From Chitinophaga pinensis (GTDB lineage Bacteria > Pseudomonadota > Gammaproteobacteria > Burkholderiales > SG8-41): a stretch of DNA of 64,000 nt. The stretch lies in NCBI GenBank assembly GCA_943329075.2, contig CALQCM020000006.1:1-64000 (forward strand), given 5' to 3'. Shown here one piece after another: positions 1 to 64,000 of the stretch. Every line of letters begins with the position of its first letter. The first letter of the stretch is position 1. The notes under the pieces were generated by a model. The model was not told the origin of the DNA. It saw nothing but the letters and a program-made list of their open reading frames with translations, and made no database searches. A program made the translations under genes and the position numbers.

Positions 1-126
1 CTCCTTCCCCCCTTGTGGGGGAAGGCAGGGATGGGGGGACAGCTTACGCTTCACCCTCACCCCTGCCCTCTCCCATCAAGGGAGAGGGAGTTCTCTTTTG
101 CGCCTTCCCCCACAAGGGGGAAGGGA
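1..126. repeat. CCTTCCCCC-family inverted-repeat element, copy 1
   Basis: CTTCCCCCCTTGTGGGGGAAG near the left end is answered by CCTTCCCCCACAAGGGGGAAGG at about 103-124. A second hairpin, CCCTCTCCC...GGGAGAGGG, lies between them. The first ~50 bases match the element at 3111-3203 nearly exactly. The element may run past the window edge. No ORF is supported here. Confidence 0.75.
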
Positions 127-151
127 CCGTCTAACAAGCACCGCGAAAACT

Positions 152-1810
152 CTACTGCGGCTTATAAACCACCGGCGCCAGCGTGTTCTGATCGATCATC
201 ACATCGACGATCGCCGGCTTGCCGCTGGCGAACGCGCGCTGGATCGCGCCTTCGAGTTCCGCAGGCTTCGTCACATGCTCGCCATGCGCACCAAATACTT
301 TAGCCAGCGCGCCGAAATCGGGGTTGTTGTAGTCCACAGCAAAGAAGCGTCCGCCGTAGTGTTCGTTTTGAAACGCGCGTTCGTTGCCAAGGCCCTGATC
401 GTTGAACACCACATAGACGACGGGAATCTTTTCGCGCATTGCCGTTTCGAGTTCGCCGATATTGCACATGGCACCCATGTCGCCCGACGCGCACAGCACC
501 GGGCGATCGGGCCGCGCGAGTTTGGCACCGAGCGCGATCGGGAACGAACCGCCGACCGAGGCCCAGTCGTCGATGCACATGAAGGTGCCCGGCTCCCAGC
601 TCTTGAAATAGCTGCGCACATGTTTGCCGCCGTTGCCGGCATCGACCACACAGAGCCCGTTCTGTGGCAACACCTTGCGGATCATGTGGGCGACGAACTG
701 CGACTGGATCGGCACCGCGCTGTGGTTGACCATGCCTTGCAGTTCGCCTTCCCACGCGGCGCGCGCCTGCGCAACGTCGACCCAGCATTTGGTGAGTTTG
801 GCTTTGCTCACGCGTTCAGTCAGGCCAGCAATGAAGCTCGCCGTCGAACCGGTGACGCCGATGTCCACCGGAAAAACAATACCGATCTGGCCGGGCGCGC
901 TGCTGTGATGCACGAGTTTGGCCTTCTCGCTGAAGATGCCGTACTTGTGCAGGGTCGAGAAGGTATCAATGTGCGCGCCGATGGCGATGATGAGATCGGC
1001 CTTGGGCACGATACGGTTGGCGCTGCCGAAACCGCTGCGGCCGAGTGGCCCCAAGGCCAGCGCGTGCGACGTCGGAAAGGCATCGGGTGAATACTGCAGC
1101 GCGCCGACCGGAATGCCGGTCTGCTCGGCGAGTTTCGCCATCGCGGCAGTGGCGTTTTCCCGAATGAGGCCGTGGCCGACGACAAACACCGGCTGCTTTG
1201 CCGCTTTCAATAATGCAAACACTGCATCGAGCTGCGCGGCATCGCAGGTCGGCAGCACGCTGTTGCGATATTTTTCCGGCGCGATGTCTTCGACAGTGGT
1301 TTGTTCGAGCAGGATTTCACTCGACGCTTCGATATGCGTCGGGCCCTGCGGTTCGGTCAACGCCACGCGAAAGGCCTTGCGCACCAGTTCCTGCACCTTG
1401 CCGACGTTCGGAATGCTGTAGGCCCATTTGGTGATCGGACGCATGAAGGTAGTCTGGTCCATGTCCTGCGTCGAGTCGCGTTCGCGCACCACACTTTCCT
1501 GCACGCCGCAGATACTAATCACCGGCACGTTGCCGCGATGCGCCGCGGCAATGCCGGTGGCGAGGTTGGTCACCCCCGGCCCTTCGGTCGCCGTGACGAT
1601 GCCGGGTTTGCCCGAGGCCCGCGCATAACCGTAAGCCATGAAGGCCGCGCCCTGTTCGTGACGCGTGAGGATGAAGCGGATCTCGGGCGTGGCGCGCAGT
1701 TCGTCGAGAATCGCGAGGTTCTGTGTGCCGGGAATGCCGAAGACGTGATCGACTTTTTCGCGGAGCAAGGCGTCGACGAGCGCGCGAGCGCCGGTGGATT
1801 TTTTGGTCAT
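152..1810 (-). CDS. thiamine-diphosphate-dependent enzyme, acetolactate-synthase-like
   Basis: A 552-residue protein of the acetolactate synthase/benzoylformate decarboxylase superfamily. The N-terminal ThDP-pyrimidine domain carries the activating Glu52 in TRHEQGA. A central domain follows, then a C-terminal diphosphate-binding domain with the GDM...N signature at about 442-471. Length is normal for large catalytic subunits. No regulatory small subunit (ilvH) is adjacent, so a catabolic decarboxylase or carboligase is more likely than valine/isoleucine synthesis; the substrate cannot be read from sequence. GAGGAAAC precedes the ATG at a good distance. It is transcribed alone, with a repeat element between it and the next minus-strand gene. 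A second, distant family member lies at 31215-32864. Confidence 0.9.
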   Translation of the reverse strand: MTKKSTGARALVDALLREKVDHVFGIPGTQNLAILDELRATPEIRFILTRHEQGAAFMAYGYARASGKPGIVTATEGPGVTNLATGIAAAHRGNVPVISICGVQESVVRERDSTQDMDQTTFMRPITKWAYSIPNVGKVQELVRKAFRVALTEPQGPTHIEASSEILLEQTTVEDIAPEKYRNSVLPTCDAAQLDAVFALLKAAKQPVFVVGHGLIRENATAAMAKLAEQTGIPVGALQYSPDAFPTSHALALGPLGRSGFGSANRIVPKADLIIAIGAHIDTFSTLHKYGIFSEKAKLVHHSSAPGQIGIVFPVDIGVTGSTASFIAGLTERVSKAKLTKCWVDVAQARAAWEGELQGMVNHSAVPIQSQFVAHMIRKVLPQNGLCVVDAGNGGKHVRSYFKSWEPGTFMCIDDWASVGGSFPIALGAKLARPDRPVLCASGDMGAMCNIGELETAMREKIPVVYVVFNDQGLGNERAFQNEHYGGRFFAVDYNNPDFGALAKVFGAHGEHVTKPAELEGAIQRAFASGKPAIVDVMIDQNTLAPVVYKPQ

Positions 1811-1874
1811 TGTTGTTTCCTCGTTCAGACTTCTATTTGCGGCTTTTGAAAATCACCGCAATCGTTGCCCCTGC

Positions 1875-1941
1875 CGTCATTCCCGCGAAAGCGGGAATCC
1901 AGAAGGAAGAACCTGGATCCCCGCTTTCGCGGGGACGACGG
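1875..1941. repeat. ATTCCC/GGGAAT palindromic element, copy a
   Basis: A short element with a perfect inner palindrome ATTCCCGCGAAAGCGGGAAT on the left and its diverged inverse (CCCCGCTTTCGCGGGG) on the right, so the whole unit is also an inverted repeat. It matches the ends of the copies at 5825, 39860, 46821 and 55401. The inner motif fits the Neisseria dRS3 consensus (ATTCCC-N8-GGGAAT). Confidence 0.85.
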
Positions 1942-1994
1942 TTATTGAAATTCGACCGTTCGCGCAAATCGTTGCGCGAGGGATGCAGTCAAAT

Positions 1995-2918
1995 CTAACG
2001 CACTTTCAACACCAGCTTGCCGCGAAAATGCCGCCCCTTGCTCACCGCATTGGCTTTCGCCGCGTCGGCCAGCGCAAACGTCGTGATTTCCGGCACTTTC
2101 ACCGCGCCGCTGGTGATCAGCGAGACGATGCGGTCGAGATGCGCGCGATCGCGGCCGACTTTCGGGCGCAGGCCTTTGACGTCGGTACGCGTGGTGGCAG
2201 GCGCGTTCGCACCCGAAGCGATGAAGGCCGCGCGGCCGCCCGGCTTCAGCACATCGTAGGCGTGCGTGGCGACATCACCGCCGACGGTATCGAACACCGC
2301 ATCGATGTTCGACACCACTTTCGTGAAGTCGTCTTTGTTGTAATCGATGATCTGGTCGGGGCCGAGCGTTTGCAGATAGGCGTGGTTCGCCGCGCTTGCG
2401 GTGGTAATCACGCGCGCGCCGATGTGTTTGGCAATCTGAATGGCAAAACTCGCGACACCGCCGGCACCGCCCTGGATCAGGATGGTTTCGCCAGCTTTCA
2501 GTTGCAGCGTGTCTTCGACCGACACCAGCGCGGTCAGACCGATCAGCGCCACGGCGGCAGTTTCAACGTGTGTGAGCTTCGCCGGTTTCTTCGCGATAAT
2601 AGCTTCGCGGATCGCGACTTTCTCCGCATAGGCCGCTTCAATGCCAACGTCGCAGACGCCGAACACTTCGTCGCCGATCTTGAAATCCTTCACGCCTTCG
2701 CCGAGTGCCGACACCACACCGGAGAAATCGCGTCCCGGGCTGTACGGCAGAAACCCGACCGGGCCGTAGGAACCGGCGACCACGCGCCAGTCGGCGCCGT
2801 TGACACTCGCCGCGTGCACATCAACCAGCACCTGGCCCGGGCCCGCGACGGGGTCTTTGTATTCGCCGTATTGCAGTTCTTCGGGGCCGCCGTGTTTGGT
2901 GAAAAATGCTGCTTTCAT
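1995..2918 (-). CDS. NADP-dependent MDR-family oxidoreductase (quinone-reductase-like)
   Basis: A 307-residue medium-chain dehydrogenase/reductase without the structural-zinc cysteine cluster, in the zeta-crystallin/NADPH:quinone oxidoreductase branch. It starts MKAAFFTKHGG, has the GroES-like N-terminal domain, and shows the Rossmann signature GGAGGVASFAIQ near the middle. I chose the ATG at 2918 over an upstream in-frame one at 3044 because AGGAG precedes it and the family starts here; the extra 42 residues look like non-coding sequence. It probably reduces quinones or alpha,beta-unsaturated carbonyls. No partner gene is directly adjacent. Confidence 0.88.
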   Translation of the reverse strand: MKAAFFTKHGGPEELQYGEYKDPVAGPGQVLVDVHAASVNGADWRVVAGSYGPVGFLPYSPGRDFSGVVSALGEGVKDFKIGDEVFGVCDVGIEAAYAEKVAIREAIIAKKPAKLTHVETAAVALIGLTALVSVEDTLQLKAGETILIQGGAGGVASFAIQIAKHIGARVITTASAANHAYLQTLGPDQIIDYNKDDFTKVVSNIDAVFDTVGGDVATHAYDVLKPGGRAAFIASGANAPATTRTDVKGLRPKVGRDRAHLDRIVSLITSGAVKVPEITTFALADAAKANAVSKGRHFRGKLVLKVR

Positions 2919-3031
2919 TTGCGCTTTCTCCTGTGGGAATTTTTTGCGTGGCGGAATGCTAGCACGCGGCGCGAGCGTTTGATCGCCGATGCGTATCACA
3001 GTCTGACGCTCGCGGCACACCCGATTGCGCG

Positions 3032-3089
3032 GTAGGGTGCGCACAGCGCACGCGTAACGGCCGTATACGGTGCGCGGTGCGCACCCTAC
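3032..3089. repeat. GTAGGGTGCGCA 58-bp inverted-repeat element, copy 1
   Basis: The 58-bp unit begins GTAGGGTGCGCA and ends with the exact inverse TGCGCACCCTAC. It has the same length and ends as the copy at 4291-4348, with a different centre. No coding capacity. It lies in the 2919-3289 gene-free stretch together with the C-rich element that follows. Confidence 0.85.
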
Positions 3090-3110
3090 AAGCTGCGGGA
3101 GTTTGGTTTT

Positions 3111-3203
3111 CTCCTTCCCCCCTTGTGGGGGAAGGTGGGGATGGGGGGACAGCTAACGCTTCCTTCCCCCCTTCCTGTCCTTCCCCCACAAGGGGGGAAG
3201 GGA
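3111..3203. repeat. CCTTCCCCC-family inverted-repeat element, copy 2
   Basis: Begins CTCCTTCCCCCCTTGTGGGG like the element at the window's left end and continues with the same GATGGGGGGACAGCT stretch. It closes with CCTTCCCCCACAAGGGGG. The two copies share about the first 50 bases; copy 2 lacks the CTCTCCC insert. Confidence 0.8.
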
Positions 3204-3289
3204 CGCACTAAAACGGCCCCCACGAATTGCAAATTTCACCGTGCTATCCTGCTAGCCGCAGCTAATGCGTGGCAACCAAGGGGGGCACC

Positions 3290-4249
3290 ATGACGATCAA
3301 AAATACCGTGCTGTTGTTATTGCTCGCAGCGGCCTTGCCCGGCGCCTGGGCGCAAACCGCCTGGCCGAACAAGCCGGTGCGCATCGTCGTGCCGTTTCCG
3401 CCGGGCGGCAATACCGATGTTGTCGCGCGCCTGCTGGCGCCACGGCTGGCCGAGGAATACGGCCAGCAGTTCGTCGTCGATAACCGCGGCGGCGCCGGCG
3501 GCACGGTCGGCGCCGAGATCGTCGCGCGCGCCGCACCCGACGGCCTGACACTCATCGTCTGCGCCTCGACCTACGCGTCGAGTGCCGCGCTCTACAACCT
3601 GCCCTATGATCCGGTCGGCGGCATTGCGCCCATCGGACTGATCACTACCGGTCCGCTGATGCTGGCGGCAAGCCCCTCGGTGAAAGCGAACAATCTCAAA
3701 GAATTCGTCGAACTGCTGCGCGCAAAACCGCGCGGCATGGCGTTCGGCTCGTCGGGCACCGGCAGCGTGCCGCAACTCGCCACTGAGTTGATGCTGCAGA
3801 TGACGAAGACCGAGGCGGTGCACGTGCCCTACAAGGGCGACACGCCGGCGATTGCCGATCTGATGGGCGGCCACATCCAGTTTTTGATGAGCTCACCACT
3901 GGCGATCATTCAGCAGATCAAGGCCGGCCGCCTGCGCGGCATCGGCGTCACCACCGAACAACGCTCGCAGGTGATGCCAGAATTGCCGGCAATTGGCGAG
4001 GCGGTGCCCGGTTACTCGACGACAACGTGGTTCGCGATGTGGGCGCCGGCCGGCACGCCGAAGGAAATCATCAACCGCCTCAACCAGTCGATCACGCGCT
4101 ATGCGCAGCACCCGGATATCGCGTCACGCCTGCGCGCCGACGGCATGGAGCCCGCAGCCTCCACGCCGGAGGAATTTTCGCGCTTCATTGGCGAGGAAAT
4201 TGCGAAATGGTCGAAGGTGGTGAAGGCCGGCAACATCAAGGTTGATTGA
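3290..4249 (+). CDS. Bug1: tripartite tricarboxylate transporter solute receptor (TctC/Bug family)
   Basis: A 319-residue periplasmic binding protein. A Sec signal ends at about GAWA (residue 21), followed by the family start WPNKPVRIVVPFPPGG. Also present are DNRGGAGG, PDGLT, the ligand-loop VPYKGDTP and APAGTPKE. The ATG at 3290 follows AAGGGGGG and begins a clean signal peptide; an in-frame start 21 bases upstream is less likely. Bug proteins are receptors for carboxylates or amides, but no TctA/TctB is present, so the ligand is unknown. It is flanked by 58-bp repeats and is convergent with the alpha/beta hydrolase at 4363. Confidence 0.93.
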   Translation: MTIKNTVLLLLLAAALPGAWAQTAWPNKPVRIVVPFPPGGNTDVVARLLAPRLAEEYGQQFVVDNRGGAGGTVGAEIVARAAPDGLTLIVCASTYASSAALYNLPYDPVGGIAPIGLITTGPLMLAASPSVKANNLKEFVELLRAKPRGMAFGSSGTGSVPQLATELMLQMTKTEAVHVPYKGDTPAIADLMGGHIQFLMSSPLAIIQQIKAGRLRGIGVTTEQRSQVMPELPAIGEAVPGYSTTTWFAMWAPAGTPKEIINRLNQSITRYAQHPDIASRLRADGMEPAASTPEEFSRFIGEEIAKWSKVVKAGNIKVD

Positions 4250-4290
4250 CCGGCTGTGCAACGTTGCGGGACGCGTTCCCCTACGATCGC

Positions 4291-4348
4291 GTAGGGTGCG
4301 CACTGCGCACCATTCACCACCTGACCGCGTGCGCGGTGCGCACCCTAC
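4291..4348. repeat. GTAGGGTGCGCA 58-bp inverted-repeat element, copy 2
   Basis: Starts GTAGGGTGCGCA and ends TGCGCACCCTAC, 58 bp as in copy 1. It fills the gap between two convergent stop codons (4249 and 4363) and could act as a transcription barrier for both genes, since no classical T-tract terminator is visible there. Confidence 0.85.
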
Positions 4349-4362
4349 CAAGTCGCTTTGGG

Positions 4363-5619
4363 CTATTTTTTCAACGTCCGTGGATGCGGCCGCCGCTCTA
4401 CCGCGCCGCTGCTCGTCACCCAATCAAGATATTCCTCTGCCGGTTTGCCGGCCATGCGATCAAGCAGCCAGTCGCCGGCGATGGCGTTGTATTTCGGCCC
4501 CAGCACCAGCGACGGCGAGCCGGAGAGTGCGTGGCGCTCGCCCTCGTAGACCACGATCGGCGACGGGCTGCCGCAGCGCGCAGCGAGATTGAGGGTGTGG
4601 ACGATCGGCGAGAGTTCGTCTTTTTCACCAATGATGTTGAGCCAGGGCACCTTCATCTCACCGATCATCGGCCGCAGGTCCATCTTCGCGGCCATGCGAT
4701 CGAACTCGGCTTCGTCATGCAGGTCGGTCATCCACATGAAACGCTTTTTGTAGGTCGGGCTCGCGCATTCGAAAATCATGTGGCAACCCGGTTCGTGGCA
4801 GCAGCGCTCGACGACGCAGCCCTTCATCTGCGGCTGCGTGATCGCCACCTGCGTCATCCAGTAGGAGCCGAAGCTCGTCGCGAAGCAGGCAATCTTGTCC
4901 GGGTCGACCTCGGGGCGCGAGAGCAAAAACTTCATCATTGCCTCGCCGGCCTGGATCCAGTTGTCTTCGGTGACATAAGCACCAAGCAGCGGCGCTTCGC
5001 CCTGCCCCGGGCCGTCAACGGCGAGCACAGCAAAACCGCGGCTGAGAAAACGCTCGCCATATTGCGCGACCTGCAGTTCCTTGCGCGAATCCATGCCGCC
5101 CGAGGCAAGGATGGTCGGCACGCGGCCGCCGCTGTAGCCCGGCGGCAGATGCAGCAGCGCCGGAATCTTCGCGTTGCCGAACGGAATCTGGAAGCGCTGC
5201 ACCTTGTGCGGCGCGTAACGGATCCAGCCATCGTAGTTGGCGTTGAGGCGGTCGTAAATGCGCCGCAGTTCTTCATCGTCATCGCAAATTGCCCACGCCG
5301 CGGGTGTCAACATGATGGCGGCGGCGAAATAATCTTCGCGCGCGGTGACGAAGTGGCCCTTCTCTTCGGCCAGCTTTGCGGAGCGCTCGCGGCGCGCCGC
5401 GGCAGCCATGAAGGCCGGTGCGATGTCTTCATATTTTTTGATACGCGCCTTGGCCCAATTAAATTCCTGCGTGGCGTCGGTGCCGATCACGCGCAGCGTG
5501 TAACCGCTACGCGGCTGGTCCCAATCGATGTTCTCGGCGCGAATCACGGTGTCCAGCAGCCATTGCTGTTCGAACCAGCGCTTGGGCCCCCAGGTCGTGG
5601 CCTTGGCATGAATGCTCAT
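4363..5619 (-). CDS. alpha/beta hydrolase of the DHPON-hydrolase/FrsA-like type
   Basis: A 418-residue hydrolase with a long helical N-terminal part (about 1-150) and an alpha/beta core. The probable triad is Ser249 in ATSFG (Ala replaces the first Gly of GxSxG), Asp334 in GEKDE and His363 in GERHA. The architecture resembles 2,6-dihydroxypseudooxynicotine hydrolase and related C-C or ester hydrolases. No signal peptide, so it is cytoplasmic. It is convergent with Bug1, which may supply its substrate; this is inferred from proximity only. Confidence 0.82.
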   Translation of the reverse strand: MSIHAKATTWGPKRWFEQQWLLDTVIRAENIDWDQPRSGYTLRVIGTDATQEFNWAKARIKKYEDIAPAFMAAAARRERSAKLAEEKGHFVTAREDYFAAAIMLTPAAWAICDDDEELRRIYDRLNANYDGWIRYAPHKVQRFQIPFGNAKIPALLHLPPGYSGGRVPTILASGGMDSRKELQVAQYGERFLSRGFAVLAVDGPGQGEAPLLGAYVTEDNWIQAGEAMMKFLLSRPEVDPDKIACFATSFGSYWMTQVAITQPQMKGCVVERCCHEPGCHMIFECASPTYKKRFMWMTDLHDEAEFDRMAAKMDLRPMIGEMKVPWLNIIGEKDELSPIVHTLNLAARCGSPSPIVVYEGERHALSGSPSLVLGPKYNAIAGDWLLDRMAGKPAEEYLDWVTSSGAVERRPHPRTLKK

Positions 5620-5967
5620 CGGTGTGCTCTTTCAGTGGAGTTGTGAAAACGCAGGACGGCTCGGGGACCGTTCACTTTATTGATGCAGCTTTGCGGTAAC
5701 ACTAAAGCATGCGGTCGGCGAGCGTCAACCACTGGCCGCGCCGATTGCGCCGCGCCTTCTTGTGGCGTTGCATCGGACATGCTAGGTTAGCAAGCAAGAA
5801 CAATAGCCATTCGCTGTAAGATTTGTCATTCCCGCGAAAGCGGGAATCCAGCTTTCAGGGAACCGGAAGCGCAATTCAATGCCTGGACTCCCGCTTTCGC
5901 GGGAGTGACGGTTACTTTCAAAGCAGTCACACAATTAATGCAAAAGCAGAATTTGAGGAACGGCACC
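5620..5967. other. gene-free stretch between divergent genes
   Basis: About 350 bases between the hydrolase start (5619, minus) and the Bug2 start (5968, plus). It holds the ATTCCC/GGGAAT element at 5825-5911. The remaining ~200 bases should contain both promoters, but I see no convincing -35/-10 pair, and no ORF with a ribosome site. Confidence 0.6.
5825..5911. repeat. ATTCCC/GGGAAT palindromic element, copy b
   Basis: Left palindrome ATTCCCGCGAAAGCGGGAAT is followed by ~40 unrelated bases and then CTCCCGCTTTCGCGGGAG. Same ends as copy a, longer centre. It lies 57 bases upstream of the Bug2 start, within that gene's probable 5' leader. Confidence 0.85.
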
Positions 5968-6957
5968 ATGTTCAGAATTTCAGTCGCGATTGCGACGATA
6001 TTGGCTACGGGATTGGTTTCGGGAATTCCGGTTGCATTGAGCGCGCAATCTTCAGACGATGCCTCTGCCTATCCGGCGCGGCCAATCCGCATCATCGTGC
6101 CCTATCAAACCGGCGGCCTGCCCGATATCGCCGCGCGCCTGCTGGCGCCGCGCCTGACGGATATCTGGAAGCAACCGGTGGTGATCGACAACCGCACCGG
6201 TGCCGGCGGCATCATCGGCACGGAGATCGTGGCAAAAGCCAACCCTGACGGTTACACATTGGTATTCGTGTCCTCGGGCCATGTGGCGTTGCCGGCGGTG
6301 AATTCGCAGATCCCCTTTGATCCGCGCAAGGATTTCGCCGCGGTGGCGATGGGTGCGGTCGGCGCCTACTGTCTGGTGGTCGCGCCCTCGCTCGGCGTGA
6401 AATCGGTGAAAGAGCTCATCGCGCTCGCACAAAGCAAGCCGGGGCAACTTAATTTCGCCTCGGCCGGCATCGGCACCGGCACGCACTTTGCCGCCGAACT
6501 GTTTAGGGACCTCGCCAAAATCGATGCCTTACATATTGCCTTTCGCGGTATCCCCGATGGACTGACCGACACCATGGGCGGGCGCACACAGTTCTTCATG
6601 CCGCCGCTGGCCAGCGCTTCCGCACTGGCGAAAGACGGCAAACTGCTGATCCTCGCCGTATCGCGCCGCGTGCCCGGCTATGAAAGTATTCCGACGCTGT
6701 CAGAATCGGGCCTTGGCAAATTCAACTGGGACGCCTGGGGCGGCCTGCTGGCACCGGCGAAAACGCCGCGCGCGATCATCAACAAGCTCAATGCGGAAAT
6801 CAACCGCATCCTGACGATACCGGAAGTGCGTCAGCGCGTTGTTGCACTCGGCGCCGACATCGTGCCACTGACGCCGGCCGAATTCGACAAGCTGATTGAC
6901 GAACAGATCCAGATGACGACCTCGCTGGCCAAACGCGCGGGGATCAAGCCGCTGTAA
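5968..6957 (+). CDS. Bug2: TctC/Bug-family periplasmic receptor
   Basis: A 329-residue receptor with a signal peptide cut near VALSAQ. It has YPARPIRIIVPYQTGG, DNRTGAGG, PDGYT and APAKTPRA. The usual VPYKG loop reads AFRGI here, a departure at a ligand-facing position. I chose the ATG at 5968 because GAGGAA precedes it and a typical signal peptide follows; longer starts at 5905 (GTG) and 5938 would run the gene into the repeat. It is the first gene of the operon Bug2 - CocE - Bug3 - asparaginase-like. Confidence 0.93.
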   Translation: MFRISVAIATILATGLVSGIPVALSAQSSDDASAYPARPIRIIVPYQTGGLPDIAARLLAPRLTDIWKQPVVIDNRTGAGGIIGTEIVAKANPDGYTLVFVSSGHVALPAVNSQIPFDPRKDFAAVAMGAVGAYCLVVAPSLGVKSVKELIALAQSKPGQLNFASAGIGTGTHFAAELFRDLAKIDALHIAFRGIPDGLTDTMGGRTQFFMPPLASASALAKDGKLLILAVSRRVPGYESIPTLSESGLGKFNWDAWGGLLAPAKTPRAIINKLNAEINRILTIPEVRQRVVALGADIVPLTPAEFDKLIDEQIQMTTSLAKRAGIKPL

Positions 6958-7057
6958 TCACCGCAATTCGGTGCCCCGCACGCGCGGCGCACCTGCTCAC
7001 ACACCAAAAATCAAAACATTTCGCACTGACCGCGCGGACAATCTTTGGGGGGAAACA

Positions 7058-8818
7058 ATGGCAAGCAAGGAAGACCGACCGATCGCCGAACGAATCGAAG
7101 TACGCGACGGCATGCGCATTCACTGGGATACGCCGATCACCATGGACGACGGTGTGGTGCTGCGCGCCGATATTTTCCAGCCGCTTGATGATGGACACTA
7201 CCCGGCCATCCTGACATACGGCCCCTATTCAAAAGGCCTCGCTTTTCAGGAAGGCAACAAAGGCAACTGGGAGATGCTCGTCAAACTGCATCCCGATGTC
7301 CTTGAGGGCTCGAGCAACAAATACCAGTGCTGGGAACTGGTTGATCCGGAGAAATGGGTGCCGGACGGGTACGTCTGCGTACGGGTCGATTCGCGCGGCA
7401 CCGGTCATTCGCCGGGACACATCGATTTCTGGTCGCCGCGCGAAACCAAAGATCTGTATGAATGCATCGAGTGGTCTGCAGAGCAACCCTGGTGCAACGG
7501 CAAGGTCGGTCTGAATGGAATTTCGTACTATGCAATGAACTCGTGGCAGGTTGCCTGCCTCGAACCGCCGCACCTCGCTGCGATGGCCACATGGGAAGGT
7601 GCAGGAGATTTCTACCGTGATGCCACGCGCCACGGCGGCATCATGAGCATGTTCCTCTCCGACTGGGTGCCGCGCGCGGTCAAGCGTGTGCAGTTCGGCG
7701 TTGGTGAACGCGGCACGCGCAGTGTGGTTACCGGCGATCTGGTCGCGGGGCCGCCAACGCTGCCTGAAGCGGAGCTTGAAAAAAACCGCGTCGATATCGA
7801 TGCGTGGATACTCGCACATCCTTTTGATGACTCAGAGCACCGCGCGCACTCGCCCGACTGGAGCCAGGTCAAGGTGCCGTTTCTGTCGGCCGCCAACTGG
7901 GGCGGCATGGGTCTGCATACCCGCGGCAATTTCGAGGGCTTTATACACGCGCCGGCGAAACAGAAATGGCTGGAAGCCCACGGCGGCGGCCACTGGGAAA
8001 GTTTCTACACGAAATACGGCGAGAACCTGCAGAAAAAATTCTTCGGTCATTTTCTCAAGGGTGAAGACACCGGTTGGGACAAACAACCGCCGGTTCTGCT
8101 GCAAGTGCGCCATCCGGACCGTTTCGTCGAGCGCGCTGAAAACGAATGGCCGCTGGCGCGCACACAGTGGACGAAGTACTACCTCAATCCGCAGGACTCG
8201 ACCCTCTCGACCAAGGCGCCCGCCGCCAATACAAAACTCGATTACGAGACCATGGGCGACGGCCTGCTGTTCATGACGCCACCGCTGGAGAACGAAATCG
8301 AAATCACCGGCCCGGTCGCGGCGAAATTGTTTGTTTCGTCGAAAACGCGCGATGCCGACATCTTTCTGGTCTTGCGCGTGTTCGCACCCGACGGCAGCGA
8401 AGTCACCTTCCGCGGCTCCAACGACCCGCGCGTTCCCGTGGGCATTGGCTGGCTGCGCGCCTCGCACCGCAAACTCGATCCGCAAAGCAGCCTGCCTTAC
8501 CGGCCGTGGCACACCCACGACGAAGCGCAACCACTCACGCCGGGCACACCGGTTGAGCTCGATGTCGAAATCTGGCCGACCTGCATAGTCGTGCCGGCCG
8601 GCTATCGTTTCGGCCTCGCGGTGCGCGGCAAGGACTATGTGCATCCCGGGCCGGAGATTTCGATACCCGGTGTGCTGTACACGTTGACCGGGGTCGGCCC
8701 TTTCCTGCACACCCACCCGAAAGACCGGCCGATGAAAATCTTCGGTGGCGTCAATACACTGCACTTCGATGCGAAGAATCAACCGTACGTGCTGTTGCCG
8801 ATCATTCCGCCGAAATAG
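7058..8818 (+). CDS. CocE/NonD-family serine hydrolase (X-Pro dipeptidyl-peptidase S15 type)
   Basis: A 586-residue hydrolase with the S15 alpha/beta domain and the C-terminal jelly-roll domain of the cocaine-esterase family. Probable nucleophile Ser156 in NGISYY; the family norm is GxSYxG, and the last Gly is replaced. A His follows in HGGGHWE. No signal peptide. The ATG at 7058 follows GGGGGGAAA; the 29 residues upstream in frame are not family-like. It begins 100 bases after Bug2 and is followed 8 bases on by Bug3, so co-transcription is likely. It is a close relative of 43023-44786, which also sits beside a Bug receptor. It presumably cleaves an ester or amide; the substrate is unknown. 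Confidence 0.9.
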   Translation: MASKEDRPIAERIEVRDGMRIHWDTPITMDDGVVLRADIFQPLDDGHYPAILTYGPYSKGLAFQEGNKGNWEMLVKLHPDVLEGSSNKYQCWELVDPEKWVPDGYVCVRVDSRGTGHSPGHIDFWSPRETKDLYECIEWSAEQPWCNGKVGLNGISYYAMNSWQVACLEPPHLAAMATWEGAGDFYRDATRHGGIMSMFLSDWVPRAVKRVQFGVGERGTRSVVTGDLVAGPPTLPEAELEKNRVDIDAWILAHPFDDSEHRAHSPDWSQVKVPFLSAANWGGMGLHTRGNFEGFIHAPAKQKWLEAHGGGHWESFYTKYGENLQKKFFGHFLKGEDTGWDKQPPVLLQVRHPDRFVERAENEWPLARTQWTKYYLNPQDSTLSTKAPAANTKLDYETMGDGLLFMTPPLENEIEITGPVAAKLFVSSKTRDADIFLVLRVFAPDGSEVTFRGSNDPRVPVGIGWLRASHRKLDPQSSLPYRPWHTHDEAQPLTPGTPVELDVEIWPTCIVVPAGYRFGLAVRGKDYVHPGPEISIPGVLYTLTGVGPFLHTHPKDRPMKIFGGVNTLHFDAKNQPYVLLPIIPPK

Positions 8819-8826
8819 AGGGCACT

Positions 8827-9789
8827 ATGAAACGAATCCTGCAATGCGCAACACTATTGTTTGCCGTCATCGGCACGGCGTTTGCCGCTGAATCCGATAA
8901 CTATCCGGTGCGGCCGATCCGCTTCATCGTGCCGTTCCCTGCGGGCAGCGCGCCCGATCACATCGCGCGCATCGTCAGCACACATATGCAGCAGACACTC
9001 GGCCAGACCATCGTCATCGACAACCGGCCCGGTGCGCAAAGCGTGATCGGTGCGATCGAAGCGAAAAACGCCACACCCGACGGCTATACCGTGTTTGCGG
9101 GCAGCAATACGGCGATGGCGGCCAATCCAAGCCTTTTCAAAAAACTGTCTTACGATCCGCTCAATGATTTCACGCCGGTGGCACGTTTCATCACTTCGGC
9201 ACTGATGCTGGTGGTGAAAGCCGATTTTCCGGCGCGCAATCTCACGGAGTTTGTCGCCTATGCCAAAGCGCGGCCGGGCCAGCTCTCCGCCGGCTATGCC
9301 TCGGCCGGCATGCAGGTGGGGCTTGCTGAACTGAAAACGCGCGCAGGCATTTCCGTCATTGAGGTGCCCTACAAAGGTGTGCCGCAGGCGGTGACCGATA
9401 TTCTTGGTGGCCAAATCACCTTCACTTTCGCCGATTCTGCAGTGGCGATCACGCAGGCGCAGGGCGGACGCATCCGCGTGCTGGCCGTCACCACCAAAGC
9501 GCGTTCGACATTGGTTCCAGACCTGCCAGCGATGTCGGAAGAAATTCCCGGCTTCGACATCAGCGTGTGGAACGGCATCTTCGCGCGCACCGGAACACCG
9601 CGCGCGGTCATCGAAAAACTTCATGCGGCCGCGAACAAAGCCATCGCCGCGCCCGACGTCATTGCGAAACTCAACGCCGTCGGTCAGGAACCCGGGCCGA
9701 TGAGCATTGAAGAATTCCGCGCCTTTCAGGTTGCTGAAATCAAAAAGTGGGCCGCGCAAATTAAACTTGCCGGGATACAGCCGGAGTAA
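8827..9789 (+). CDS. Bug3: TctC/Bug-family periplasmic receptor
   Basis: A 320-residue receptor. The signal peptide is cut near GTAFAA, then YPVRPIRFIVPFPAGS, DNRPGAQS (not the usual GAGG), PDGYT, VPYKGVP and the AExxG position replaced by SEEIPGF. It starts 8 bases after the CocE stop codon with a GAGGG site, so it is translationally close to that gene, and it is followed 14 bases later by the asparaginase-like gene. This is the second receptor in one four-gene operon, unusual for a single-ligand system. Confidence 0.93.
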   Translation: MKRILQCATLLFAVIGTAFAAESDNYPVRPIRFIVPFPAGSAPDHIARIVSTHMQQTLGQTIVIDNRPGAQSVIGAIEAKNATPDGYTVFAGSNTAMAANPSLFKKLSYDPLNDFTPVARFITSALMLVVKADFPARNLTEFVAYAKARPGQLSAGYASAGMQVGLAELKTRAGISVIEVPYKGVPQAVTDILGGQITFTFADSAVAITQAQGGRIRVLAVTTKARSTLVPDLPAMSEEIPGFDISVWNGIFARTGTPRAVIEKLHAAANKAIAAPDVIAKLNAVGQEPGPMSIEEFRAFQVAEIKKWAAQIKLAGIQPE

Positions 9790-9803
9790 GCGGCACGCTC
9801 GCC

Positions 9804-11516
9804 ATGCCATCATCACCACGCAAGCGTATCGTCATTTTTTCCGGGCCGACGGCCACGGTGCAGAACACCGTCCCGCTGGTCACGAGCAACAAGGCGCGCG
9901 CGAAACACGGGCTGCCGCTGCTGAAACACGCCGATGGCACGCCGCTGCGTTCCGACGGCCTGCGGCCGCAACGACTCGCCGCACCGGTCACCGTTTACGT
10001 GCGTCAATTCAGCGCGCATCCGCTCGAACGCGACGCGGCGGAACTCTATGCGCAGCCCGATGGCTACATCGACGCCCAGGGAAACTTCAATCGTGCGCGC
10101 AGTAGTGCGGGCGACGTGCCGGTATACGAAGTCACACTGCAACCCGATGACGGCCTCTACCAATTGCCCTATATGGCGCGTCAGGCCGACGGCAAGGCCT
10201 GGGAGGATGACGCCGCGCATCCCGGCGCGCCGGAACATCTCGCGCGCCAGCCGTTTTATCCGGACGCCTCGCGGCTCTTCGAGGAAATCGATCGCTTCGG
10301 TCTCGGTGAGGTCAGCGGCCTGAACAATCTGCTCGCTGCGAAAGCCGATTACGATTTCCTGCGCGTTGTGCCCTCTGCGGGTTACAAAAAGGGCCTGCCG
10401 GCGGCGGAACGGACCGATCTCGGCGAGGGCGATATCGCGCCGGAACGCATGGGTCACGAGTTTTTCAACTACCGCCCCTTCCACCTGTGGCGCGATCCCC
10501 CGCGCGCCATGCTTGCACGGGTCGCGAATACCGTGCAGGCGGCGATGGACAGCGGCAAATACGCCGGTGCGATCTGGCTCGAAGGCAGTCCGAATATCGA
10601 AGAAACCCTGACGTGGATGAACCTGCTGATCGACACCACGCTACCGATCTGCGGCAACTCATCGCAGCGCCCGCACGGCAGCATCGGCAACGACGGCGAC
10701 CACAATGTGGTTGATGCGGTGGAATGGATTTTGTCGGACGCATGGAAAGATACGGACGGCGGCAACGCCGCCGGCGTGGTTGCCGTGCTTGATCAGCTGA
10801 TTTACGCGGCGCGCGACGTGCAGAAGGCGGACGCGCGTCCCGGCGGCTACACGGCCACCGGCGGACACGGCGGCATCATCGGCAGCATGGGACACGCGCC
10901 CGGCGGGCCGGTGTTGACCTACATTCCGGCACGTCGGCACACCCATCGCTCGGCGGTAAATTTGCGCCGTCTGCCGCAGACCGTTTCCGGCGTCAAACGC
11001 ATCAATGGCGTCACGATGCCGGTCACCGTGCAAATCAAGGACGACACGGGCTGGCTGCTGCCATCAGCGCTGCCGCAAATCCGTTTTGCAAAGACTGCGC
11101 GTTATCTGCCGGACGGCGCGGAACTCGACGGCGACAATGAAGTCGAGATCCATGCGCGCATTGATAAAAATCTCGCGGAGGAACCGCTCGCCGGTTTTGT
11201 TGCGGAAGGTCAGGCCGGCAATGCCAAACTGGCACGGCCGCTGGATGCTGCATTAACGGAAGCGGTATTCAGCGGCATGCCGGTCGTGCGCGTGGGCCGT
11301 GGCAATGCCGAGGGCATCATTCCCCGCACCCGCGACGGACTGACCATCGGCGGCAACAACCTCACCGCCAACAAAGCACGAATTCTTCTGACCGCCTGCC
11401 TGCTGAAGTTCGGTGCGTTGCCGCCGGCCGCAGATGCAAAAAATCCGACGGCAGAGGAAATCAACGCAGTCAAACAGAAAGTCGCCGAGTATCAGGCGAT
11501 CTTCGACACGCACTAA
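9804..11516 (+). CDS. asparaginase-superfamily protein with altered catalytic pair
   Basis: A 570-residue protein, far longer than bacterial asparaginases (~330). By eye the E. coli type II landmarks are recoverable. The first nucleophile region reads FSGPTAT (Thr16 kept). The HGTDTMEET block reads EGSPNIEET, so the second catalytic Thr-Asp pair becomes Ser-Pro. The downstream Lys is kept in RDVQKAD, and SADGPFN reads GNDGDHN. The C-terminal domain keeps VVRVGRGN and NNLTANKARILL. An insertion of roughly 200 residues separates the first and second active-site blocks. No signal peptide, so it is cytoplasmic. It is the last gene of the Bug2 operon. Hydrolysis of an amide other than free asparagine is possible; loss of activity cannot be excluded. 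Confidence 0.75.
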   Translation: MPSSPRKRIVIFSGPTATVQNTVPLVTSNKARAKHGLPLLKHADGTPLRSDGLRPQRLAAPVTVYVRQFSAHPLERDAAELYAQPDGYIDAQGNFNRARSSAGDVPVYEVTLQPDDGLYQLPYMARQADGKAWEDDAAHPGAPEHLARQPFYPDASRLFEEIDRFGLGEVSGLNNLLAAKADYDFLRVVPSAGYKKGLPAAERTDLGEGDIAPERMGHEFFNYRPFHLWRDPPRAMLARVANTVQAAMDSGKYAGAIWLEGSPNIEETLTWMNLLIDTTLPICGNSSQRPHGSIGNDGDHNVVDAVEWILSDAWKDTDGGNAAGVVAVLDQLIYAARDVQKADARPGGYTATGGHGGIIGSMGHAPGGPVLTYIPARRHTHRSAVNLRRLPQTVSGVKRINGVTMPVTVQIKDDTGWLLPSALPQIRFAKTARYLPDGAELDGDNEVEIHARIDKNLAEEPLAGFVAEGQAGNAKLARPLDAALTEAVFSGMPVVRVGRGNAEGIIPRTRDGLTIGGNNLTANKARILLTACLLKFGALPPAADAKNPTAEEINAVKQKVAEYQAIFDTH

Positions 11517-11524
11517 GCTTCGAT

Positions 11525-12979
11525 TTAACCGGCCTTTTGTTTGACAAACGCGCCGGCGTTGCACCCCGCCACGCGCCCTGTCGCCAGCGCTGGCGCGAGT
11601 CCGCCCGCGTATTCGTAGTGGCTGATGTTGCCGACGTCACAGCCGGCGGCATACAAACCTTCGATCACCGTCTGCCGGTATTCAACGCCGATGCGTTTGA
11701 CCTGCGAGTCTGAATCATCGAGCGCGCGTTCGGCCGGCACATTGGCGAGCACCGAACTGCTGGCGGTGCGCCGCACAACGCGGCCGTGGTTATCGATTGC
11801 GAGGCCGCCCATGGTAAACGTGATCGAGGCCTTCACCGCAATCGCGTAAAATGGCCCATGCACCAGCGGCAAGCGATGCAGTTTGCGCGGTGGCAACAAG
11901 TCATCGCCGCGACCGCTTTGCAGCAGTTGATTGAATTCGGTGAGTTCGCGCAACACACGCGGCTCGGGAATGCCGAAGGCAGAGAGTTTTTTGCACAGCT
12001 CTTCAATCGTGTCGGCCACCACCACCGGCGCGCCCGCTTTTTTGGCGCGATCGACAATCACGCGCGTCACCACTTTCGATGCGTGCATGTCTTTTGAATC
12101 ATAGAGCTCGTGATCGATGATATAGAAGCCGCGGCCTTCGGGCTGATGGATCAGGCTTTGATTGAGCGTGTCTTCTGAACCGCCGATCGATTCATCGCAG
12201 AATCGTTCACCGCACAGATTGATCGCAACCGCTTTCTGCCCGTAGTGCTGGCTGACGTCGCGGAATTCCCATTTGGAGAAGCGCGCCGGCGGTGCCGCCA
12301 GCGCGTGGCCGTAAATGTTGTGCATGCCGGGTGACGCCGCGGCGCCGATCTGCGTGGCAGCGAGAAAGGCGTCACCTGTGCTCCACGGGTTGGAGCGCAG
12401 ATAAAGATTGCTCGGGTTTTTCAGCACGTAGCGCGCGAGCAATTCGCTGTTGCCCTGAAAGCCCCCGGTGGCGAGCACTACCGCACGCGCCGCTTCGTCC
12501 GTGACGCGATCGTCGCGTGCGATGCGCACACCGCGGATGGCGCCATTGTCGGTAATCAGTGAATCTAGCGGCGACTCCAGACGCAAATCACCACCGAGCT
12601 CGACAAACCGCTTGCCGAGCGCTTCGATCGCCTGCGGCGGTTGCATCTGACGACCGAGCCCGAAGTCTTCATGACAGCGCTGATCGGGGCCGAGATCAAC
12701 GCCCTGTGTCGCCAGCCAGGTGCGCGCGGCGTCAATGTTTTCGTGAATCATCCACTGGATCATCGCATCGCCGTTTGGAATGTCGGCGCGCATGCGATCG
12801 TAATCAGCGTAGGTCCAGATCATGCCGCCGGAGAGGATGGCGTTGCCGCCGAGTTCAGCGCCCTTCTCCAGCAGCGTGACCGGCACACCCGCTTCCAGCG
12901 CACTGATTGCCGCAGTGAGACCCGAGAGACCGCCGCCGCAGATGACGACGCGGTTTGCATCTACATGCTTGCTTGCCAT
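11525..12979 (-). CDS. FAD-dependent oxidoreductase (fumarate reductase/ketosteroid dehydrogenase type)
   Basis: A 484-residue flavoprotein. The N-terminal dinucleotide fold reads VICGGGLSGLTAA at about 12-24, followed by LLEKG and GGNAILSGG. The C-terminal half has GGLAID and closes with YEYAGGLAPALATG, the FAD-binding end of the FAD_binding_2 family (fumarate reductase, tricarballylate dehydrogenase, 3-ketosteroid dehydrogenase). There is no signal peptide or haem motif, so it is probably a soluble cytoplasmic dehydrogenase. It is last in a minus-strand operon after Bug4 (27-base gap), which makes an unsaturated or tricarboxylic acid a reasonable guess for substrate. Convergent with the asparaginase-like gene, 8 bases apart. 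Confidence 0.87.
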   Translation of the reverse strand: MASKHVDANRVVICGGGLSGLTAAISALEAGVPVTLLEKGAELGGNAILSGGMIWTYADYDRMRADIPNGDAMIQWMIHENIDAARTWLATQGVDLGPDQRCHEDFGLGRQMQPPQAIEALGKRFVELGGDLRLESPLDSLITDNGAIRGVRIARDDRVTDEAARAVVLATGGFQGNSELLARYVLKNPSNLYLRSNPWSTGDAFLAATQIGAAASPGMHNIYGHALAAPPARFSKWEFRDVSQHYGQKAVAINLCGERFCDESIGGSEDTLNQSLIHQPEGRGFYIIDHELYDSKDMHASKVVTRVIVDRAKKAGAPVVVADTIEELCKKLSAFGIPEPRVLRELTEFNQLLQSGRGDDLLPPRKLHRLPLVHGPFYAIAVKASITFTMGGLAIDNHGRVVRRTASSSVLANVPAERALDDSDSQVKRIGVEYRQTVIEGLYAAGCDVGNISHYEYAGGLAPALATGRVAGCNAGAFVKQKAG

Positions 12980-13006
12980 TACAAAAGCCCTTTGTGCGTT
13001 GACGTC

Positions 13007-13975
13007 TTACTCGCGTTGAATACCGGCGTCCTTGATCAGCTTGATCATGCTGGCGACGTCTTGTTTGATCTGATTGTCGAACTCTTCGGGTGTGGTAGTG
13101 CGCGGTGTTGCGCCCTGCGACGCGAGGTTCTCCTTGACGTCCGGCAGCGCAAGCACGCGCACAATCTCCTTCGCCAGTTTGTCCTTGATCGGTTTCGGCG
13201 TATTGGCCGGCGCGAGCACGCCGTACCATGGGCTGAAATCAAAACCCGGCAGTCCCGCCTCGGCCAGCGCCGGCACATCGGGCAGCGCGGCAGTGCGATT
13301 TTTAGTGCCCACCGCCAGCGCAACGATTTTTTCCGCTTTGATCAACGACACGGCGGCAGTCAGCGATGCAAACACATATTGCACGCTGCCACCGATGGTA
13401 CCGGTCAGTGCTTCAGCCATACCCTTGAACGGCACGTGCACGACCTTGATGCCTGCCGCGAGGTTGAAGAGTTCCGCATTGATGAAGGCCGAACTGCCAA
13501 CGCCGGCCGATGCGTAATTCATCTGCCCCGATTTGGCTTTCGCCAGATCGATGAGTTCGCGCACCGTCTTTACGCGCAATGACGGCGCCACCACCAGCAC
13601 CTGCGGCACGTCGGCGACGACGCTGATGCCGGCAAAATCCTTCAGCGTGTCGTAAGACAGCTTGGTGTGATAACCGGCGAGGAAGGCGTGGCCAATCGAC
13701 ACCATCACCAGCGCATAACCATCGGCCGGCGAACGCGCCAGCACTTCGGAGGCCAGAATGCCGGCGGCACCGGCACGGTTGTCGATGACCACACTCTGCC
13801 CGAGGCCGGTCGACATCTTCTGGCCGAGCAATCGCGCCAGCACATCGGTGCCACTGCCCGGCGGATAACCAACCAGCATGCGGATCGGTTTGGACGGATA
13901 GTTGTCCTGCGCAAACGCGGCGCCCGCGCACAACAACGCGCACGCCCCCACACTGACGATTCTGTTCGCCTTCAT
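13007..13975 (-). CDS. Bug4: TctC/Bug-family periplasmic receptor
   Basis: A 322-residue receptor: signal peptide ending near GAAFAQ, YPSKPIRMLVGYPPGSGTD, DNRAGAAG, PADGYA, VPFKGMAE and APANTPKP. The start at 13975 follows GGGAGGAG; an upstream in-frame ATG at 14011 lacks support. It lies between Bug5 (50-base gap) and the FAD dehydrogenase, so two receptors share this operon. Confidence 0.93.
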   Translation of the reverse strand: MKANRIVSVGACALLCAGAAFAQDNYPSKPIRMLVGYPPGSGTDVLARLLGQKMSTGLGQSVVIDNRAGAAGILASEVLARSPADGYALVMVSIGHAFLAGYHTKLSYDTLKDFAGISVVADVPQVLVVAPSLRVKTVRELIDLAKAKSGQMNYASAGVGSSAFINAELFNLAAGIKVVHVPFKGMAEALTGTIGGSVQYVFASLTAAVSLIKAEKIVALAVGTKNRTAALPDVPALAEAGLPGFDFSPWYGVLAPANTPKPIKDKLAKEIVRVLALPDVKENLASQGATPRTTTPEEFDNQIKQDVASMIKLIKDAGIQRE

Positions 13976-14025
13976 TGCTTCTCCTCCCTCGTTGGACTGC
14001 GCAGTCGCCATTGCGGCGCCGCCGT

Positions 14026-15006
14026 TTATTGTTTCAAACCGAACTTTTCAACCACCAGCTTTTCCGCAGCATACTGCTCGCGCACCCACTTCGTATAGTC
14101 CGCGGTATTGAGGTAACTCAGCACAAGGTCGTAACGTTCGACGGTCTTCAGAAACTCCGGATCGTCGAGCGCCTTGCGGAAGGCGTCGTGCAGGATTTTC
14201 ACCACCTTCGGGTCCATGCCTTTGGGGCCGCCGATGCCGTACGATGAGCTCGCATTGACGTCATAGCCCTGCTCTTTCGAGGTTGGGATGTCGGGCCAGC
14301 GCTTCAGACGGTTGGAACCGAAGATGCCCAGCACGCGGATCTTGCCGCTATCCACCAGCGGTGCCCAGTGCACCGAACTCGCCGACACATCGATGTGGCC
14401 GCCGATCAGCGCATTCAGCATATCGCCGGAAACACGGATCGGCACGTGCACCAGCTTGATGCCGGCGCGCAGCGCCAGCTCTTCCATCGTCATGTGCATG
14501 GTCACACCCACGCCGGAGCTGGCGTAGGTGAGCTTGCCCTGGTTGGCCTTTGCGTCTTTGACGAAATCGGTGATGTTGCGGTACGGCGATTCATTACGCG
14601 CGATCAGTGCGTAGGTGTAATCGACGACGCGGATGATCCACGTGAAGTCGTTGATGACGTCGAACTCGGTTTTCTGGATGTGCGGGATGCGCAGGATGGG
14701 CTGCGGCATCTGCGACAACATATAGCCGTCGGACTTGCCGCTGTTCAACATGAGCGTCGGCGCCAGCGCGCCGCCGGCACCGGGCTTGTCTTCAACGACG
14801 ATTTTCTTGCCGAGCGTTTTGCTGGCGGTATCGGCCAGTGCGCGCAACAGCACGGCACTGCTGCTGCCGGGCGAATAGGCGTGCAGCAGCGTAATGTTTT
14901 TTTCCGGGAAGTTCTGCGCTGCCGCCGGCATCGCCGCCGCGCACAGCGCAAGTGCCGCAAGCCGCATAAACATGGCAATACGCGTTACGTTCGTTTTAAT
15001 TTGCAT
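14026..15006 (-). CDS. Bug5: divergent TctC-like periplasmic receptor
   Basis: A 326-residue receptor with signal peptide (cut near PAAAQ). It belongs to the same superfamily but departs from the other copies. The first strand reads ITLLHAYSPGSSS instead of VPFPPGG, DNR is EDKPGAGG, PDGYT is SDGYM, and the VPYKG loop is VPIRVSG. A change at so many ligand-proximal positions suggests a different ligand class. The ATG at 15006 follows only a weak GGAAAACC; ATGs a few codons downstream are possible. It starts 34 bases after the MDR reductase stop. Confidence 0.88.
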   Translation of the reverse strand: MQIKTNVTRIAMFMRLAALALCAAAMPAAAQNFPEKNITLLHAYSPGSSSAVLLRALADTASKTLGKKIVVEDKPGAGGALAPTLMLNSGKSDGYMLSQMPQPILRIPHIQKTEFDVINDFTWIIRVVDYTYALIARNESPYRNITDFVKDAKANQGKLTYASSGVGVTMHMTMEELALRAGIKLVHVPIRVSGDMLNALIGGHIDVSASSVHWAPLVDSGKIRVLGIFGSNRLKRWPDIPTSKEQGYDVNASSSYGIGGPKGMDPKVVKILHDAFRKALDDPEFLKTVERYDLVLSYLNTADYTKWVREQYAAEKLVVEKFGLKQ

Positions 15007-15040
15007 GAGGTTTTCCGTTGAATTTACACCGCGCGCCATT

Positions 15041-16012
15041 TTACGGTGCGCGCAGGATGATCTTGCCGACCTGCGCGTTCGACAGCATGCGGTCGCGCGC
15101 CGCCGGCAGTGCGCCGAATTCGAACACCGTGTCGACCACCGGCACGATACGCCCGTCGGCCAGCCCCGGCAGAATGTCGCGGATCAAACCGCGCACCATC
15201 TGCGCGCGCTGCTCGGGCGTGGTGTGGCGGTTCGACACGCCGTAGAGTTCCCAGCGGTTGGCATGCAGTTGCGCGATGTCGATTTCGCATTTTGTCACGC
15301 CGTCGGTCGTGCTGACAGTGGCGAAGCGGCCCTGATAAGCGAGCGCGCGCAGGCATTCGCCGAAGAGGCTGCCGCCGACGCCGTTGACGATGACATTGGC
15401 ACCCGCGCCGCCGGTGATTTTTTTCACCGCGTCGGCAAAATCGGCCTGGCGTGTGGCGATGCCCGCATCGAGCCCGAGGCGCTGCAGGCGGTCGAGCTTT
15501 TCGCGGGAACCCGACGTGCCGATAACGTGCGCGCCCAGCAGCTTCGCCGTCTGCATGCAGGCCACGCCGACGCCCGACGACACTGCGGTCGCCAGCAGCC
15601 ATTCACCTTCCTTGATGCGACCGCGCCGGATCAGCATGTCGTGTGTAACAAGGAACACCAGCGGCACGCCGGCGGCCTGCTCCCAGCTCAGGCGGCGCGG
15701 CACCGGGATCACCTCGGCCTCGCTCATCACTGCGAATTCTGAAAAGCCGCCGCGCACGCGGCCCATCACGCGGTCGCCGGTCTTGATCTTGAGGATGCCG
15801 GAACCCACCGCGTAAACCTCGCCGGCCGCTTCCTGGCCGCCGATTTTTTCGCCGCCGCCCTTGCCGTGATGGTTCAGACTGAATTCACCGCGGTTCAGCG
15901 CCGCCGCGCGCACGCGCACAATGACTTCGCCGGCCGCCGGCCGCGGCTCGGGCACATCGCGCATTTCGAGCACGAGTTGTGCGTTGTCTGTTTTGATCCA
16001 CCAGCTGTTCAT
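15041..16012 (-). CDS. MDR-family zinc-free oxidoreductase
   Basis: A 323-residue medium-chain reductase, GroES-like domain first, cofactor domain with VSSGVGVACMQTAKLLGA and GTSGSREKL. It is probably NADPH-dependent and acts on quinones or enoyl compounds. The ATG at 16012 follows GGTGGAG; a longer in-frame start at 16156 would overlap the terminator hairpin at 16146-16172 and is rejected. It is first in the operon MDR - Bug5 - Bug4 - FAD dehydrogenase, so two redox enzymes surround two receptors. Confidence 0.87.
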   Translation of the reverse strand: MNSWWIKTDNAQLVLEMRDVPEPRPAAGEVIVRVRAAALNRGEFSLNHHGKGGGEKIGGQEAAGEVYAVGSGILKIKTGDRVMGRVRGGFSEFAVMSEAEVIPVPRRLSWEQAAGVPLVFLVTHDMLIRRGRIKEGEWLLATAVSSGVGVACMQTAKLLGAHVIGTSGSREKLDRLQRLGLDAGIATRQADFADAVKKITGGAGANVIVNGVGGSLFGECLRALAYQGRFATVSTTDGVTKCEIDIAQLHANRWELYGVSNRHTTPEQRAQMVRGLIRDILPGLADGRIVPVVDTVFEFGALPAARDRMLSNAQVGKIILRAP

Positions 16013-16145
16013 TGCTGCTCCACCGTTGTTCTTTTGCGCATACGCGGAAATGCATGCCAGTTTTGCATAGAGGTTAAACCAGAAGCGGGATGGGGGGAAG
16101 GCGGTGCGCGCGTCCGCGCAGTCGCGCATCGGGCAATGGACAAAT

Positions 16146-16172
16146 AAAAACGCCACCCGAAAGTGGCGTTTT
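16146..16172 (-). terminator. Rho-independent terminator, usable on both strands
   Basis: The hairpin CGCCAC-CCGAAA-GTGGCG (16151-16168) is flanked by AAAAA on the left and TTTT on the right. On the minus strand it lies 20 bases past the stop codon of the metallo-hydrolase, whose operon it should end, separating it from the MDR gene at 16012. Confidence 0.85.
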
Positions 16173-16191
16173 CATCTTCAGCAGAATGCAA

Positions 16192-17079
16192 TCAGGTACC
16201 GCGCCCCCACAACCCGCAATAGCGCCGCGCAATCAGCGGCAACCCCGCCGCGTAGCCCGGCCAGCTCTGGTATTTCGACATCTTCAGTTCTTTCTCTGCC
16301 GGCTCCCAGCATTTGCCGTCCTGCGCCATGGTCTTCATCTCGGCCGACGCATCCTGCAGCAGTTGCAACTGGTCTTCCGCGTCCTTCTTGCTGCCAAGGC
16401 GGTCGTTGACGCCCGGGTGGCCGGGAATCAGGCGCTCCCAATCGAGTGCCAATACTTTTTTGATGAACTGCTCGGCTTCAAGCGGATAAAAGTCGATCAT
16501 GCCGCGGCCCGGCACCTGGCCGACCGGTATGGTGTCGACCACAAAAATGATCTTCTCTTTCGGCAGGTTCATCACCAGCGTCGAGTCGGAATGGTTAAGC
16601 CCCAGGTACCACAACTCAAGCGTGGTACCGCCGAGTTTGATGATGCGGCCCTTGTCGCTCACCGATTCGTCGGGCAGCACGGTGTGCGGGTCCTTCAGCA
16701 CCGAGAGCCTTTCCTTGACGCGTTGGTGCGCGATGATTTTCGCACCCGCATCCTTGAACGCCTTGCCGCCGGCGATATGGTCGAAATGGTGATGGCTGTA
16801 AATCAAATATTTGATCGGCTTGTCGGTGACCTTGCGGATTTCGTTGACGTAGTCCTGGCCGCCGGTCGGGCGACCATAGGCAACCGGGTCGGTGGCAATG
16901 ACGCCATCCCTGGTCACCACGAACATCGCCTGGTGTCCGCCGTTGCGGAACACGTAGACGTTGTCGGTACCCTCGACCTTGGTAGTCGCAATTTGCGGAC
17001 GCGCGGGTGCTTGTGCCTGCGCCCCTAACGACAGCGCAACAAGTGCTGCCCCGGCAATACAAGATGCAGTGCGTAACAT
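16192..17079 (-). CDS. exported MBL-fold metallo-hydrolase
   Basis: A 295-residue metallo-beta-lactamase-fold protein with a Sec signal (cut near LGAQAQ). The metal motif HHHFDH is at residues 96-101 (the HxHxDH pattern), with the later ligands in LNHSDS, VVDT and PGHPG. Both metal sites appear complete. Exported members include lactonases, SoxH/quinoprotein-relay proteins and aryl-ester hydrolases; I cannot choose between them. It ends the Bug6 operon, after the MDR gene (116-base gap), and is followed by a clear terminator. Confidence 0.85.
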   Translation of the reverse strand: MLRTASCIAGAALVALSLGAQAQAPARPQIATTKVEGTDNVYVFRNGGHQAMFVVTRDGVIATDPVAYGRPTGGQDYVNEIRKVTDKPIKYLIYSHHHFDHIAGGKAFKDAGAKIIAHQRVKERLSVLKDPHTVLPDESVSDKGRIIKLGGTTLELWYLGLNHSDSTLVMNLPKEKIIFVVDTIPVGQVPGRGMIDFYPLEAEQFIKKVLALDWERLIPGHPGVNDRLGSKKDAEDQLQLLQDASAEMKTMAQDGKCWEPAEKELKMSKYQSWPGYAAGLPLIARRYCGLWGRGT

Positions 17080-17195
17080 GATTTCTCCCCGATCAAAATG
17101 TTATGTAAACAGGATGGTCAGAACCGGCGCTATTCCATCATGCGCGCCGGCAGGGCGCAAGAAAAACCCCTATTCCAGCATGGCTATCGGCCGCA

Positions 17196-18188
17196 TCACG
17201 GCTTCATCAGCAGTTTGCCCATGACCTTGCCCGATTCAAACACACGGTGCGCGCGCGGCGCCTCGGCCAGTGGAATACGATCGTAGATCGGCACCCGGAT
17301 TTTGCCTTCGTGCAGCAGGCGAATCAGATCGAGCGTGCCGCGCGCGCGCAATTCCGGCCAATCGTCCAGCGTGTGCATGGTGAAGTAGCGAAACGCGCCG
17401 CTGCGCCACGGCGGCCGGTGGATGGACTCGATGATGTTGCCGCTGGCCATGCCTTCGAGCTGGCCGTAGAGCATCAGGAGACCAAAGCGTTCGAGGCATT
17501 TGAACAGCGTCGTCACCTGCGGGCCGCCAACGCAATCCATGATGATATCGACGCCACGACCGCCGGTGAGCCGCAGGGTTTCCTCGATCACATTCGACTG
17601 CGTGCGGTCGATGATCTCGTCGGCACCCTGTGCGCGCACGAAGGCCGCGCGCTCTGCGGAACTGGTCACCGCAATCACGCGCTTGCCGTAAACACGCGCC
17701 AGTTGCACCAGCGCCGAACCGACACCGCCGGCCGCTGCGAGCACCAGCACCGATTCGTATTGCAAGCCCTTCAAAGCGGAATTCAGCAGGTGCCACGCAA
17801 CCTGATAATTGGCGAGCCCCGCGACCTCGTCAAGGTCAACGCCATCGGGCACCGGATAAATGCGGTTTTCCGGGCCGGTAATGTATTCGGCGTAACAATT
17901 GGCGCGCTCCTTGAACTCGCGCGCACAGACAAATACTTTTTGGCCCACGCGCAGTTGGCTGCAACCGCTGCCGGTTTCGACCACGGTGCCGCTCATTTCG
18001 ATGCCGGGCACCAGCGGCAGCGGCGGCATCCACGCATACACGCCCTGCCGCACCAGCGTCTCCGGCATGCAGACGCCAATGGCATGCGCCTTCACCAGCA
18101 CTTCGCCGGGGCCGGCCTTGGGCGTCGGCAGTTCGACGTATTTCAGAACGTCCGGTCCGCCGGTTTCGGTCATCTGCACGGCTTTCAT
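17196..18188 (-). CDS. MDR-family NADPH:quinone-type dehydrogenase
   Basis: A 330-residue MDR protein with MKAVQMTETGGPDVL at the start (classic quinone reductase), AAAGGVGSALVQLARVYG for the cofactor and GGRGVDIIMDCVGG. Its ATG overlaps the stop of the Lin0512 gene by four bases (ATGA), so translation is probably coupled. In an operon with an acyl-CoA dehydrogenase, it could act as an enoyl reductase or dehydrogenase in the same pathway. Confidence 0.88.
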   Translation of the reverse strand: MKAVQMTETGGPDVLKYVELPTPKAGPGEVLVKAHAIGVCMPETLVRQGVYAWMPPLPLVPGIEMSGTVVETGSGCSQLRVGQKVFVCAREFKERANCYAEYITGPENRIYPVPDGVDLDEVAGLANYQVAWHLLNSALKGLQYESVLVLAAAGGVGSALVQLARVYGKRVIAVTSSAERAAFVRAQGADEIIDRTQSNVIEETLRLTGGRGVDIIMDCVGGPQVTTLFKCLERFGLLMLYGQLEGMASGNIIESIHRPPWRSGAFRYFTMHTLDDWPELRARGTLDLIRLLHEGKIRVPIYDRIPLAEAPRAHRVFESGKVMGKLLMKP

Positions 18189-18535
18189 GTCGCCGCTTTC
18201 ATCTCAAAACGCACCGCAATCGCGGCACTGGCGATCACCGCCAGATCGTGACTGCCTTCTGCCGGCACGTCGAGTCCGCCCTTGACCACCTTCACTGTGA
18301 CCTGCCCGTGCGGCAGGCTCGCCTTGACTGCGGCGGCATCCACTTTGGCCGGCTCCTGCACGCCGATGGTGACTTCGACCTGCATCTCTTTCGCGTTGAG
18401 TCCCAGCGAACGGATAAACGCCAGCGACGAATGATGCAGCGCGTCCTGCACAGCGCGCAACGCGGCCTTGGTGTAGTCCCCGCCGTGCAAATCATTGCCG
18501 GCGCCCATTTCAAGTATGAATCGCTTGAGCGGCAT
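18185..18535 (-). CDS. Lin0512-family protein, copy A
   Basis: A 116-residue protein matching the Lin0512 family of small conserved proteins of unknown function. The family start LKRFILEMGAGNDLHGGDYTKAA is present, then VTIGVQEP and LPHGQVTV. It is soluble, with no signal peptide. Copy B lies 9 bases upstream in the operon and aligns over the full length, so this is a tandem duplication that has diverged. These proteins are short and paired, so an obligate heteromer is plausible. It is coupled to the MDR gene downstream through ATGA. Confidence 0.8.
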   Translation of the reverse strand: MPLKRFILEMGAGNDLHGGDYTKAALRAVQDALHHSSLAFIRSLGLNAKEMQVEVTIGVQEPAKVDAAAVKASLPHGQVTVKVVKGGLDVPAEGSHDLAVIASAAIAVRFEMKAAT

Positions 18536-18544
18536 GGTGTTCCC

Positions 18545-18883
18545 TTAGATGTCGAGGCGGACAATCGCCGCCGCGTGCGCCAGCACGGTCGAACCGGTGC
18601 CGGCGTCATTAAAAATCTCCAGCCCGCCTTCGTACACTTTTACGGTGCCGGTGCCGTGCGGCAGGACCTTCAACACCTCGGCCTTGTCGACGAGATCGGG
18701 CTTCGGCACGCCGATCAGCACCTCCACCACCATCGAGTCGACCGGTTTGCCGACGGCGTCGGCCACGTTGAGCGAGTTGTGCCACAGCGCATCGCGCAAG
18801 GCGCGCACCGCCGCCTTGGTGTAATCCGCGCCGCGGATGTCCGTGCCCATGCCGATTTCGATCGCCATGCGTTTCATGGTCAT
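18545..18883 (-). CDS. Lin0512-family protein, copy B
   Basis: A 112-residue paralogue of the preceding gene: KRMAIEIGMGTDIRGADYTKAA, VLIGVPKP, LPHGTGTV. The conserved GxGxDxxGxDYTKAA block is retained in both copies, suggesting a functional site. The start may be the ATG at 18883 or the one two codons later. A 143-base gap separates it from the acyl-CoA dehydrogenase gene upstream; I see nothing in that gap. Confidence 0.8.
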   Translation of the reverse strand: MTMKRMAIEIGMGTDIRGADYTKAAVRALRDALWHNSLNVADAVGKPVDSMVVEVLIGVPKPDLVDKAEVLKVLPHGTGTVKVYEGGLEIFNDAGTGSTVLAHAAAIVRLDI

Positions 18884-19026
18884 GCTCTATGCCCTTTGTC
18901 TTCGCAACAAACACTCTTACGAAAAAATACGCGTTCAAACGCGCGTACCGCCGCATCGCCCGGTGAATGCAAACCGGCGCTGCGGCGGCCTTATGCCTAT
19001 GGAACTTATGCCAACGGAACCCGCGC

Positions 19027-20238
19027 TCAGGTATTGCCGAGAAACGGCGCCACCTTGCGTTTGTATCCGGCCAGCGCCTCCGTGATTTTATAGCGTGACG
19101 GAAACACAAACGAGATGTGCTTCTGCACCAGCGCATCGCGCACATATTTTTCGATCGGCATGCCCTGCACCACACCCATGCCGCCGAACAGTTCCATCCC
19201 CTGCTCGGTGAGGCGCTGCACAGCGGTGCCGGTAAATGCAGTCGCCATCATCTCGTAGGGCTTGGCTTCGACGGTGCCGTCGGCAAACGCTTCGGGATGG
19301 TCTTTTGCCCACGCAGCAGTCCAGATCAAACGCCGCGCCGCCTCCAGATTCATGGCCATGTCGGCGATATAGAGCCCGACCGCCTGATGCTGGATAACGG
19401 GTTTGCCGCCGGACACCCGCTCCTGCGTGTATTTGATGGTTTCTTCCAGTGCCGCACGGCCGAGACCGAGGGTGATTGCAGCGATGGTGACGTGCGTGCC
19501 GATGTCGGTGCGGCCCGGCGGATTGGGCGCGAGGATGAAACCCTTCGGCACGCGCACGTTGTCGAAAAAGATTTCCGCGTTGTCACCGATGCGGCGGCCG
19601 ATCTTCGACATCGGATGACGCACCATGCCCGGCGAATCGCCCTCGACCAGAAAGGCGCGCGCGCCGGCGGGTGTTTGCGCCATGACCACCAGCAGCTTCG
19701 CCAGATAACCGACGGTCTGAAAATTCTTTGCCCCGTTAAGCAGCCACGAGCCGTCGGGCTGCTCGACCGCGCGCGTCTTGAAGCGCGCCGCCTCCGGTGT
19801 CTCGGTGAAATAGTCAAAACCCAGATCGGTATCGGGCTCGTGGATGGCGACCGTGGTGAAGTAGAGATCGTCATTGAGGAACTTCGGCAGGAAATAGGCG
19901 CGCTGCTCCGGCGTCATGCGCAGTTCGAACCAGTCGCGCGCGCGCCGCGCGGTGAGCATGTAGTAATACGCCGTGCCGATATCGCCGGCGGCGAGCTCCT
20001 CGGCGATCAGGCAGGCCGTCAAATGATCGGACGCACCGGCACCGCCGTTTTCCTCGCTCAGCGCAAAGGTGCGAAAACCGAGCTTGGAACCCTTTTTCAG
20101 CACCTCCCAGGGAATACGGTCCTCCCAGTTCGACTTCTTGTCGAGCTCCAGCGCGACGGGCTTGATCTCGTTCTCGGCGAACTCGCGCGCCAGATCACGA
20201 TAGGCCCTCTGCTCGTCACTAAGTCTGATGTCAAACAT
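19027..20238 (-). CDS. acyl-CoA dehydrogenase
   Basis: A 403-residue flavoprotein with the three-part acyl-CoA dehydrogenase fold: helical N-terminal (SDEQRAYRDLAREFAENEI), beta middle (ALSEENGG, LLNGAKNF, VPKGF) and helical C-terminal with FTGTAVQRLTEQGMELFGGMG and ending in the usual YKRK region. It oxidises an acyl-CoA to the enoyl-CoA with FAD, passing electrons to ETF. AAAGGGAG precedes the ATG. It follows Bug6 in the operon (122-base gap), so the receptor's ligand may be activated to a CoA thioester. No CoA ligase is in this operon. Confidence 0.92.
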   Translation of the reverse strand: MFDIRLSDEQRAYRDLAREFAENEIKPVALELDKKSNWEDRIPWEVLKKGSKLGFRTFALSEENGGAGASDHLTACLIAEELAAGDIGTAYYYMLTARRARDWFELRMTPEQRAYFLPKFLNDDLYFTTVAIHEPDTDLGFDYFTETPEAARFKTRAVEQPDGSWLLNGAKNFQTVGYLAKLLVVMAQTPAGARAFLVEGDSPGMVRHPMSKIGRRIGDNAEIFFDNVRVPKGFILAPNPPGRTDIGTHVTIAAITLGLGRAALEETIKYTQERVSGGKPVIQHQAVGLYIADMAMNLEAARRLIWTAAWAKDHPEAFADGTVEAKPYEMMATAFTGTAVQRLTEQGMELFGGMGVVQGMPIEKYVRDALVQKHISFVFPSRYKITEALAGYKRKVAPFLGNT

Positions 20239-20360
20239 CCCGATCTCCCTTTTCTTTGATGTGGTGGTTGAATGTGTTTATCGTGTTCGCCGCGGCCGGC
20301 AACGCCGCCGCCGGCAATGCCGCGAATCCGCAAATGGGTCACTGCATCATAACAATCAAA

Positions 20361-21320
20361 TCAATCGGCGCGGATATTCGCCTCACGGATGAAGGCGCCG
20401 AATTTCTCGCGATCGCGCTGCTGGATGGCGGCGAATTCATCGGGCGGCATGGTCGCCACTTCCGCCGCGAAAGTGGCGAGCACCGCGCGCGCTTCGGGCG
20501 TCTGCATGATGCGGCCGATTTCGCGATTGAGCCGCAGCACGATGTCGCGCGACACACCGGCCGGCGCGTAAACGCCGAACAGCGCGTCGCCTTCGACGTC
20601 GATGCCCGCCTCGGCCAGTGTCGGCGTATCGGGAAACTGCGCCGAGCGCTGCGCCGCGACAACGCCGATGATGCGCAGTTTCTCACTTTTGACGTGCGGC
20701 ACCGTCAAGCCCGAATCAAACGCAAAATCGATCTGATAGCCGAGCAGCGACGTCAGCAGTTCGGCCGCGCCCTTGTACGGAATATGCGTCGCCTGCGTCT
20801 TGGTGGCGCGCAGCAGCCGCTCGGCATGGATATGCAGCGTGCTGCCGCTGCCGACCGACCCGTAATTGAGTTTGCCGGGATTGGCGCGCATATAGTTGAC
20901 TAGTTCCTGCGTGGTTTTCACCGGCAGCGTCGGCCGCACCACCAGAATGGTAATGATGCGTCCCATCGGCCCAATCGGCGCGAGATCGCGGCCGACGTCG
21001 AAACTCAGCTTGTAGAGATGCGGCCCGACCACGATCGGACTGCCGGAGGACGCCAGCAGCGTGTAACCATCGGGCGCCGCGCGCGCCACCACTTCCATGC
21101 CGACATTGCCGCCGGCGCCGCCGCGATTTTCAATTACCACCGGCTGGCCAAGCGCCTCGGAGAGTTTCTGCGTCCACGCGCGCGCCATCATGTCGGTGGT
21201 GCCGCCGGCCGGAAAATTAACGACGACGCGAATGGTTTTCGCCGGCCACGGCTGCGCCTGCGCGCACAAGGCAAAAACGGAAAAGCACAGCACAACGAGC
21301 AACCGCACGATTGACAGCAT
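20361..21320 (-). CDS. Bug6: TctC/Bug-family periplasmic receptor
   Basis: A 319-residue receptor with signal peptide (cut near LCAQAQ), WPAKTIRVVVNFPAGGTTD, ENRGGAGG, PDGYT and IPYKGAAE. The ATG at 21320 follows GGAGGAAATC. It is first in a six-gene minus-strand operon (Bug6 - ACAD - Lin0512 x2 - MDR - MBL). It is divergent from Bug7, and the 205-base gap should hold both promoters. Confidence 0.93.
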   Translation of the reverse strand: MLSIVRLLVVLCFSVFALCAQAQPWPAKTIRVVVNFPAGGTTDMMARAWTQKLSEALGQPVVIENRGGAGGNVGMEVVARAAPDGYTLLASSGSPIVVGPHLYKLSFDVGRDLAPIGPMGRIITILVVRPTLPVKTTQELVNYMRANPGKLNYGSVGSGSTLHIHAERLLRATKTQATHIPYKGAAELLTSLLGYQIDFAFDSGLTVPHVKSEKLRIIGVVAAQRSAQFPDTPTLAEAGIDVEGDALFGVYAPAGVSRDIVLRLNREIGRIMQTPEARAVLATFAAEVATMPPDEFAAIQQRDREKFGAFIREANIRAD

Positions 21321-21437
21321 GATTTCCTCCAGGGAGTCCAGCACCATGATCGGGCGCCCGCTTCATCGCGTCGGGCTGTCCGCACACATCGAATTTTCGG
21401 TTAGCTTCCACTGTCACGCGGCGCACGTCAAGTGTGG

Positions 21438-21466
21438 TTGCCCTGACGCCGCGCTATCGTTAGGAT
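21438..21466 (+). promoter_or_regulatory. candidate sigma-70 promoter for Bug7
   Basis: TTGCCC (21438-21443) and TAGGAT (21461-21466) are separated by 17 bases, each matching four of six consensus positions. The predicted start, near 21473, gives a leader of about 53 bases before the Bug7 ATG. In GC-rich DNA this pattern can occur by chance. Confidence 0.35.
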
Positions 21467-21525
21467 AGGCGCACAAAAATGCCGCCGCGAACCCCGCATC
21501 GTGCAACGCGCCCACAGGAGGATCG

Positions 21526-22485
21526 ATGCAACATCTGCGAAACATGGCCTTCGCCTGCGCGCTGCTGGCGGGCACGGCCGCGGCACAAAGTTATCCGGCG
21601 CGGCCGGTGCGCATCATCATTCCGTTTTCCGCGGGTGGTGCGACCGATGTCGTGTTCCGCATCCTTGCGCCGCATCTGTCGGAAACGCTCGGACAAACGG
21701 TCGTCATCGACAACCGGCCCGGCGGCGCGGCGATCATCGGCATGGACCTCGCGCTAAAGTCGCCGCCGGACGGCTACACGCTGGGTGTCGCCAACGTGTC
21801 CTTCGGCGTCAATCCCTCGCTGTTTGCAAAAATGCCTTTCGACAGCGAGAAGGACATCGCCCCCGTCAGCCTTGTCGCCATGGTGCCGATGGTGCTGGCG
21901 GTACATCCTTCGGTGCCGGTGCGTTCGGTGAAAGAACTCATCGCGCTCGCCAAGGCGAAACCCGGCGGACTCAACTACGCGTCGGCCGGCAATGCGAGCG
22001 CCGGCCACCTCGCCATGGAACTGCTCAAATACATGACCGCCATCGACATCGTGCACATTGCGTTCAAGGGCGGCGGGCCGCAGGTCATCTCTGCGGTGAG
22101 CGGCGAGACCGCGATTATTTTCACCACCGTGCCGGCGTCGATCCAGCACCTGCGTGCCGGCCGTCTGGTCGGGCTTGGCGTAAGCACGGCGAAACGCGAC
22201 CCTGCACTGCCCGAGGTGCCGGCGATCGCCGAAGCCGGCGTGCCGGGTTACGAATTCTATGAATGGCAGGGCCTCGTTGCTCCCGCCGGCACGCCAGCCG
22301 CTGTCGTCAGCCGCCTGCATCGGGAAATCACGCGCACGCTTGAAATCGCCGACGTGAAGAAACGCATCGCCGGTGTCGGCGCACACGAAGTCGGCGGCAC
22401 GCCGGAGGAACTCGCCGCCTTCATCAAAAAAGAAATCGCGACGTGGGCCAAGGTGGTGAAGACCGCCGGCATCCGCACCGACTGA
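21526..22485 (+). CDS. Bug7: TctC/Bug-family periplasmic receptor
   Basis: A 319-residue receptor with a short signal peptide (cut near GTAAAQ), YPARPVRIIIPFSAGGATD, DNRPGGAA, PDGYT, AFKGGGPQ in place of VPYKG, and APAGTPAA. AGGAGG lies just before the ATG. The cupin gene follows after 12 bases with its own GAGGAAAG site, so receptor and cupin form a two-gene operon. Confidence 0.94.
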   Translation: MQHLRNMAFACALLAGTAAAQSYPARPVRIIIPFSAGGATDVVFRILAPHLSETLGQTVVIDNRPGGAAIIGMDLALKSPPDGYTLGVANVSFGVNPSLFAKMPFDSEKDIAPVSLVAMVPMVLAVHPSVPVRSVKELIALAKAKPGGLNYASAGNASAGHLAMELLKYMTAIDIVHIAFKGGGPQVISAVSGETAIIFTTVPASIQHLRAGRLVGLGVSTAKRDPALPEVPAIAEAGVPGYEFYEWQGLVAPAGTPAAVVSRLHREITRTLEIADVKKRIAGVGAHEVGGTPEELAAFIKKEIATWAKVVKTAGIRTD

Positions 22486-22497
22486 GGAAAGCACATC

Positions 22498-23082
22498 ATG
22501 GATCAGCGCATCAGACGCGTCGTCACCGGCCACGACGCGGACGGCAAAGCCGTCGTCATTGCCGATGGTTATGCAACGGCAGTAAAAACCGTGCCGCAGT
22601 GGCCGGGCCTTGTTTCAACCGACATCTGGAAAACCGATGCAATGCCGGTCAGGCTCGCCAAAGACGAGCCCGATCCGACGAATGCACCGCGCCAGTTGCA
22701 CCCGGCACCCAACGGCACCACCTTCCGCATTTCAATCGTGCCGCCGGAATCGGACTTCGTACGCAACCTCGACGCCGCGCAATCGCAGGCGCTGTTCGGC
22801 GGCGTCGGCAACGCCGATGCCTCAACGCACGGTCGCGGCGGCCGCCATCCGCTGATGCACCGCACTGAAACACTCGATTACGCCGTGGTGCTCGAAGGCG
22901 AAATCACCATGCTGCTCGACGACAGCGAAATCAATCTGAAAGCCGGCGATGTGGTGATTCAGCGCGGCACCAATCACGCCTGGAGCAACCGCTCGGGCAA
23001 ACCGGTGCGCATGCTCTACATCCTGATCGACGGCAAACTCGACCCGGAACTGGCCGCCGCGCTCGGCAACGCGCACGCCTGA
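22498..23082 (+). CDS. cupin-domain protein, copy 1
   Basis: A 194-residue protein with one C-terminal cupin barrel (about 115-185): HRTETLDYAVVLEGE supplies the first metal-ligand set and QRGTNHAWSNRS the second. The N-terminal half, including RRVVTGHDADGKAV, is shared with the paralogue at 62276-62848. Proteins of this type are often called cupins of unknown function near aromatic or lactone catabolism genes. Its stop codon directly abuts the stop of the convergent dioxygenase gene in a shared TGATCA. Confidence 0.88.
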   Translation: MDQRIRRVVTGHDADGKAVVIADGYATAVKTVPQWPGLVSTDIWKTDAMPVRLAKDEPDPTNAPRQLHPAPNGTTFRISIVPPESDFVRNLDAAQSQALFGGVGNADASTHGRGGRHPLMHRTETLDYAVVLEGEITMLLDDSEINLKAGDVVIQRGTNHAWSNRSGKPVRMLYILIDGKLDPELAAALGNAHA

Positions 23083-24138
23083 TCAGTTTGCCGCTGCGTG
23101 GGCCGGCGTGTGCGCAGCGTTGTAGGGAATGCCACCGTTCTGCACCACGCGATAACGGTCGGCCAGTGAAGGGGCCAGCGGCCGCCGGTGCGCATCATCC
23201 ACCGCGATCCACATGCGCAGCAGATGGCGCTCGCGGCCGGGCCCCTCGAAATCAACATAGGCCTCGCGTGCATGCAGCATGATGTGATTGTTGATGAGCT
23301 GCATGTCACCCTCCTCGAACGACATCGACAGCATGAACTCGGGCCGGTTGGCGATTTCCTGCACACAGACGAGCGCTTCGCGTTGAATGGCCGTCGGCTT
23401 GTATTGTTCGCCGAAGCGCACCGCCGAATCGTAATATGGGAGGCTGCAGATGCGCGTGGTGATGCGGCCTTGCTCCTCGCTGAACATCGGCAGCGAGAAC
23501 CACGGCGCTGCGCCGGCCGGCTCTTCGCCGCGCCAGTCGAGATGAAAGGTGCCGTAGAGTTCAGCGAGCAGATCGGGCCGCTCGTCGAGCAATATGTTGT
23601 GGACGGTCAGCGCGCTGACCAGCTTGCTGGCACCTCCGGATTTCGCGGTGCGCAGGCAAAAAAGGCCCAGCAGATCGACCGGCAGCATGTCGGTGTGAAA
23701 GTCCATGCGCATGTTGGTCTGATAGGCGCGCGTGTTCGAGTCGCTGATGCTGCCACCCTCGTCACGCACATGGCCGAGCAGATGGCCGCGCGCGTTCTGC
23801 GACACCGGTTTGCCCAGATGCATGCCAAGTCCCCAGTAGACGAGTTCGCAATCGGCGTCGCTGTAACGCGCGCGCGGAAAACCGCGCATCAGCATGAAAC
23901 CGCGGCCGTTTTCGACTTCGTCGCGTATGTCCGCCAACACCGACGCCACGGTCGGCAGTGGAAACTGCGCCGCGGTGAACGGGATTTTCAATCCGGCATG
24001 CTTGACCAACGCGAGCGCAGCGTCGATTTCGGTAATCTGCGCGTCGTTGAGCCGGTATATCCAGTCGGTCTGTTGCTGGAGCCGCGGGCCGATCCATGCG
24101 GCGCGTTCCTCGATACGTCGGCGATTCGGGGTTACCAT
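23083..24138 (-). CDS. TauD/TfdA-family Fe(II)/2-oxoglutarate dioxygenase
   Basis: A 351-residue dioxygenase. The iron triad looks complete: His148 and Asp150 in FHTDM, and the distal His289 in LHAREAY; Arg in RHLLRMW should bind 2-oxoglutarate. The substrate pocket cannot be read, but relatives hydroxylate taurine, phenoxyacetates, clavaminate-type amino acids and other small acids. GGAGAG precedes the ATG. It is last in the operon Bug9 - CoA transferase - Bug8 - TauD, 13 bases after Bug8. Confidence 0.9.
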   Translation of the reverse strand: MVTPNRRRIEERAAWIGPRLQQQTDWIYRLNDAQITEIDAALALVKHAGLKIPFTAAQFPLPTVASVLADIRDEVENGRGFMLMRGFPRARYSDADCELVYWGLGMHLGKPVSQNARGHLLGHVRDEGGSISDSNTRAYQTNMRMDFHTDMLPVDLLGLFCLRTAKSGGASKLVSALTVHNILLDERPDLLAELYGTFHLDWRGEEPAGAAPWFSLPMFSEEQGRITTRICSLPYYDSAVRFGEQYKPTAIQREALVCVQEIANRPEFMLSMSFEEGDMQLINNHIMLHAREAYVDFEGPGRERHLLRMWIAVDDAHRRPLAPSLADRYRVVQNGGIPYNAAHTPAHAAAN

Positions 24139-24151
24139 AGTTACTCTCCGT

Positions 24152-25138
24152 TTACTCTTGTGAAATGCCGGCGGCCTTCACCACCGCCGCCCACTTCACG
24201 GTTTCCGCGCGCAGGAAGGTGTTGAATTCCTCCGGCGTGCTGGCGACGATTTCGGCGCCGTCGACCGCCAGTTTCTCGCGAATGTCGTTCATGCGCAGAA
24301 TGGCGACGATTTCTTTCTGCAACCGCGTCAGTATATCTGTTGGCGTCGCTGCCGGCGCCATCATTGCCGTCCACTGCACTGCCTCATAACCGGCGAGCCC
24401 CGATTCGGCGACCGCCGGAATGTCGGGCAGCGACGACACCCGTGCCGCCGAACTGATGGCGAGTATGCGCAGCTTGCCGGCGCGCGCGTTCGGCAGCACG
24501 AGCTGCATGCTGCTGGTGGCAATCAGCGCGGTGCGCCCGGCAATGGTTTCAATCAGGCCCGGCAGCGTGCCTTTATACGGGATGTGCACGAGCTTGATCT
24601 GCGCCATGTGCGCCAGGAGCTCGATCACCAGATGCGGATTGGTGCCGTGGCCCGACGAGGCGTAGAGAATTTCGTTCGGCCGCGCCTTCGCAAACGCAAT
24701 CAGTTCGCGGATGTTCTTCGCCGGCATCGACGGATGCACAGAAATCAGGTTAGGCACGTAATGCGTCTGCGTGATGGGCGCAAAGTCACGCAGCACGTCG
24801 TAGGGTAACTTCTTGTAGGTCGCCGGCGTGATGGCCAGCGTCGACGGACTCATTAACAACGTATAACCATCGGCGGGTGCCTTGGCAACGAGATCGGTGC
24901 CGATGATGGTGCCGGCACCGGGACGGATATCGACGACGACCTGTCTGCCCCAGCGTTTGGTCAATTCAAATGCGATCAAACGTGCACCGACATCGCTCGG
25001 CCCGCCCGGCGCAGTGGGCACGACGATGCGGATCGGGCGGTTCGGATAAACCTCCTGCGCCTGCACAGATGCGCCGCTCGCCGCCAGTAACAACAGCGCG
25101 ATGGAGCATCGACAACGTATACGCGTCGCGAAATGCAT
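24152..25138 (-). CDS. Bug8: TctC/Bug-family periplasmic receptor
   Basis: A 328-residue receptor with a signal peptide (cut near SVQAQE), YPNRPIRIVVPTAPGGPSD, the unusual DIRPGAGT, ADGYT and IPYKGTLP. GGAGGAGGG precedes the ATG. It lies between the CoA transferase (68-base gap) and the dioxygenase. Confidence 0.93.
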   Translation of the reverse strand: MHFATRIRCRCSIALLLLAASGASVQAQEVYPNRPIRIVVPTAPGGPSDVGARLIAFELTKRWGRQVVVDIRPGAGTIIGTDLVAKAPADGYTLLMSPSTLAITPATYKKLPYDVLRDFAPITQTHYVPNLISVHPSMPAKNIRELIAFAKARPNEILYASSGHGTNPHLVIELLAHMAQIKLVHIPYKGTLPGLIETIAGRTALIATSSMQLVLPNARAGKLRILAISSAARVSSLPDIPAVAESGLAGYEAVQWTAMMAPAATPTDILTRLQKEIVAILRMNDIREKLAVDGAEIVASTPEEFNTFLRAETVKWAAVVKAAGISQE

Positions 25139-25206
25139 CGTATCCCTCCTCCAACGGCTGCCGCGCCCATGCTCTGCGGCATGTGACGCGGCCCTTGCTG
25201 TTGCTG

Positions 25207-26598
25207 CTACGCCATGAATTTAACTTCAGGTGCCGGCGTGACTTCCATGTCGGTCAGCGCGATGACTTCCTCTACCGTGAATCCGGGTGCGACTTCAAGC
25301 AGCGTGAATTTGCCGTTTTCCCATTTGAGCAATGCGAGATCGGTAACCACGTAGCTGACGCAAGCCTGCCCCGTCAGCGGATAGCTGCACTGCTTCTTCA
25401 ACTTCGGCCGCCCCTTGCTGTCGCAGTGCTCCATCACGATGATGAGTTCGGTGCGGCCCGAAATCAGGTCCATGGCGCCGCCGATGCCGCCGCGCTTGGC
25501 GTCGTGCACACTCCAGTTGGCGACACTGCCGGTCTGGTCGACTTCATAGGCGCCCAGAATGACGGTGTCGATGTGACCGCCGCGCGCCATCTCAAACGAA
25601 GTCACCGAATCAAAGAACGAGGCCCCCGGCACCAGTTCGATGTACTGGCCGCTGGCGTTGTACATATCGGGATCGACCTGATCGCCGGACACCATCTTGC
25701 CGTAACCGAGCACGCCGTTCTCGGCATGCAGCACGACGTCGCGGCCCTCGAGAAAATTCGACACCATGGTCGGAATGCCGGTGCCCAGATTGACGTAGCT
25801 GCCCTCGCGCACAACCGCCGCGGCGCGTTTGGCGATGCCCTCGCGCGTCAATGCCGGTTTGCCGGCGTATTCGCGCGGTTTGTCGGCCGGACGACGTTTG
25901 GATTGCGGCGTCTGTTTCGCATCAAATGGATAGGTGCTCTTCACCACGCGCGCGACAAAAATGCCCGGCAGGTTGACGAGTTCCGGCGGGATGCCACCGA
26001 CTTCGACGATCTCGTCGACTTCGACGATGGCGACGCGTGCCGCCTTGGCAAACGCCGGACTGAGGTTCTGGCTGCCGCCGCGAAACTGCACATTGCCGGC
26101 GCGGTCGGCACGGTGCGCGCGCAGCAGCGCGTAATCGATTTTGATCGCGTGTTCGAGCACGTAACGGCGGCCGTCGAACTCGCGCACCTCCTTGCCCTTT
26201 TCGAGTTCGGTGCCGGCGACGGTGGCTGAATAAAATGCGGGAATGCCGGCACCGCCGGCGCGGCAGCGCTCGACCAGCGTGCCCTGCGGCACCAGTTCGA
26301 CCTCCATCTCGCCGGAGACAATCTGGTCTTCGGTGGCGGTCGGCATGCCGGGCCGCGTGGTGAACGCCGCAATGAGTTTTTTGATCTGCTTGTTCTCGGC
26401 AAGGATCTGACCGCGCAATTCGCCCGGCGCGCCCATCGAGTTGCAGACCAGTGTCAGGTTCTTCGTGCCCTTGTCACGCAATGCGGTGATCATGCTCAGT
26501 GCAAAACGGTGTCCGACGCTGAAGCCGCCAAGAGCAACGGTGTCACCCTCTTTGAGGTCGGCCAGTGCTTCCTGCGGTGATGCAACTACCTTGTCCAT
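25207..26598 (-). CDS. fused two-domain CoA transferase (family I)
   Basis: A 463-residue protein carrying both halves of a family I CoA transferase in one chain. The alpha-like domain (about 1-240) has LKEGDTVALGGFSVGH. The beta-like domain has LGTGIPTMVSNFL and the catalytic Glu293 in HAENGVLGYG (the usual SENG motif). In many bacteria these halves are separate genes (scoA/scoB, atoD/atoA). It moves CoA between an acyl-CoA and a free carboxylate. The ATG at 26598 follows GAGAGA; an in-frame extension of 64 residues upstream is not family-like. The substrate is presumably the acid captured by Bug8 or Bug9. Confidence 0.9.
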   Translation of the reverse strand: MDKVVASPQEALADLKEGDTVALGGFSVGHRFALSMITALRDKGTKNLTLVCNSMGAPGELRGQILAENKQIKKLIAAFTTRPGMPTATEDQIVSGEMEVELVPQGTLVERCRAGGAGIPAFYSATVAGTELEKGKEVREFDGRRYVLEHAIKIDYALLRAHRADRAGNVQFRGGSQNLSPAFAKAARVAIVEVDEIVEVGGIPPELVNLPGIFVARVVKSTYPFDAKQTPQSKRRPADKPREYAGKPALTREGIAKRAAAVVREGSYVNLGTGIPTMVSNFLEGRDVVLHAENGVLGYGKMVSGDQVDPDMYNASGQYIELVPGASFFDSVTSFEMARGGHIDTVILGAYEVDQTGSVANWSVHDAKRGGIGGAMDLISGRTELIIVMEHCDSKGRPKLKKQCSYPLTGQACVSYVVTDLALLKWENGKFTLLEVAPGFTVEEVIALTDMEVTPAPEVKFMA

Positions 26599-26707
26599 GC
26601 TGTTTCTCTCTCCATGATTGATGCTGACCTGCATTCGATTGCGCGCTCTGCGGCTGCGCTCTGAACTTGAATAATAACAGGCGGCGGCGCAATCTTTTGC
26701 GCTGTCG

Positions 26708-27685
26708 TTACTCCATTTCGAATTTGACGCGCTGCGCGAGCTTTGCCATCGCCTCATATTCGGCCGCCAGCGCGGTGGTGAATTCGGCAACGCTACCGCC
26801 GACCGCCTCTGCGCCGTTGTCCGCGATGCGTTCGCGCACCTCGGGTATCGAAAGAACGGCGGCGATTTCCTTGTTCAGGCGCGCAATGATGGCCGCCGGC
26901 GTTCCGGCCGGCGCGACAATGCCGATCCAGGTCAGGTGACTGTAGCCGGGAACGCCGGATTCTGCGGCGGTCGGCACCTCCGGAAAAGAGGGCCAGCGTT
27001 TGACCGACGTCATTGCCACCGGACGCAGCAGACCGCCTCGAATCTGCGTGATCACCGACGGCAGCGCCGCCATGGCCAGCGGCGTCTGCCCGCCCATCAC
27101 GTCCTGGTTGGCCTGGGCGGCGACCTTGTAGGGCACGTGCGTGATATCAATGCCCGCGGCAGACTTGAAGATTTCCATCGCGATGTTGGTCGGTGAGCCG
27201 TTGCCGGCGCTGCCGTAGACAAGATTGCCGGGCGCCGCTTTCGCCGCAGCGATCAAGTCTTTCACCGTGCGAAAATTCGTTTTCGGATGCGCAATGATCA
27301 CCGACGGCGCGCGCGTCAGTTCGATGACCGGCAGGAAATCGCGGCGCGGATCGTAGCCGGTGTTGCGGTAGATGAACGGGTTGATGTTGTAGCTGTTGGT
27401 GGTTTCGAGCAGCGTGTAGCCGTCGGCCGGCGCCTTCAGCACTGAAACCGTGCCAATGTTGCCGGCTGCGCCAGGACGGTTTTCGACCACGATCTGGCGG
27501 CCGAGGTTTTTCGCCAGCCGGTCGGCGACGATGCGGCCGATCACGTCGAGTCCGCCGCCGGCGCCAAAGCAGATCACCAGCAATACCGGCTTGCTCGGAT
27601 AGTCGCCCTGCGCCTGTGCCGGTGCAGCGCAAAGCAGACCGAGTGCTCCGGCGACCCCCGTCAGTTGTTTGATTGATGGAACCAC
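26708..27685 (-). CDS. Bug9: TctC/Bug-family periplasmic receptor
   Basis: A 325-residue receptor starting at a GTG behind GGGAGGG. The signal peptide is cut near PAQAQ, followed by YPSKPVLLVICFGAGGGLD (ICFGAGG where others have VPFPPGG), ENRPGAAG, ADGYT and VPYKVAAQ. It is first in its operon, 109 bases before the CoA transferase. A small hairpin at about 26690-26704 (GCGCAA/TTGCGC) lies in that gap without a T tract. Confidence 0.92.
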   Translation of the reverse strand: MVPSIKQLTGVAGALGLLCAAPAQAQGDYPSKPVLLVICFGAGGGLDVIGRIVADRLAKNLGRQIVVENRPGAAGNIGTVSVLKAPADGYTLLETTNSYNINPFIYRNTGYDPRRDFLPVIELTRAPSVIIAHPKTNFRTVKDLIAAAKAAPGNLVYGSAGNGSPTNIAMEIFKSAAGIDITHVPYKVAAQANQDVMGGQTPLAMAALPSVITQIRGGLLRPVAMTSVKRWPSFPEVPTAAESGVPGYSHLTWIGIVAPAGTPAAIIARLNKEIAAVLSIPEVRERIADNGAEAVGGSVAEFTTALAAEYEAMAKLAQRVKFEME

Positions 27686-27901
27686 CTGTAGCCCTCCCGG
27701 TTGTCGGTCGTCCTCTTGAGTTTACAACGCTTCACCGCCGCCGGTCGGGCGCTGGAGCAGGCACCCAACCATTACGCCCGGCGGCGCGCAGCCGCCGCCA
27801 AAACGGTCATCGCACCGTAATGCTTTAGAGTGGCCGCGGCTTTATACTCGCTGCTGCCGGCGCGGTGTTGCGACCGGCACTCCACGTATTCAGGAACCGA
27901 C

Positions 27902-28870
27902 ATGCTTGTTAACTGCTTCGCCTATGAGGATGGCAAACGGCTCGCCGACCATATCGCGCCCGTCGATATCGGCACTTATCTCAACCGCCCGGAATGTTTC
28001 GTCTGGGTGGCGCTGAAAGATCCAGAGCCCGAGGAATTCGCGGGCCTGCAGGAACAGTTCAACCTGCATGAACTCGCCGTCGAGGACGCCAGCCACGGCC
28101 ACCAGCGGCCGAAGGTCGAGGAATACGGCGACTCGGTGTTCGTCGTGCTGCATATGATCGAAATCGTCGATGACGAGTTGATGGTCGGCGAGGTCGACGT
28201 CTTTGCCGGCCCCAACTATGTTTTGTCGGTGCGCAGCCGCGCGGAAAAAGGTTTTACCGAAGTGCGCGCGCGCTGCGAGCGCGAACCCGAGCTGCTGCAA
28301 CTCGGCGCCGGCTTCGTGCTCTATGCGCTGATGGACGCGGTGGTCGACCGCTATTTCCCTATTGTGGACACGCTAGAAACCGAACTCGAACGTCTCGAAG
28401 AACGCATGTTCAGCGGCGGCGCGGCGCGCGCCAACATCGAGGACATGTATGCATTGAAACAAAAGCTGATGGTGTTGAAGCACGCCGTCGGCCCGTTGCT
28501 CGAAGGTGTGGGCAAACTGCACGGCGGGCGCGTGCCGCAGCTGTGCGGCGGCACGCAGGAGTACTATCGCGACGTTTACGACCACCTGATGCGGTTAAAC
28601 CAGACCATCGATTCGCTGCGCGACATGGTGACCACCGCGCTGTCGGTCAACCTCTCGCTGATCACGGTGTCCGAAAACGAAACCACCAAACGCCTTGCCG
28701 CCTGTGCCGCCCTCGTGGCCGTGCCGACGCTGATCGCCGGCATCTACGGCATGAATTTCGAACAGATGCCGGAATTAAAGTGGGCCTTCGGTTATCCGCT
28801 CGCCCTCGGCATCATGACAGTCATCGACCTGTATTTGTTTTACAAGTTCCGCAAATCCGGCTGGCTTTAA
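27902..28870 (+). CDS. corA: CorA-family Mg2+/Co2+ transporter
   Basis: A 322-residue divalent-cation channel: large N-terminal cytoplasmic domain, long helix, then two C-terminal membrane helices with the filter motif GMNFEQMPEL at about 283-292. The C-terminal tail is basic (KFRKSGWL), as in typical CorA. The ATG at 27902 follows AGGAAC; 24 upstream residues in frame are rejected. It is the only obvious housekeeping transporter in the first half of the window and is not evidently linked to the catabolic operons. Confidence 0.93.
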   Translation: MLVNCFAYEDGKRLADHIAPVDIGTYLNRPECFVWVALKDPEPEEFAGLQEQFNLHELAVEDASHGHQRPKVEEYGDSVFVVLHMIEIVDDELMVGEVDVFAGPNYVLSVRSRAEKGFTEVRARCEREPELLQLGAGFVLYALMDAVVDRYFPIVDTLETELERLEERMFSGGAARANIEDMYALKQKLMVLKHAVGPLLEGVGKLHGGRVPQLCGGTQEYYRDVYDHLMRLNQTIDSLRDMVTTALSVNLSLITVSENETTKRLAACAALVAVPTLIAGIYGMNFEQMPELKWAFGYPLALGIMTVIDLYLFYKFRKSGWL

Positions 28871-28913
28871 ACGCAGCGCACGCGGCCACGCCTACAACCC
28901 CGGGGAGAACCGT

Positions 28914-29639
28914 TTGGACCGCAGCCTTCACATCACCTGGTACGACCTGCCTGAACAGTACGGCGGCGCGCATCTCGACTGGCTGCACGGCAGTTTCATG
29001 CCGCGCCAGCTGCAAAAGCCCGGCGTATTGTGGGCCGCGCATTACGAATGCGAGCACACACCCGACCCCGTGCACAAAATATTGTCGTACGCGGACGAAG
29101 CGGTGCCCACCGGCAACGACTACATCCTGCTGTTCGGCGCCGCGACCGCGCATGCCTTCGCGCCACCGGCGCCGGGCCGCAGCGACAGCAGCGTGACCGA
29201 TGCTGATCGCGCCATGCTCGCGCAGCGCCGCGAAACGCGCATCAACATCTTCACCGAGGAGGCCTGCGTCGACGGCCCCGCCGCCGCGCAACGCCAGCGT
29301 GGTGCGGAACTGGGTTCGTGCATCCAGCTCGGCAGTTTCAACACACGCAGTATTGCGGATGAAGACGGCCTGATGGCCTGGTACGCGCATAACCGGCTGC
29401 CCGGACTGGCGATCACCCCCGGCTGCGTCGGCGTGCGCAAGATGGTGTCGGTCGCCGGCTGGGCCAAACACGGCGTGCTCTACGAATTCACCTCGAAGGC
29501 AGAGCGTGAAAAACATTTCCGCGCCTGTGAAAACGCCGACCCCGCAATGGCGGCATGGACCGACAGCCTGCGCCGTTCGCTGATTCACGCGCCCGGTTCG
29601 GCGAATGTCGCTTATCGCATCTGGCCGCCGGTAAACTAG
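28914..29639 (+). CDS. conserved protein of unknown function, possible double dimeric alpha-beta barrel
   Basis: A 241-residue soluble protein starting at TTG behind GGGGAGAA. Two segments look alike, about 5-45 (WYDLPEQ...GVLWAAHYEC) and about 150-190 (WYAHNRLPG...GVLYEF), as in EthD/stress-responsive dimeric barrel domains arranged in tandem. I do not recognise a family with confidence. It lies 43 bases after corA and just before Bug10, so it more likely belongs with the receptor. Confidence 0.7.
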   Translation: MDRSLHITWYDLPEQYGGAHLDWLHGSFMPRQLQKPGVLWAAHYECEHTPDPVHKILSYADEAVPTGNDYILLFGAATAHAFAPPAPGRSDSSVTDADRAMLAQRRETRINIFTEEACVDGPAAAQRQRGAELGSCIQLGSFNTRSIADEDGLMAWYAHNRLPGLAITPGCVGVRKMVSVAGWAKHGVLYEFTSKAEREKHFRACENADPAMAAWTDSLRRSLIHAPGSANVAYRIWPPVN

Positions 29640-29645
29640 CTGCGC

Positions 29646-30638
29646 ATGCGCATCCGCATCAGAAACTGTTTCCTGCGCACATTGCCCGCCATTGCGTGGC
29701 TGTGCGCTGCGGCACCGCTGCACGCGCAGGACAAACCCGCTGACTATCCGCTGCGGCCGGTGCGCGTGATCGTCGGCATCGGGCCCGGCGGCGGTCTCGA
29801 TCTGATGACACGGTTGGGCGCGCAGAAAATCGCCGAGGGCTGGAACCAGTCGGTGATTGTCGATAACCGTCCCGGCGGCGGCACGGTGATCGGCATGGAC
29901 ATGGTGTCCGCGGCCGCGCCTGACGGCTACACGTTGCTGGGCGCTTCGGAAACACTGATGCTCAACGGTGTCCTTGGCCGCGCCACCTACGATATCCGCA
30001 AAGCGTTTATTCCCATCGTGCAAATCTGTTCGCAGAACTTCGCGCTGGTCGTCACGCCGTCAATCCCGGTGAAATCGGTGCGCGAACTGGTCGAATATGC
30101 AAAAGCAAAAGCCGGCGCGCTGGTCTACGGCTCGCAGGGCCTCGGCACCACCGGCCATCTGGCGATGGAACATTTCAAACTGCTCAGCGGTACCGACATC
30201 GTGCACGTACCGTACAAAAGTGCCGGTGCCGCGCTCGTCGAAGTCATAGGCAATCAGGTGCAGTTGATGTTTGCCAGCACCGTTTCAGCGACACAACATA
30301 TCCGCAGTGGCCGTCTGCGCGCCATTGCCACCTCGGGGCTGCGCCGCGCGCCCAACCTGCCCGATCTGCCGACCGTCGCCGAGAGCGGCTACGCCGGCTT
30401 TGACTGGGGTAACAGCTACAACCTGCTGGCGCCGGCCGGCACGCCGTCGCACATCGTGCGCGCCATCAATGCAGTCGTGCGCAAGGGCGTTAACACGCCG
30501 GAAACCATCAAGGCGCTGGCCGCCGAGGGCTCGGAACCAGCGGCAGCGATGACGCCTGACGAGTTCAAAAGCAAGTTCAACACCGATTACGCACGGCTGG
30601 AAAAGTTGATCAAAAGCATCAACGTGCGCATTCAGTAG
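29646..30638 (+). CDS. Bug10: TctC/Bug-family periplasmic receptor
   Basis: A 330-residue receptor. The signal peptide is basic and then hydrophobic (cut near PLHAQD). The body has YPLRPVRVIVGIGPGGGLD, DNRPGGGT, PDGYT, VPYKSAGA (Ser replaces the Gly of YKG) and APAGTPSH. It starts 6 bases after the previous stop, with no clear ribosome site, suggesting translational coupling to the preceding protein. Confidence 0.92.
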   Translation: MRIRIRNCFLRTLPAIAWLCAAAPLHAQDKPADYPLRPVRVIVGIGPGGGLDLMTRLGAQKIAEGWNQSVIVDNRPGGGTVIGMDMVSAAAPDGYTLLGASETLMLNGVLGRATYDIRKAFIPIVQICSQNFALVVTPSIPVKSVRELVEYAKAKAGALVYGSQGLGTTGHLAMEHFKLLSGTDIVHVPYKSAGAALVEVIGNQVQLMFASTVSATQHIRSGRLRAIATSGLRRAPNLPDLPTVAESGYAGFDWGNSYNLLAPAGTPSHIVRAINAVVRKGVNTPETIKALAAEGSEPAAAMTPDEFKSKFNTDYARLEKLIKSINVRIQ

Positions 30639-30667
30639 GCCTGGCAACACGCCCCCGCCGCTGCCGG

Positions 30668-30681
30668 TTGACGCAGATCAA
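30668..30681. promoter_or_regulatory. orphan FNR/ANR-like box
   Basis: TTGAC-GCAG-ATCAA differs from the FNR consensus TTGAT-N4-ATCAA at one base. Neither strand shows a -10 hexamer about 30 bases from its centre, and no gene follows. It may be a relic of a lost promoter. Confidence 0.3.
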
Positions 30682-30857
30682 CACTGCACCGCAACGGCGG
30701 TAGCAGCATGAATCTCATGAGCAGAATTTCGCGCGGACATGAACGCGGTCGCGCCATGCCACGAAATCCACAACGGATTTCCATGGGGATTCATGATGAG
30801 CGCCTCAAACTCCGGTCTTGGCAAAACCCGGCTTTACTGGAAAATCCCCGGCCTCTA

Positions 30858-30920
30858 CTGGATTGCAAGGGGAGCGCAGCCGGGACGGGGTTGAATGCTG
30901 CCCTGTTCCGGCGTTGCGTT
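30858..30920 (+). repeat. 63-bp direct repeat, copy 1
   Basis: Begins CTGGATTGCAAGGGGAGCGC and ends CGGCGTTGCGTT. It matches the copy at 31031-31093 with only two base differences, both C/T. Confidence 0.85.
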
Positions 30921-31030
30921 ATGCCGTGAGGTGCTGCGCGTCGAAACCCAGGGATGGAAAAGGGTGCTCGGCGCTTTTGATTCACCGCAGGCATGCGGCG
31001 CAATGCGCTTCGCTTATTGCGCCCTACCGG

Positions 31031-31093
31031 CTGGATTGCAAGGGGAGCGCAGCCGGGACGGGGTTGAATGCTGCCCCGTCCCGGCGTTGCGTT
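31031..31093 (+). repeat. 63-bp direct repeat, copy 2
   Basis: Second copy, same orientation, 110 bases after the first ends. The two differ at two positions (CCCTGTTCC in copy 1, CCCCGTCCC here). Confidence 0.85.
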
Positions 31094-31163
31094 GTTGCGT
31101 ATTGATCCGCGTCTTACAAGGTGCTTCTTGCAGGCGAGTCGCCTGCGCCACTAAACGCGGGGC

Positions 31164-31190
31164 AAAAAAAGCGGGCTTGCGCCCGCTTTT
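31164..31190 (-). terminator. strong bidirectional Rho-independent terminator
   Basis: GCGGGC-TTGC-GCCCGC (31171-31186) is preceded by seven A and followed by four T. Read on the minus strand it gives a hairpin plus seven U, 25 bases past the stop codon of the thiamine-diphosphate enzyme at 31215. Confidence 0.9.
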
Positions 31191-31214
31191 GTTCCGACCA
31201 CTACTTCACCCGGA

Positions 31215-32864
31215 TTATTCGTCCAGCCCGTAGTGAATACGGCGATAGGGCAGCGTGACCACGCTACGCGAAATGCGCACGTCGATCAACATCGGCCCCG
31301 GCTTGGCCACCCACTCCGCAGCAGCCTTGCGCACATCCTCGACGCTTTTCGCCATCACGCCGCGGGCGCCATAACCGCGCGCCACCGCGCCGAGATCCGG
31401 CGTCGGTATCGTCGAGGTCTCCGCGTTCATCTTGTGCGCTTCGAGTTTGTAATACTCGGCGCCGAGCATTTCGTTGTTCTGCACCACAATCAGCAGCGGC
31501 ACTTTGTGGCGCACCATGGTGTCGAGCTCATTGAGATGCATCATGGTGCTGGCATCGCCATCGACCAGCATCGCCGGCTTGTTGCCGGTGGACATCACCG
31601 CACCGATCGCGGCCGGCAGCATCTGGCCGATACAGCCGTAAAAATGGCCGGGCATCACAACCTCGCGACGGCGCCGGAACAGGATGTTCGAAAAGCCGGC
31701 GGTGTGGCCGCTGCCGGTATACAGGCTGATGTTTTCCGGCACGGCTTCGTCGAGCGCGAGGACGACCTGGCGCGGATCGGCGGTGCCTTCCTCGATCTTG
31801 TATTCATGACGATCTTCCCACGCGTTGCCCAGGCGCTCACGCACCTCACCCGTGCGGTAACCGGTCTGCTTGAAGTTGCGCTTGGCAAGCACGCCTTCGA
31901 GCGCCTCGGTGCCGATCTTCGCATCGGCTTGCATGTAGAGATCGGCAGCGCGCGTACCGTGCAGCATCACGTGCTGCTTGGAATCGATGTGAATGAACTT
32001 GGCGTTGTCGTACAGGTAACCGTGCTCTGTCGTGTAGCGGTTAAGGCTGGCGCCAACGGCGACCACGCAGTCGGATTCTTCGCACAGTTGCATCGCTGTC
32101 TTCGTCGCATAGGTGCCCGACACGCCGAGATGGAAGTCGTCCTCTGAGAGCCAGGTCTTCGCCATCAGCGTGGTGATGATCAACGCACCGGAACGCTCGG
32201 CGAGTTTTTTCACCGCATCGCCCGCCCCGGACCACATCGCACCGCGACCGACCAGTATGATCGGGTGCTTGGCCTTGCACAGCATGTCGGCGGCGCGTTC
32301 GAGCACGTCCGGATCCGGCCGCACCTGGCGCGACGGCATCAGGGTGTCGGAGGTGACATAGGGATCGTCGTCCTCGAACTCCTGCTGCTGGATGTCCATC
32401 GGTGCGCTCAGCATCACCGGCTTCGAATTGAGTTTGGCGAGATAGAAGGCCTTGCGCACCACCTCGTCGGCGGTTTCCGCAGAGGCCAGGCGCACGAACT
32501 GCGTTTCGCAGGCGGCGGCGAACGGCGCCTGTTCCATGCGCTGGTTGTATTCATCGTCGTTGGTCGGATGCTCGCCGACGAAGGCAACCACCGGCGACGA
32601 CGCGCGCGAGGCGGTGATCAGCGCGGTGGCCAGTTGCGACACGCCGGGGCCGCAGGTGGCGGTGGCGCAGGAAGGTTGGTGGGTCAAACGCGACCAACCA
32701 TCGGCCATGCCGAGGCCGGCGCCCTCGTGGCGCACTTCAACGTCGGTGGCGCCGAGTTTGATCATCTCGTTCAGCCAATACATGTTGCCGTCGCCCATGA
32801 TACCGAACGTGTGCGTGATGCCTTCAGCCCTGAATGCGCGGGCCATGCGTTGATACACCTTCAT
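31215..32864 (-). CDS. thiamine-diphosphate-dependent enzyme, second member
   Basis: A 549-residue ThDP enzyme, only distantly like 152-1810. Activating Glu47 is in VRHEGAG, and the diphosphate motif GDAS...QNN is at about 434-464. The sequence after it (NEMLGAEYY) carries many small differences from acetolactate synthase, so the reaction is open: a decarboxylase, carboligase or oxalyl-CoA-like enzyme. GGGAGGAG precedes the ATG, and a strong terminator follows the stop. It is downstream of the CoxG-like gene with a 124-base gap holding two hairpins. Confidence 0.88.
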   Translation of the reverse strand: MKVYQRMARAFRAEGITHTFGIMGDGNMYWLNEMIKLGATDVEVRHEGAGLGMADGWSRLTHQPSCATATCGPGVSQLATALITASRASSPVVAFVGEHPTNDDEYNQRMEQAPFAAACETQFVRLASAETADEVVRKAFYLAKLNSKPVMLSAPMDIQQQEFEDDDPYVTSDTLMPSRQVRPDPDVLERAADMLCKAKHPIILVGRGAMWSGAGDAVKKLAERSGALIITTLMAKTWLSEDDFHLGVSGTYATKTAMQLCEESDCVVAVGASLNRYTTEHGYLYDNAKFIHIDSKQHVMLHGTRAADLYMQADAKIGTEALEGVLAKRNFKQTGYRTGEVRERLGNAWEDRHEYKIEEGTADPRQVVLALDEAVPENISLYTGSGHTAGFSNILFRRRREVVMPGHFYGCIGQMLPAAIGAVMSTGNKPAMLVDGDASTMMHLNELDTMVRHKVPLLIVVQNNEMLGAEYYKLEAHKMNAETSTIPTPDLGAVARGYGARGVMAKSVEDVRKAAAEWVAKPGPMLIDVRISRSVVTLPYRRIHYGLDE

Positions 32865-32960
32865 CGTGCTCCTCCCTTTATTTTGCTGCTGATCATTGTA
32901 AAATTCACAACGCCCCTGCCCCTCACCCCGCCCTCTCCCGGCGGGAGAGGGCGAGTACTG

Positions 32961-32983
32961 CCTGATTCGCCTTGCGAATCAGG
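32961..32983. repeat. CTGATTCGC hairpin, copy 1
   Basis: CCTGATTCGC-CTT-GCGAATCAGG, a perfect 10-bp stem with a 3-base loop, 5 bases past the CoxG-like stop on the minus strand. No T tract follows, so it is not a classical terminator. The same stem with a different loop occurs at 56541-56562, also just after a stop codon. Confidence 0.7.
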
Positions 32984-32988
32984 TTCGA

Positions 32989-33456
32989 TCAACTTGCCGT
33001 TTTCAATTCCGCGCAGCGCGCCGCCAGCCGCTCGGAAAAGTCCGCGGTCATTTTTTTGACCACCATGCCCGCCCCCGCCTCGACCACCGAAGACAGGCGA
33101 CCGGAAATTTCGACTTCCGCTTTCAGAGCGATGGTCGAACCGGGCGGCTCGGCCTGCGGCAATACCTTGAATGTCATCTTTGCGTTGAAACGCGTGCCGC
33201 CCTGATTGTCCTTGCCGCGCGAACTGACATGACCGGTCATCGTCGGCGCATCGAGTTCGAGACCGACGCGCGCCTTGAAGGCAACCTTCGCCGGGCCGAA
33301 CTTGACCAGGATGCCGGCGTCGAAGCTGCCGTCTTCGTGGTGTTCGCCGAGCGAGGCGCCCGGCACGCAGCCGACGACCGCTTCTGGATTCGACAGCAGT
33401 TCCCACACCGCCTGCGGCGCGGCCGGCGCATAGACCTGTTCGTTGACTTCAATCAT
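32989..33456 (-). CDS. CoxG/SRPBCC-family protein
   Basis: A 155-residue START/SRPBCC-fold protein of the carbon-monoxide-dehydrogenase subunit G type. It begins with the typical VNEQVYAPAAPQAVWELL, then VVGCVPGA and the GAGMVVKKM helix near the end. CoxG-like proteins are membrane-linked factors in aerobic CO dehydrogenase and related molybdenum hydroxylase clusters. No CoxLMS genes are here, so its role is uncertain. It precedes the second ThDP enzyme on the minus strand. Confidence 0.85.
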   Translation of the reverse strand: MIEVNEQVYAPAAPQAVWELLSNPEAVVGCVPGASLGEHHEDGSFDAGILVKFGPAKVAFKARVGLELDAPTMTGHVSSRGKDNQGGTRFNAKMTFKVLPQAEPPGSTIALKAEVEISGRLSSVVEAGAGMVVKKMTADFSERLAARCAELKTAS

Positions 33457-33590
33457 GTTCGGGGGGGCTTGTGGTTATGTTGCTTTGTAATTATTTTGTC
33501 GCACCACCCGCCGGGGGCGGGCGGCACGAAAGTTCCGCCCTGCGGGCGCCGTCCGATATTATGCTACGGTCTCGATGATTCGTCAGGAAC

Positions 33591-34637
33591 TTGAATAATG
33601 TACGGGCAACCACTGTGAACTCGCCGTCCGCCGCCGCGCGGCTCGCCGCGGCCGCACTGCTTGCACTGAGCTTCGCCGGCTGCGGCCCCCTGCGCGAACT
33701 GATTGCGCCAACGGCCCCCGCCATGACCGGCGAATGGGCGGCGTTGCTCGAAGAATTGCGCGCATACGAACGCAGCATCGGCTTCGAGCCGACCGCCAAT
33801 TTCACGGGGGCCGGCAAGGACCAGGCCTCGTTCCATTATTGCGGCCGCGTTTCTCAGCAGCTGCTGCCGTGGTCTTATGAAGATCCGGCGATCGCATGGA
33901 GCACCGCCGCCAGCGAAAGCGAATGCCGCGCCGGTGCTGCCGCTGACGACGACATCTATTTCCGCACGCTGGAAGCGCAGGGCGAATCGGAGACACCGGT
34001 CACCAGCGCCATGCTTGCCGGCAAACTGGACCGTTTCGTCTATCTGGTTATTCACGAGGATTGCCACGATCAGTTCGCGCTGCCTTACGGCGTCGAAGAA
34101 GCACTCTGCGATTTTCTGACGCACCAGGCGATGAGCGCGTTTGCCGAACAGAAATATCCGGCGGGCTCGCGTGAACGACGCTCGATCCGCCGCTATGCCG
34201 AAACGCAGGGCGTGCTGGCGCTGGCTACGATCGAATGGTACTCCCGCGTGGAAACGCTCTATGCGCGGCGCCAGCGCGGCGAAATCAATGCGGAGTTGTT
34301 GTTGCGCGAACGCGCGTCGCTGTTCGAGGCCGCCGAAAAACCGCTTGGCTTCGGCCACGGCGAACTCAACAACATCAGTCTCGCCAGCAACATGACCTAC
34401 AGCCGCTATTACCCGCAGATCGGCGATGCCTACGCGATGCACGGGCGCGATCTCGCGCGCACCATCGCCGTCTTCCGCCGGCTCGACGCCGCCAAACCGG
34501 CGGCGGCAGCGGTGCAGAAAAAGCTCGGCATCGAAGACGCACGCAGCATCGAATCGCTGCGTGCTTATGAAGATGCGGTGATGGCAACGTTGCGCGCCGC
34601 CCTGCGCAACAGCAGCCGCGGCGCGGATTCCCTTTAA
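33591..34637 (+). CDS. putative zinc metallopeptidase lipoprotein (HEXXH)
   Basis: About 340-348 residues. An N-terminal signal ends in a lipobox (SFAGC, Cys31), so it is probably a lipoprotein. The zinc motif HEDCH is at residues 155-159, followed by EEALCDF where the third ligand could lie. The layout resembles the predicted aminopeptidase family (PF10023), in which HExxH is followed about 15 residues later by ExxxxF, but the rest is diverged. The start is uncertain: TTG at 33591 or GTG at 33615, with no strong ribosome site for either. Its TAA overlaps the convergent stop of the next gene within TTTAAA. Confidence 0.65.
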   Translation: MNNVRATTVNSPSAAARLAAAALLALSFAGCGPLRELIAPTAPAMTGEWAALLEELRAYERSIGFEPTANFTGAGKDQASFHYCGRVSQQLLPWSYEDPAIAWSTAASESECRAGAAADDDIYFRTLEAQGESETPVTSAMLAGKLDRFVYLVIHEDCHDQFALPYGVEEALCDFLTHQAMSAFAEQKYPAGSRERRSIRRYAETQGVLALATIEWYSRVETLYARRQRGEINAELLLRERASLFEAAEKPLGFGHGELNNISLASNMTYSRYYPQIGDAYAMHGRDLARTIAVFRRLDAAKPAAAAVQKKLGIEDARSIESLRAYEDAVMATLRAALRNSSRGADSL

Positions 34638-35146
34638 ACGACAGTCAGGCCGCAGGCCGCGCGCCAGACGCCGGCAGCATCACGCTCGAGCTGCGCGATA
34701 CCCGCCGCAGCGGGGTTTGCGGCACGCGTGAAATCGAGCCGGTGCACGCGCAAATCATGCGCCGGATGCGTGACCAGATAAGACAGATGCGGCACGTCAC
34801 CCTGCGCGGCCGCAGGCGCTACCGTCACCAACACGAAACGTCCATCGGCGTCGGTGGTGGTGCGCACCGGCGCGGCGCCGGCATGCCAGGCCTCGACAAT
34901 CGCGCCGGCCAGCGGCTGGCAATCCGTGCCGAGCACGCGCCCGGACAACACCAGTTTCTGCCCCGCGCCATCGAGGCCGAAGGCGCCCGGTTCGTTCTGC
35001 GTCGCCGACACGATCCCGCCGCCGCAGCGCGCGGCCAGCGCACCGGCCGGCGCGAGTACGCCTGCAGCACCTGCAACCAGCAGTTGCCTGCGCTTGATGG
35101 AAATGCCCTTGCTCAGGCTGACGTGGCCGGTTTTCACTGTATTCAC
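34634..35146 (-). CDS. reduced intradiol-dioxygenase-like protein with Tat-type signal
   Basis: About 170 residues from a GTG at 35146 that follows GAGGAG at good spacing; the longer in-frame region upstream is not protein-like. A twin-arginine segment (KRRQLLVAG) and hydrophobic stretch end near ALAA. The mature part has the intradiol beta-sandwich pattern: LSGRVLGTDCQPLAGAIVEAW, TTDADGRF and a later HPAHD. The two iron-binding Tyr and the usual HiHf pair of catechol dioxygenases are not evident, and the chain is short. It may be a non-catalytic relative or an exported binding protein. Confidence 0.6.
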   Translation of the reverse strand: MNTVKTGHVSLSKGISIKRRQLLVAGAAGVLAPAGALAARCGGGIVSATQNEPGAFGLDGAGQKLVLSGRVLGTDCQPLAGAIVEAWHAGAAPVRTTTDADGRFVLVTVAPAAAQGDVPHLSYLVTHPAHDLRVHRLDFTRAANPAAAGIAQLERDAAGVWRAACGLTVV

Positions 35147-35402
35147 TGAAATCTCCTCATGAGTCCGGGCTGGGCGCCCGTGTTTTGCGCGGACGTCCCG
35201 CCGCGCTGTGTGCGCCATCATACGCCGGCTTTCACGCCGGGTGAATGATTGCCGTTGACGCGGCCTTCGACTAATATGACCGGCGACGGTTACGACGGGC
35301 GCGCGGCACACGCGTCCAGTCATCCGGCGGCGTATACGCCACGCCAGCCTCCGCAATAACAATTCAAACCAGTGTGCCCAATGACTTGACGAGGGGAAAA
35401 CC

Positions 35403-36332
35403 ATGAAACTGCTCTGCTTTAACGACTATCGCATCGGTGTGCTCAAGGGCGCCAACGTGGTGGATATCACCGCGGTCATCCAGAACATTCCGCACAACGG
35501 CCCGGGCGACCTGATGAACCGCATGATCGAGCGCTTTGCCGACGTGCGCGCGCGCATCGACGCGGCGGTTACCGCCGGCAGCGGTCTGCCGGTCGCACAG
35601 GTGAAGCTGCGCCCGCCGTTGCCCAAACCCGTCAACATCGAATGCATGGCGGTCAATTACATGGAAGACGGCACGCGCGCCGCACCGGCGCCGATCAACG
35701 CCTTTCACAAGTCGCCGAGCTGCCTGATCGCGCACGGCGAGACCATGGTGCTGCCTGACATTCCTGCGACGATTTTCGAAGGTGAAGCGGAATTGGCACT
35801 GGTCATCGGCAAGGCCTGCAGCAACGTGCCGGCGTCGAAAGCGATGGACTATATATTCGGCTATCTCAATTTCATCGACGGCTCGGCGCGCGGCGTCATT
35901 CCCGAGGGCAACAGCTTCTACCAGATGAAATCGCGCCAGACCTTCGCGCCGATCGGGCCCTATCTGATCACCGCCGACGAAGTCAAAGACCCGCACAATA
36001 TCCAGGTCAAGCTGTGGGTCAACGGCACGCTCAAACAGAATTACAACACCTCCGACATGGCGCACAAGATCCCGCGCTGCATCGAGTGGATGTCGCAGAT
36101 CCACGATCTGGAGCCGGGCGACATACTCGCCACCGGCACCAACCACCGCGGGCTGTCGGCCTTCATGGACGGCGACACGGTCGATCTCGAATGCGAGGGC
36201 ATGGGCAAGCTGACGATCAAGGTGCGCGACGACTTGAAACGCAGCTGGGCGCGCGAAACGCGGCTCGACCGCGAACAGAAAGGCCTCAAGGGCACGACGC
36301 CGCAACTGACCGGCAAGTACGCCAAGGCTTAA
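35403..36332 (+). CDS. fumarylacetoacetate-hydrolase-family protein
   Basis: A 309-residue FAH-fold enzyme. The metal site shows as FEGEAELALVIGK (E-x-E), with a DGSARGV stretch and ATGTNH near the C-terminus. FAH-family members cleave C-C bonds or hydrate/decarboxylate acylpyruvates such as the ring-fission products of homoprotocatechuate. It is monocistronic, with its own terminator 30 bases on. The dioxygenase-like gene that lies divergent on its left fits an aromatic catabolism theme, but that protein looks inactive. Confidence 0.9.
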   Translation: MKLLCFNDYRIGVLKGANVVDITAVIQNIPHNGPGDLMNRMIERFADVRARIDAAVTAGSGLPVAQVKLRPPLPKPVNIECMAVNYMEDGTRAAPAPINAFHKSPSCLIAHGETMVLPDIPATIFEGEAELALVIGKACSNVPASKAMDYIFGYLNFIDGSARGVIPEGNSFYQMKSRQTFAPIGPYLITADEVKDPHNIQVKLWVNGTLKQNYNTSDMAHKIPRCIEWMSQIHDLEPGDILATGTNHRGLSAFMDGDTVDLECEGMGKLTIKVRDDLKRSWARETRLDREQKGLKGTTPQLTGKYAKA

Positions 36333-36362
36333 ACGCAGATACAGCCCAAACGGCAGTGCAAA

Positions 36363-36397
36363 ACGGCGGCGCAATTTTTTGCACCGCCGTTTTTTTG
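36363..36397 (+). terminator. bidirectional Rho-independent terminator
   Basis: ACGGCGG...CCGCCGT with a GCAA/TTGC inner stem and a single mismatch, followed by seven T. It is 30 bases past the FAH-family stop codon and abuts the minus-strand stop at 36398, so it can serve both genes. Confidence 0.88.
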
Positions 36398-37264
36398 TCA
36401 GCGCGCCACCGTCTGGTCGGGGAAAAACTCGCGCAGCATGTATTCCTCAAGGTAGGTGTTGTCGCGCTGGCGCGCCGAGAGCTTGACAACGCGGCCGTGC
36501 GACTCCCAGTTGAAATCCTCGCTTTCATATTCGCGGATCAGCGTGATCATCTTGCGCACCACCGCGATCCTGATGTCGCTGTTGTTGCCTCTGCTGATTT
36601 CAAGGATCTGCAGGGTCTTGCGCTTAATCTCGCGGTTCCAGCCATAGAAGGCGACATCGGCGTCATTCATGCTGATGCGCCGGATCTGAAACACGCCGCC
36701 ACCGGCGGCAGGGTCATAACCGAAGACCGCCTGTTTCGGCGCGAGGTTGGCCGAAGTGATGCGCTTCGCACGCTCGGCCTCGGTTTCGGTCGCGGCAGAT
36801 GCAACCATGCCGGGAGACGACGGCTGCGGCGACGTCGCTTCGCGTGCGCGGCGGCGCGCTTCTACGAGCGCCGAGAAGTCTTCGGCCGGCGGCCTCGGCG
36901 GCGGTGCCGTTTCCACCGGTGGCGTCGGTGTGAGCGTCGGTGTCGGCGCCACCGGGGGCTTGTTGATCGCCAGCACCGGCGGCGCGGTGGCGCGCGATGG
37001 CCGTTGCGGCCGCTCGATCACACGCGGCACGGCGGCGGGCGGCGGTTCCGGCGGCGGCGCCTGCGCGCCGGGCGGCGGCGCCAGACGCACTGCCAGCGAT
37101 CCGCTGTTTTTGCCCTGCTCGGGCTCATCGAGCGTCAGATGACGCAGGTTTACCTTGGCCTGATAAAAGGCCGCAGCATGAATCAGGATCGACAGGCCGA
37201 CCGCAATCCAGAAACGCGGAATCGTCACGCCCTCGCGCGGCGGCGCAAAATGGTCGTTCATCAT
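36398..37264 (-). CDS. TonB-like proline-rich membrane protein
   Basis: A 288-residue protein with one N-terminal membrane helix (about 15-35). Inside it is LSILIH, which reproduces the SxxxH motif that TonB needs to couple to ExbBD (Ser25, His29). A long Pro/Thr-rich periplasmic stretch (about 60-125) follows, then a folded C-terminal domain (about 165-288, FQIRRISMNDADVAF...). That domain is unlike canonical TonB_C and I do not recognise it. Bug11 lies 15 bases upstream in the same operon. No ExbB/ExbD or outer-membrane receptor gene is in the window. Confidence 0.65.
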   Translation of the reverse strand: MMNDHFAPPREGVTIPRFWIAVGLSILIHAAAFYQAKVNLRHLTLDEPEQGKNSGSLAVRLAPPPGAQAPPPEPPPAAVPRVIERPQRPSRATAPPVLAINKPPVAPTPTLTPTPPVETAPPPRPPAEDFSALVEARRRAREATSPQPSSPGMVASAATETEAERAKRITSANLAPKQAVFGYDPAAGGGVFQIRRISMNDADVAFYGWNREIKRKTLQILEISRGNNSDIRIAVVRKMITLIREYESEDFNWESHGRVVKLSARQRDNTYLEEYMLREFFPDQTVAR

Positions 37265-37279
37265 CCGCGGCGGCTGTTG

Positions 37280-38248
37280 CTACTCGACCTTGACGCCGGC
37301 GCGCCGGATGACGTCAGCCCAGCGTTCGAGATCGCTCACCATGAGGCGGCCGAATTCATCGGCACTGCTGGCGCGCGCATCAACGCCCTGGCTGGACAGG
37401 CGCTCGCGCACGTCGGGTGCGTTGATCGCGGCGACGATCTCGGCATTCAGTCGTTGCGCGATGTCGGCGGGCAATTTTGCCGGCCCGACAAATCCGTACC
37501 AGAGGCTCGCTTCGTAACCCGGCACACCCGCCTCGGCCACCGTCGGCAGATCGGGCAATGCGGGCGAGCGCACGGCACCGGTGGTGGCCAGCGCACGCAG
37601 CCGCCCGGTGCGCACATGCGGCACCATCGACAGGCTGGTGCCGAAACTCATCGACACCTGGCCGCCGATCAGATCGGACACCGCCAGTGACATGCCTTTG
37701 TAGGGAATGTGCACCATCTGCGTTTTGGTCATGGTTTCGAACAACGCGCCGGCCAGATGGCCCGAGGCGCCGACGCCGGCAGACACATACGTCAGCTGAC
37801 CGGGCCGCGCTTTGGCAATCGCCACCAGTTCGCGCACGTTTTTCGCCGGAATCGACGGATGCAGCGCCAGCACCATCGGGCTTGAACCGGCCAGCGACAG
37901 CGGCGTGAAGTCCTTGATCGAATCGAACGGCAGTTTTTTGTAAAGACTCGCGTTGACCGCGTGGCCGCTCGGGATCAGCGTGATCGTGTAACCGTCGGGC
38001 GCGGCACGCGCCGCCGCCTCGGTGCCGATGATGCCGTTGGCCCCCGGCCGGTTCTCGACGATGACCTGCTGCTTCAGGGTCTCGGTCATTTTCTGCGCCA
38101 CCGCGCGGCAGATGCCGTCGTTGCCGCCGCCGGGCGGGAATATCGAAATGATGCGGATCGGGCGTGCCGGATAGGCGCTTTGCGCGATCGCCATCGCCGG
38201 CGGAAAAATCGCCGCGATTGCGGCGGACAGCACCAGTGTGCGTTTCAT
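37280..38248 (-). CDS. Bug11: TctC/Bug-family periplasmic receptor
   Basis: A 322-residue receptor with signal peptide (cut near AIAQ), YPARPIRIISIFPPGGGND (ISIFPPGG, one residue longer than most), ENRPGANG, PDGYT and IPYKGMSL. The ATG at 38248 is taken because it begins the signal peptide; two ATGs upstream (38254, 38275) are possible and none has a clear ribosome site. It is followed by the TonB-like gene. Confidence 0.92.
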   Translation of the reverse strand: MKRTLVLSAAIAAIFPPAMAIAQSAYPARPIRIISIFPPGGGNDGICRAVAQKMTETLKQQVIVENRPGANGIIGTEAAARAAPDGYTITLIPSGHAVNASLYKKLPFDSIKDFTPLSLAGSSPMVLALHPSIPAKNVRELVAIAKARPGQLTYVSAGVGASGHLAGALFETMTKTQMVHIPYKGMSLAVSDLIGGQVSMSFGTSLSMVPHVRTGRLRALATTGAVRSPALPDLPTVAEAGVPGYEASLWYGFVGPAKLPADIAQRLNAEIVAAINAPDVRERLSSQGVDARASSADEFGRLMVSDLERWADVIRRAGVKVE

Positions 38249-38424
38249 GTTCATGCGTGTGTTTTGCTCATTCATGCGCCGGTTGCATACCTGTGCGATA
38301 CCTGTGCGATAACTGTCCGAACCCTGCGCGATCCGTCCCTGCGGCAGTGTCGCGATTCTAAACCGCCACTGCCCTAATGGGTTACTCTTGCGCGCAGCAC
38401 ATCAGTCTCGGGGGAGAATGGATC

Positions 38425-39819
38425 ATGCGCCACTGGAAACTTTTCGCCGCACTTGCGATCGCCATCGGTTCAATCTGGTTTTCGGGGTGTGCAGGCCCCG
38501 AATCCGTCAACGCGCCGCGCAGCGTTACGGCATACAGCGGTGCACGCCTCCTGACCGGCGACGGCAGCGTCATTGAAAACGCCGTGTTTGTCGTTGAAAA
38601 CGGGCGTTTCACGCGCGTGGGGCGCGACGACGGCACCCTTCCGGCCGGCGCGACACGCATCGACCTCGCCGGCAAAACCGTCATCCCCGCCCTGCTCGAT
38701 GCGCATTCGCACATCGGCTACATGAAAAATCTCAGCAGCGGCCCCGAGAACTACACGCGCGAAAACATCCTCGACCACATGAACCGCTTTGCCTACTTCG
38801 GCGTGGCGGCGAGCATGGCGATGGGCACCGACTTCGGCGAACTGCCCTATCAGTTGCGCGACGAAATGGCAGCCCGGCGTTATCCTGCCACCGCGCGTTT
38901 TCTCACCACCGGCAAGGGCCTCGCACCGATCGACGAGATTCGTCCCGACAACATGCGGCATTCCGCAACGCTCGTGACAACACCGGAGGACGCGCGGCGC
39001 GAAGTGCGCGCACTCGCCGCGCGCAATATCAAGATTGTGAAGACCTGGGTCGACAGCCGCGGCGGCAGCGTGCGCAAACTCACGCCCGAGGTCTATACAG
39101 CCATCATCGACGAAGCGCACAAACACAACATGAAAGTGGCGGTACACGCCACCGGGCTGGCCGACGTGAAACTGCTGGTGCGTGCCGGCGTCGACGGCCT
39201 CGCGCACATGGTCAGCGACGTGGATGACGAACTGCTGGACCTGCTGAAGGCGCATCCCAACGTTTATTTCACGCTGTGCTTCGGCGGTCCGCACCGCCTC
39301 GTTTACGCGCCGTGGATCGATCCGCCGCACCCGCTGATCCGCGAAACCGTCGCGCCCGAACAGATCGAGCGTTTGCGCAAACGGCTGGCCGGCACCAAAC
39401 CGGACGCGCGTGCACGCGCGCAGGCGGCGTGGGACAAGATGGCGCGCGGACTGGCACGCATCAACGCGGCGGGCATCACCATCGGGGTGGGCACCGACGG
39501 CGGCGGCCAGACCGGCGACCAGTTCGTCGGCTGGACCATGCACACCGAACTCGAAAACATGGTCGCCGCCGGCATGACACCGGGCCAGGTCATCGTTGCC
39601 GCCACGCGCACCTCGGCGCGCATCATGGGGCTCGACGATCTGGGCATGGTGGCGCCGGGCAAAAGCGCCGACTTCGTCGTGCTCGACGCCAATCCGCTTG
39701 ACGACATCACCAACACGCGGCGCATCAACAAAGTGATTCTGCGCGGCAACGAAGTGCCGCGTGCGGCGCTGGCCGCGGCGTGGCAGGCCGCGATGGGGCC
39801 TGCGGCGGGCGCCAAATGA
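38425..39819 (+). CDS. amidohydrolase-superfamily lipoprotein
   Basis: A 464-residue metal-dependent hydrolase behind a lipobox (FSGC, Cys22). The N-terminal metal pair is DAHSH (His94, His96); later ligands are IVKTW (Lys), VAVHATG (His), GLAHMV (His) and GVGTDGG (Asp). The end, ADFVVLDANPLDDI, is the usual imidazolonepropionase-like C-terminal strand. The set of ligands suggests a binuclear site. It is predicted to be outside the cytoplasm, where it could cleave imides, cyclic amides or oligopeptides. GGGGGAGAA precedes the ATG. Confidence 0.88.
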   Translation: MRHWKLFAALAIAIGSIWFSGCAGPESVNAPRSVTAYSGARLLTGDGSVIENAVFVVENGRFTRVGRDDGTLPAGATRIDLAGKTVIPALLDAHSHIGYMKNLSSGPENYTRENILDHMNRFAYFGVAASMAMGTDFGELPYQLRDEMAARRYPATARFLTTGKGLAPIDEIRPDNMRHSATLVTTPEDARREVRALAARNIKIVKTWVDSRGGSVRKLTPEVYTAIIDEAHKHNMKVAVHATGLADVKLLVRAGVDGLAHMVSDVDDELLDLLKAHPNVYFTLCFGGPHRLVYAPWIDPPHPLIRETVAPEQIERLRKRLAGTKPDARARAQAAWDKMARGLARINAAGITIGVGTDGGGQTGDQFVGWTMHTELENMVAAGMTPGQVIVAATRTSARIMGLDDLGMVAPGKSADFVVLDANPLDDITNTRRINKVILRGNEVPRAALAAAWQAAMGPAAGAK

Positions 39820-39859
39820 CCTGATCGTTTTCTGAAAAACGTACTGCGCTTGTGATTAA

Positions 39860-39995
39860 CGTCATTCCCGCGAAAGCGGGTATCCCCTTCCCCCGCTTGC
39901 GGGGGAAGGCAGGATGGGGGCATAGGGAGTCTGCAGTTTCGACAACGCATTCTCTCAATCAAAATCCCGGGTTCCCGCTTTCGCGGGAGCGACGG
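39860..39995. repeat. composite ATTCCC/GGGAAT element, copy c
   Basis: 136 bp. Left end CGTCATTCCCGCGAAAGCGG, inner hairpin CCTTCCCCCGCTTGCGGGGGAAGG, then right end TTCCCGCTTTCGCGGGA. Over most of its length it matches the copy at 55401-55537, including the inner GGCATAGGGAGTC stretch. Confidence 0.9.
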
Positions 39996-40020
39996 AAATT
40001 TTTTGACGATCTGCTGACTG

Positions 40021-40962
40021 TTACAGCAGCAGGTTCGGCTGGCCGAGCTGCAGCAGAAAACCGAATTCATCGGCAAAGGCCCAGCTCTCGACCCACTTGC
40101 CGTGTTCGAAACGCGCGATCATCGCCACCGGCACGCCGATTTTCTTACCAGTTGCCGGAAGACCCGCAAGGCTGCCGCTGTGCGTGCCGCCGGTGTTGAA
40201 GCGCATCCATACCATGTCGCCCTCGGCCATCATCGCCTCGATGCGGTCGTGACGGTCCGGTACCGCCGCGTCGAGCGCGAGTTCACCGTGGCCTTTGGCG
40301 AGGCTGTATTCGCGCAGGTGATGAAAACCGTTGCGCAACGAACGGTGGCCCGCTGCGCGGCCGCTGCCGGCGCGCGTCGCGCGCGACTGCGCGAAGATGA
40401 TCTTGTTGTTGGCCAGTTCATCCGGCTGCGCGGCCAGCCGTTTCACCACGGTATCGATCTCCTCGCCGCTGCTCGACACCGGCGGCGCAATGATTTTGCC
40501 GTCGTTACGCAACGGCAGTTTCACGCCGAGCTGCTTGAGCAGCGCGGTTTCGTCCATCATGAACCAGCCCTCGACCATCTGACCGTCCTTGATCACCAGC
40601 CAGGCGATTTCATAAACATCGATTTTGCGGCCGGTCGGCGCAATGCCGAAAAAATGCCCGGTGTGCGTCCCGGTCACGCGAAACAGCAGGCCGACGCGGT
40701 CGCCGTCGGCAATCACGCGTTCCATCACATCGACGCGGTCGGGGAAAGCGTCGCGCAGATACATGCCCGGATGCGCCCAGCCCTGATCGCGGCCGTTATT
40801 GGCGAGATGGAAATTACCGCCGCGCGCGCGGTCGTAGTGGGCGGCCAGCACCTCCTTCTCGACCTGCGGCATGGCCGGCGTGCCCTGCGATTTTTTGAAA
40901 CGCAGTGCGATGGCGACATTGCGCGCGAGTTCTTCGCTGCGATAAGGATCGGCGTCGAGCAT
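40021..40962 (-). CDS. tandem SnoaL-like (ester cyclase) protein
   Basis: A 313-residue protein built of two NTF2/SnoaL-like cone domains, about 45-135 and 215-305. Each has the GTHTGHF or GGTHSG turn with the following GRK/GKK strand. SnoaL-type domains bind or isomerise small hydrophobic molecules such as polyketides and steroids. The paired arrangement, often called 'ester cyclase', has no single defined reaction. It lies 20 bases after Bug12 on the same strand. Confidence 0.8.
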   Translation of the reverse strand: MLDADPYRSEELARNVAIALRFKKSQGTPAMPQVEKEVLAAHYDRARGGNFHLANNGRDQGWAHPGMYLRDAFPDRVDVMERVIADGDRVGLLFRVTGTHTGHFFGIAPTGRKIDVYEIAWLVIKDGQMVEGWFMMDETALLKQLGVKLPLRNDGKIIAPPVSSSGEEIDTVVKRLAAQPDELANNKIIFAQSRATRAGSGRAAGHRSLRNGFHHLREYSLAKGHGELALDAAVPDRHDRIEAMMAEGDMVWMRFNTGGTHSGSLAGLPATGKKIGVPVAMIARFEHGKWVESWAFADEFGFLLQLGQPNLLL

Positions 40963-40982
40963 GATGGGCTTTCGGTAAAAAA

Positions 40983-41951
40983 TTATTCGGGTTTGATGCC
41001 GGCGATTTTAACCAGCCGGGCGATGCGTTCGTAATCCACGCGCATGAACGCGGCGAATTGTTGCGGACTATCGCTGCCCTGCGGTGTCAGTCCCTGGTCG
41101 GCGTACTGGCGCTTCACCTCGTCGCCGGCGAGCGCTTTCTGAAATGCGATGTGCAAGGTGCTTACGATCGCGCGCGGCGTATCCTTCGGCGCAAACACGC
41201 CGTTCCATGCGTTGTATTCATAGCCGGGTACGCCGGCCTCGGCGATGGTCGGCAGTTCGGGCAGCACTGGTGAACGCTGCGCCGTGGACACCCCCAGCGC
41301 GCGCAGGCGTCCCGCCTTCACCTGCGCCACCACCGCCGCGGCGGGCACGATGGTCCAGTGCGTTTCACCGGCGATGATGGCGGCCGCCACCGGCCCGCCG
41401 CCCTTATAAGGCACATGCACGCTTTCAATGCCGGCCAGCGAGGTGAACAAGACACCGGCGAGATGGCTTGAGGAACCGACGCCGGCCGAGGCCATGTTGA
41501 GTTTGCCCGGCTGCGCCTTGGCCAGTGCGATGAACTCCTGCACCGTCTTTGCCGCGATGCCGGGATAAACCACCATCACCGCGTCGGCATTGACGATCAG
41601 CGACACCGGCTCGAAATCCTTCAGCGGATCGTAGGGCAGATTGCGATTGGTGAAGCGCGCGATCAGCATGCTCGCCGCCGCGCCGACCACCAGCGTGTGG
41701 CCGTCGGGTGCGGCGCGCGCGCCGGTTTCGACACCGATCACGCCACCGGCACCACCGCGGTTGTCCACCACCACCGGCTGACCGAGCAGTTCAGTCAGCT
41801 TCGGCGTGAGTATGCGCACGAGGATGTCCATCGACGCACCGGCCGATTGCGGCGTGATCAGGCGGATCGGGCGCGCCGGAAATTTTTCGGCCAGCGCCAC
41901 CGTGGCAAACAGTTGCGCCGCCAGCGTCACGGCAATCAAAACGCGTGTCAT
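40983..41951 (-). CDS. Bug12: TctC/Bug-family periplasmic receptor
   Basis: A 322-residue receptor with signal peptide (cut near ALAE), FPARPIRLITPQSAGASMD (TPQSAGA at the ligand loop), DNRGGAGG, PDGHT (Tyr replaced by His) and VPYKGGGP. An alternative ATG five codons upstream (41966) is equally possible. Its start is 87 bases from that of divergent Bug13, so the two share a short promoter region. Confidence 0.92.
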   Translation of the reverse strand: MTRVLIAVTLAAQLFATVALAEKFPARPIRLITPQSAGASMDILVRILTPKLTELLGQPVVVDNRGGAGGVIGVETGARAAPDGHTLVVGAAASMLIARFTNRNLPYDPLKDFEPVSLIVNADAVMVVYPGIAAKTVQEFIALAKAQPGKLNMASAGVGSSSHLAGVLFTSLAGIESVHVPYKGGGPVAAAIIAGETHWTIVPAAAVVAQVKAGRLRALGVSTAQRSPVLPELPTIAEAGVPGYEYNAWNGVFAPKDTPRAIVSTLHIAFQKALAGDEVKRQYADQGLTPQGSDSPQQFAAFMRVDYERIARLVKIAGIKPE

Positions 41952-42038
41952 GGTATGGTTGCTCATATGCGTGCAGAATCCGCGACGAACCGGATAGTAA
42001 AGCTTTTTGGCGGGGCCGCGCACCACGAAAACAATCTC

Positions 42039-43010
42039 ATGAGAAAAACAATCCGGACGCGAATCCACGCCGCCCTCGCCGCAACAGCCTTTGCCGCCGC
42101 AGCCGGCGTTGCTGTTGCCGCTGACACGTGGCCGCAGCGCCCGCTGCGCATTGTCACCTCCGAACCCGGCGGCGGCAGCGACTTCACGGCGCGCGTCGTA
42201 GCGCAGGGCCTGTCACAAAGTCTCGGCCAGCAGGTCATCGTCGATAACCGCGCCGGCACCGTCACCGCGGCGCAAATCATGACGAAAGCCGCGCCCGACG
42301 GTTACACACTACTGTCCTATAACAATTCCTTGTGGACATTGCCCTTGCTGCAGCCGATGTTCTACGACGTGCTGCGCGATTTCATGCCGGTCACGCTGGC
42401 GACGCGTTCGCCCAACGTTCTGGTCGCGCATCCGTCATTACCGGTGACCGGCGTGCGTGAACTGGTCGCTTACGCCAAAGCCAATCCGGGTGCGCTCAAC
42501 TACGCCTCGGGCACCGTCGGCTCGACCAACCATCTGGCCGCCGAACTCTTCAAGGCACTGGCCGGCGTGAATATCGCGCGCGTCAGCTACAAAGGCAGCG
42601 GTTTCGCCGTCAACGATCTGATCGGCGGCCAGGTGCAACTCATGTTCGCCACCAGCGGTTCGATCGCGCCGCATGTGAAATCGGGGCGCCTGCGTGCACT
42701 CGCCGTCACCTCGGCACAACCATCGGCACTCGCGCCCGGCCTGCCGACGATTGCCGCCTCCGGCGTACCGGGTTACGAGGCCGTCACCATGTATGGACTC
42801 TATGCGCCGGCAAAAACATCCGCCGCAATCATTGAACGGCTCAACCGCGACGCGGCGCGTTTTCTGCAGACGGCGGATATCCGGGACAAACTGTTCGGCG
42901 CTGGCGTAGAAACCGTCGGCGGCACGCCGGCGGAATTCGCCGCTGCCATCCGCGATGACATCGCACGGCTGGCGAAAGTCATCAAGGATGCCAATATCCG
43001 CGCCGAATAG
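42039..43010 (+). CDS. Bug13: TctC/Bug-family periplasmic receptor
   Basis: A 323-residue receptor with an Ala-rich signal peptide (cut near AVAA), WPQRPLRIVTSEPGGGSD, DNRAGTVT (lacks the usual GAGG), PDGYT, VSYKGSGF and APAKTSAA. The ATG at 42039 starts the signal; an in-frame ATG at 41967 would overlap the Bug12 promoter. It is a single gene, convergent with the second CocE, and is the only receptor in the window without a co-directional neighbour. Confidence 0.92.
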   Translation: MRKTIRTRIHAALAATAFAAAAGVAVAADTWPQRPLRIVTSEPGGGSDFTARVVAQGLSQSLGQQVIVDNRAGTVTAAQIMTKAAPDGYTLLSYNNSLWTLPLLQPMFYDVLRDFMPVTLATRSPNVLVAHPSLPVTGVRELVAYAKANPGALNYASGTVGSTNHLAAELFKALAGVNIARVSYKGSGFAVNDLIGGQVQLMFATSGSIAPHVKSGRLRALAVTSAQPSALAPGLPTIAASGVPGYEAVTMYGLYAPAKTSAAIIERLNRDAARFLQTADIRDKLFGAGVETVGGTPAEFAAAIRDDIARLAKVIKDANIRAE

Positions 43011-43022
43011 TTCCGCTACTAT

Positions 43023-44786
43023 TTACTTCGACGGAATCACCGGCAGCAACAGCCACGCATCGCGCCCGCCCCCCGCATGCAGCGTCACTTTGCCACCAAA
43101 CACAGCCGCCGGCCGGTTGTCGGCATCGTTGTGCGTCATGCCGCCGGTGCCGCGCGTACCGTAGTGGAATTTCTTGCCGAACTCCGACAATTCGCCTTCG
43201 TATTCGTAGTCCTTGCCGCGAATGGTCAGCGCGACGCGCCAGCCCGCCGGCACGACGATGCAACTGGTGACGATCTCAACATCGCATTCGTAAACTTCGC
43301 CCGGCTTCATGGGGTCAGCACGGTCGTGCGGATGGTAAGGACGATAGGGTTTGCTTTTTGCAGGATCGAGCCGGCGGTGCGAAACGCGCAGCCAGCCGTT
43401 GGCGATCGGTGTGTTCGGATCGGTCGAACCCATGAAGGTGAGTTCGCCGCCCTGCGGATCGTAGACCCGCACGATGACGAAGAGGTCGGCATCCGTCGTC
43501 GTCGATGACAGGAAGATTTTTGCCGCCATCGGCCCGGTGATCTCGGTGTCGGTAGCGAGTGGCGCCGTGGTAAAGGTCACGCCGTTGCCCATCGCCTCGT
43601 ATTCGACGGTGCCGGCCTGTGCCACCGGCGTCGCACTCAATTTCGAACCGCCGGTATCAAGGAAATATTTCGTCCACTGCGTGCGCGCCAGCGGCCATTC
43701 GTTTTCATGGCGCAGCACAAACTCCTCGCCCGGATGGCGCACGTTCAGCTGCACGCGCGGCTGTTGGTCCCAGCCGTTTTTCTCGCCTTTGAGGTGATAG
43801 TCGAAAAAACGCTTCTGCAGCGCGAGCCCGTAGTTATTCGAGAACACCGACCAATGCGAGTCGCCGTGTACTTCCAGCCACTTCGGTGTATCGGCCGGCG
43901 TTTCGGTAAAACCATTGAAGTTGCCGCGCGGATGGATGCCCTGCCCGCCCCAGTTGGCACAGGTCAGGAGCGGCGTCTTCACCAGCGACAGATCCGCCGA
44001 ACGCGCGCGGTGCCAGGCATCGTCGAAGGGATGCAGCTTCAGGTCTTCATAGGGATTGACGCGGTTCTTCGCCAGTTCTTCATCCGACAGCGTGACCGGG
44101 CCGGCGACCGATTCACCGGTGTTGGGATTTTTTTTCGCCTTGTCGCCGCGGCCGTACTGCACGTTGACAACCTGGTGCTTGGCCCAGCGTTCCTGAAACT
44201 GGCAGAGGATGCCGCCGTGATACCCGGAATCGCGATAGCGGTCGTTCTGCCCTTCCCAAGGAATGATGGCGGCGAGATGTTTGGGGTGCATGCCGGCGAC
44301 CCGCCACTGGTTGCTGGCGAAATACGAAATGCCGAGCATGCCAACACGGCCGTTGCTCCAGGCCTGCGTGCCCGCCCACTCGATGCATTCATACAGATCA
44401 TCGATTTCTTTGGCGCAACCGGGATCCATGATGCCCGGCGACCAGCCGGCGCCGCGCGAATCGACGCGCACGATGGCGTAACCGTGCGGCACCCAGCGTT
44501 CAGGGTCGGTGGTTTCCCAGTTCTGGTATTTGTTGGTCGAGCCTTCGAGGATCTCCGGATAGTCCTCGACCATCTTGTTCCACTGCAGCGGATAACCTTC
44601 CTGGTAGGAAAGCCCCTTGGCGTAAATGCCGTAGGTCATGATCACCGGGCAGCGCACCGCCTCAACCGGACGATAAACGTCGGCGCGCAAGACGGTGCCG
44701 TCGCTCATGGTGATGCGCTGGTGCCAGGTGACGCGCATGCCGTCGCGGATTTCGGTGCGCTCGTACGGGTCGGCGGATAGGGTCAT
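43023..44786 (-). CDS. CocE/NonD-family serine hydrolase, second copy
   Basis: A 587-residue paralogue of 7058-8818, similar over its whole length. Nucleophile Ser154 lies in LGISYFA, with a following VHGDSHW. It has the C-terminal jelly-roll domain. The stretches KYQNWETTDPERWVP and KYQCWELVDPEKWVP are shared between the two and mark a close subfamily. GAGGAC precedes the ATG. It is 87 bases downstream of Bug14, with a 57-bp palindromic element in between. Confidence 0.9.
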   Translation of the reverse strand: MTLSADPYERTEIRDGMRVTWHQRITMSDGTVLRADVYRPVEAVRCPVIMTYGIYAKGLSYQEGYPLQWNKMVEDYPEILEGSTNKYQNWETTDPERWVPHGYAIVRVDSRGAGWSPGIMDPGCAKEIDDLYECIEWAGTQAWSNGRVGMLGISYFASNQWRVAGMHPKHLAAIIPWEGQNDRYRDSGYHGGILCQFQERWAKHQVVNVQYGRGDKAKKNPNTGESVAGPVTLSDEELAKNRVNPYEDLKLHPFDDAWHRARSADLSLVKTPLLTCANWGGQGIHPRGNFNGFTETPADTPKWLEVHGDSHWSVFSNNYGLALQKRFFDYHLKGEKNGWDQQPRVQLNVRHPGEEFVLRHENEWPLARTQWTKYFLDTGGSKLSATPVAQAGTVEYEAMGNGVTFTTAPLATDTEITGPMAAKIFLSSTTTDADLFVIVRVYDPQGGELTFMGSTDPNTPIANGWLRVSHRRLDPAKSKPYRPYHPHDRADPMKPGEVYECDVEIVTSCIVVPAGWRVALTIRGKDYEYEGELSEFGKKFHYGTRGTGGMTHNDADNRPAAVFGGKVTLHAGGGRDAWLLLPVIPSK

Positions 44787-44812
44787 CGTGGCTGTCCTCA
44801 ATTGTTGTTATC

Positions 44813-44869
44813 GTAGCGCAGGCGACCCGCCTGCACTGGTTTGAATTGCAGGCGAGTCGCCTGCGCTAC
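44813..44869. repeat. GTAGCGCAGGCG palindromic element
   Basis: 57 bp starting GTAGCGCAGGCG and ending with the inverse CGCCTGCGCTAC, with the short palindromes GGCGACCCGCC and GGCGAGTCGCC inside. It lies between the Bug14 and CocE genes of one operon, where a hairpin could influence mRNA processing. A longer relative is at 57556-57638. Confidence 0.85.
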
Positions 44870-44873
44870 CAAG

Positions 44874-45839
44874 TCATTGCGGTTGCAGCCCGATGATTCC
44901 AATCAGCTTGCCGTAGATGTCGTAGTCTTCGCGCAGGGTTTTGGCGAAGGCCTCCGGCGATTCATTGAGCACCGTGAGACCCGTGGCTTCGATTTTTTCG
45001 CGCACGTCAGGCGCGTTCATCGCGCGGTTGATTTCGGCATTCAGTAGAGCAACGATTTTCGGCGGCGTGCCGGCCGGCGCGAGATAACCAAACCAGCCGC
45101 GCGAATCGTAACCGGGCAGCATTTCCGCCATCGCCGGCACATCGGGAAACAGCGCCGCGCGCGTCGGGCTGGTGACCGCAAGCAGGCGCAAGCGGCCGCC
45201 CTGGATAAACGGCGTAATCGAGCCGATGCCGAGGATGGTGGCGTCGATGCGGTTGCCGAGGATTTCGGTGACGATCTGCGCGCTGCCTTTGTACGGCACG
45301 TGCAAATAGCTGAAGCCGCCAGCGAGCCGCATCATCTCGATCGCCATGTGCGGAAAGCCGCCCTCGCCGTTCGAGGCAAAGGCGAGTTTTCCCGCATTCG
45401 CGCGACCATAGGCGACAAAATCCTTCAGCGTTTTGTGCTGCCCGCCGGCATTGACGACAAGGCCGAGGTAATTGCGCGTGACATTGGCAATCGGCACAAA
45501 GTCCTTGAAGGTGTCGTAGGGCAGTTTTTTGTAGGTATGCGGCTGCACGACGAGATTGCCGCCCTGACCGCCGACGATGGTGTAACCGTCGGGGGTGGCA
45601 TGTGCCGCCATCTCGAGGCCGAGCTGACCGGCGCCGCCGACGCGGTTGTCAACGACGATGCCCTGCCCGAGACGTTCGAGTATTTTCGGCGCGATCAGCC
45701 GCGAGGTGGTGTCCAGCGTGTCGCCCGGCGGAAACGGCACGATGATGCGGATCGGTTTGGCCGGATACTGCTGCGCGTAAAGCGCAGGCGCAGCGGCGAT
45801 CGCAATCAAAGAAAACAACAGGGAGAATAACCAGAGCAT
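44874..45839 (-). CDS. Bug14: TctC/Bug-family periplasmic receptor
   Basis: A 321-residue receptor with signal peptide (cut near LYAQ), YPAKPIRIIVPFPPGDTLD (Asp instead of the second Gly), DNRVGGAG, PDGYT, VPYKGSAQ and APAGTPPK. GAGGAG precedes the ATG at 45839. It is followed by the second CocE hydrolase, a second case of the receptor-CocE pairing. Confidence 0.93.
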   Translation of the reverse strand: MLWLFSLLFSLIAIAAAPALYAQQYPAKPIRIIVPFPPGDTLDTTSRLIAPKILERLGQGIVVDNRVGGAGQLGLEMAAHATPDGYTIVGGQGGNLVVQPHTYKKLPYDTFKDFVPIANVTRNYLGLVVNAGGQHKTLKDFVAYGRANAGKLAFASNGEGGFPHMAIEMMRLAGGFSYLHVPYKGSAQIVTEILGNRIDATILGIGSITPFIQGGRLRLLAVTSPTRAALFPDVPAMAEMLPGYDSRGWFGYLAPAGTPPKIVALLNAEINRAMNAPDVREKIEATGLTVLNESPEAFAKTLREDYDIYGKLIGIIGLQPQ

Positions 45840-45956
45840 GGCGCGACTCCTCAATGACGCAGGGATAGCGCCATTGTGCCACGCCGGCGAAACCTTGCGC
45901 ACGCCGTAAAAATATCCCGTCCGGCGCCGCGCAACGTTGCGCTTTACGCGCGCGCC

Positions 45957-46634
45957 TTAGCGCTCGACGTAGAGCTGCGGAAACTGTTTCTTCAGATTGG
46001 CGACCTTGGGCAGGTCGTTGTAAACGATGTACGGCTGGTCGGGATGATGCACGACGTAATCCTGATGGTAGGCCTCGGCCGCATAAAAGGCTTTCAGTGG
46101 CGCCACTTCGGTGACAATGGGGCGCGGGAAACTCTTCGCCGTCTGCAGTTGCGCAATGTAGGCCTGCACCACGCGCTTCTGCGCCTCGTCGCCATAAAAA
46201 ATCGCCGAGCGGTATTGCGGACCGGTGTCCGGGCCCTGCCGGTTCAGTTCCGTCGGATTGTGCGCCACCGAAAAAAACACCTTCAGCAACTGGCCGTAGC
46301 TGACCTTGGACGGGTCGTAGGTCACCTGCACCACCTCGGCGTGCCCGGTGCTGCCCGAACTCACCTTCTGATAATCGGCGGTCTCCGCGGTGCCGCCCGC
46401 GTATCCGGACACCGCCTGTGTGACGCCCTTCACATGCTCGAACACTGCCTCGACGCCCCAGAAGCAGCCGCCTGCAAACACCGCGGTCTGCAGGCCGCTC
46501 TTCGTGGCAGCCGGCGCATCGACAGCGGGATCGGGCAGCGACACGGCCGCATCCGAAACGCTGCAGGCGGCGAGAACCGCCACGGTCACTGCCGCGGTGA
46601 AACGTCTAAAACCGTTCTGGAAATGGTTCCGCAT
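45957..46634 (-). CDS. msrA: peptide-methionine (S)-S-oxide reductase, probable lipoprotein
   Basis: A 225-residue MsrA. The catalytic motif GCFWG has its Cys57 as nucleophile, and the C-terminal half has the usual YHQDY and SSGSTGHAEVV stretches. Unlike cytoplasmic MsrA it has an N-terminal signal with a lipobox (LAAC, Cys24), so it should repair oxidised methionines in envelope proteins. No MsrB or Trx partner is adjacent. It lies 117 bases upstream of Bug14 on the same strand and is probably an independent gene. Confidence 0.92.
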   Translation of the reverse strand: MRNHFQNGFRRFTAAVTVAVLAACSVSDAAVSLPDPAVDAPAATKSGLQTAVFAGGCFWGVEAVFEHVKGVTQAVSGYAGGTAETADYQKVSSGSTGHAEVVQVTYDPSKVSYGQLLKVFFSVAHNPTELNRQGPDTGPQYRSAIFYGDEAQKRVVQAYIAQLQTAKSFPRPIVTEVAPLKAFYAAEAYHQDYVVHHPDQPYIVYNDLPKVANLKKQFPQLYVER

Positions 46635-47019
46635 GATCTAACCCCCGATTTCAAATTGCATTGCCCCCGGATTGTAAACGGCCGCCGGGAACGCGGCCTT
46701 GTGACTGAGTCGGCGCCGCACACCGAAACTTACACCCACCACTCAGACCCCGGCGCCGGCCGGCAGTTCCACCGGTTCAGGCTTATTGAATATTACAAAA
46801 CCTCCTGACGGAATACTCGTCGTCCCCTCGAAAGCGGGGACCCACAAGTTTGTTTCCCCCATCCTACCTTCCCCCACAAGTGGGGGAAGGGGATACCCGC
46901 TTTCGCGGGAATGACGGAGTGGCACAAAGCTCCGTCATGAACTTATGTAATCCATAATAGGATAGGTGGCATACAAGATCTACTGGTGCCAATTCGCACC
47001 GGTGCGGCTTTCGCACAAC
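46635..47019. other. gene-free stretch carrying a repeat
   Basis: 385 bases between msrA (start 46634) and the ATPase stop (47020), both on the minus strand. It holds repeat copy d at 46821-46917 and a GGCCGCCGGGAACGCGGCC hairpin just upstream of msrA. I see no gene. Confidence 0.65.
46821..46917. repeat. composite ATTCCC/GGGAAT element, copy d (opposite orientation)
   Basis: Reads as the inverse of the elements at 39860 and 55401: CCCCATCCTACCTTCCCCC, a hairpin, then GGGGATACCCGCTTTCGCGG and ATGACGG. The left end is shorter. Its position past the ATPase stop could let it act as a terminator. Confidence 0.85.
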
Positions 47020-49695
47020 TCATGGTGCGCCGGACCGCCGCACGAACCACTTGCGCAACTCCTCGGCGGCGAGCATTGCCAGCGCCAGCGGCAGCATGAA
47101 CAACCACGCGCCCGCATCGAGCGGCGCCGTGCCGAAAATCTGGTTGCCAAGCGGCGTATAAATGATGATGGCGGCAAGTATCAGTTCGAACGCGATGCCC
47201 CACAGGATCAGCGGATTGTTGCGCTGACCGCCGGCAAACACCGAACGCTTGTCGTCCCGGCAGAGGAGTACGTTGACGATCTGCGCCACCACGATCGCGG
47301 CGAAGCACGCTGTAGTCGCCGCCAGATAAAGCGGCGCGGCCGCCGCCAGCGGCTCGCCGTAAATCCAGCCGCCGCGGTCGAGCACGAAGAAAAACGCCGC
47401 CATCGCCGCCGCTGCCTCCAGCCCGCCGAGAAACAGATAGGCGCGCGCCAGCAGGCGCCACGACAGCAGGCGCTCGCTGCGCGGCCGCGGCGGCCGCAGC
47501 ATGACGCCGGGCGCCGGCCGCTCGGCACCGAGTGCCAGCGCCGGCAGCATGTCGGTGCCAAGATCGACGGCGAGGATCTGCATGATGGTGAGCGGCAGCG
47601 GAATGCGCAGCAACGCATAGGCCAGATAGGGCACCAGCTCGGGGATGTTCGACGTCAAAATATAAGTCAGAAACTTGCGGATGTTGTCGAACACCGCGCG
47701 TCCCTCCTCGATGGCGGCGACGATGCTCGCGAAATTGTCATCGAGCAGTATCATGTCGGCCGCCTCTTTCGCGACATCGGTGCCGATCAGCGCCATCGCA
47801 ATGCCGATGTCGGCGCGCTTCAGCGCCGGTGCGTCGTTGACACCGTCGCCAGTGGCGGCCACGATGTGGTTCTTGCGCTGCAGCGCTTCGACGATCACCA
47901 TCTTCTGCGTGGCCCCAACGCGCGCAAAGAGGATTTCCGGCGCGTCGAGTGCGACCTGCAACTGCGCCTCCGTCAGGCGCGCGAGCTCGTTGCCGGTAAT
48001 CACCCGCGGTGCCGTCGAACGCACCAGCCCGATCTGGCGCGCCACTGCGGTGGCCGTCTGCGGATGGTCGCCGGTGACCATGATGACCTGGATGCCGGCG
48101 GCATGGCACGCCGCAATGGCGCCGGGCACCTCGGGCCGCACCGGATCCTCCAATCCCAACAGCCCTGCGAAGACCAGCCCGCTCTCCCATTCCGCGCGCG
48201 GCGTTTCTGCGGGCAGCGCGCGATAAGCAAAGGCCAGCACACGCATGCCTTGCTGCGCGAACGCGGATTCAGTTGCACGTATGTCTGCGCGCGCGCTGTC
48301 GACAAGTGCAACGCTGCCACTGCGCGTCTCGCTGGCGGCACACAGCGGCAACACGGTTTCGAGCGCGCCCTTGCAATACAGCATGTTTCCGGCCGGCGTC
48401 GCATTCAGGGTGGAAAAACGCTTGCGGTCGCTGTCGAAGGCAATTTCGTCTGCGCGCGGATAAACCTCGCCGGGCAGCGCGCGCGCCATTTCGAGCAGCG
48501 TGACCTCCATCGGATCGCCGAGCCACTGCCTGCCATCGACGGCGGCGACCTCACGCAAAGAATGACAGTGGCGCGCGACCTCGAACAGACGGCGGCCGCG
48601 CAACCGCTCATCCGCCGCAGATTGCGCGGCATCGTATACCCACTCGCCATCGGCAAAATACAGCCGCTTCACGCGCATACGGTTCAGTGTCAGCGTGCCG
48701 GTCTTGTCGGTGCAGATGACGGTGGTCGAACCGAGCGTTTCGACCGCCGGCAGATGGCGGATCAGCGCGTTGCGTTTGGCCATGCGCTGCGTGCCCATTG
48801 CCAGCGCCAGCGTCACCGTCGGCAGCAGGCCCTCGGGCACGTTGGCGACGATGATGCCGATGGCGAAGATGACGTTTTGCCAGAACGGGAAGCCGAGCGC
48901 CGTGCCGAGCGCAAAAAATCCAACCCCGAGCACCGTTGCGAGTACCGCGATCAAGCGGCTCAGCCGCGCAATTTCCATCTGCAGCGGCGAGAGCGGCGCG
49001 CGCGCGCTTTGCGCCAGCCGCGCGATGCGGCCGAATTCGGTGCGCATGCCGGTCGCAAATACCAGCGCCTGCGCGGCGCCGGCCTCCACCGCAGTGCCGG
49101 CCAGCACAATGTTGCGGCTGGCGAGCAAGTCCTCACCCGCGCTCTCGCGCGCATCCTTGTCGCTGGCGGACGACTCACCGGTGATCGTCGCCTCGTTGAC
49201 GCGCAGCCCGTGCGCAACGGTCACGCGCGCGTCCGCCGGCACCTGGTCACCCTCGCGCAACTCGATGATGTCGCCCGGCACCAGTTGGTCGGCGGTCAGT
49301 TGCATCGCCGCGCCGTCGCGCAGGACCATCACCTGCGTCGGCAGCAATTTCGTCAGCGCTGCGATGGCGCGTTCGGCGCGGTACTCCTGCCAGAACGAAA
49401 ACACGCCATTGATGACGATGACGCCGACGATCGCGATGGCCAGCGGCCCCATACCCGCATCGGGATCGCGCCACTGCGCCACCAGTGCGAGCGCCGCGGC
49501 GAGCCACAGGATCAGCGCAAAAAAGCCCGTGAATTGCCGCGCGAGGCGGCGCCAACCCGCTTCGTGTTCGATTTTTTCGAGACGGTTGCTGCCGAATTCA
49601 TCGCACCGTCGCGCCGCCTCGGCCGACGTGAGGCCCTGCCTGCCACTGTTCAGGCTGGCAAGCGCGGCTTCAACGCTGATCTGGTTTATTTTCAT
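47020..49695 (-). CDS. P-type (P2) cation-transporting ATPase
   Basis: An 891-residue ATPase with all P2 landmarks: TGES at 172-175 (actuator), PEGL at 287-290 in TM4, the phosphorylated Asp330 in CTDKTGTLT, GDGVND in the P domain, and the C-terminal transport helices with NIPELVPYL and LAVDLGTDML. These resemble the Na+/K+- and Ca2+-ATPase (P2A/P2C) branch rather than heavy-metal pumps, since there is no CPC motif. The transported ion cannot be assigned with confidence. It is a single gene behind an FNR-type promoter at 49767-49808. Confidence 0.9.
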   Translation of the reverse strand: MKINQISVEAALASLNSGRQGLTSAEAARRCDEFGSNRLEKIEHEAGWRRLARQFTGFFALILWLAAALALVAQWRDPDAGMGPLAIAIVGVIVINGVFSFWQEYRAERAIAALTKLLPTQVMVLRDGAAMQLTADQLVPGDIIELREGDQVPADARVTVAHGLRVNEATITGESSASDKDARESAGEDLLASRNIVLAGTAVEAGAAQALVFATGMRTEFGRIARLAQSARAPLSPLQMEIARLSRLIAVLATVLGVGFFALGTALGFPFWQNVIFAIGIIVANVPEGLLPTVTLALAMGTQRMAKRNALIRHLPAVETLGSTTVICTDKTGTLTLNRMRVKRLYFADGEWVYDAAQSAADERLRGRRLFEVARHCHSLREVAAVDGRQWLGDPMEVTLLEMARALPGEVYPRADEIAFDSDRKRFSTLNATPAGNMLYCKGALETVLPLCAASETRSGSVALVDSARADIRATESAFAQQGMRVLAFAYRALPAETPRAEWESGLVFAGLLGLEDPVRPEVPGAIAACHAAGIQVIMVTGDHPQTATAVARQIGLVRSTAPRVITGNELARLTEAQLQVALDAPEILFARVGATQKMVIVEALQRKNHIVAATGDGVNDAPALKRADIGIAMALIGTDVAKEAADMILLDDNFASIVAAIEEGRAVFDNIRKFLTYILTSNIPELVPYLAYALLRIPLPLTIMQILAVDLGTDMLPALALGAERPAPGVMLRPPRPRSERLLSWRLLARAYLFLGGLEAAAAMAAFFFVLDRGGWIYGEPLAAAAPLYLAATTACFAAIVVAQIVNVLLCRDDKRSVFAGGQRNNPLILWGIAFELILAAIIIYTPLGNQIFGTAPLDAGAWLFMLPLALAMLAAEELRKWFVRRSGAP

Positions 49696-49766
49696 GGTCC
49701 CGTGCAGGACTGCAACCGCCGGCGCCGACAGGTTTGGCCGCGCCGCAAATGGCCCGGACCACGCTC

Positions 49767-49808
49767 ATCATAGGCGCCCCCCGCCAGCCGCCGCTTGACT
49801 TGCGTCAA
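49767..49808 (-). promoter_or_regulatory. FNR/ANR-type promoter of the P-type ATPase
   Basis: A perfect palindrome TTGAC-TTGC-GTCAA lies at 49795-49808 (centre 49801.5). On the minus strand a -10 hexamer TATGAT sits at 49772-49767, which puts the start near 49760 and the box centre at about -41.5, the class II position used by FNR/CRP activators. The leader to the ATG is about 65 bases. Consensus FNR is TTGAT-N4-ATCAA; the TTGAC/GTCAA form is a known variant in proteobacteria. Confidence 0.6.
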
Positions 49809-49835
49809 CGGGTCATTTGCACAACGGCCCGCAGC

Positions 49836-50009
49836 TTATGGAAACAGCCAGTCGACCAGCGCCGCGGAAGCATAGGCAATGATCAGCGCGAAGCAGAAGA
49901 TCGCAGTGCTGCGCGTGAAAGACTTGGGAATGTCCATATCGTCAAGCCAGCGTTTGGTGTAATGGCTGGCGACGAAATAAACGACGGTGGACACGATCAG
50001 GCCGAGCAT
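49836..50009 (-). CDS. 57-residue small membrane protein
   Basis: An ATG at 50009 follows GAGG at a good distance and opens 57 codons ending in TAA. The product has two hydrophobic helices, about 1-15 (MLGLIVSTVVYFVASHY) and 36-56 (IFCFALIIAYASAALVDWLF), separated by a charged loop (KRWLDDMDIPK). The layout is a typical hairpin membrane peptide. It lies 26 bases from the FNR-type box of the ATPase, upstream of it, and is 10 bases after the 37-residue ORF. Confidence 0.65.
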   Translation of the reverse strand: MLGLIVSTVVYFVASHYTKRWLDDMDIPKSFTRSTAIFCFALIIAYASAALVDWLFP

Positions 50010-50019
50010 GCGTCCGGCC

Positions 50020-50133
50020 TCAATTTAATCCGACCGGTTCCGGCACGCGAAGCACCGGCAGGATCGTTCCGCGTGTCGAGCTCGACAATTTGCCCGCGGA
50101 TTGCAGCCCCGAAAAATCGATCGGAGTAGTCAT
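50020..50133 (-). CDS. 37-residue ORF preceding the small membrane protein
   Basis: An ATG at 50133 with GGGGCAG nearby opens 37 codons: MTTPIDFSGLQSAGKLSS then a basic, Pro-rich tail, ending TGA 10 bases before the 57-residue gene. It has no signal peptide or membrane helix and could be a coupled leader peptide. Weak evidence on its own; the tight spacing with the next ORF is the main support. Confidence 0.3.
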   Translation of the reverse strand: MTTPIDFSGLQSAGKLSSSTRGTILPVLRVPEPVGLN

Positions 50134-50156
50134 GCTCTGCCCCGCGAAAGTCGGGT

Positions 50157-50777
50157 TTATTTGCCCGCGCCAAAACTAAAATCGTCAAATGCCGTGACAC
50201 TGTCCGCCTTGGTCCAAACACCCACCGCGCCGGCGGAGGCAATGTGCCGGTCGTTGACGCGAATATACGATTTGCCATCGAGCATCACCTCGATGTCTGC
50301 GCCCGAAAATACAACCCTCAGGGTGTGCCAGACATTGGGCGCTACCGGCGCATCGACATACTTGATCGTCTTGCGGCTGCCGCCTTCGGTGTAATACAAA
50401 GACACGTTGTCTTCGAGCGCATTGGCGCGCGCGACGTAGTAGTTGTCGCCGTCCGCCCAGCGCCAGACGACACCGCCGGCCTGATCTTCGCGCCCGGACA
50501 GTGCCTTGAATTTCACTTCAACGAAGCCGTCCTTGATGGCAACACCGCTTTTGACGCACCAGGGAAACGTGCCGCTGCCCGTTTGCTTGAGAACATTGGG
50601 TTTGCTCGGCGCGGTGGCGTCGCCTTCGACCTGCCAGCGCGGACTGCCGCGACCGGTCACGCCGCAGGTCCAGCCGGCGGGGGCTGCACCCACCGTCGCC
50701 TTGTCGAAATTTTCCGTCTGTGCGTCCACGTTACCGGCGATGAGACTCATAACGGCTCCTGCAATAATTGATTTCAC
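50157..50777 (-). CDS. secreted concanavalin/LamG-fold protein (DUF1080-like)
   Basis: A 206-residue exported protein starting at a GTG with AGGAGG just before it. The signal peptide is cut near VDAQ. The mature chain has ENFDKATVGAAPAGWTCGVTG, VEVKFKA, VVWRWADGDNYYVAR, LRVVFSGADIEVMLDGK and FDDFSFG, a beta-sandwich pattern of the 3-keto-disaccharide hydrolase/LamG type. Two conserved acidic residues of active GH16 enzymes are not apparent, so a binding role is likely. It lies 57 bases after chrA. Confidence 0.75.
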   Translation of the reverse strand: MKSIIAGAVMSLIAGNVDAQTENFDKATVGAAPAGWTCGVTGRGSPRWQVEGDATAPSKPNVLKQTGSGTFPWCVKSGVAIKDGFVEVKFKALSGREDQAGGVVWRWADGDNYYVARANALEDNVSLYYTEGGSRKTIKYVDAPVAPNVWHTLRVVFSGADIEVMLDGKSYIRVNDRHIASAGAVGVWTKADSVTAFDDFSFGAGK

Positions 50778-50834
50778 GACCGCCTCCTGCAGTGACGCGT
50801 TCGGAAATTCCGCGCAATGCTTTTCAGAAAAAGG

Positions 50835-52052
50835 CTAGATGTTTGCGCCAGGATAAACGAGCAGGCCGACGACCGCCGCCGCCGCAACCACCACCGGCTC
50901 CGGCAGCTTTTTCATTTTCCACAGCAGTACGACCGTCACCAGCGCCAGCAGCACGGTGGGAATGTCGGTGATGGAACGCTGTCCCAGCACCACCACCGCA
51001 CCGGTGATGGTGCCGATGGCAGCCGCAGTCACGCCGTCGACAAAGGCGACGATGCCCGGCTTCTTGCCGTGTTTCTTGAAATACGGCGCCGGAATGATGG
51101 TGAACAGATAACACGGCAGGAAGGTGGCGAGTGCCGCCACCACCGCCCCCGACAAACCGGCGACCAGATAACCGATGAAACCGACCGTGATGACGACCGG
51201 GCCCGGCGTAATCATCGCCACGGCCACCGCATCAACAAACTGCCGCTCGTTCAGCCAGTGAAATTCATTGACCACGCCGCCATAGAGAAACGGCACGATG
51301 GCAAGTCCGCTGCCGAAGACGAAGGCGCCGGCTTCCGCAAAAAACACCGCGATCTGCGTCAATACCGTCCAGTCGGCGGTGCCGGCGATCGTCGTCGTCA
51401 CCGGCAGCGGTGCGGACAGAAAAGCAATGCTTTTCATGCCACCGCCTTTGAACAAATTCTTCGGCGGCGCTTTCACCAGCCAGACCAGCAGGCCGGAACC
51501 AAGAAACAGCCAGACGATCTCGGATTTGGTGATGATGGTGACCGCCGCGCTCGCCACGTAGATCGCCCACAGCAATTTATCCTTGCCGATGCTCTTGGTG
51601 GTGAGCTTATAGGCGCTGATCGCGATGATGCCGATCACCGATGCACCAACACCGTAGAACACCGCCTGCATCCAGGTCAGCCCGCCATAGGCAACATAGG
51701 CCATGCCGAGCAATACCACCATGATGAAGGACGGCACCACGAAGGCGATGCCGACCAGCGTGGCGCCAAGGTTGCGGTAATGCACGTAACCGAGATACAT
51801 CGCCAGTTGCGCCGCCAGCGGGCCCGGCATGAGCTGCGCCAGCGCAAGTCCCTCTTTGTAGTCCGCCTCGGAAATCCATTTGCGCACCTCGACCAGATCG
51901 CGATGCATATAGCCGACCAGCGCGACGGGGCCGCCGAAGCCGACGGTGCCGAGCTTCAGTGCATACAAGACGAGCTGCCACAGCGTATAGACCGGCACAG
52001 AATCCGGATTTTGATTTGAAACGGCTTGCGGGGAATTTTTTGAGGCGTCCAA
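50835..52052 (-). CDS. chrA: chromate efflux transporter (two-domain ChrA)
   Basis: A 405-residue CHR-superfamily membrane protein with two homologous halves. Each has the family's GFGGP or GSGLA turn and the PGP loop (QLMPGPLAAQLA, MITPGPVVITVG). The long two-domain form exports chromate by proton symport. I place the start at TTG 52052 because GGAGGAGGAG precedes it; an upstream in-frame start at 52130 lies inside the leader hairpins. No chrB regulator is adjacent; control may instead lie in the leader RNA. Confidence 0.9.
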   Translation of the reverse strand: MDASKNSPQAVSNQNPDSVPVYTLWQLVLYALKLGTVGFGGPVALVGYMHRDLVEVRKWISEADYKEGLALAQLMPGPLAAQLAMYLGYVHYRNLGATLVGIAFVVPSFIMVVLLGMAYVAYGGLTWMQAVFYGVGASVIGIIAISAYKLTTKSIGKDKLLWAIYVASAAVTIITKSEIVWLFLGSGLLVWLVKAPPKNLFKGGGMKSIAFLSAPLPVTTTIAGTADWTVLTQIAVFFAEAGAFVFGSGLAIVPFLYGGVVNEFHWLNERQFVDAVAVAMITPGPVVITVGFIGYLVAGLSGAVVAALATFLPCYLFTIIPAPYFKKHGKKPGIVAFVDGVTAAAIGTITGAVVVLGQRSITDIPTVLLALVTVVLLWKMKKLPEPVVVAAAAVVGLLVYPGANI

Positions 52053-52140
52053 CGTGCTCCTCCTCCTGGCGATTACGCCACAGGTAGAGCAGACCTTGGA
52101 CGCAGGGGCGTCTGATGGGGAGGCTGCCAAGTCCCCGAGG
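52053..52140 (-). promoter_or_regulatory. structured chrA leader with possible pseudoknot
   Basis: Read on the minus strand, four elements follow each other: hairpin GGGGA...TCCCC (52136-52117), hairpin GACGC-CCCT-GCGTC (52112-52099), then CCAAG (52099-52095), which can pair with CTTGG in the loop of the first hairpin to form a pseudoknot, and hairpin GGCG-TAAT-CGCC (52079-52068) touching the ribosome site. I cannot fold it or match it to known chromate leader motifs here. Confidence 0.4.
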
Positions 52141-52250
52141 GCAGGATGCTAAGCACTTCGGTGGTGGCAGTCAACCAAGTCTGCGCGTCCGTCACGCCAT
52201 CACGCAGGCGCATTTATGGCATGATTTGTCGCTGATTGGAATCCGCCCGC

Positions 52251-52817
52251 ATGCTGAAAAAATTATTCAAACAAATCCTGCCGCAGGGCGCGACTGCGCC
52301 ACTGCGCCTGCACATCGGTGGCGAGATCGCGCACGCCGACTGGAAAATCTTCAATATCGCAGCCGGCCCGCAGGTCGATTATGTCGGCCACTGCGCCGAC
52401 CTGTCGCGTTTTGCCGACGCCAGCGTCGCCGAGATTTATGCGTCGCACGTCGTCGAGCATCTGCGTTTCAAGACCGAACTGCCGGCGGCGCTGCGCGAAT
52501 TTCACCGCGTGCTGGCACCCGGCGGCAGCCTGCGCGTCAGCGTGCCCGATCTGGCCACCCTGTGCAAACTCTTCCTCGACCCGGCGCTGACCACACTGCA
52601 GCGCTTTCAGGTCATGCAGATGATGTTCGGCGCGCAAACCACTGCGGCCGACACGCATTACGTCGGCCTCGATGAAGAATTTCTGACGCAATTTCTGCTG
52701 GACGCCGGTTTTACCGATATCGTGCGCGTCGAAACATTCGGTCTCTTCGACGACGCCAGCGCCATGCAATACAAGCTGCCGGTCAGCCTGAACCTGCGCG
52801 CGCGCAAGCCGCTTTAA
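52251..52817 (+). CDS. small SAM-dependent methyltransferase
   Basis: A 188-residue protein of the predicted methyltransferase group that often modifies sugars or lipids. LHIGGEIAHADWKIFNI at about 20-36 replaces the normal glycine-rich motif I. The acid at motif II is missing or displaced; VVEHLRF and ALREFHRVLAPGG are the motif IV/V region. It could be a carbohydrate methyltransferase of the FkbM/COG4627 kind. It is divergent from chrA, and its ATG at 52251 has only a weak ribosome site. A TTG at 52236 is an alternative. Confidence 0.75.
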   Translation: MLKKLFKQILPQGATAPLRLHIGGEIAHADWKIFNIAAGPQVDYVGHCADLSRFADASVAEIYASHVVEHLRFKTELPAALREFHRVLAPGGSLRVSVPDLATLCKLFLDPALTTLQRFQVMQMMFGAQTTAADTHYVGLDEEFLTQFLLDAGFTDIVRVETFGLFDDASAMQYKLPVSLNLRARKPL

Positions 52818-52944
52818 TTCCGCGCCACGCGACGGCGCGGAGTTGCGTAAAATCGACGCCACAACAACGCCATCGATCCGCGGCACCTGCGGCACTTTCA
52901 CCGCACGGTTCGGCCGCGCAGATCAACGCAACGAGGGAGCCTTC

Positions 52945-53601
52945 ATGCAGGACACAGCCAACCAGCGCGCCTACGGCTTTTTGACGCGGCCCGAAGTGCA
53001 GTTTCTCGATGCCGCCGTCGAGCGCCTGATCCCCACCGACGAACTTGGCCCCGGTGCGCGCGATGCCGGCGTCACGTATTACATCGACCGCCAGCTCACC
53101 AGCACCTGGGGCATGCACGGGCGCAATTACCGCAACGGCCCCTGGCACGATGGCACGCCGCAGCAGGGTTTTCAGTCGCGACTGACGCCGCAGGAAATTT
53201 ACCGCTGCGGCATCGCCGAAACCGAGGTGCACTGCAAACGCCAGTACGGCAAGAGCTTCCGCCTGCTCGCGGCGGAACAGCAGGACGAAGTGCTCAAAGC
53301 ACTGGAAAAAGACGCTATCGAACTGCCGTCGCTATCGGCGAAACTTTTTTTCGGCCTGCTCTGGCGCAACACCGAGGAAGGTTTCTTCAGCGACCCCGTC
53401 TACGGCGGCAATCAAGACAAAGCCGGCTGGCGCCTGCTCGGTTTCCCCGGCGTGGCCTCCTCCAGCTACGGCACACTGCTCTACACGCAGACCGGACCGT
53501 ACCGCGTCGAACCGGTCAGCATTCTCGACGTGCAGGAGGGTCGCGCCACGCTCGACAACCAGGGTTATCCGCAACACCAGCCGATGAAAGCGAAGGACTG
53601 A
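52945..53601 (+). CDS. gluconate 2-dehydrogenase subunit 3-family protein
   Basis: A 218-residue protein with the subunit 3 pattern: FLDAAVERLIPTDELGPGARDAGVTYYIDRQL near the start, then the WGMHGR and RLTPQEIY stretches. In membrane gluconate dehydrogenases this small subunit accompanies the flavoprotein and is usually exported with a Tat signal; none is seen here, so it may stay in the cytoplasm or be carried by its partner. GAGGGAG precedes the ATG. The flavoprotein gene starts one base after its stop, so the two are almost certainly a complex. Confidence 0.88.
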   Translation: MQDTANQRAYGFLTRPEVQFLDAAVERLIPTDELGPGARDAGVTYYIDRQLTSTWGMHGRNYRNGPWHDGTPQQGFQSRLTPQEIYRCGIAETEVHCKRQYGKSFRLLAAEQQDEVLKALEKDAIELPSLSAKLFFGLLWRNTEEGFFSDPVYGGNQDKAGWRLLGFPGVASSSYGTLLYTQTGPYRVEPVSILDVQEGRATLDNQGYPQHQPMKAKD

Positions 53602-53602
53602 C

Positions 53603-55366
53603 ATGGCCGCCACCAAACTCAAAGCGGTCGATGCCGTTGTCGTCGGCACTGGACTTGCCGGTTCCATACTTTGCAAATCACTGGCCGAGACCGGCCTCAA
53701 GGTGGTCGGCTTCGAACGCGGCCGCATGCTCGACACGCAGCATGATTTCGCCATGCCCTATGTGCACGACGAACTCAAATACGAGCGCCACAGCGACATT
53801 CTGCAGAACCTTTCGCGCGAAACCATCACCTTCCGCAACAAGATGAGCGAACTGGCACTGCCGATGCGCGAGCTCGGTTCGTTCAAACCCGGCGAATGCG
53901 TCGGCGGCGCGGCGGTGCACTGGGGCTGTCATGCGAAACGTTTTCTGCCGTGGGATTTCGAAGCGAAGAGCCGCACGCTCGAACGTTACGGCGCGTCACA
54001 ACTCGCCGCCGACTGCACGACGCAGGACTGGGGCATCAGCTACGACGAACTGGAACCGTATTACGACCAGTTCGAACACCTCTACGGCGTCGGCGGCAAA
54101 GCCGGCAACCTGAACGGCGAAATCCAGCCCGGCGGCAACCCGTTCGAAGGCGCGCGTTCGCGCGAATTTCCGAACCCGCCGTCGAAAACGACTGAAATCG
54201 GGCAACTGTTCGGCGACGCTGCGCGCGGACTCGGCTACACGCCGCATTCGAACCCGACCGCGGCGATGACGCAGGCCTACACCAATCCGTACAAGCTGAT
54301 GCTCGGCGAATGCGTCAGCGGCGGCTTCTGCGGCGGCCACGTCTGCGCGCAGGGTGCCAAGGCCAGCCCGCTCAACACCGTGGTGCCCGCGCTCGACCGC
54401 CACGATAATTTCGAATTGCGCACGCTCGCCAACGTCATCAAGATCAATCTCGACTCGACCGGCAAACGCGCCGTCGGCGTCACCTATATCGACGCGCGCG
54501 GGCGCGAGTTCGAGCAGCCCGCCGATCTGGTGGTGCTCTCGGCCTATACCTTCAACAACGTGCGTTTGATGATGCTCTCGGGCATCGGCAAACCCTATGA
54601 CCCGGTCAGCGGCACCGGCACGCTGGGGCGCAATTATTCGTACCAGACGCACGGCAAGCTGCAGATGTTCTTCGACGAGCGCACGTTCAACCCGTTCATG
54701 GGCGGCGGTGGCCGCGGCACCGCGATCGACGATTTCAACGGCGACAATTTCGATCATGCGGGGCTCGGCTTCATCGGCGGCGGTTACCTCGCCTCGCAGA
54801 GCAGCGGCGCCCTGCCGATCAAGGGCAAACAACTGCCGCCGGGCACGCCGGGCTGGGGCGGCGCATGGAAAAAGGCCGCCGCGCACTGGTACAACCGCAA
54901 CTTCACGCTCAATCTGCACGGCGGCTGCCAGAGTTACCGCGACTGCTACCTCGATCTTGATCCGACCTATCGCGATGCCAACGGACTGCCGCTCCTGCGC
55001 ATGACTTTCGACTGGCACGACAACGAGCAGAAGATGGTCAAACACATCATGGCGAAGACCGCTGAAATCGCCAAGGCCATCGGCCCGGCGAAAACCGGCA
55101 GCCACGGCCTCTCCGCCAGATACACGATCGTGCCTTATCAAAGCACGCACAACATCGGCGGCGCCGTAATGGGCGCCGACCCGGCCACCAGCGTGGTGAA
55201 TAAATACCTGCAGTCGTGGGACGTCAACAACGTGTTCGTCGTCGGCGGCAGCGCCTTCCCGCAGAACAGCGCCAATCCGCCGACCGCAACCATCGGTGCG
55301 CTGGCGTGCTGGGCGGCCGATGCGATCAAGGAAAATTATCTGAAGAAACCGGGGCTGCTGGTCTAG
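53603..55366 (+). CDS. GMC-family flavoprotein (gluconate-2-dehydrogenase-type large subunit)
   Basis: A 587-residue GMC oxidoreductase: FAD fold VVVGTGLAGS near residue 12, GGAAVHWG and the C-terminal VVGGSAFPQNSANPPTATIGALA. It oxidises an alcohol or sugar acid, passing electrons to a partner. The usual dehydrogenase also has a membrane cytochrome c subunit, which is absent from this window, so the electron acceptor must be elsewhere or different. The region FCGGHVCAQGAKASP is well conserved in the family. Confidence 0.9.
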   Translation: MAATKLKAVDAVVVGTGLAGSILCKSLAETGLKVVGFERGRMLDTQHDFAMPYVHDELKYERHSDILQNLSRETITFRNKMSELALPMRELGSFKPGECVGGAAVHWGCHAKRFLPWDFEAKSRTLERYGASQLAADCTTQDWGISYDELEPYYDQFEHLYGVGGKAGNLNGEIQPGGNPFEGARSREFPNPPSKTTEIGQLFGDAARGLGYTPHSNPTAAMTQAYTNPYKLMLGECVSGGFCGGHVCAQGAKASPLNTVVPALDRHDNFELRTLANVIKINLDSTGKRAVGVTYIDARGREFEQPADLVVLSAYTFNNVRLMMLSGIGKPYDPVSGTGTLGRNYSYQTHGKLQMFFDERTFNPFMGGGGRGTAIDDFNGDNFDHAGLGFIGGGYLASQSSGALPIKGKQLPPGTPGWGGAWKKAAAHWYNRNFTLNLHGGCQSYRDCYLDLDPTYRDANGLPLLRMTFDWHDNEQKMVKHIMAKTAEIAKAIGPAKTGSHGLSARYTIVPYQSTHNIGGAVMGADPATSVVNKYLQSWDVNNVFVVGGSAFPQNSANPPTATIGALACWAADAIKENYLKKPGLLV

Positions 55367-55400
55367 CAGGCTTTGTAAAACGCTTTGCTCGTATTAGCAC

Positions 55401-55537
55401 CGTCATTCCCGCGAAAGCGGGTATCCCCTTCCCCCGCTTGCGGGGGAAGGTAGGATGGGGGGCATAGGGAGTCCGCAGTTTCGACGATGCATTATCTCAA
55501 ACAAGATACTGGACTCCCGCTTTCGCGGGAGTGACGG
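55401..55537. repeat. composite ATTCCC/GGGAAT element, copy e
   Basis: 137 bp, same orientation and nearly the same sequence as copy c at 39860. It fills the gap between the GMC gene and Bug15 and ends 41 bases before the Bug15 ATG, so it may separate the two transcripts. Confidence 0.9.
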
Positions 55538-55577
55538 GAATTTTTCACCCGGCTTTGAAGTTAGACGGAGGTCAGTC

Positions 55578-56534
55578 ATGAAACCGCGCTTTGAACTTGC
55601 CATCGCCCTCGTCTTCGCAGCAGGCGCATCCGCGCAGGATTTTCCCAACAAGCCGGTGCGCGTCATCATTCCGTACGCGGCGGGCGGCGGCTCCGACATC
55701 ACCACGCGCATCGTGCAGGCGCGCGCGATGGAACTGCTCGGCCAGTCGCTGATCGTCGACAACCGCGCCGGCGGCGGCACGCTGATTGGCACGCGCATGG
55801 CGCAGACCGCGCCGGCCGACGGTTACACGCTCGGCGTAATGGACCCGGCCTTCATCATCAACCCGACGCTGGTCAAGGACGCCGGTTACGATGCACTGAA
55901 GGATTTCACGCCGGTGACGCTGATCACCGCCACACCGCTGATCCTCGTCTCACCGCCGTCGTTCCCGCCGAAGACCGTGCAGGAACTGGTCGACTACGTC
56001 AAAGCCAACGCCAGCAAGGTCAATTACGGTTCGCCCGGTGACGGCAGTGCGGGACACCTGGCGATGGAACAGTTCCGCAGTTTCTTCGGTTTGAAGATGA
56101 TCCACATTCCCTACAAGGGCGCCGGTCCCGCAGTTGTCGCAGTGGTCGCTGCCGAAGTGCCGATGCTGATCGCCGGTTCCGGCGGCGTGCCCTTCATTCA
56201 GGACGGCCGCCTGCGCGGACTCGCGGCGACGAGTACAAAACGATTGCCGGCGATCCCCAACGTGCCAACCTTCGCCGAACTCGGCTTTCCGCAGATCAAT
56301 GTGCAGACCTTCGCCGGCGTTGTCGCCCCCGCCGGCACACCGCCCGCCGCCATCAAAAAACTGCACGCCGCCTTTGCCGGCGCGATACAAACGCCGGAAG
56401 TGAAAGCGCGCCTTGAACAACTCAACCAGTTTCCAGTCGGCAACACACCGGAGGAATTCGGTGTGTTCCTGCGCGACAATCAGGCGCGCCTCGTCAAAGT
56501 GGTCCGCGATTCCAACATCAAGCTCGAGCATTAA
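55578..56534 (+). CDS. Bug15: TctC/Bug-family periplasmic receptor
   Basis: A 318-residue receptor with a short signal peptide (cut near GASAQ), FPNKPVRVIIPYAAGGGSD, DNRAGGGT, ADGYT, IPYKGAGP and APAGTPPA. GGAGG precedes the ATG at 55578; an in-frame start in the repeat is rejected. It is followed after a hairpin by the 2-hydroxyacid dehydrogenase, with which it probably forms an operon. Confidence 0.93.
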   Translation: MKPRFELAIALVFAAGASAQDFPNKPVRVIIPYAAGGGSDITTRIVQARAMELLGQSLIVDNRAGGGTLIGTRMAQTAPADGYTLGVMDPAFIINPTLVKDAGYDALKDFTPVTLITATPLILVSPPSFPPKTVQELVDYVKANASKVNYGSPGDGSAGHLAMEQFRSFFGLKMIHIPYKGAGPAVVAVVAAEVPMLIAGSGGVPFIQDGRLRGLAATSTKRLPAIPNVPTFAELGFPQINVQTFAGVVAPAGTPPAAIKKLHAAFAGAIQTPEVKARLEQLNQFPVGNTPEEFGVFLRDNQARLVKVVRDSNIKLEH

Positions 56535-56540
56535 AACATT

Positions 56541-56562
56541 CTGATTCGCTGACGCGAATCAG
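56541..56562. repeat. CTGATTCGC hairpin, copy 2
   Basis: CTGATTCGC-TGAC-GCGAATCAG, a perfect 9-bp stem, 6 bases past the Bug15 stop. Its right arm overlaps the ribosome site (AGGAAAGGA) of the next gene, whose translation it could mask. Same stem as at 32961-32983. Confidence 0.7.
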
Positions 56563-56575
56563 GAAAGGATCACGA

Positions 56576-57517
56576 TTGAAGCCGGACCTTGTCATCATGC
56601 GTGCGATCTACGAGCCGGCGATCACCGATCTCGAGCGCGATTTCACCGTGCACCGTCTGTGGTTGCAGGACGACCCCGACGGCTTCCTGCGGAAGCTCGG
56701 CGGCAACGTGCGCGCCGTCGTCACGACCACGCCTTATGGTTTCAGCCTGCAGGATTTCGAATTTTTCCCAACACTCGAAATGCTCGGCTGTTTCGGTCCC
56801 TATTACACGCTGATCGACCGCGCCGAGGCGAAACGGCGCGGCGTCAAGCTCACGCACACACCGGGTTCGACCGCCGAACCGGTCGCCGATCTGGCGATGG
56901 GCATGATCATCGCAGTCATGCGGCGCCTGTGCGAATCCGACCGCTTCGTGCGCGCTGGAAAATGGAATGCGGGCGTGTTCCCCGCGGGCACCGAGGTCCG
57001 CGGCAAAACCTGCGGCATCATCGGGTTTGGCCGCATCGGCCGCGAAATTGCGCGGCTCGCCGGCGCCTTCGGCATGAAGGTCTGTTATCACGGCCCGCGC
57101 CGCAAGGATGACAGCGATTTCAAATATTACGCAGACCTCGAAGCGATGGCGCGCGACGCCGATTGCCTCGTGGTCACCTGTGCACTCACCGAAACGACGC
57201 ACAACCTGGTTGACGCGCGCATTCTGGCGGCGCTCGGCCCCAACGGTTATCTGGTCAACGTCGCGCGCGGACCGATAGTCGATGAAGACGCCTTGATCGC
57301 GGCATTAGGCAACGGCGGCATCGCCGGTGCCGCGCTTGATGTGTTTCGCGACGAACCACAGGTGCCGGCCGCATTACGCGCGATGGAAAACGTGGTGCTC
57401 GCCGCCCACATCGGCACCTCGACGAAGGAAGTGCGCGAAAACCGCCACCGTATGTTGCTCACCGATATGCGCACGTATCTCGAAGGCAGGCCGTTGCGTT
57501 ACCCGGTGCCGCTGTAA
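56576..57517 (+). CDS. D-2-hydroxyacid dehydrogenase (NAD-dependent)
   Basis: A 313-residue member of the D-isomer-specific 2-hydroxyacid dehydrogenase family. The NAD motif GFGRIG is at 150-155. The catalytic residues Arg231 (VARGP), Glu260 (RDEPQ) and His278 (LAAHIG) are all present, so it should be active on a 2-keto/2-hydroxy acid such as glyoxylate, hydroxypyruvate or a sugar acid. It starts at TTG with AGGAAAGGA upstream, partly in the hairpin. Together with Bug15 and the gluconate-type dehydrogenase it suggests sugar-acid use. Confidence 0.92.
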   Translation: MKPDLVIMRAIYEPAITDLERDFTVHRLWLQDDPDGFLRKLGGNVRAVVTTTPYGFSLQDFEFFPTLEMLGCFGPYYTLIDRAEAKRRGVKLTHTPGSTAEPVADLAMGMIIAVMRRLCESDRFVRAGKWNAGVFPAGTEVRGKTCGIIGFGRIGREIARLAGAFGMKVCYHGPRRKDDSDFKYYADLEAMARDADCLVVTCALTETTHNLVDARILAALGPNGYLVNVARGPIVDEDALIAALGNGGIAGAALDVFRDEPQVPAALRAMENVVLAAHIGTSTKEVRENRHRMLLTDMRTYLEGRPLRYPVPL

Positions 57518-57555
57518 TTTGCAGACCTAGCACAACCAATCGGCGACACACCTTT

Positions 57556-57638
57556 GTGGCGCAGGCGCCCCGCCTGCGGGAAGCCCTGCGTCGTCAGTTT
57601 GCAATCGGTGTTTGACGCAGGCAGGTCGCCTGCGCCAC
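57556..57638. repeat. GTGGCGCAGGCG palindromic element
   Basis: 83 bp starting GTGGCGCAGGCG and ending CGCCTGCGCCAC, with GGCG...CGCC hairpins at each end. It is related to the 57-bp element at 44813. It lies between the convergent stops of the 2-hydroxyacid dehydrogenase and Bug16. Confidence 0.8.
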
Positions 57639-57648
57639 GACAATTGAA

Positions 57649-58620
57649 CTAATCCGCTTTGATGCCAGCGTCCTTGATGATCTTCGCGAGACTGTCGTAA
57701 CCCTTCCGGGTTTGCAGTGCCAGTTGTTCAGGTGTCGAGGACGTGGGTTCAAATGCCAGTTTGATCAAACGGTCCTTGACCCCAGGATCGTTGACGGCCT
57801 TGGCCATCTCCGCATTCAGGCGGTCGACGATCGGACGCGGCGTGTTGCGCGGCGTATAAATCGCCTGCCACGTCGAATAGCTGAAACCCGGCACGCCCGA
57901 TTCCGCAACCGTTGGCACCTCGCGCAAGAGTGGTGAACGCACCACACTGGTAACGCCCAGTGCGTGCAATTTATTCGCGCGGATGATTTCAAGCACCGGG
58001 GCGAGCGACGTAATCATGACCGGCACGCGGCCGGCGGTCACATCAAGCACGCCTGTAATCGACCCGCGGTAGGGAATGTGATTGAGCTTGACGCCGGCCG
58101 CGGATTTGAACATCTCCATCGCAATATGCATCGGACTGCCGCTGCCCCCCGAAGCGTAATCCATGAGGTCCTTTTGCGACCTGGCGAGTGCAATGAAGTC
58201 TTTCGCCGTCTTCACCGGCAGCGAGGGATGAACAATCATCACGAAAGTCACCCAGGCGGTAAGGCTGACCGGCGCAAAACTGGTGAATGGGTCGTAGGGC
58301 ACGTTGGGATACAGCAGCGGCACACCGTTCACCACCGCCTCGCTGAAACCGCCGAGTACATACCCATCGGGTGCTCCACGCGAAACTTTTTCACCGCCGA
58401 GCATACCCGCCGCACCCGGAATATTTTCAATGACGATCTGCTGCCCCAGGTTCTCACCCATCTTCTGCGCGACGATGCGCATCAGCACATCGGTGGCGCT
58501 GGCGGTGGGCAGAGGCACCACCATCAGAATGCTCTTATTCGGGTAGTTCTGCGCAGCCGCGTGCCCGCCAAGCATCAGCGCCAGCGCAGCAATGCCGCCT
58601 TTGATTGTTTTTACATTCAT
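57649..58620 (-). CDS. Bug16: TctC/Bug-family periplasmic receptor
   Basis: A 323-residue receptor with signal peptide (cut near HAAAQ). YPNKSILMVVPLPTASATD lacks the GG of the ligand loop, ENIPGAAG replaces DNRxGAGG, and IPYRGSIT replaces VPYKG. The end reads TPRNTPRP. Like Bug5 it has several changed ligand-site positions. The ATG follows AGGGG. It is 36 bases after the threonine aldolase stop codon, so it may be cotranscribed with the PLP genes. Confidence 0.9.
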   Translation of the reverse strand: MNVKTIKGGIAALALMLGGHAAAQNYPNKSILMVVPLPTASATDVLMRIVAQKMGENLGQQIVIENIPGAAGMLGGEKVSRGAPDGYVLGGFSEAVVNGVPLLYPNVPYDPFTSFAPVSLTAWVTFVMIVHPSLPVKTAKDFIALARSQKDLMDYASGGSGSPMHIAMEMFKSAAGVKLNHIPYRGSITGVLDVTAGRVPVMITSLAPVLEIIRANKLHALGVTSVVRSPLLREVPTVAESGVPGFSYSTWQAIYTPRNTPRPIVDRLNAEMAKAVNDPGVKDRLIKLAFEPTSSTPEQLALQTRKGYDSLAKIIKDAGIKAD

Positions 58621-58656
58621 GATTAACCCCTGATCGTTTGTGTGATCAAAATAAAT

Positions 58657-59694
58657 TCAGGCAAGCGCCTCTTTCAGCGCCGCCGCTGCGCGTTCGACAT
58701 CGGCACGCGTGACATCGATATGCGTAACCGCGCGGAAGGTCGTGCCGCCGCGCATCGCCATGGCGACGCCACGCTGACGCAGACGTTGGCTGACCTCCTC
58801 TGCGGCAAGCCCCGATTCCGCGACGTCGAAAAACACCAGATTAGTCTGCGTTTCGTCGTAGACGAGTTTAAGGCCGCGCGTCTCGGCCACCAACCGCGCG
58901 AAGTGTTTTGCATTGGCGTGATCTTCGGCAAGCCGTTCGACATGATGATCGAGCGCGTGTAATCCAGCCGCCGCCAGAATGCCGGCCTGCCGCCAGCCGC
59001 CGCCAAGGATCTGCCGCAGGCGCCGCGCGCGCGCGATAAAGTTCTTGCTGCCCATCAACAGCGAACCGACCGGGCAACCCAGCCCCTTCGACAGGCAGAA
59101 CGAAATCGAATCGCAGCGTTTTCCCCACTCGGCCGGTTTAATGCCGGAGGCGATCACCGCGTTGAAGATGCGCGCACCGTCGATGTGCAGCGGTATGCCA
59201 CGCTCGTTCGACAAGGCGCGCAACCCACCGAGCGCATCGAGTGGAAACACCGTGCCGCCGCCAGCATTGTGCGTGTTCTCAACCCATAACAGAGCGCTCT
59301 TCGGCTGCATCCAGTTGTCCGAGCGGATGAATTTTTCCGCAGTCTCGCGCGAGTAGACCCCGCGCTCGGTCGGAATCATCGCCACCTGCACACCGGAGAT
59401 CAGCGCGGCACCACCGAGTTCGCTGCGTACCGGATGGCAGAGCGCATCGGCAATGACTTCGTCGCCGGGCTGCGTATAGGCCTTGATCGAAATCTGGTTG
59501 GCCTGCGTGCCGGATGCAACGAACAGCGCGGCCTCTTTTCCAAACAGCGCGGCGGCACGTTCCTGCAGGGCGTTGATGGTCGGATCCTCGCCCATCACAT
59601 CGTCACCGACCTCGGCGCGCAACATCGCTTCGCGCATCGCCGCGGTTGGCCGCGTCACGGTGTCGCTGCGCATGTCGATCAGGCGTTCGCTCAT
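58657..59694 (-). CDS. low-specificity L-threonine aldolase (PLP)
   Basis: A 345-residue fold-type I PLP enzyme. It begins [19 protein letters not shown], a strong threonine-aldolase start, has [10 protein letters not shown] and the PLP lysine Lys203 in LSKGLGCP. It cleaves L-threonine or allo-threonine to glycine and acetaldehyde, or related beta-hydroxy amino acids. Its ATG overlaps the aminotransferase stop (ATGA), so the two are coupled. Confidence 0.92.
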
Positions 59695-60848
59695 GCCGCT
59701 TCTTTCGCGAGGTCACGAATCACGTCCGCAATGACCGTCATGCCTTTTTCGATAGTCTCTTCGCTCACCGAATAACTGATGCGCAGATGTTTTTCGCCGC
59801 CGGTGCCGTATTCGGAACCGCTGCGCACTGCGACACCGCGCTCGAACAGGCGCGCCTTCACTTCGCGCGCCGACTGCGGCAGATCGAACCGCGTCCACAG
59901 GTAGAACGCGCCCTGCGGCTGCGCCGGGTAGAGCCCCGGAATAGCGCTGGCGAGCCGGTGCATGAGCGACGCGCGGGTTTTGTAAATCTTGTTGAACTCT
60001 GCAATGCAGTCTTGCGGACCGCGCAGGGCGGCAATGCCGGCACGCTGCACAAAATTGCAAATTGGCCCGTTGATCGAGCGGTGTATGCCGTAGAGATAAT
60101 CGATCAGGTCTGGCGGCGCCACCACATAGCCCAAACGCCAGCCGGTCATCGCATACGATTTCGAAAACGTCCCCAGCAATATCAGGCGATCGAGATGCCG
60201 GTGATACTTGAGCACCGGCACATGCACCTGGCCCGGCTGCATCAACTTGCAGTACGCCTCGTCGGAGGCCAGCAGCAGGTCTTTCTCGGCGCACAGGTCA
60301 AGCAGCGCGGAAATATCCTCTTCCTTGTAAACAACGCCGGTCGGATTGTTCGGATTGTTCAGCATGACGAGCCGCGTGCGCGGTGTGATGGCGCGGCGCA
60401 CCGCTTCGATGTCGAGCTGGTAATCGGGTTTGTGCGACACCGCCACCGGCACCGCGCCGATCTGACGCGCGACGTGCGGATAGAGCGAGTAGCTCGGGTT
60501 GAAGACGATGACTTCGTCGCCGGGATCGAGAAAACAGCTCATCACCGCATAAATGCCGGAACTTGAACCGTTGGTGATCAGCACCTGGCTCGGCGCAATC
60601 GTCGCGCCGGTTTCCGCGGCAATCGATTCACAGATCGCCTCGAGCAACGGCATCACACCCTTTTCGAGGATGTAGCCGGTATGGCCTTCGTCAATGGCCT
60701 TTTTCACCGCCTCGACAATATGCGGCGGCGTCGCGAACGACGGGCTGCCCGAATCGAGGCGGATCAAGCCGGCGGGTGTTTTTGCCGTCATGAATTTGGC
60801 GCGTTCGCCGCCCGAGGTGTCGATTACGTATTTGGCAATGTGACGCAT
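59691..60848 (-). CDS. class I/II PLP-dependent aminotransferase
   Basis: A 385-residue aminotransferase of the aspartate-aminotransferase fold. It has NNPNNPTG at 164-171, DEAY at 196-199 and the PLP lysine Lys230 in [14 protein letters not shown]. The substrate is unclear. The ATG at 60848 follows GGAGGAGCAGGG; a longer in-frame start at 60896 lacks family support. It is upstream of, and translationally linked to, the threonine aldolase, which suggests use of a beta-hydroxy amino acid. Confidence 0.92.
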
Positions 60849-60988
60849 GCTACCCTGCTCCTCCATGGCGGGGCACTGCGGCCCCGCGCAAATCACTTAT
60901 AATTCCCGCCTGAAATCCGGCCGTCGTATTGGTATTATTTTGCCGGCCTGAATTGATTAAATGCAGTTCCAGCCGAAGACCAGCCCAC

Positions 60989-62191
60989 ATGAACGCACCC
61001 CGAAATTCTACCAGCTTCGCGAACGTCACTCGCGAGGAAGCTCTCAAACGCGCAGCCGATCTGATTCCGCTGCTGCGCGAGCACGCCGCGGAGGCCGAGG
61101 CTGCGCGCCAGCTGGCGCCGGCGGTACGTGACGCCCTGCACGCCAGCGGATTGTTTCGTTTCCTGCAACCAAAATCGCGCGGCGGCATGGAACTTGATTT
61201 TGCAACGTGGGTGGAGATCCCGGAAATGCTCGGCCGTGGCGACTGCTCGACGGCATGGAATGTCGCCAATCTCGTTTCGCATCATCGCACTCTCGCCCTC
61301 TTCAGCAAGCAGGCGCAGGACGAAGTTTGGAATGCAAACCCCGACGCCCTGATCGCCGCCGGCATCGCCTATCCGCAGGGCCGCGCCAAAAAGGTCGAGG
61401 GCGGCCTGATGCTGTCGGGCACCTGGAATTTTTGTTCTGCCGTCAACGACTCGATCTGGAACATGCTCGCCTGCATTGTCATCGAGAACGACAAGCCGGT
61501 GGACTGGGTGCAGTGCCTGCTGCGCGAGTCCGAATATGCAATCATCGACGACTGGCAGACGATGGGCATGTGCGGCACCGGCAGTTGCACGGTAAAGGTC
61601 GAGAACCTCTTCGTGCCGGAATACCGGGTGCAGTCGATGGCCACGGCGCTGCCGGGCCATCATTACAAGGGTACGGTCGAAAATCCCAATCCGATGTACG
61701 TGATCCCGACCTCGGCAGTCGGCGGCCACAGCCTTGGCGGTTGTGTTGTCGGCAATGCCCAAGGGGCGCTCGATGCAACCATCGACTGGATCAAATCCCG
61801 CAGTACCGTGCAGGGCGCAAAAATGCGCGACTTTCAGACCGTGCAACTGCGTATCGGCATGGCCGGCGCCAAAATCGACGCCGCCCGGCTGCTGTTGCGC
61901 AACGACTGCGTCGAAGCCGAAGCCGCAATGGTCGCCGGCCGCGCCATGAACACCGAGGAAAAGCTGCGCATCAAGCGCAACGCCGCGATGGCCGCCAAAC
62001 TGGCGACAGAAGCCATCGACCTGTTGCAGGAAATGGCGGGGGCCAACGGCATTTACCGCAAATCACCCCTCGAACGCATATTCCGTGATGCACGCTCCGC
62101 AGCCGCCCACATCAGCTTCAGTATCGATATGCAGATGACGCAGTGGGGGCTGGTGGCAAGCGGCGGAGAATTTAACAGCACTACGCTTTAG
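60989..62191 (+). CDS. acyl-CoA-dehydrogenase-fold flavin monooxygenase, oxygenase component
   Basis: A 400-residue protein with the ACAD-like fold but the sequence pattern of the HsaA/p-hydroxyphenylacetate hydroxylase C2 group: FLQPKSRGGMELDF, LGRGDCSTAWNVANLVSHH, WNFCSAVNDS, and WQTMGMCGTGSCTVKV. Members use reduced flavin from a separate reductase to hydroxylate aromatic substrates. No reductase gene is next to it. The ATG at 60989 begins a typical N-terminus; 20 residues upstream in frame are rejected. It is divergent from the aminotransferase. Confidence 0.87.
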   Translation: MNAPRNSTSFANVTREEALKRAADLIPLLREHAAEAEAARQLAPAVRDALHASGLFRFLQPKSRGGMELDFATWVEIPEMLGRGDCSTAWNVANLVSHHRTLALFSKQAQDEVWNANPDALIAAGIAYPQGRAKKVEGGLMLSGTWNFCSAVNDSIWNMLACIVIENDKPVDWVQCLLRESEYAIIDDWQTMGMCGTGSCTVKVENLFVPEYRVQSMATALPGHHYKGTVENPNPMYVIPTSAVGGHSLGGCVVGNAQGALDATIDWIKSRSTVQGAKMRDFQTVQLRIGMAGAKIDAARLLLRNDCVEAEAAMVAGRAMNTEEKLRIKRNAAMAAKLATEAIDLLQEMAGANGIYRKSPLERIFRDARSAAAHISFSIDMQMTQWGLVASGGEFNSTTL

Positions 62192-62275
62192 CCGCCTTTA
62201 GCCGCGGCACCAGACATCGCTTGCTACGCCTGAGGGCGGGCTTGCGATTTCACCTTTCGGTAATTAAGACGGTGG

Positions 62276-62848
62276 CTATTTCAGCACCTGCCCCAGTTCC
62301 TCGTCATAGCTGCCGTCGATCAGCACAAAGAGAATCCGGCAGACCTTGTCGCTGCGATTGACCCAGGCGTGATTTGTCCCACGCTGTATCAGCACGTCAC
62401 CGGTCTTCAGGGTAACTTCCGAATCGTCCAGCAGCATCGTCAACTCCCCTTCGAGAATGACTGCATAGTCCAAGGTTTCGGTTCGATGCATCAACGGATG
62501 CCGGCCCGTCTTGCCGTAGGTCGATGCCTCTTCGGCGCCCATCGCCTTGAATAATTCACGCGCGCCATCTGCGGAAAGATTGCGGATCGCGTCGGTCTCG
62601 GGCCCCAGTTCGGTAATGCGGAACACATTGCCGCGCGGCGGCGGCGGGATTTGGTAGGGGGCAAGCGTCGGATCTGCCTGCTCTTTCGCAATTCGCGCCG
62701 GCGCGGAATCGGTTTTCCAGACATCCGTAGAACGAAACCCCGGACGCAGCGGATTATTCTTGAGCGTGGGGGTCAAACCGTCGGATACGACGATCGCCTT
62801 GCCTGCAGCATCGTGCCCCGTTACGACCCGCCTTATAAATCCTGACAT
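62276..62848 (-). CDS. cupin-domain protein, copy 2
   Basis: A 190-residue paralogue of 22498-23082. RRVVTGHDAAGKAIVVSDG matches its N-terminus, and the cupin core differs by only a few residues per strand (GRHPLMHRTETLDYAVILEGE; QRGTNHAWVNRS). The two are about 40 kb apart and both lie in catabolic surroundings. GGGAGAA precedes the ATG. It is convergent with the monooxygenase gene and divergent from the SMP-30 gene. Confidence 0.88.
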   Translation of the reverse strand: MSGFIRRVVTGHDAAGKAIVVSDGLTPTLKNNPLRPGFRSTDVWKTDSAPARIAKEQADPTLAPYQIPPPPRGNVFRITELGPETDAIRNLSADGARELFKAMGAEEASTYGKTGRHPLMHRTETLDYAVILEGELTMLLDDSEVTLKTGDVLIQRGTNHAWVNRSDKVCRILFVLIDGSYDEELGQVLK

Positions 62849-63098
62849 TTCATTTCTCCCGTGATTCAGCGACAAATTATGAAACTGCGAATAATACTGC
62901 GGCAGGTCGATTTGACTGAACAGATGCTTGCCGATGCAGCAGCGACCTGGAGGCCGTACCGTTTACAGCAGCGAAGATAACATTCAGGCGCACAACTCAA
63001 AGTGCCGACGCCAGATATAATATCATTTGCATATTCGGAACTTTTTGCACACCCTGCGCGCTGTTTGAGCGCTGTGTCAGTGCGCGCTGGAGCGTTTA
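62849..63098. other. AT-richer divergent intergenic region
   Basis: About 250 bases between the cupin and the SMP-30 starts, visibly richer in A/T than its surroundings around 62990-63060. It holds a perfect -10 hexamer TATAAT at 63017-63022 on the plus strand. No matching -35 is found at 16-18 bases, and no ORF is seen. Both divergent promoters should lie here. Confidence 0.5.
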
Positions 63099-63989
63099 AT
63101 GGAATTTGAAAAGCTGGCACCCGGGTTCGAGCGTATTGCCTGCGGCGACATGCGGCTCGACGTCATCGATCCCGATGCGCGAGTCACCGAAGGCCCGGTG
63201 TGGAACCGGCGCACCGGCGAATTTTTCTGGGTCAGCATCACCGGCAGCACCATCTATAAATGGTCGCCCGGCGCGGGGCGTTCGATCGTCATGCATCCGA
63301 GTCACAAGGCCGATGGCATGACCTTCGACCGGCAGGGACGCCTGGTGGTCGCCGGTTGGGGATGGCGACGCGTCTGGCGCCGCGAACTCGATGGCAGCAT
63401 AAACACGCTGTGTTCGCACTTTGACGGCGTGAAATTCAATTCACCCAACGACATCGTCATCCGTTCCGACGGCTCGATCTACTTTACCGACCCGCCCGGC
63501 GCGCTTGCCAGCGTTGAAATGTACGGTGACGATGTGCAGCGCTATATGGACTATTGCGGCGTCTACCGTATCTCACCTGACGGCGAAACCACGCTGGCGG
63601 TGAAAGACCTCACGTATCCGAACGGACTCGCGTTTTCTCCGGACGAGTCGCTGCTCTATATCAACGATACGCGCGATTTCGTCGTCAATGTGTTCGATGT
63701 CGCGCCAGACGGCACGCTCGGCAATCGCCGCGTTTTTTGCGAGATCACCGGCACTGACGAAGGCATCCCGGACGGCCTCAAAGTTGACAGCGAGGGCAAC
63801 GTCTATTGCACCGGGCCGGGCGGCATCCATGTTTTCTCCGCCAAAGGCACGATGTTGGGCCGCTTAAAAGTACCGGCCCACGTCAATAACATGGGGTGGG
63901 GCGGCGACGACTGGCGCAGCCTGTTCATCACCTCCGACACTGCCGTTTTCCGGGTGCGGCTAGGCATTCCCGGCACACCCACCTGGTAG
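63099..63989 (+). CDS. SMP-30/gluconolactonase-family lactonase
   Basis: A 296-residue six-bladed propeller of the SMP-30/LRE family. The metal ligands can be placed by comparison: Glu31 in TEGPVW, Asn175 in PNGLAF and Asp225 in PDGLKVD. It hydrolyses a sugar or other lactone, giving an acid that a dehydrogenase can use. GGAGCG precedes the ATG. The stop (63987-63989) is inside the window, so the gene is complete. Confidence 0.9.
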   Translation: MEFEKLAPGFERIACGDMRLDVIDPDARVTEGPVWNRRTGEFFWVSITGSTIYKWSPGAGRSIVMHPSHKADGMTFDRQGRLVVAGWGWRRVWRRELDGSINTLCSHFDGVKFNSPNDIVIRSDGSIYFTDPPGALASVEMYGDDVQRYMDYCGVYRISPDGETTLAVKDLTYPNGLAFSPDESLLYINDTRDFVVNVFDVAPDGTLGNRRVFCEITGTDEGIPDGLKVDSEGNVYCTGPGGIHVFSAKGTMLGRLKVPAHVNNMGWGGDDWRSLFITSDTAVFRVRLGIPGTPTW

Positions 63990-64000
63990 CGACGGACCGC

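Follow-up and report, generated by a model that had tools for sequence, protein, structure and literature searches.

The gene at positions 9804 to 11516 of the window (the whole stretch of 64,000 nucleotides analysed here) encodes a protein of the two-domain class 1 asparaginase fold. It belongs to a sparse, conserved and uncharacterised branch of this fold, below called the GSP family, in which the Thr-Asp pair of the asparaginase active site is replaced by Ser-Pro and a large extra segment is present. We believe that the protein is probably an active amidohydrolase (a C-N hydrolase) retargeted from asparagine to another amide, imide or ureide; it would operate with a threonine nucleophile and a Ser-Lys relay, and without the aspartate.

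The gene, its fold and its relatives

9804..11516, + strand: asparaginase-fold protein, member of the GSP family (open reading frame, Pfam, AlphaFold2 model, alignments)
11166..11405, + strand: stretch with a match to Asparaginase_C (residues 455-534) that falls short of the family cut-off (Pfam)

The reading frame extends from the ATG at 9804 to the stop at 11516 and encodes 570 amino acids. The coordinates and the frame are those of the preliminary description, and its assignment of the protein to the asparaginase fold also holds. The N-terminal asparaginase domain (Pfam PF00710) matches residues 236-344 with 41.1 bits, above the gathering cut-off of 22.5, and the match to the C-terminal domain (PF17763) is sub-threshold (26.3 bits vs the cut-off of 34.6). 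No other Pfam domain reached its cut-off in the protein; a match to Ntox34 was disregarded as stray (16.1 bits, cut-off 25). In the AlphaFold2 model, built from a 13-row alignment (mean pLDDT 62.9), residues 5 to 570 align with L-asparaginases of solved structure (best VIA Z 27.0 over 302 residues, 3.2 A; best Foldseek E 1.9e-10). The model of a second member, from Cellvibrionaceae (pLDDT 67.2), gives a VIA Z of 28.3 over 298 residues at 2.7 A. The pLDDT is below 50 in most active-site loops of both models; hence, their support extends to the fold but not to the pocket.

Searches for other members led to an alignment of 36 full-length proteins, all with the [E/Q]-G-S-P block. Relatives with 50-81% identity are found in Betaproteobacteria, Rhizobiales, Microbacteriaceae, an Acidobacteriota MAG and a Cellvibrionaceae MAG (names as in the record titles). 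The alignment of 36 rows used below was obtained from 39 open reading frames by removing three duplicates (L026-L028, which duplicate L016, L013 and L014); the fragments L031, L050, L051, L067 and L068 were excluded, as was the split gene in L053. The scan of genome contigs, which relied on two N-terminal peptide patterns, gave 12 GSP-family loci with 52-81% identity, and more divergent members can be missed in it because one of the patterns contains Thr16.

The family is sparse wherever whole genomes were searched. The gene is present in 6 of the 74 genomes searched in the window's bacterial family, in 9 of 296 genomes of the family of the Bradyrhizobium locus, in 7 of 101 for the Devosia locus and in 8 of 199 for the Microbacteriaceae locus; the centre genome is counted each time, the group names come from the record titles of the centre genomes only, and several matches are fragments at contig ends. 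The samples of the class (1 of 369) and of the phylum (1 of 398) yielded the window genome itself. Five of 72,556 plasmid records carry the gene, one of them as a short remnant. A Neorhizobium plasmid locus (L053:12103-13840) contains a split copy, and a Lichenicola plasmid (L031:4986-5297) has a remnant beside genes of the RidA and carboxymuconolactone decarboxylase families. Among the literature matches listed there was no study of the GSP family, and the phrase "asparaginase domain-containing protein" had no match.

The starred branches of the 36-member tree require at least two changes for the Microbacteriaceae group and at least three for each of the Bradyrhizobium and Devosia groups. Horizontal transfer of the gene is the explanation that this suggests, with duplication and loss as the alternative. 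The window gene is under purifying selection: its dN/dS relative to five kin is 0.110-0.139 overall and 0.063-0.098 in residues 82-233, the values being approximate because dS exceeds 1. Given that full-length members (36 of them) are spread over several groups of bacteria and that dN/dS is low, we reject chance or artefact as the origin of the reading frame. A single-protein query of viral contigs, which detects close relatives only, found none, and the window protein had no PHROG match. The promoter scan found none vs 1.5 expected, and terminator-like sites numbered 11 vs 7.2 expected.

Active-site residues and inserts

9855..9857, + strand: codon of Thr18, the best candidate for the counterpart of the nucleophile Thr12 (invariant in 36 of 36; position counted from the start of the reading frame)
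10032..10484, + strand: large insert, residues 77-227, about 150 residues, following the second strand and ahead of the helix that precedes the Ser-Pro block (boundaries approximate)
10581..10592, + strand: E260-G261-S262-P263, counterpart of AnsB H87-G88-T89-D90 (profile alignment, conservation)
10824..10850, + strand: K341-A-D-A-R-P-G-G-Y349, the conserved motif KxDARPGxY with the counterpart of Lys162 (alignment, conservation)
10980..11099, + strand: second insert, residues 393-432, about 40 residues, in the interdomain linker, a predicted beta-hairpin (boundaries approximate)

The reference for these residues is the E. coli enzyme AnsB (EcAII). The mechanistic account in PMC8256714 names five crucial residues, Thr12, Tyr25, Thr89, Asp90 and Lys162: Thr12 attacks; Asp90 with the substrate alpha-carboxylate serves as the proton sink, or general base; the Thr89-Lys162 pair protonates the leaving amine and also activates water; and Tyr25 is supplied in type 1 enzymes by the other subunit. 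The statements on Asp90 in PMC6667453 describe it as critical for canonical substrate binding, and the EcAII double mutant D90T/K162T as dead.

The profile-profile alignment with a set led by AnsB (probability 99.6) places Thr89-Asp90 on Ser262-Pro263 and Lys162 on Lys341. This bears out two claims made earlier from a hand alignment, i.e., that Thr-Asp is replaced by Ser-Pro and that the catalytic lysine is kept. The G-S-P block is present in all 36 full-length members, preceded by Glu in 17 and by Gln in 19. The position of Asp90, a defining residue of class 1 L-asparaginases, is occupied by Pro263 in 36 of 36; that of Thr89 is occupied by Ser262, equally without exception, which is a conservative change; and Lys341 is found in every member. 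Thr18, Asp343 and Arg345 are likewise invariant. Considering that the defining residues are absent at both the Asp90 and the Thr89 positions, the GSP protein should not be called an asparaginase.

The first nucleophile was stated in the preliminary description to be kept, which is probably so, provided that the residue is Thr18 and not Thr16. Residue 16 is Thr in 26 members, Asn in 4 and Arg in 6, and its candidacy is ruled out by the 10 members with Asn or Arg. We presume that Thr18 is the counterpart of Thr12, on the grounds of its conservation and context. When the insert columns are removed, all eight printed profile alignments (four pairs of boundaries selected from 90 tried, with two reference sets) place Thr12-Ile13 of AnsB on Thr18-Val19; six of the 12 best-scoring boundary pairs, the top-scoring one included, stop short of the N terminus, the removal raises the score little (180.9 at best vs 178.1 with nothing removed), and the signal of the N-terminal stretch by itself is not significant (probability 3.75). 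An invariant tyrosine that could correspond to Tyr25 (the proton conveyor) was sought between Thr18 and residue 60, and none exists in the 36 members. The alignment gave no confident placement for the counterparts of Ser58, Gln59, Asn248 and Glu283.

AnsB and the GSP proteins are alike in the two-domain fold, in Lys162, likely in the counterpart of Thr12 and in a conserved NLxxxKARxLL segment of the C-terminal domain. They differ in the Ser and Pro at the positions of Thr89 and Asp90, in the lack of an identifiable counterpart of Tyr25, and in the two GSP inserts, the larger one near the second strand and the other in the linker. The active-site blocks are separated by 244 residues (18 to 262) vs 77 in AnsB (12 to 89), so that the extra length is about 167 residues by alignment and not about 200 as estimated earlier. 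No Pfam match was found within the large insert at E up to 1.

Can the protein be an ordinary asparaginase or glutaminase in which the role of Asp90 is filled by another residue, e.g., Asp343, or by the insert? The full asparaginase fold and the invariant Asp343 two residues past Lys341 are in its favour; however, Lys-x-Asp is also present beside Asp90 in two proteins with HGTD (L105 and L119), so Asp343 is not clearly a replacement for Asp90. The match to the NCBIfam type II asparaginase model TIGR00520 is 55.6 bits vs a cut-off of 314.3, Asp90 is critical for canonical substrate binding according to the statements cited above (PMC6667453), and the neighbours of the gene in 22 of the 37 loci considered below indicate other amides. 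We find this explanation unlikely.

A non-catalytic binding or sensor protein based on the asparaginase fold would agree with the absence of the catalytic Asp throughout the family. We consider such a role very unlikely, because Thr18, Ser262 and Lys341 are strictly conserved and the neighbours are enzymes: in many loci the gene stands in an operon-like order with hydrolases or monooxygenases. The lack of any further Pfam domain at cut-off is also against it.

The preliminary description implied that the loss of Asp is peculiar to this protein, which a survey of homologues does not support. PF00710 was surveyed in 60 genomes (the window's included), 38 of which contain 70 matches, and the best match of 30 genomes (L092-L121) was read. 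The Asp90 position is occupied by Asp in only 10 of these 30 loci, by Asn in 8, Ala in 6, Ser in 5 and Gly in 1, and both Lys162 and Thr89 are kept in all of them. Asp is absent from all 17 loci that belong to the window's bacterial family and present in 10 of the 13 loci that represent other families in the order. The loss of Asp alone is therefore common among asparaginase homologues of the window's clade, and it is Ser-Pro and the large insert together that set the GSP family apart. Those proteins with HGT[N/A/S/G] or QGTN that belong to the window's bacterial family share with the GSP family the Pfam domain and the absence of Asp90, and QGTN resembles the QGSP of Rhizobiales members; in contrast to the GSP family, those read are about 330-390 amino acids long, keep Thr89 and have no large insert. 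Two of them, L002 (the gene followed by a TctC gene) and L008, adjoin a TctC gene as read by eye. In this bacterial family there is an apparent radiation of asparaginase-like proteins, possibly without the use of asparagine.

The other two PF00710 proteins of the window genome (L001 and L002; G000:C15:11198-11758 and G000:C155:1044-1631) each have PGTL in place of GGTI, and both have QGTN in place of HGTD. HGTD is absent from all three PF00710 matches of this genome, the assembly being 86% complete.

Gene neighbourhood

6971..8818, + strand: CocE/NonD (S15) hydrolase gene, 8 bp upstream of the TctC gene (Pfam, NCBIfam, locus comparison)
8827..9789, + strand: gene of a TctC-type substrate-binding protein, 14 bp upstream of the GSP gene (Pfam, locus comparison)

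The order of the CocE-type hydrolase, TctC and GSP genes is kept in five loci of the window's bacterial family (the window, L014, L015, L016 and L024). The adjacency of a TctC gene was set aside as functional evidence: the window genome (5 Mb) has at least 150 TctC genes (150 of 601 candidates were scored, and all 150 were above the cut-off), so only the conserved order of three genes is informative. Within the window, TctC-type genes are found, e.g., at 8827-9789, 13007-14011 and 14026-15039.

Neighbours within 9 kb were compared between 37 loci, with the split gene of L053 retained, and 20 control stretches taken in 13 of these genomes. Of the 37 loci, 14 contain a gene for an amidase, FmdA/AmdA, an isochorismatase-type enzyme, a PuuE-like protein or urease, vs 0 of 20 controls (Fisher 8e-4); with the RutA-like monooxygenases added, the counts are 22 of 37 vs 1 of 20 (Fisher 3.6e-5), 15 loci being without markers; these P values are only indicative, since the marker set is post hoc, the places of the controls were chosen manually and the loci share descent. 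Single markers give P from 0.014 to 0.42 over all loci; strong values come from the pooled post hoc set alone. None of the C-N hydrolase or RutA-like markers occurs in the six loci of the window's own bacterial family, the window included, where some contigs are short.

The composition of the neighbourhood varies between groups. In Rhizobium tumorigenes, the GSP gene stands between an acetamidase/formamidase gene and a urease operon, accompanied by a peptide-type ABC transporter and three amidases, and several loci of the Devosia family have similar sets; the locus of Devosia sp. Root685 contains a TctA gene and two Amidohydro_1 enzymes. Flavin monooxygenases, one RutA-like and one of the NtaA/DmoA type, are found in six Microbacteriaceae loci and in A. 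vitis, where the two lie just upstream of the GSP gene; a further RutA-like gene is found in Neorhizobium, and a further NtaA-like gene in L059. Isochorismatase-type genes are present in 6 of the 37 loci (L019, L021, L056, L077, L082 and L083), and such a gene is directly upstream in Bradyrhizobium and in a Microbacteriaceae MAG. In the Cellvibrionaceae locus, an amidase gene is directly downstream. A polysaccharide deacetylase gene is located downstream in 4 of the 6 loci of the window's bacterial family, the window not among them; the solved structure closest to it in sequence is a peptidoglycan deacetylase.

It is tempting to propose one pathway common to all members, in which a cyclic ureide or imide would be opened oxidatively and the product hydrolysed to urea or ammonia, with the GSP protein as a C-N hydrolase. 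The RutA-like and NtaA-like monooxygenases of the loci just listed speak for it, as do the isochorismatase-type genes (the three proteins scanned have RutB as the best match) and the urease operon of the Devosia/Rhizobium clade. However, the monooxygenases were not seen together with the urease or isochorismatase set in any locus, the loci of the window's bacterial family have no such genes, and NtaA-like (2 of 20) and RutA-like (1 of 20) genes also occur in the controls. The scanned proteins are moreover below the equivalog cut-offs of RutA and RutB (the monooxygenase of L086, with RutA as its best match, has 379.7 bits vs 498.3). A single shared pathway thus appears rather doubtful. Homologues of RutA and RutB, the system of pyrimidine ring opening, adjoin several GSP members; the Rut system is not known to include an asparaginase-fold enzyme.

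Proposed function and its implications

With the Asp for substrate recognition lost and a large extra segment present, the compound broken down is most likely another nitrogen-containing one. In the retargeted amidohydrolase that we favour, Thr18 would form the acyl-enzyme, and Ser262 with Lys341 would replace the Thr89-Lys162 proton relay and release the amine. Pro263 stands at the site where AnsB has its substrate-binding and proton-sink Asp90, and the segment of about 150 residues would enter next to the substrate-binding loop; hence our proposal that the substrate is bound differently. The acyl-enzyme chemistry would be retained on a substrate other than an alpha-amino acid amide, presumably an amide, imide or ureide made or imported during the catabolism of nitrogen compounds; in the window's lineage its uptake could involve the TctC binding protein. 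Asp343 is a candidate alternative base. Against an active enzyme of this kind speak the indispensability reported for Asp90 and Lys162, with the D90T/K162T mutant of EcAII dead (PMC6667453), and the lack of the marker neighbours in the loci of the window's bacterial family.

Three options were offered in the preliminary description: a changed mechanism, a different substrate or a binding role. A changed substrate is the best supported of them, judging from the proline at the Asp90 position in all 36 members. A changed mechanism, i.e., one that would dispense with Asp as the general base, is predicted from the sequence, and a pure binding role is unlikely for the reasons given above.

A more specific version of the retargeted amidohydrolase can be suggested tentatively, as a possibility that we hold with less confidence. 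The family may be a new amidohydrolase branch with an asparaginase site devoid of Asp, in which the threonine nucleophile and the Ser-Lys relay would act in a pocket built largely by the insert. It would open or deamidate cyclic ureides, imides or their products, as part of nitrogen-catabolism gene sets spread horizontally over three phyla (according to record titles). A cyclic-imide/half-amidase pathway was also considered, and no support for it was found.

The statements of PMC6667453 present the Asp of the Thr-Asp-Lys set, together with Lys162, as invariant in all L-asparaginases and as indispensable. A natural family with Pro for Asp in 36 of 36 members, and with Thr, Ser and Lys kept, makes the role of this Asp, as the proton sink or in substrate binding, testable without artificial mutants. 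Annotations as "asparaginase domain-containing" include proteins that probably do not use asparagine. The GSP family hints at a catabolism of amides or ureides that is still unexplored in Rhizobiales, Microbacteriaceae and Betaproteobacteria.
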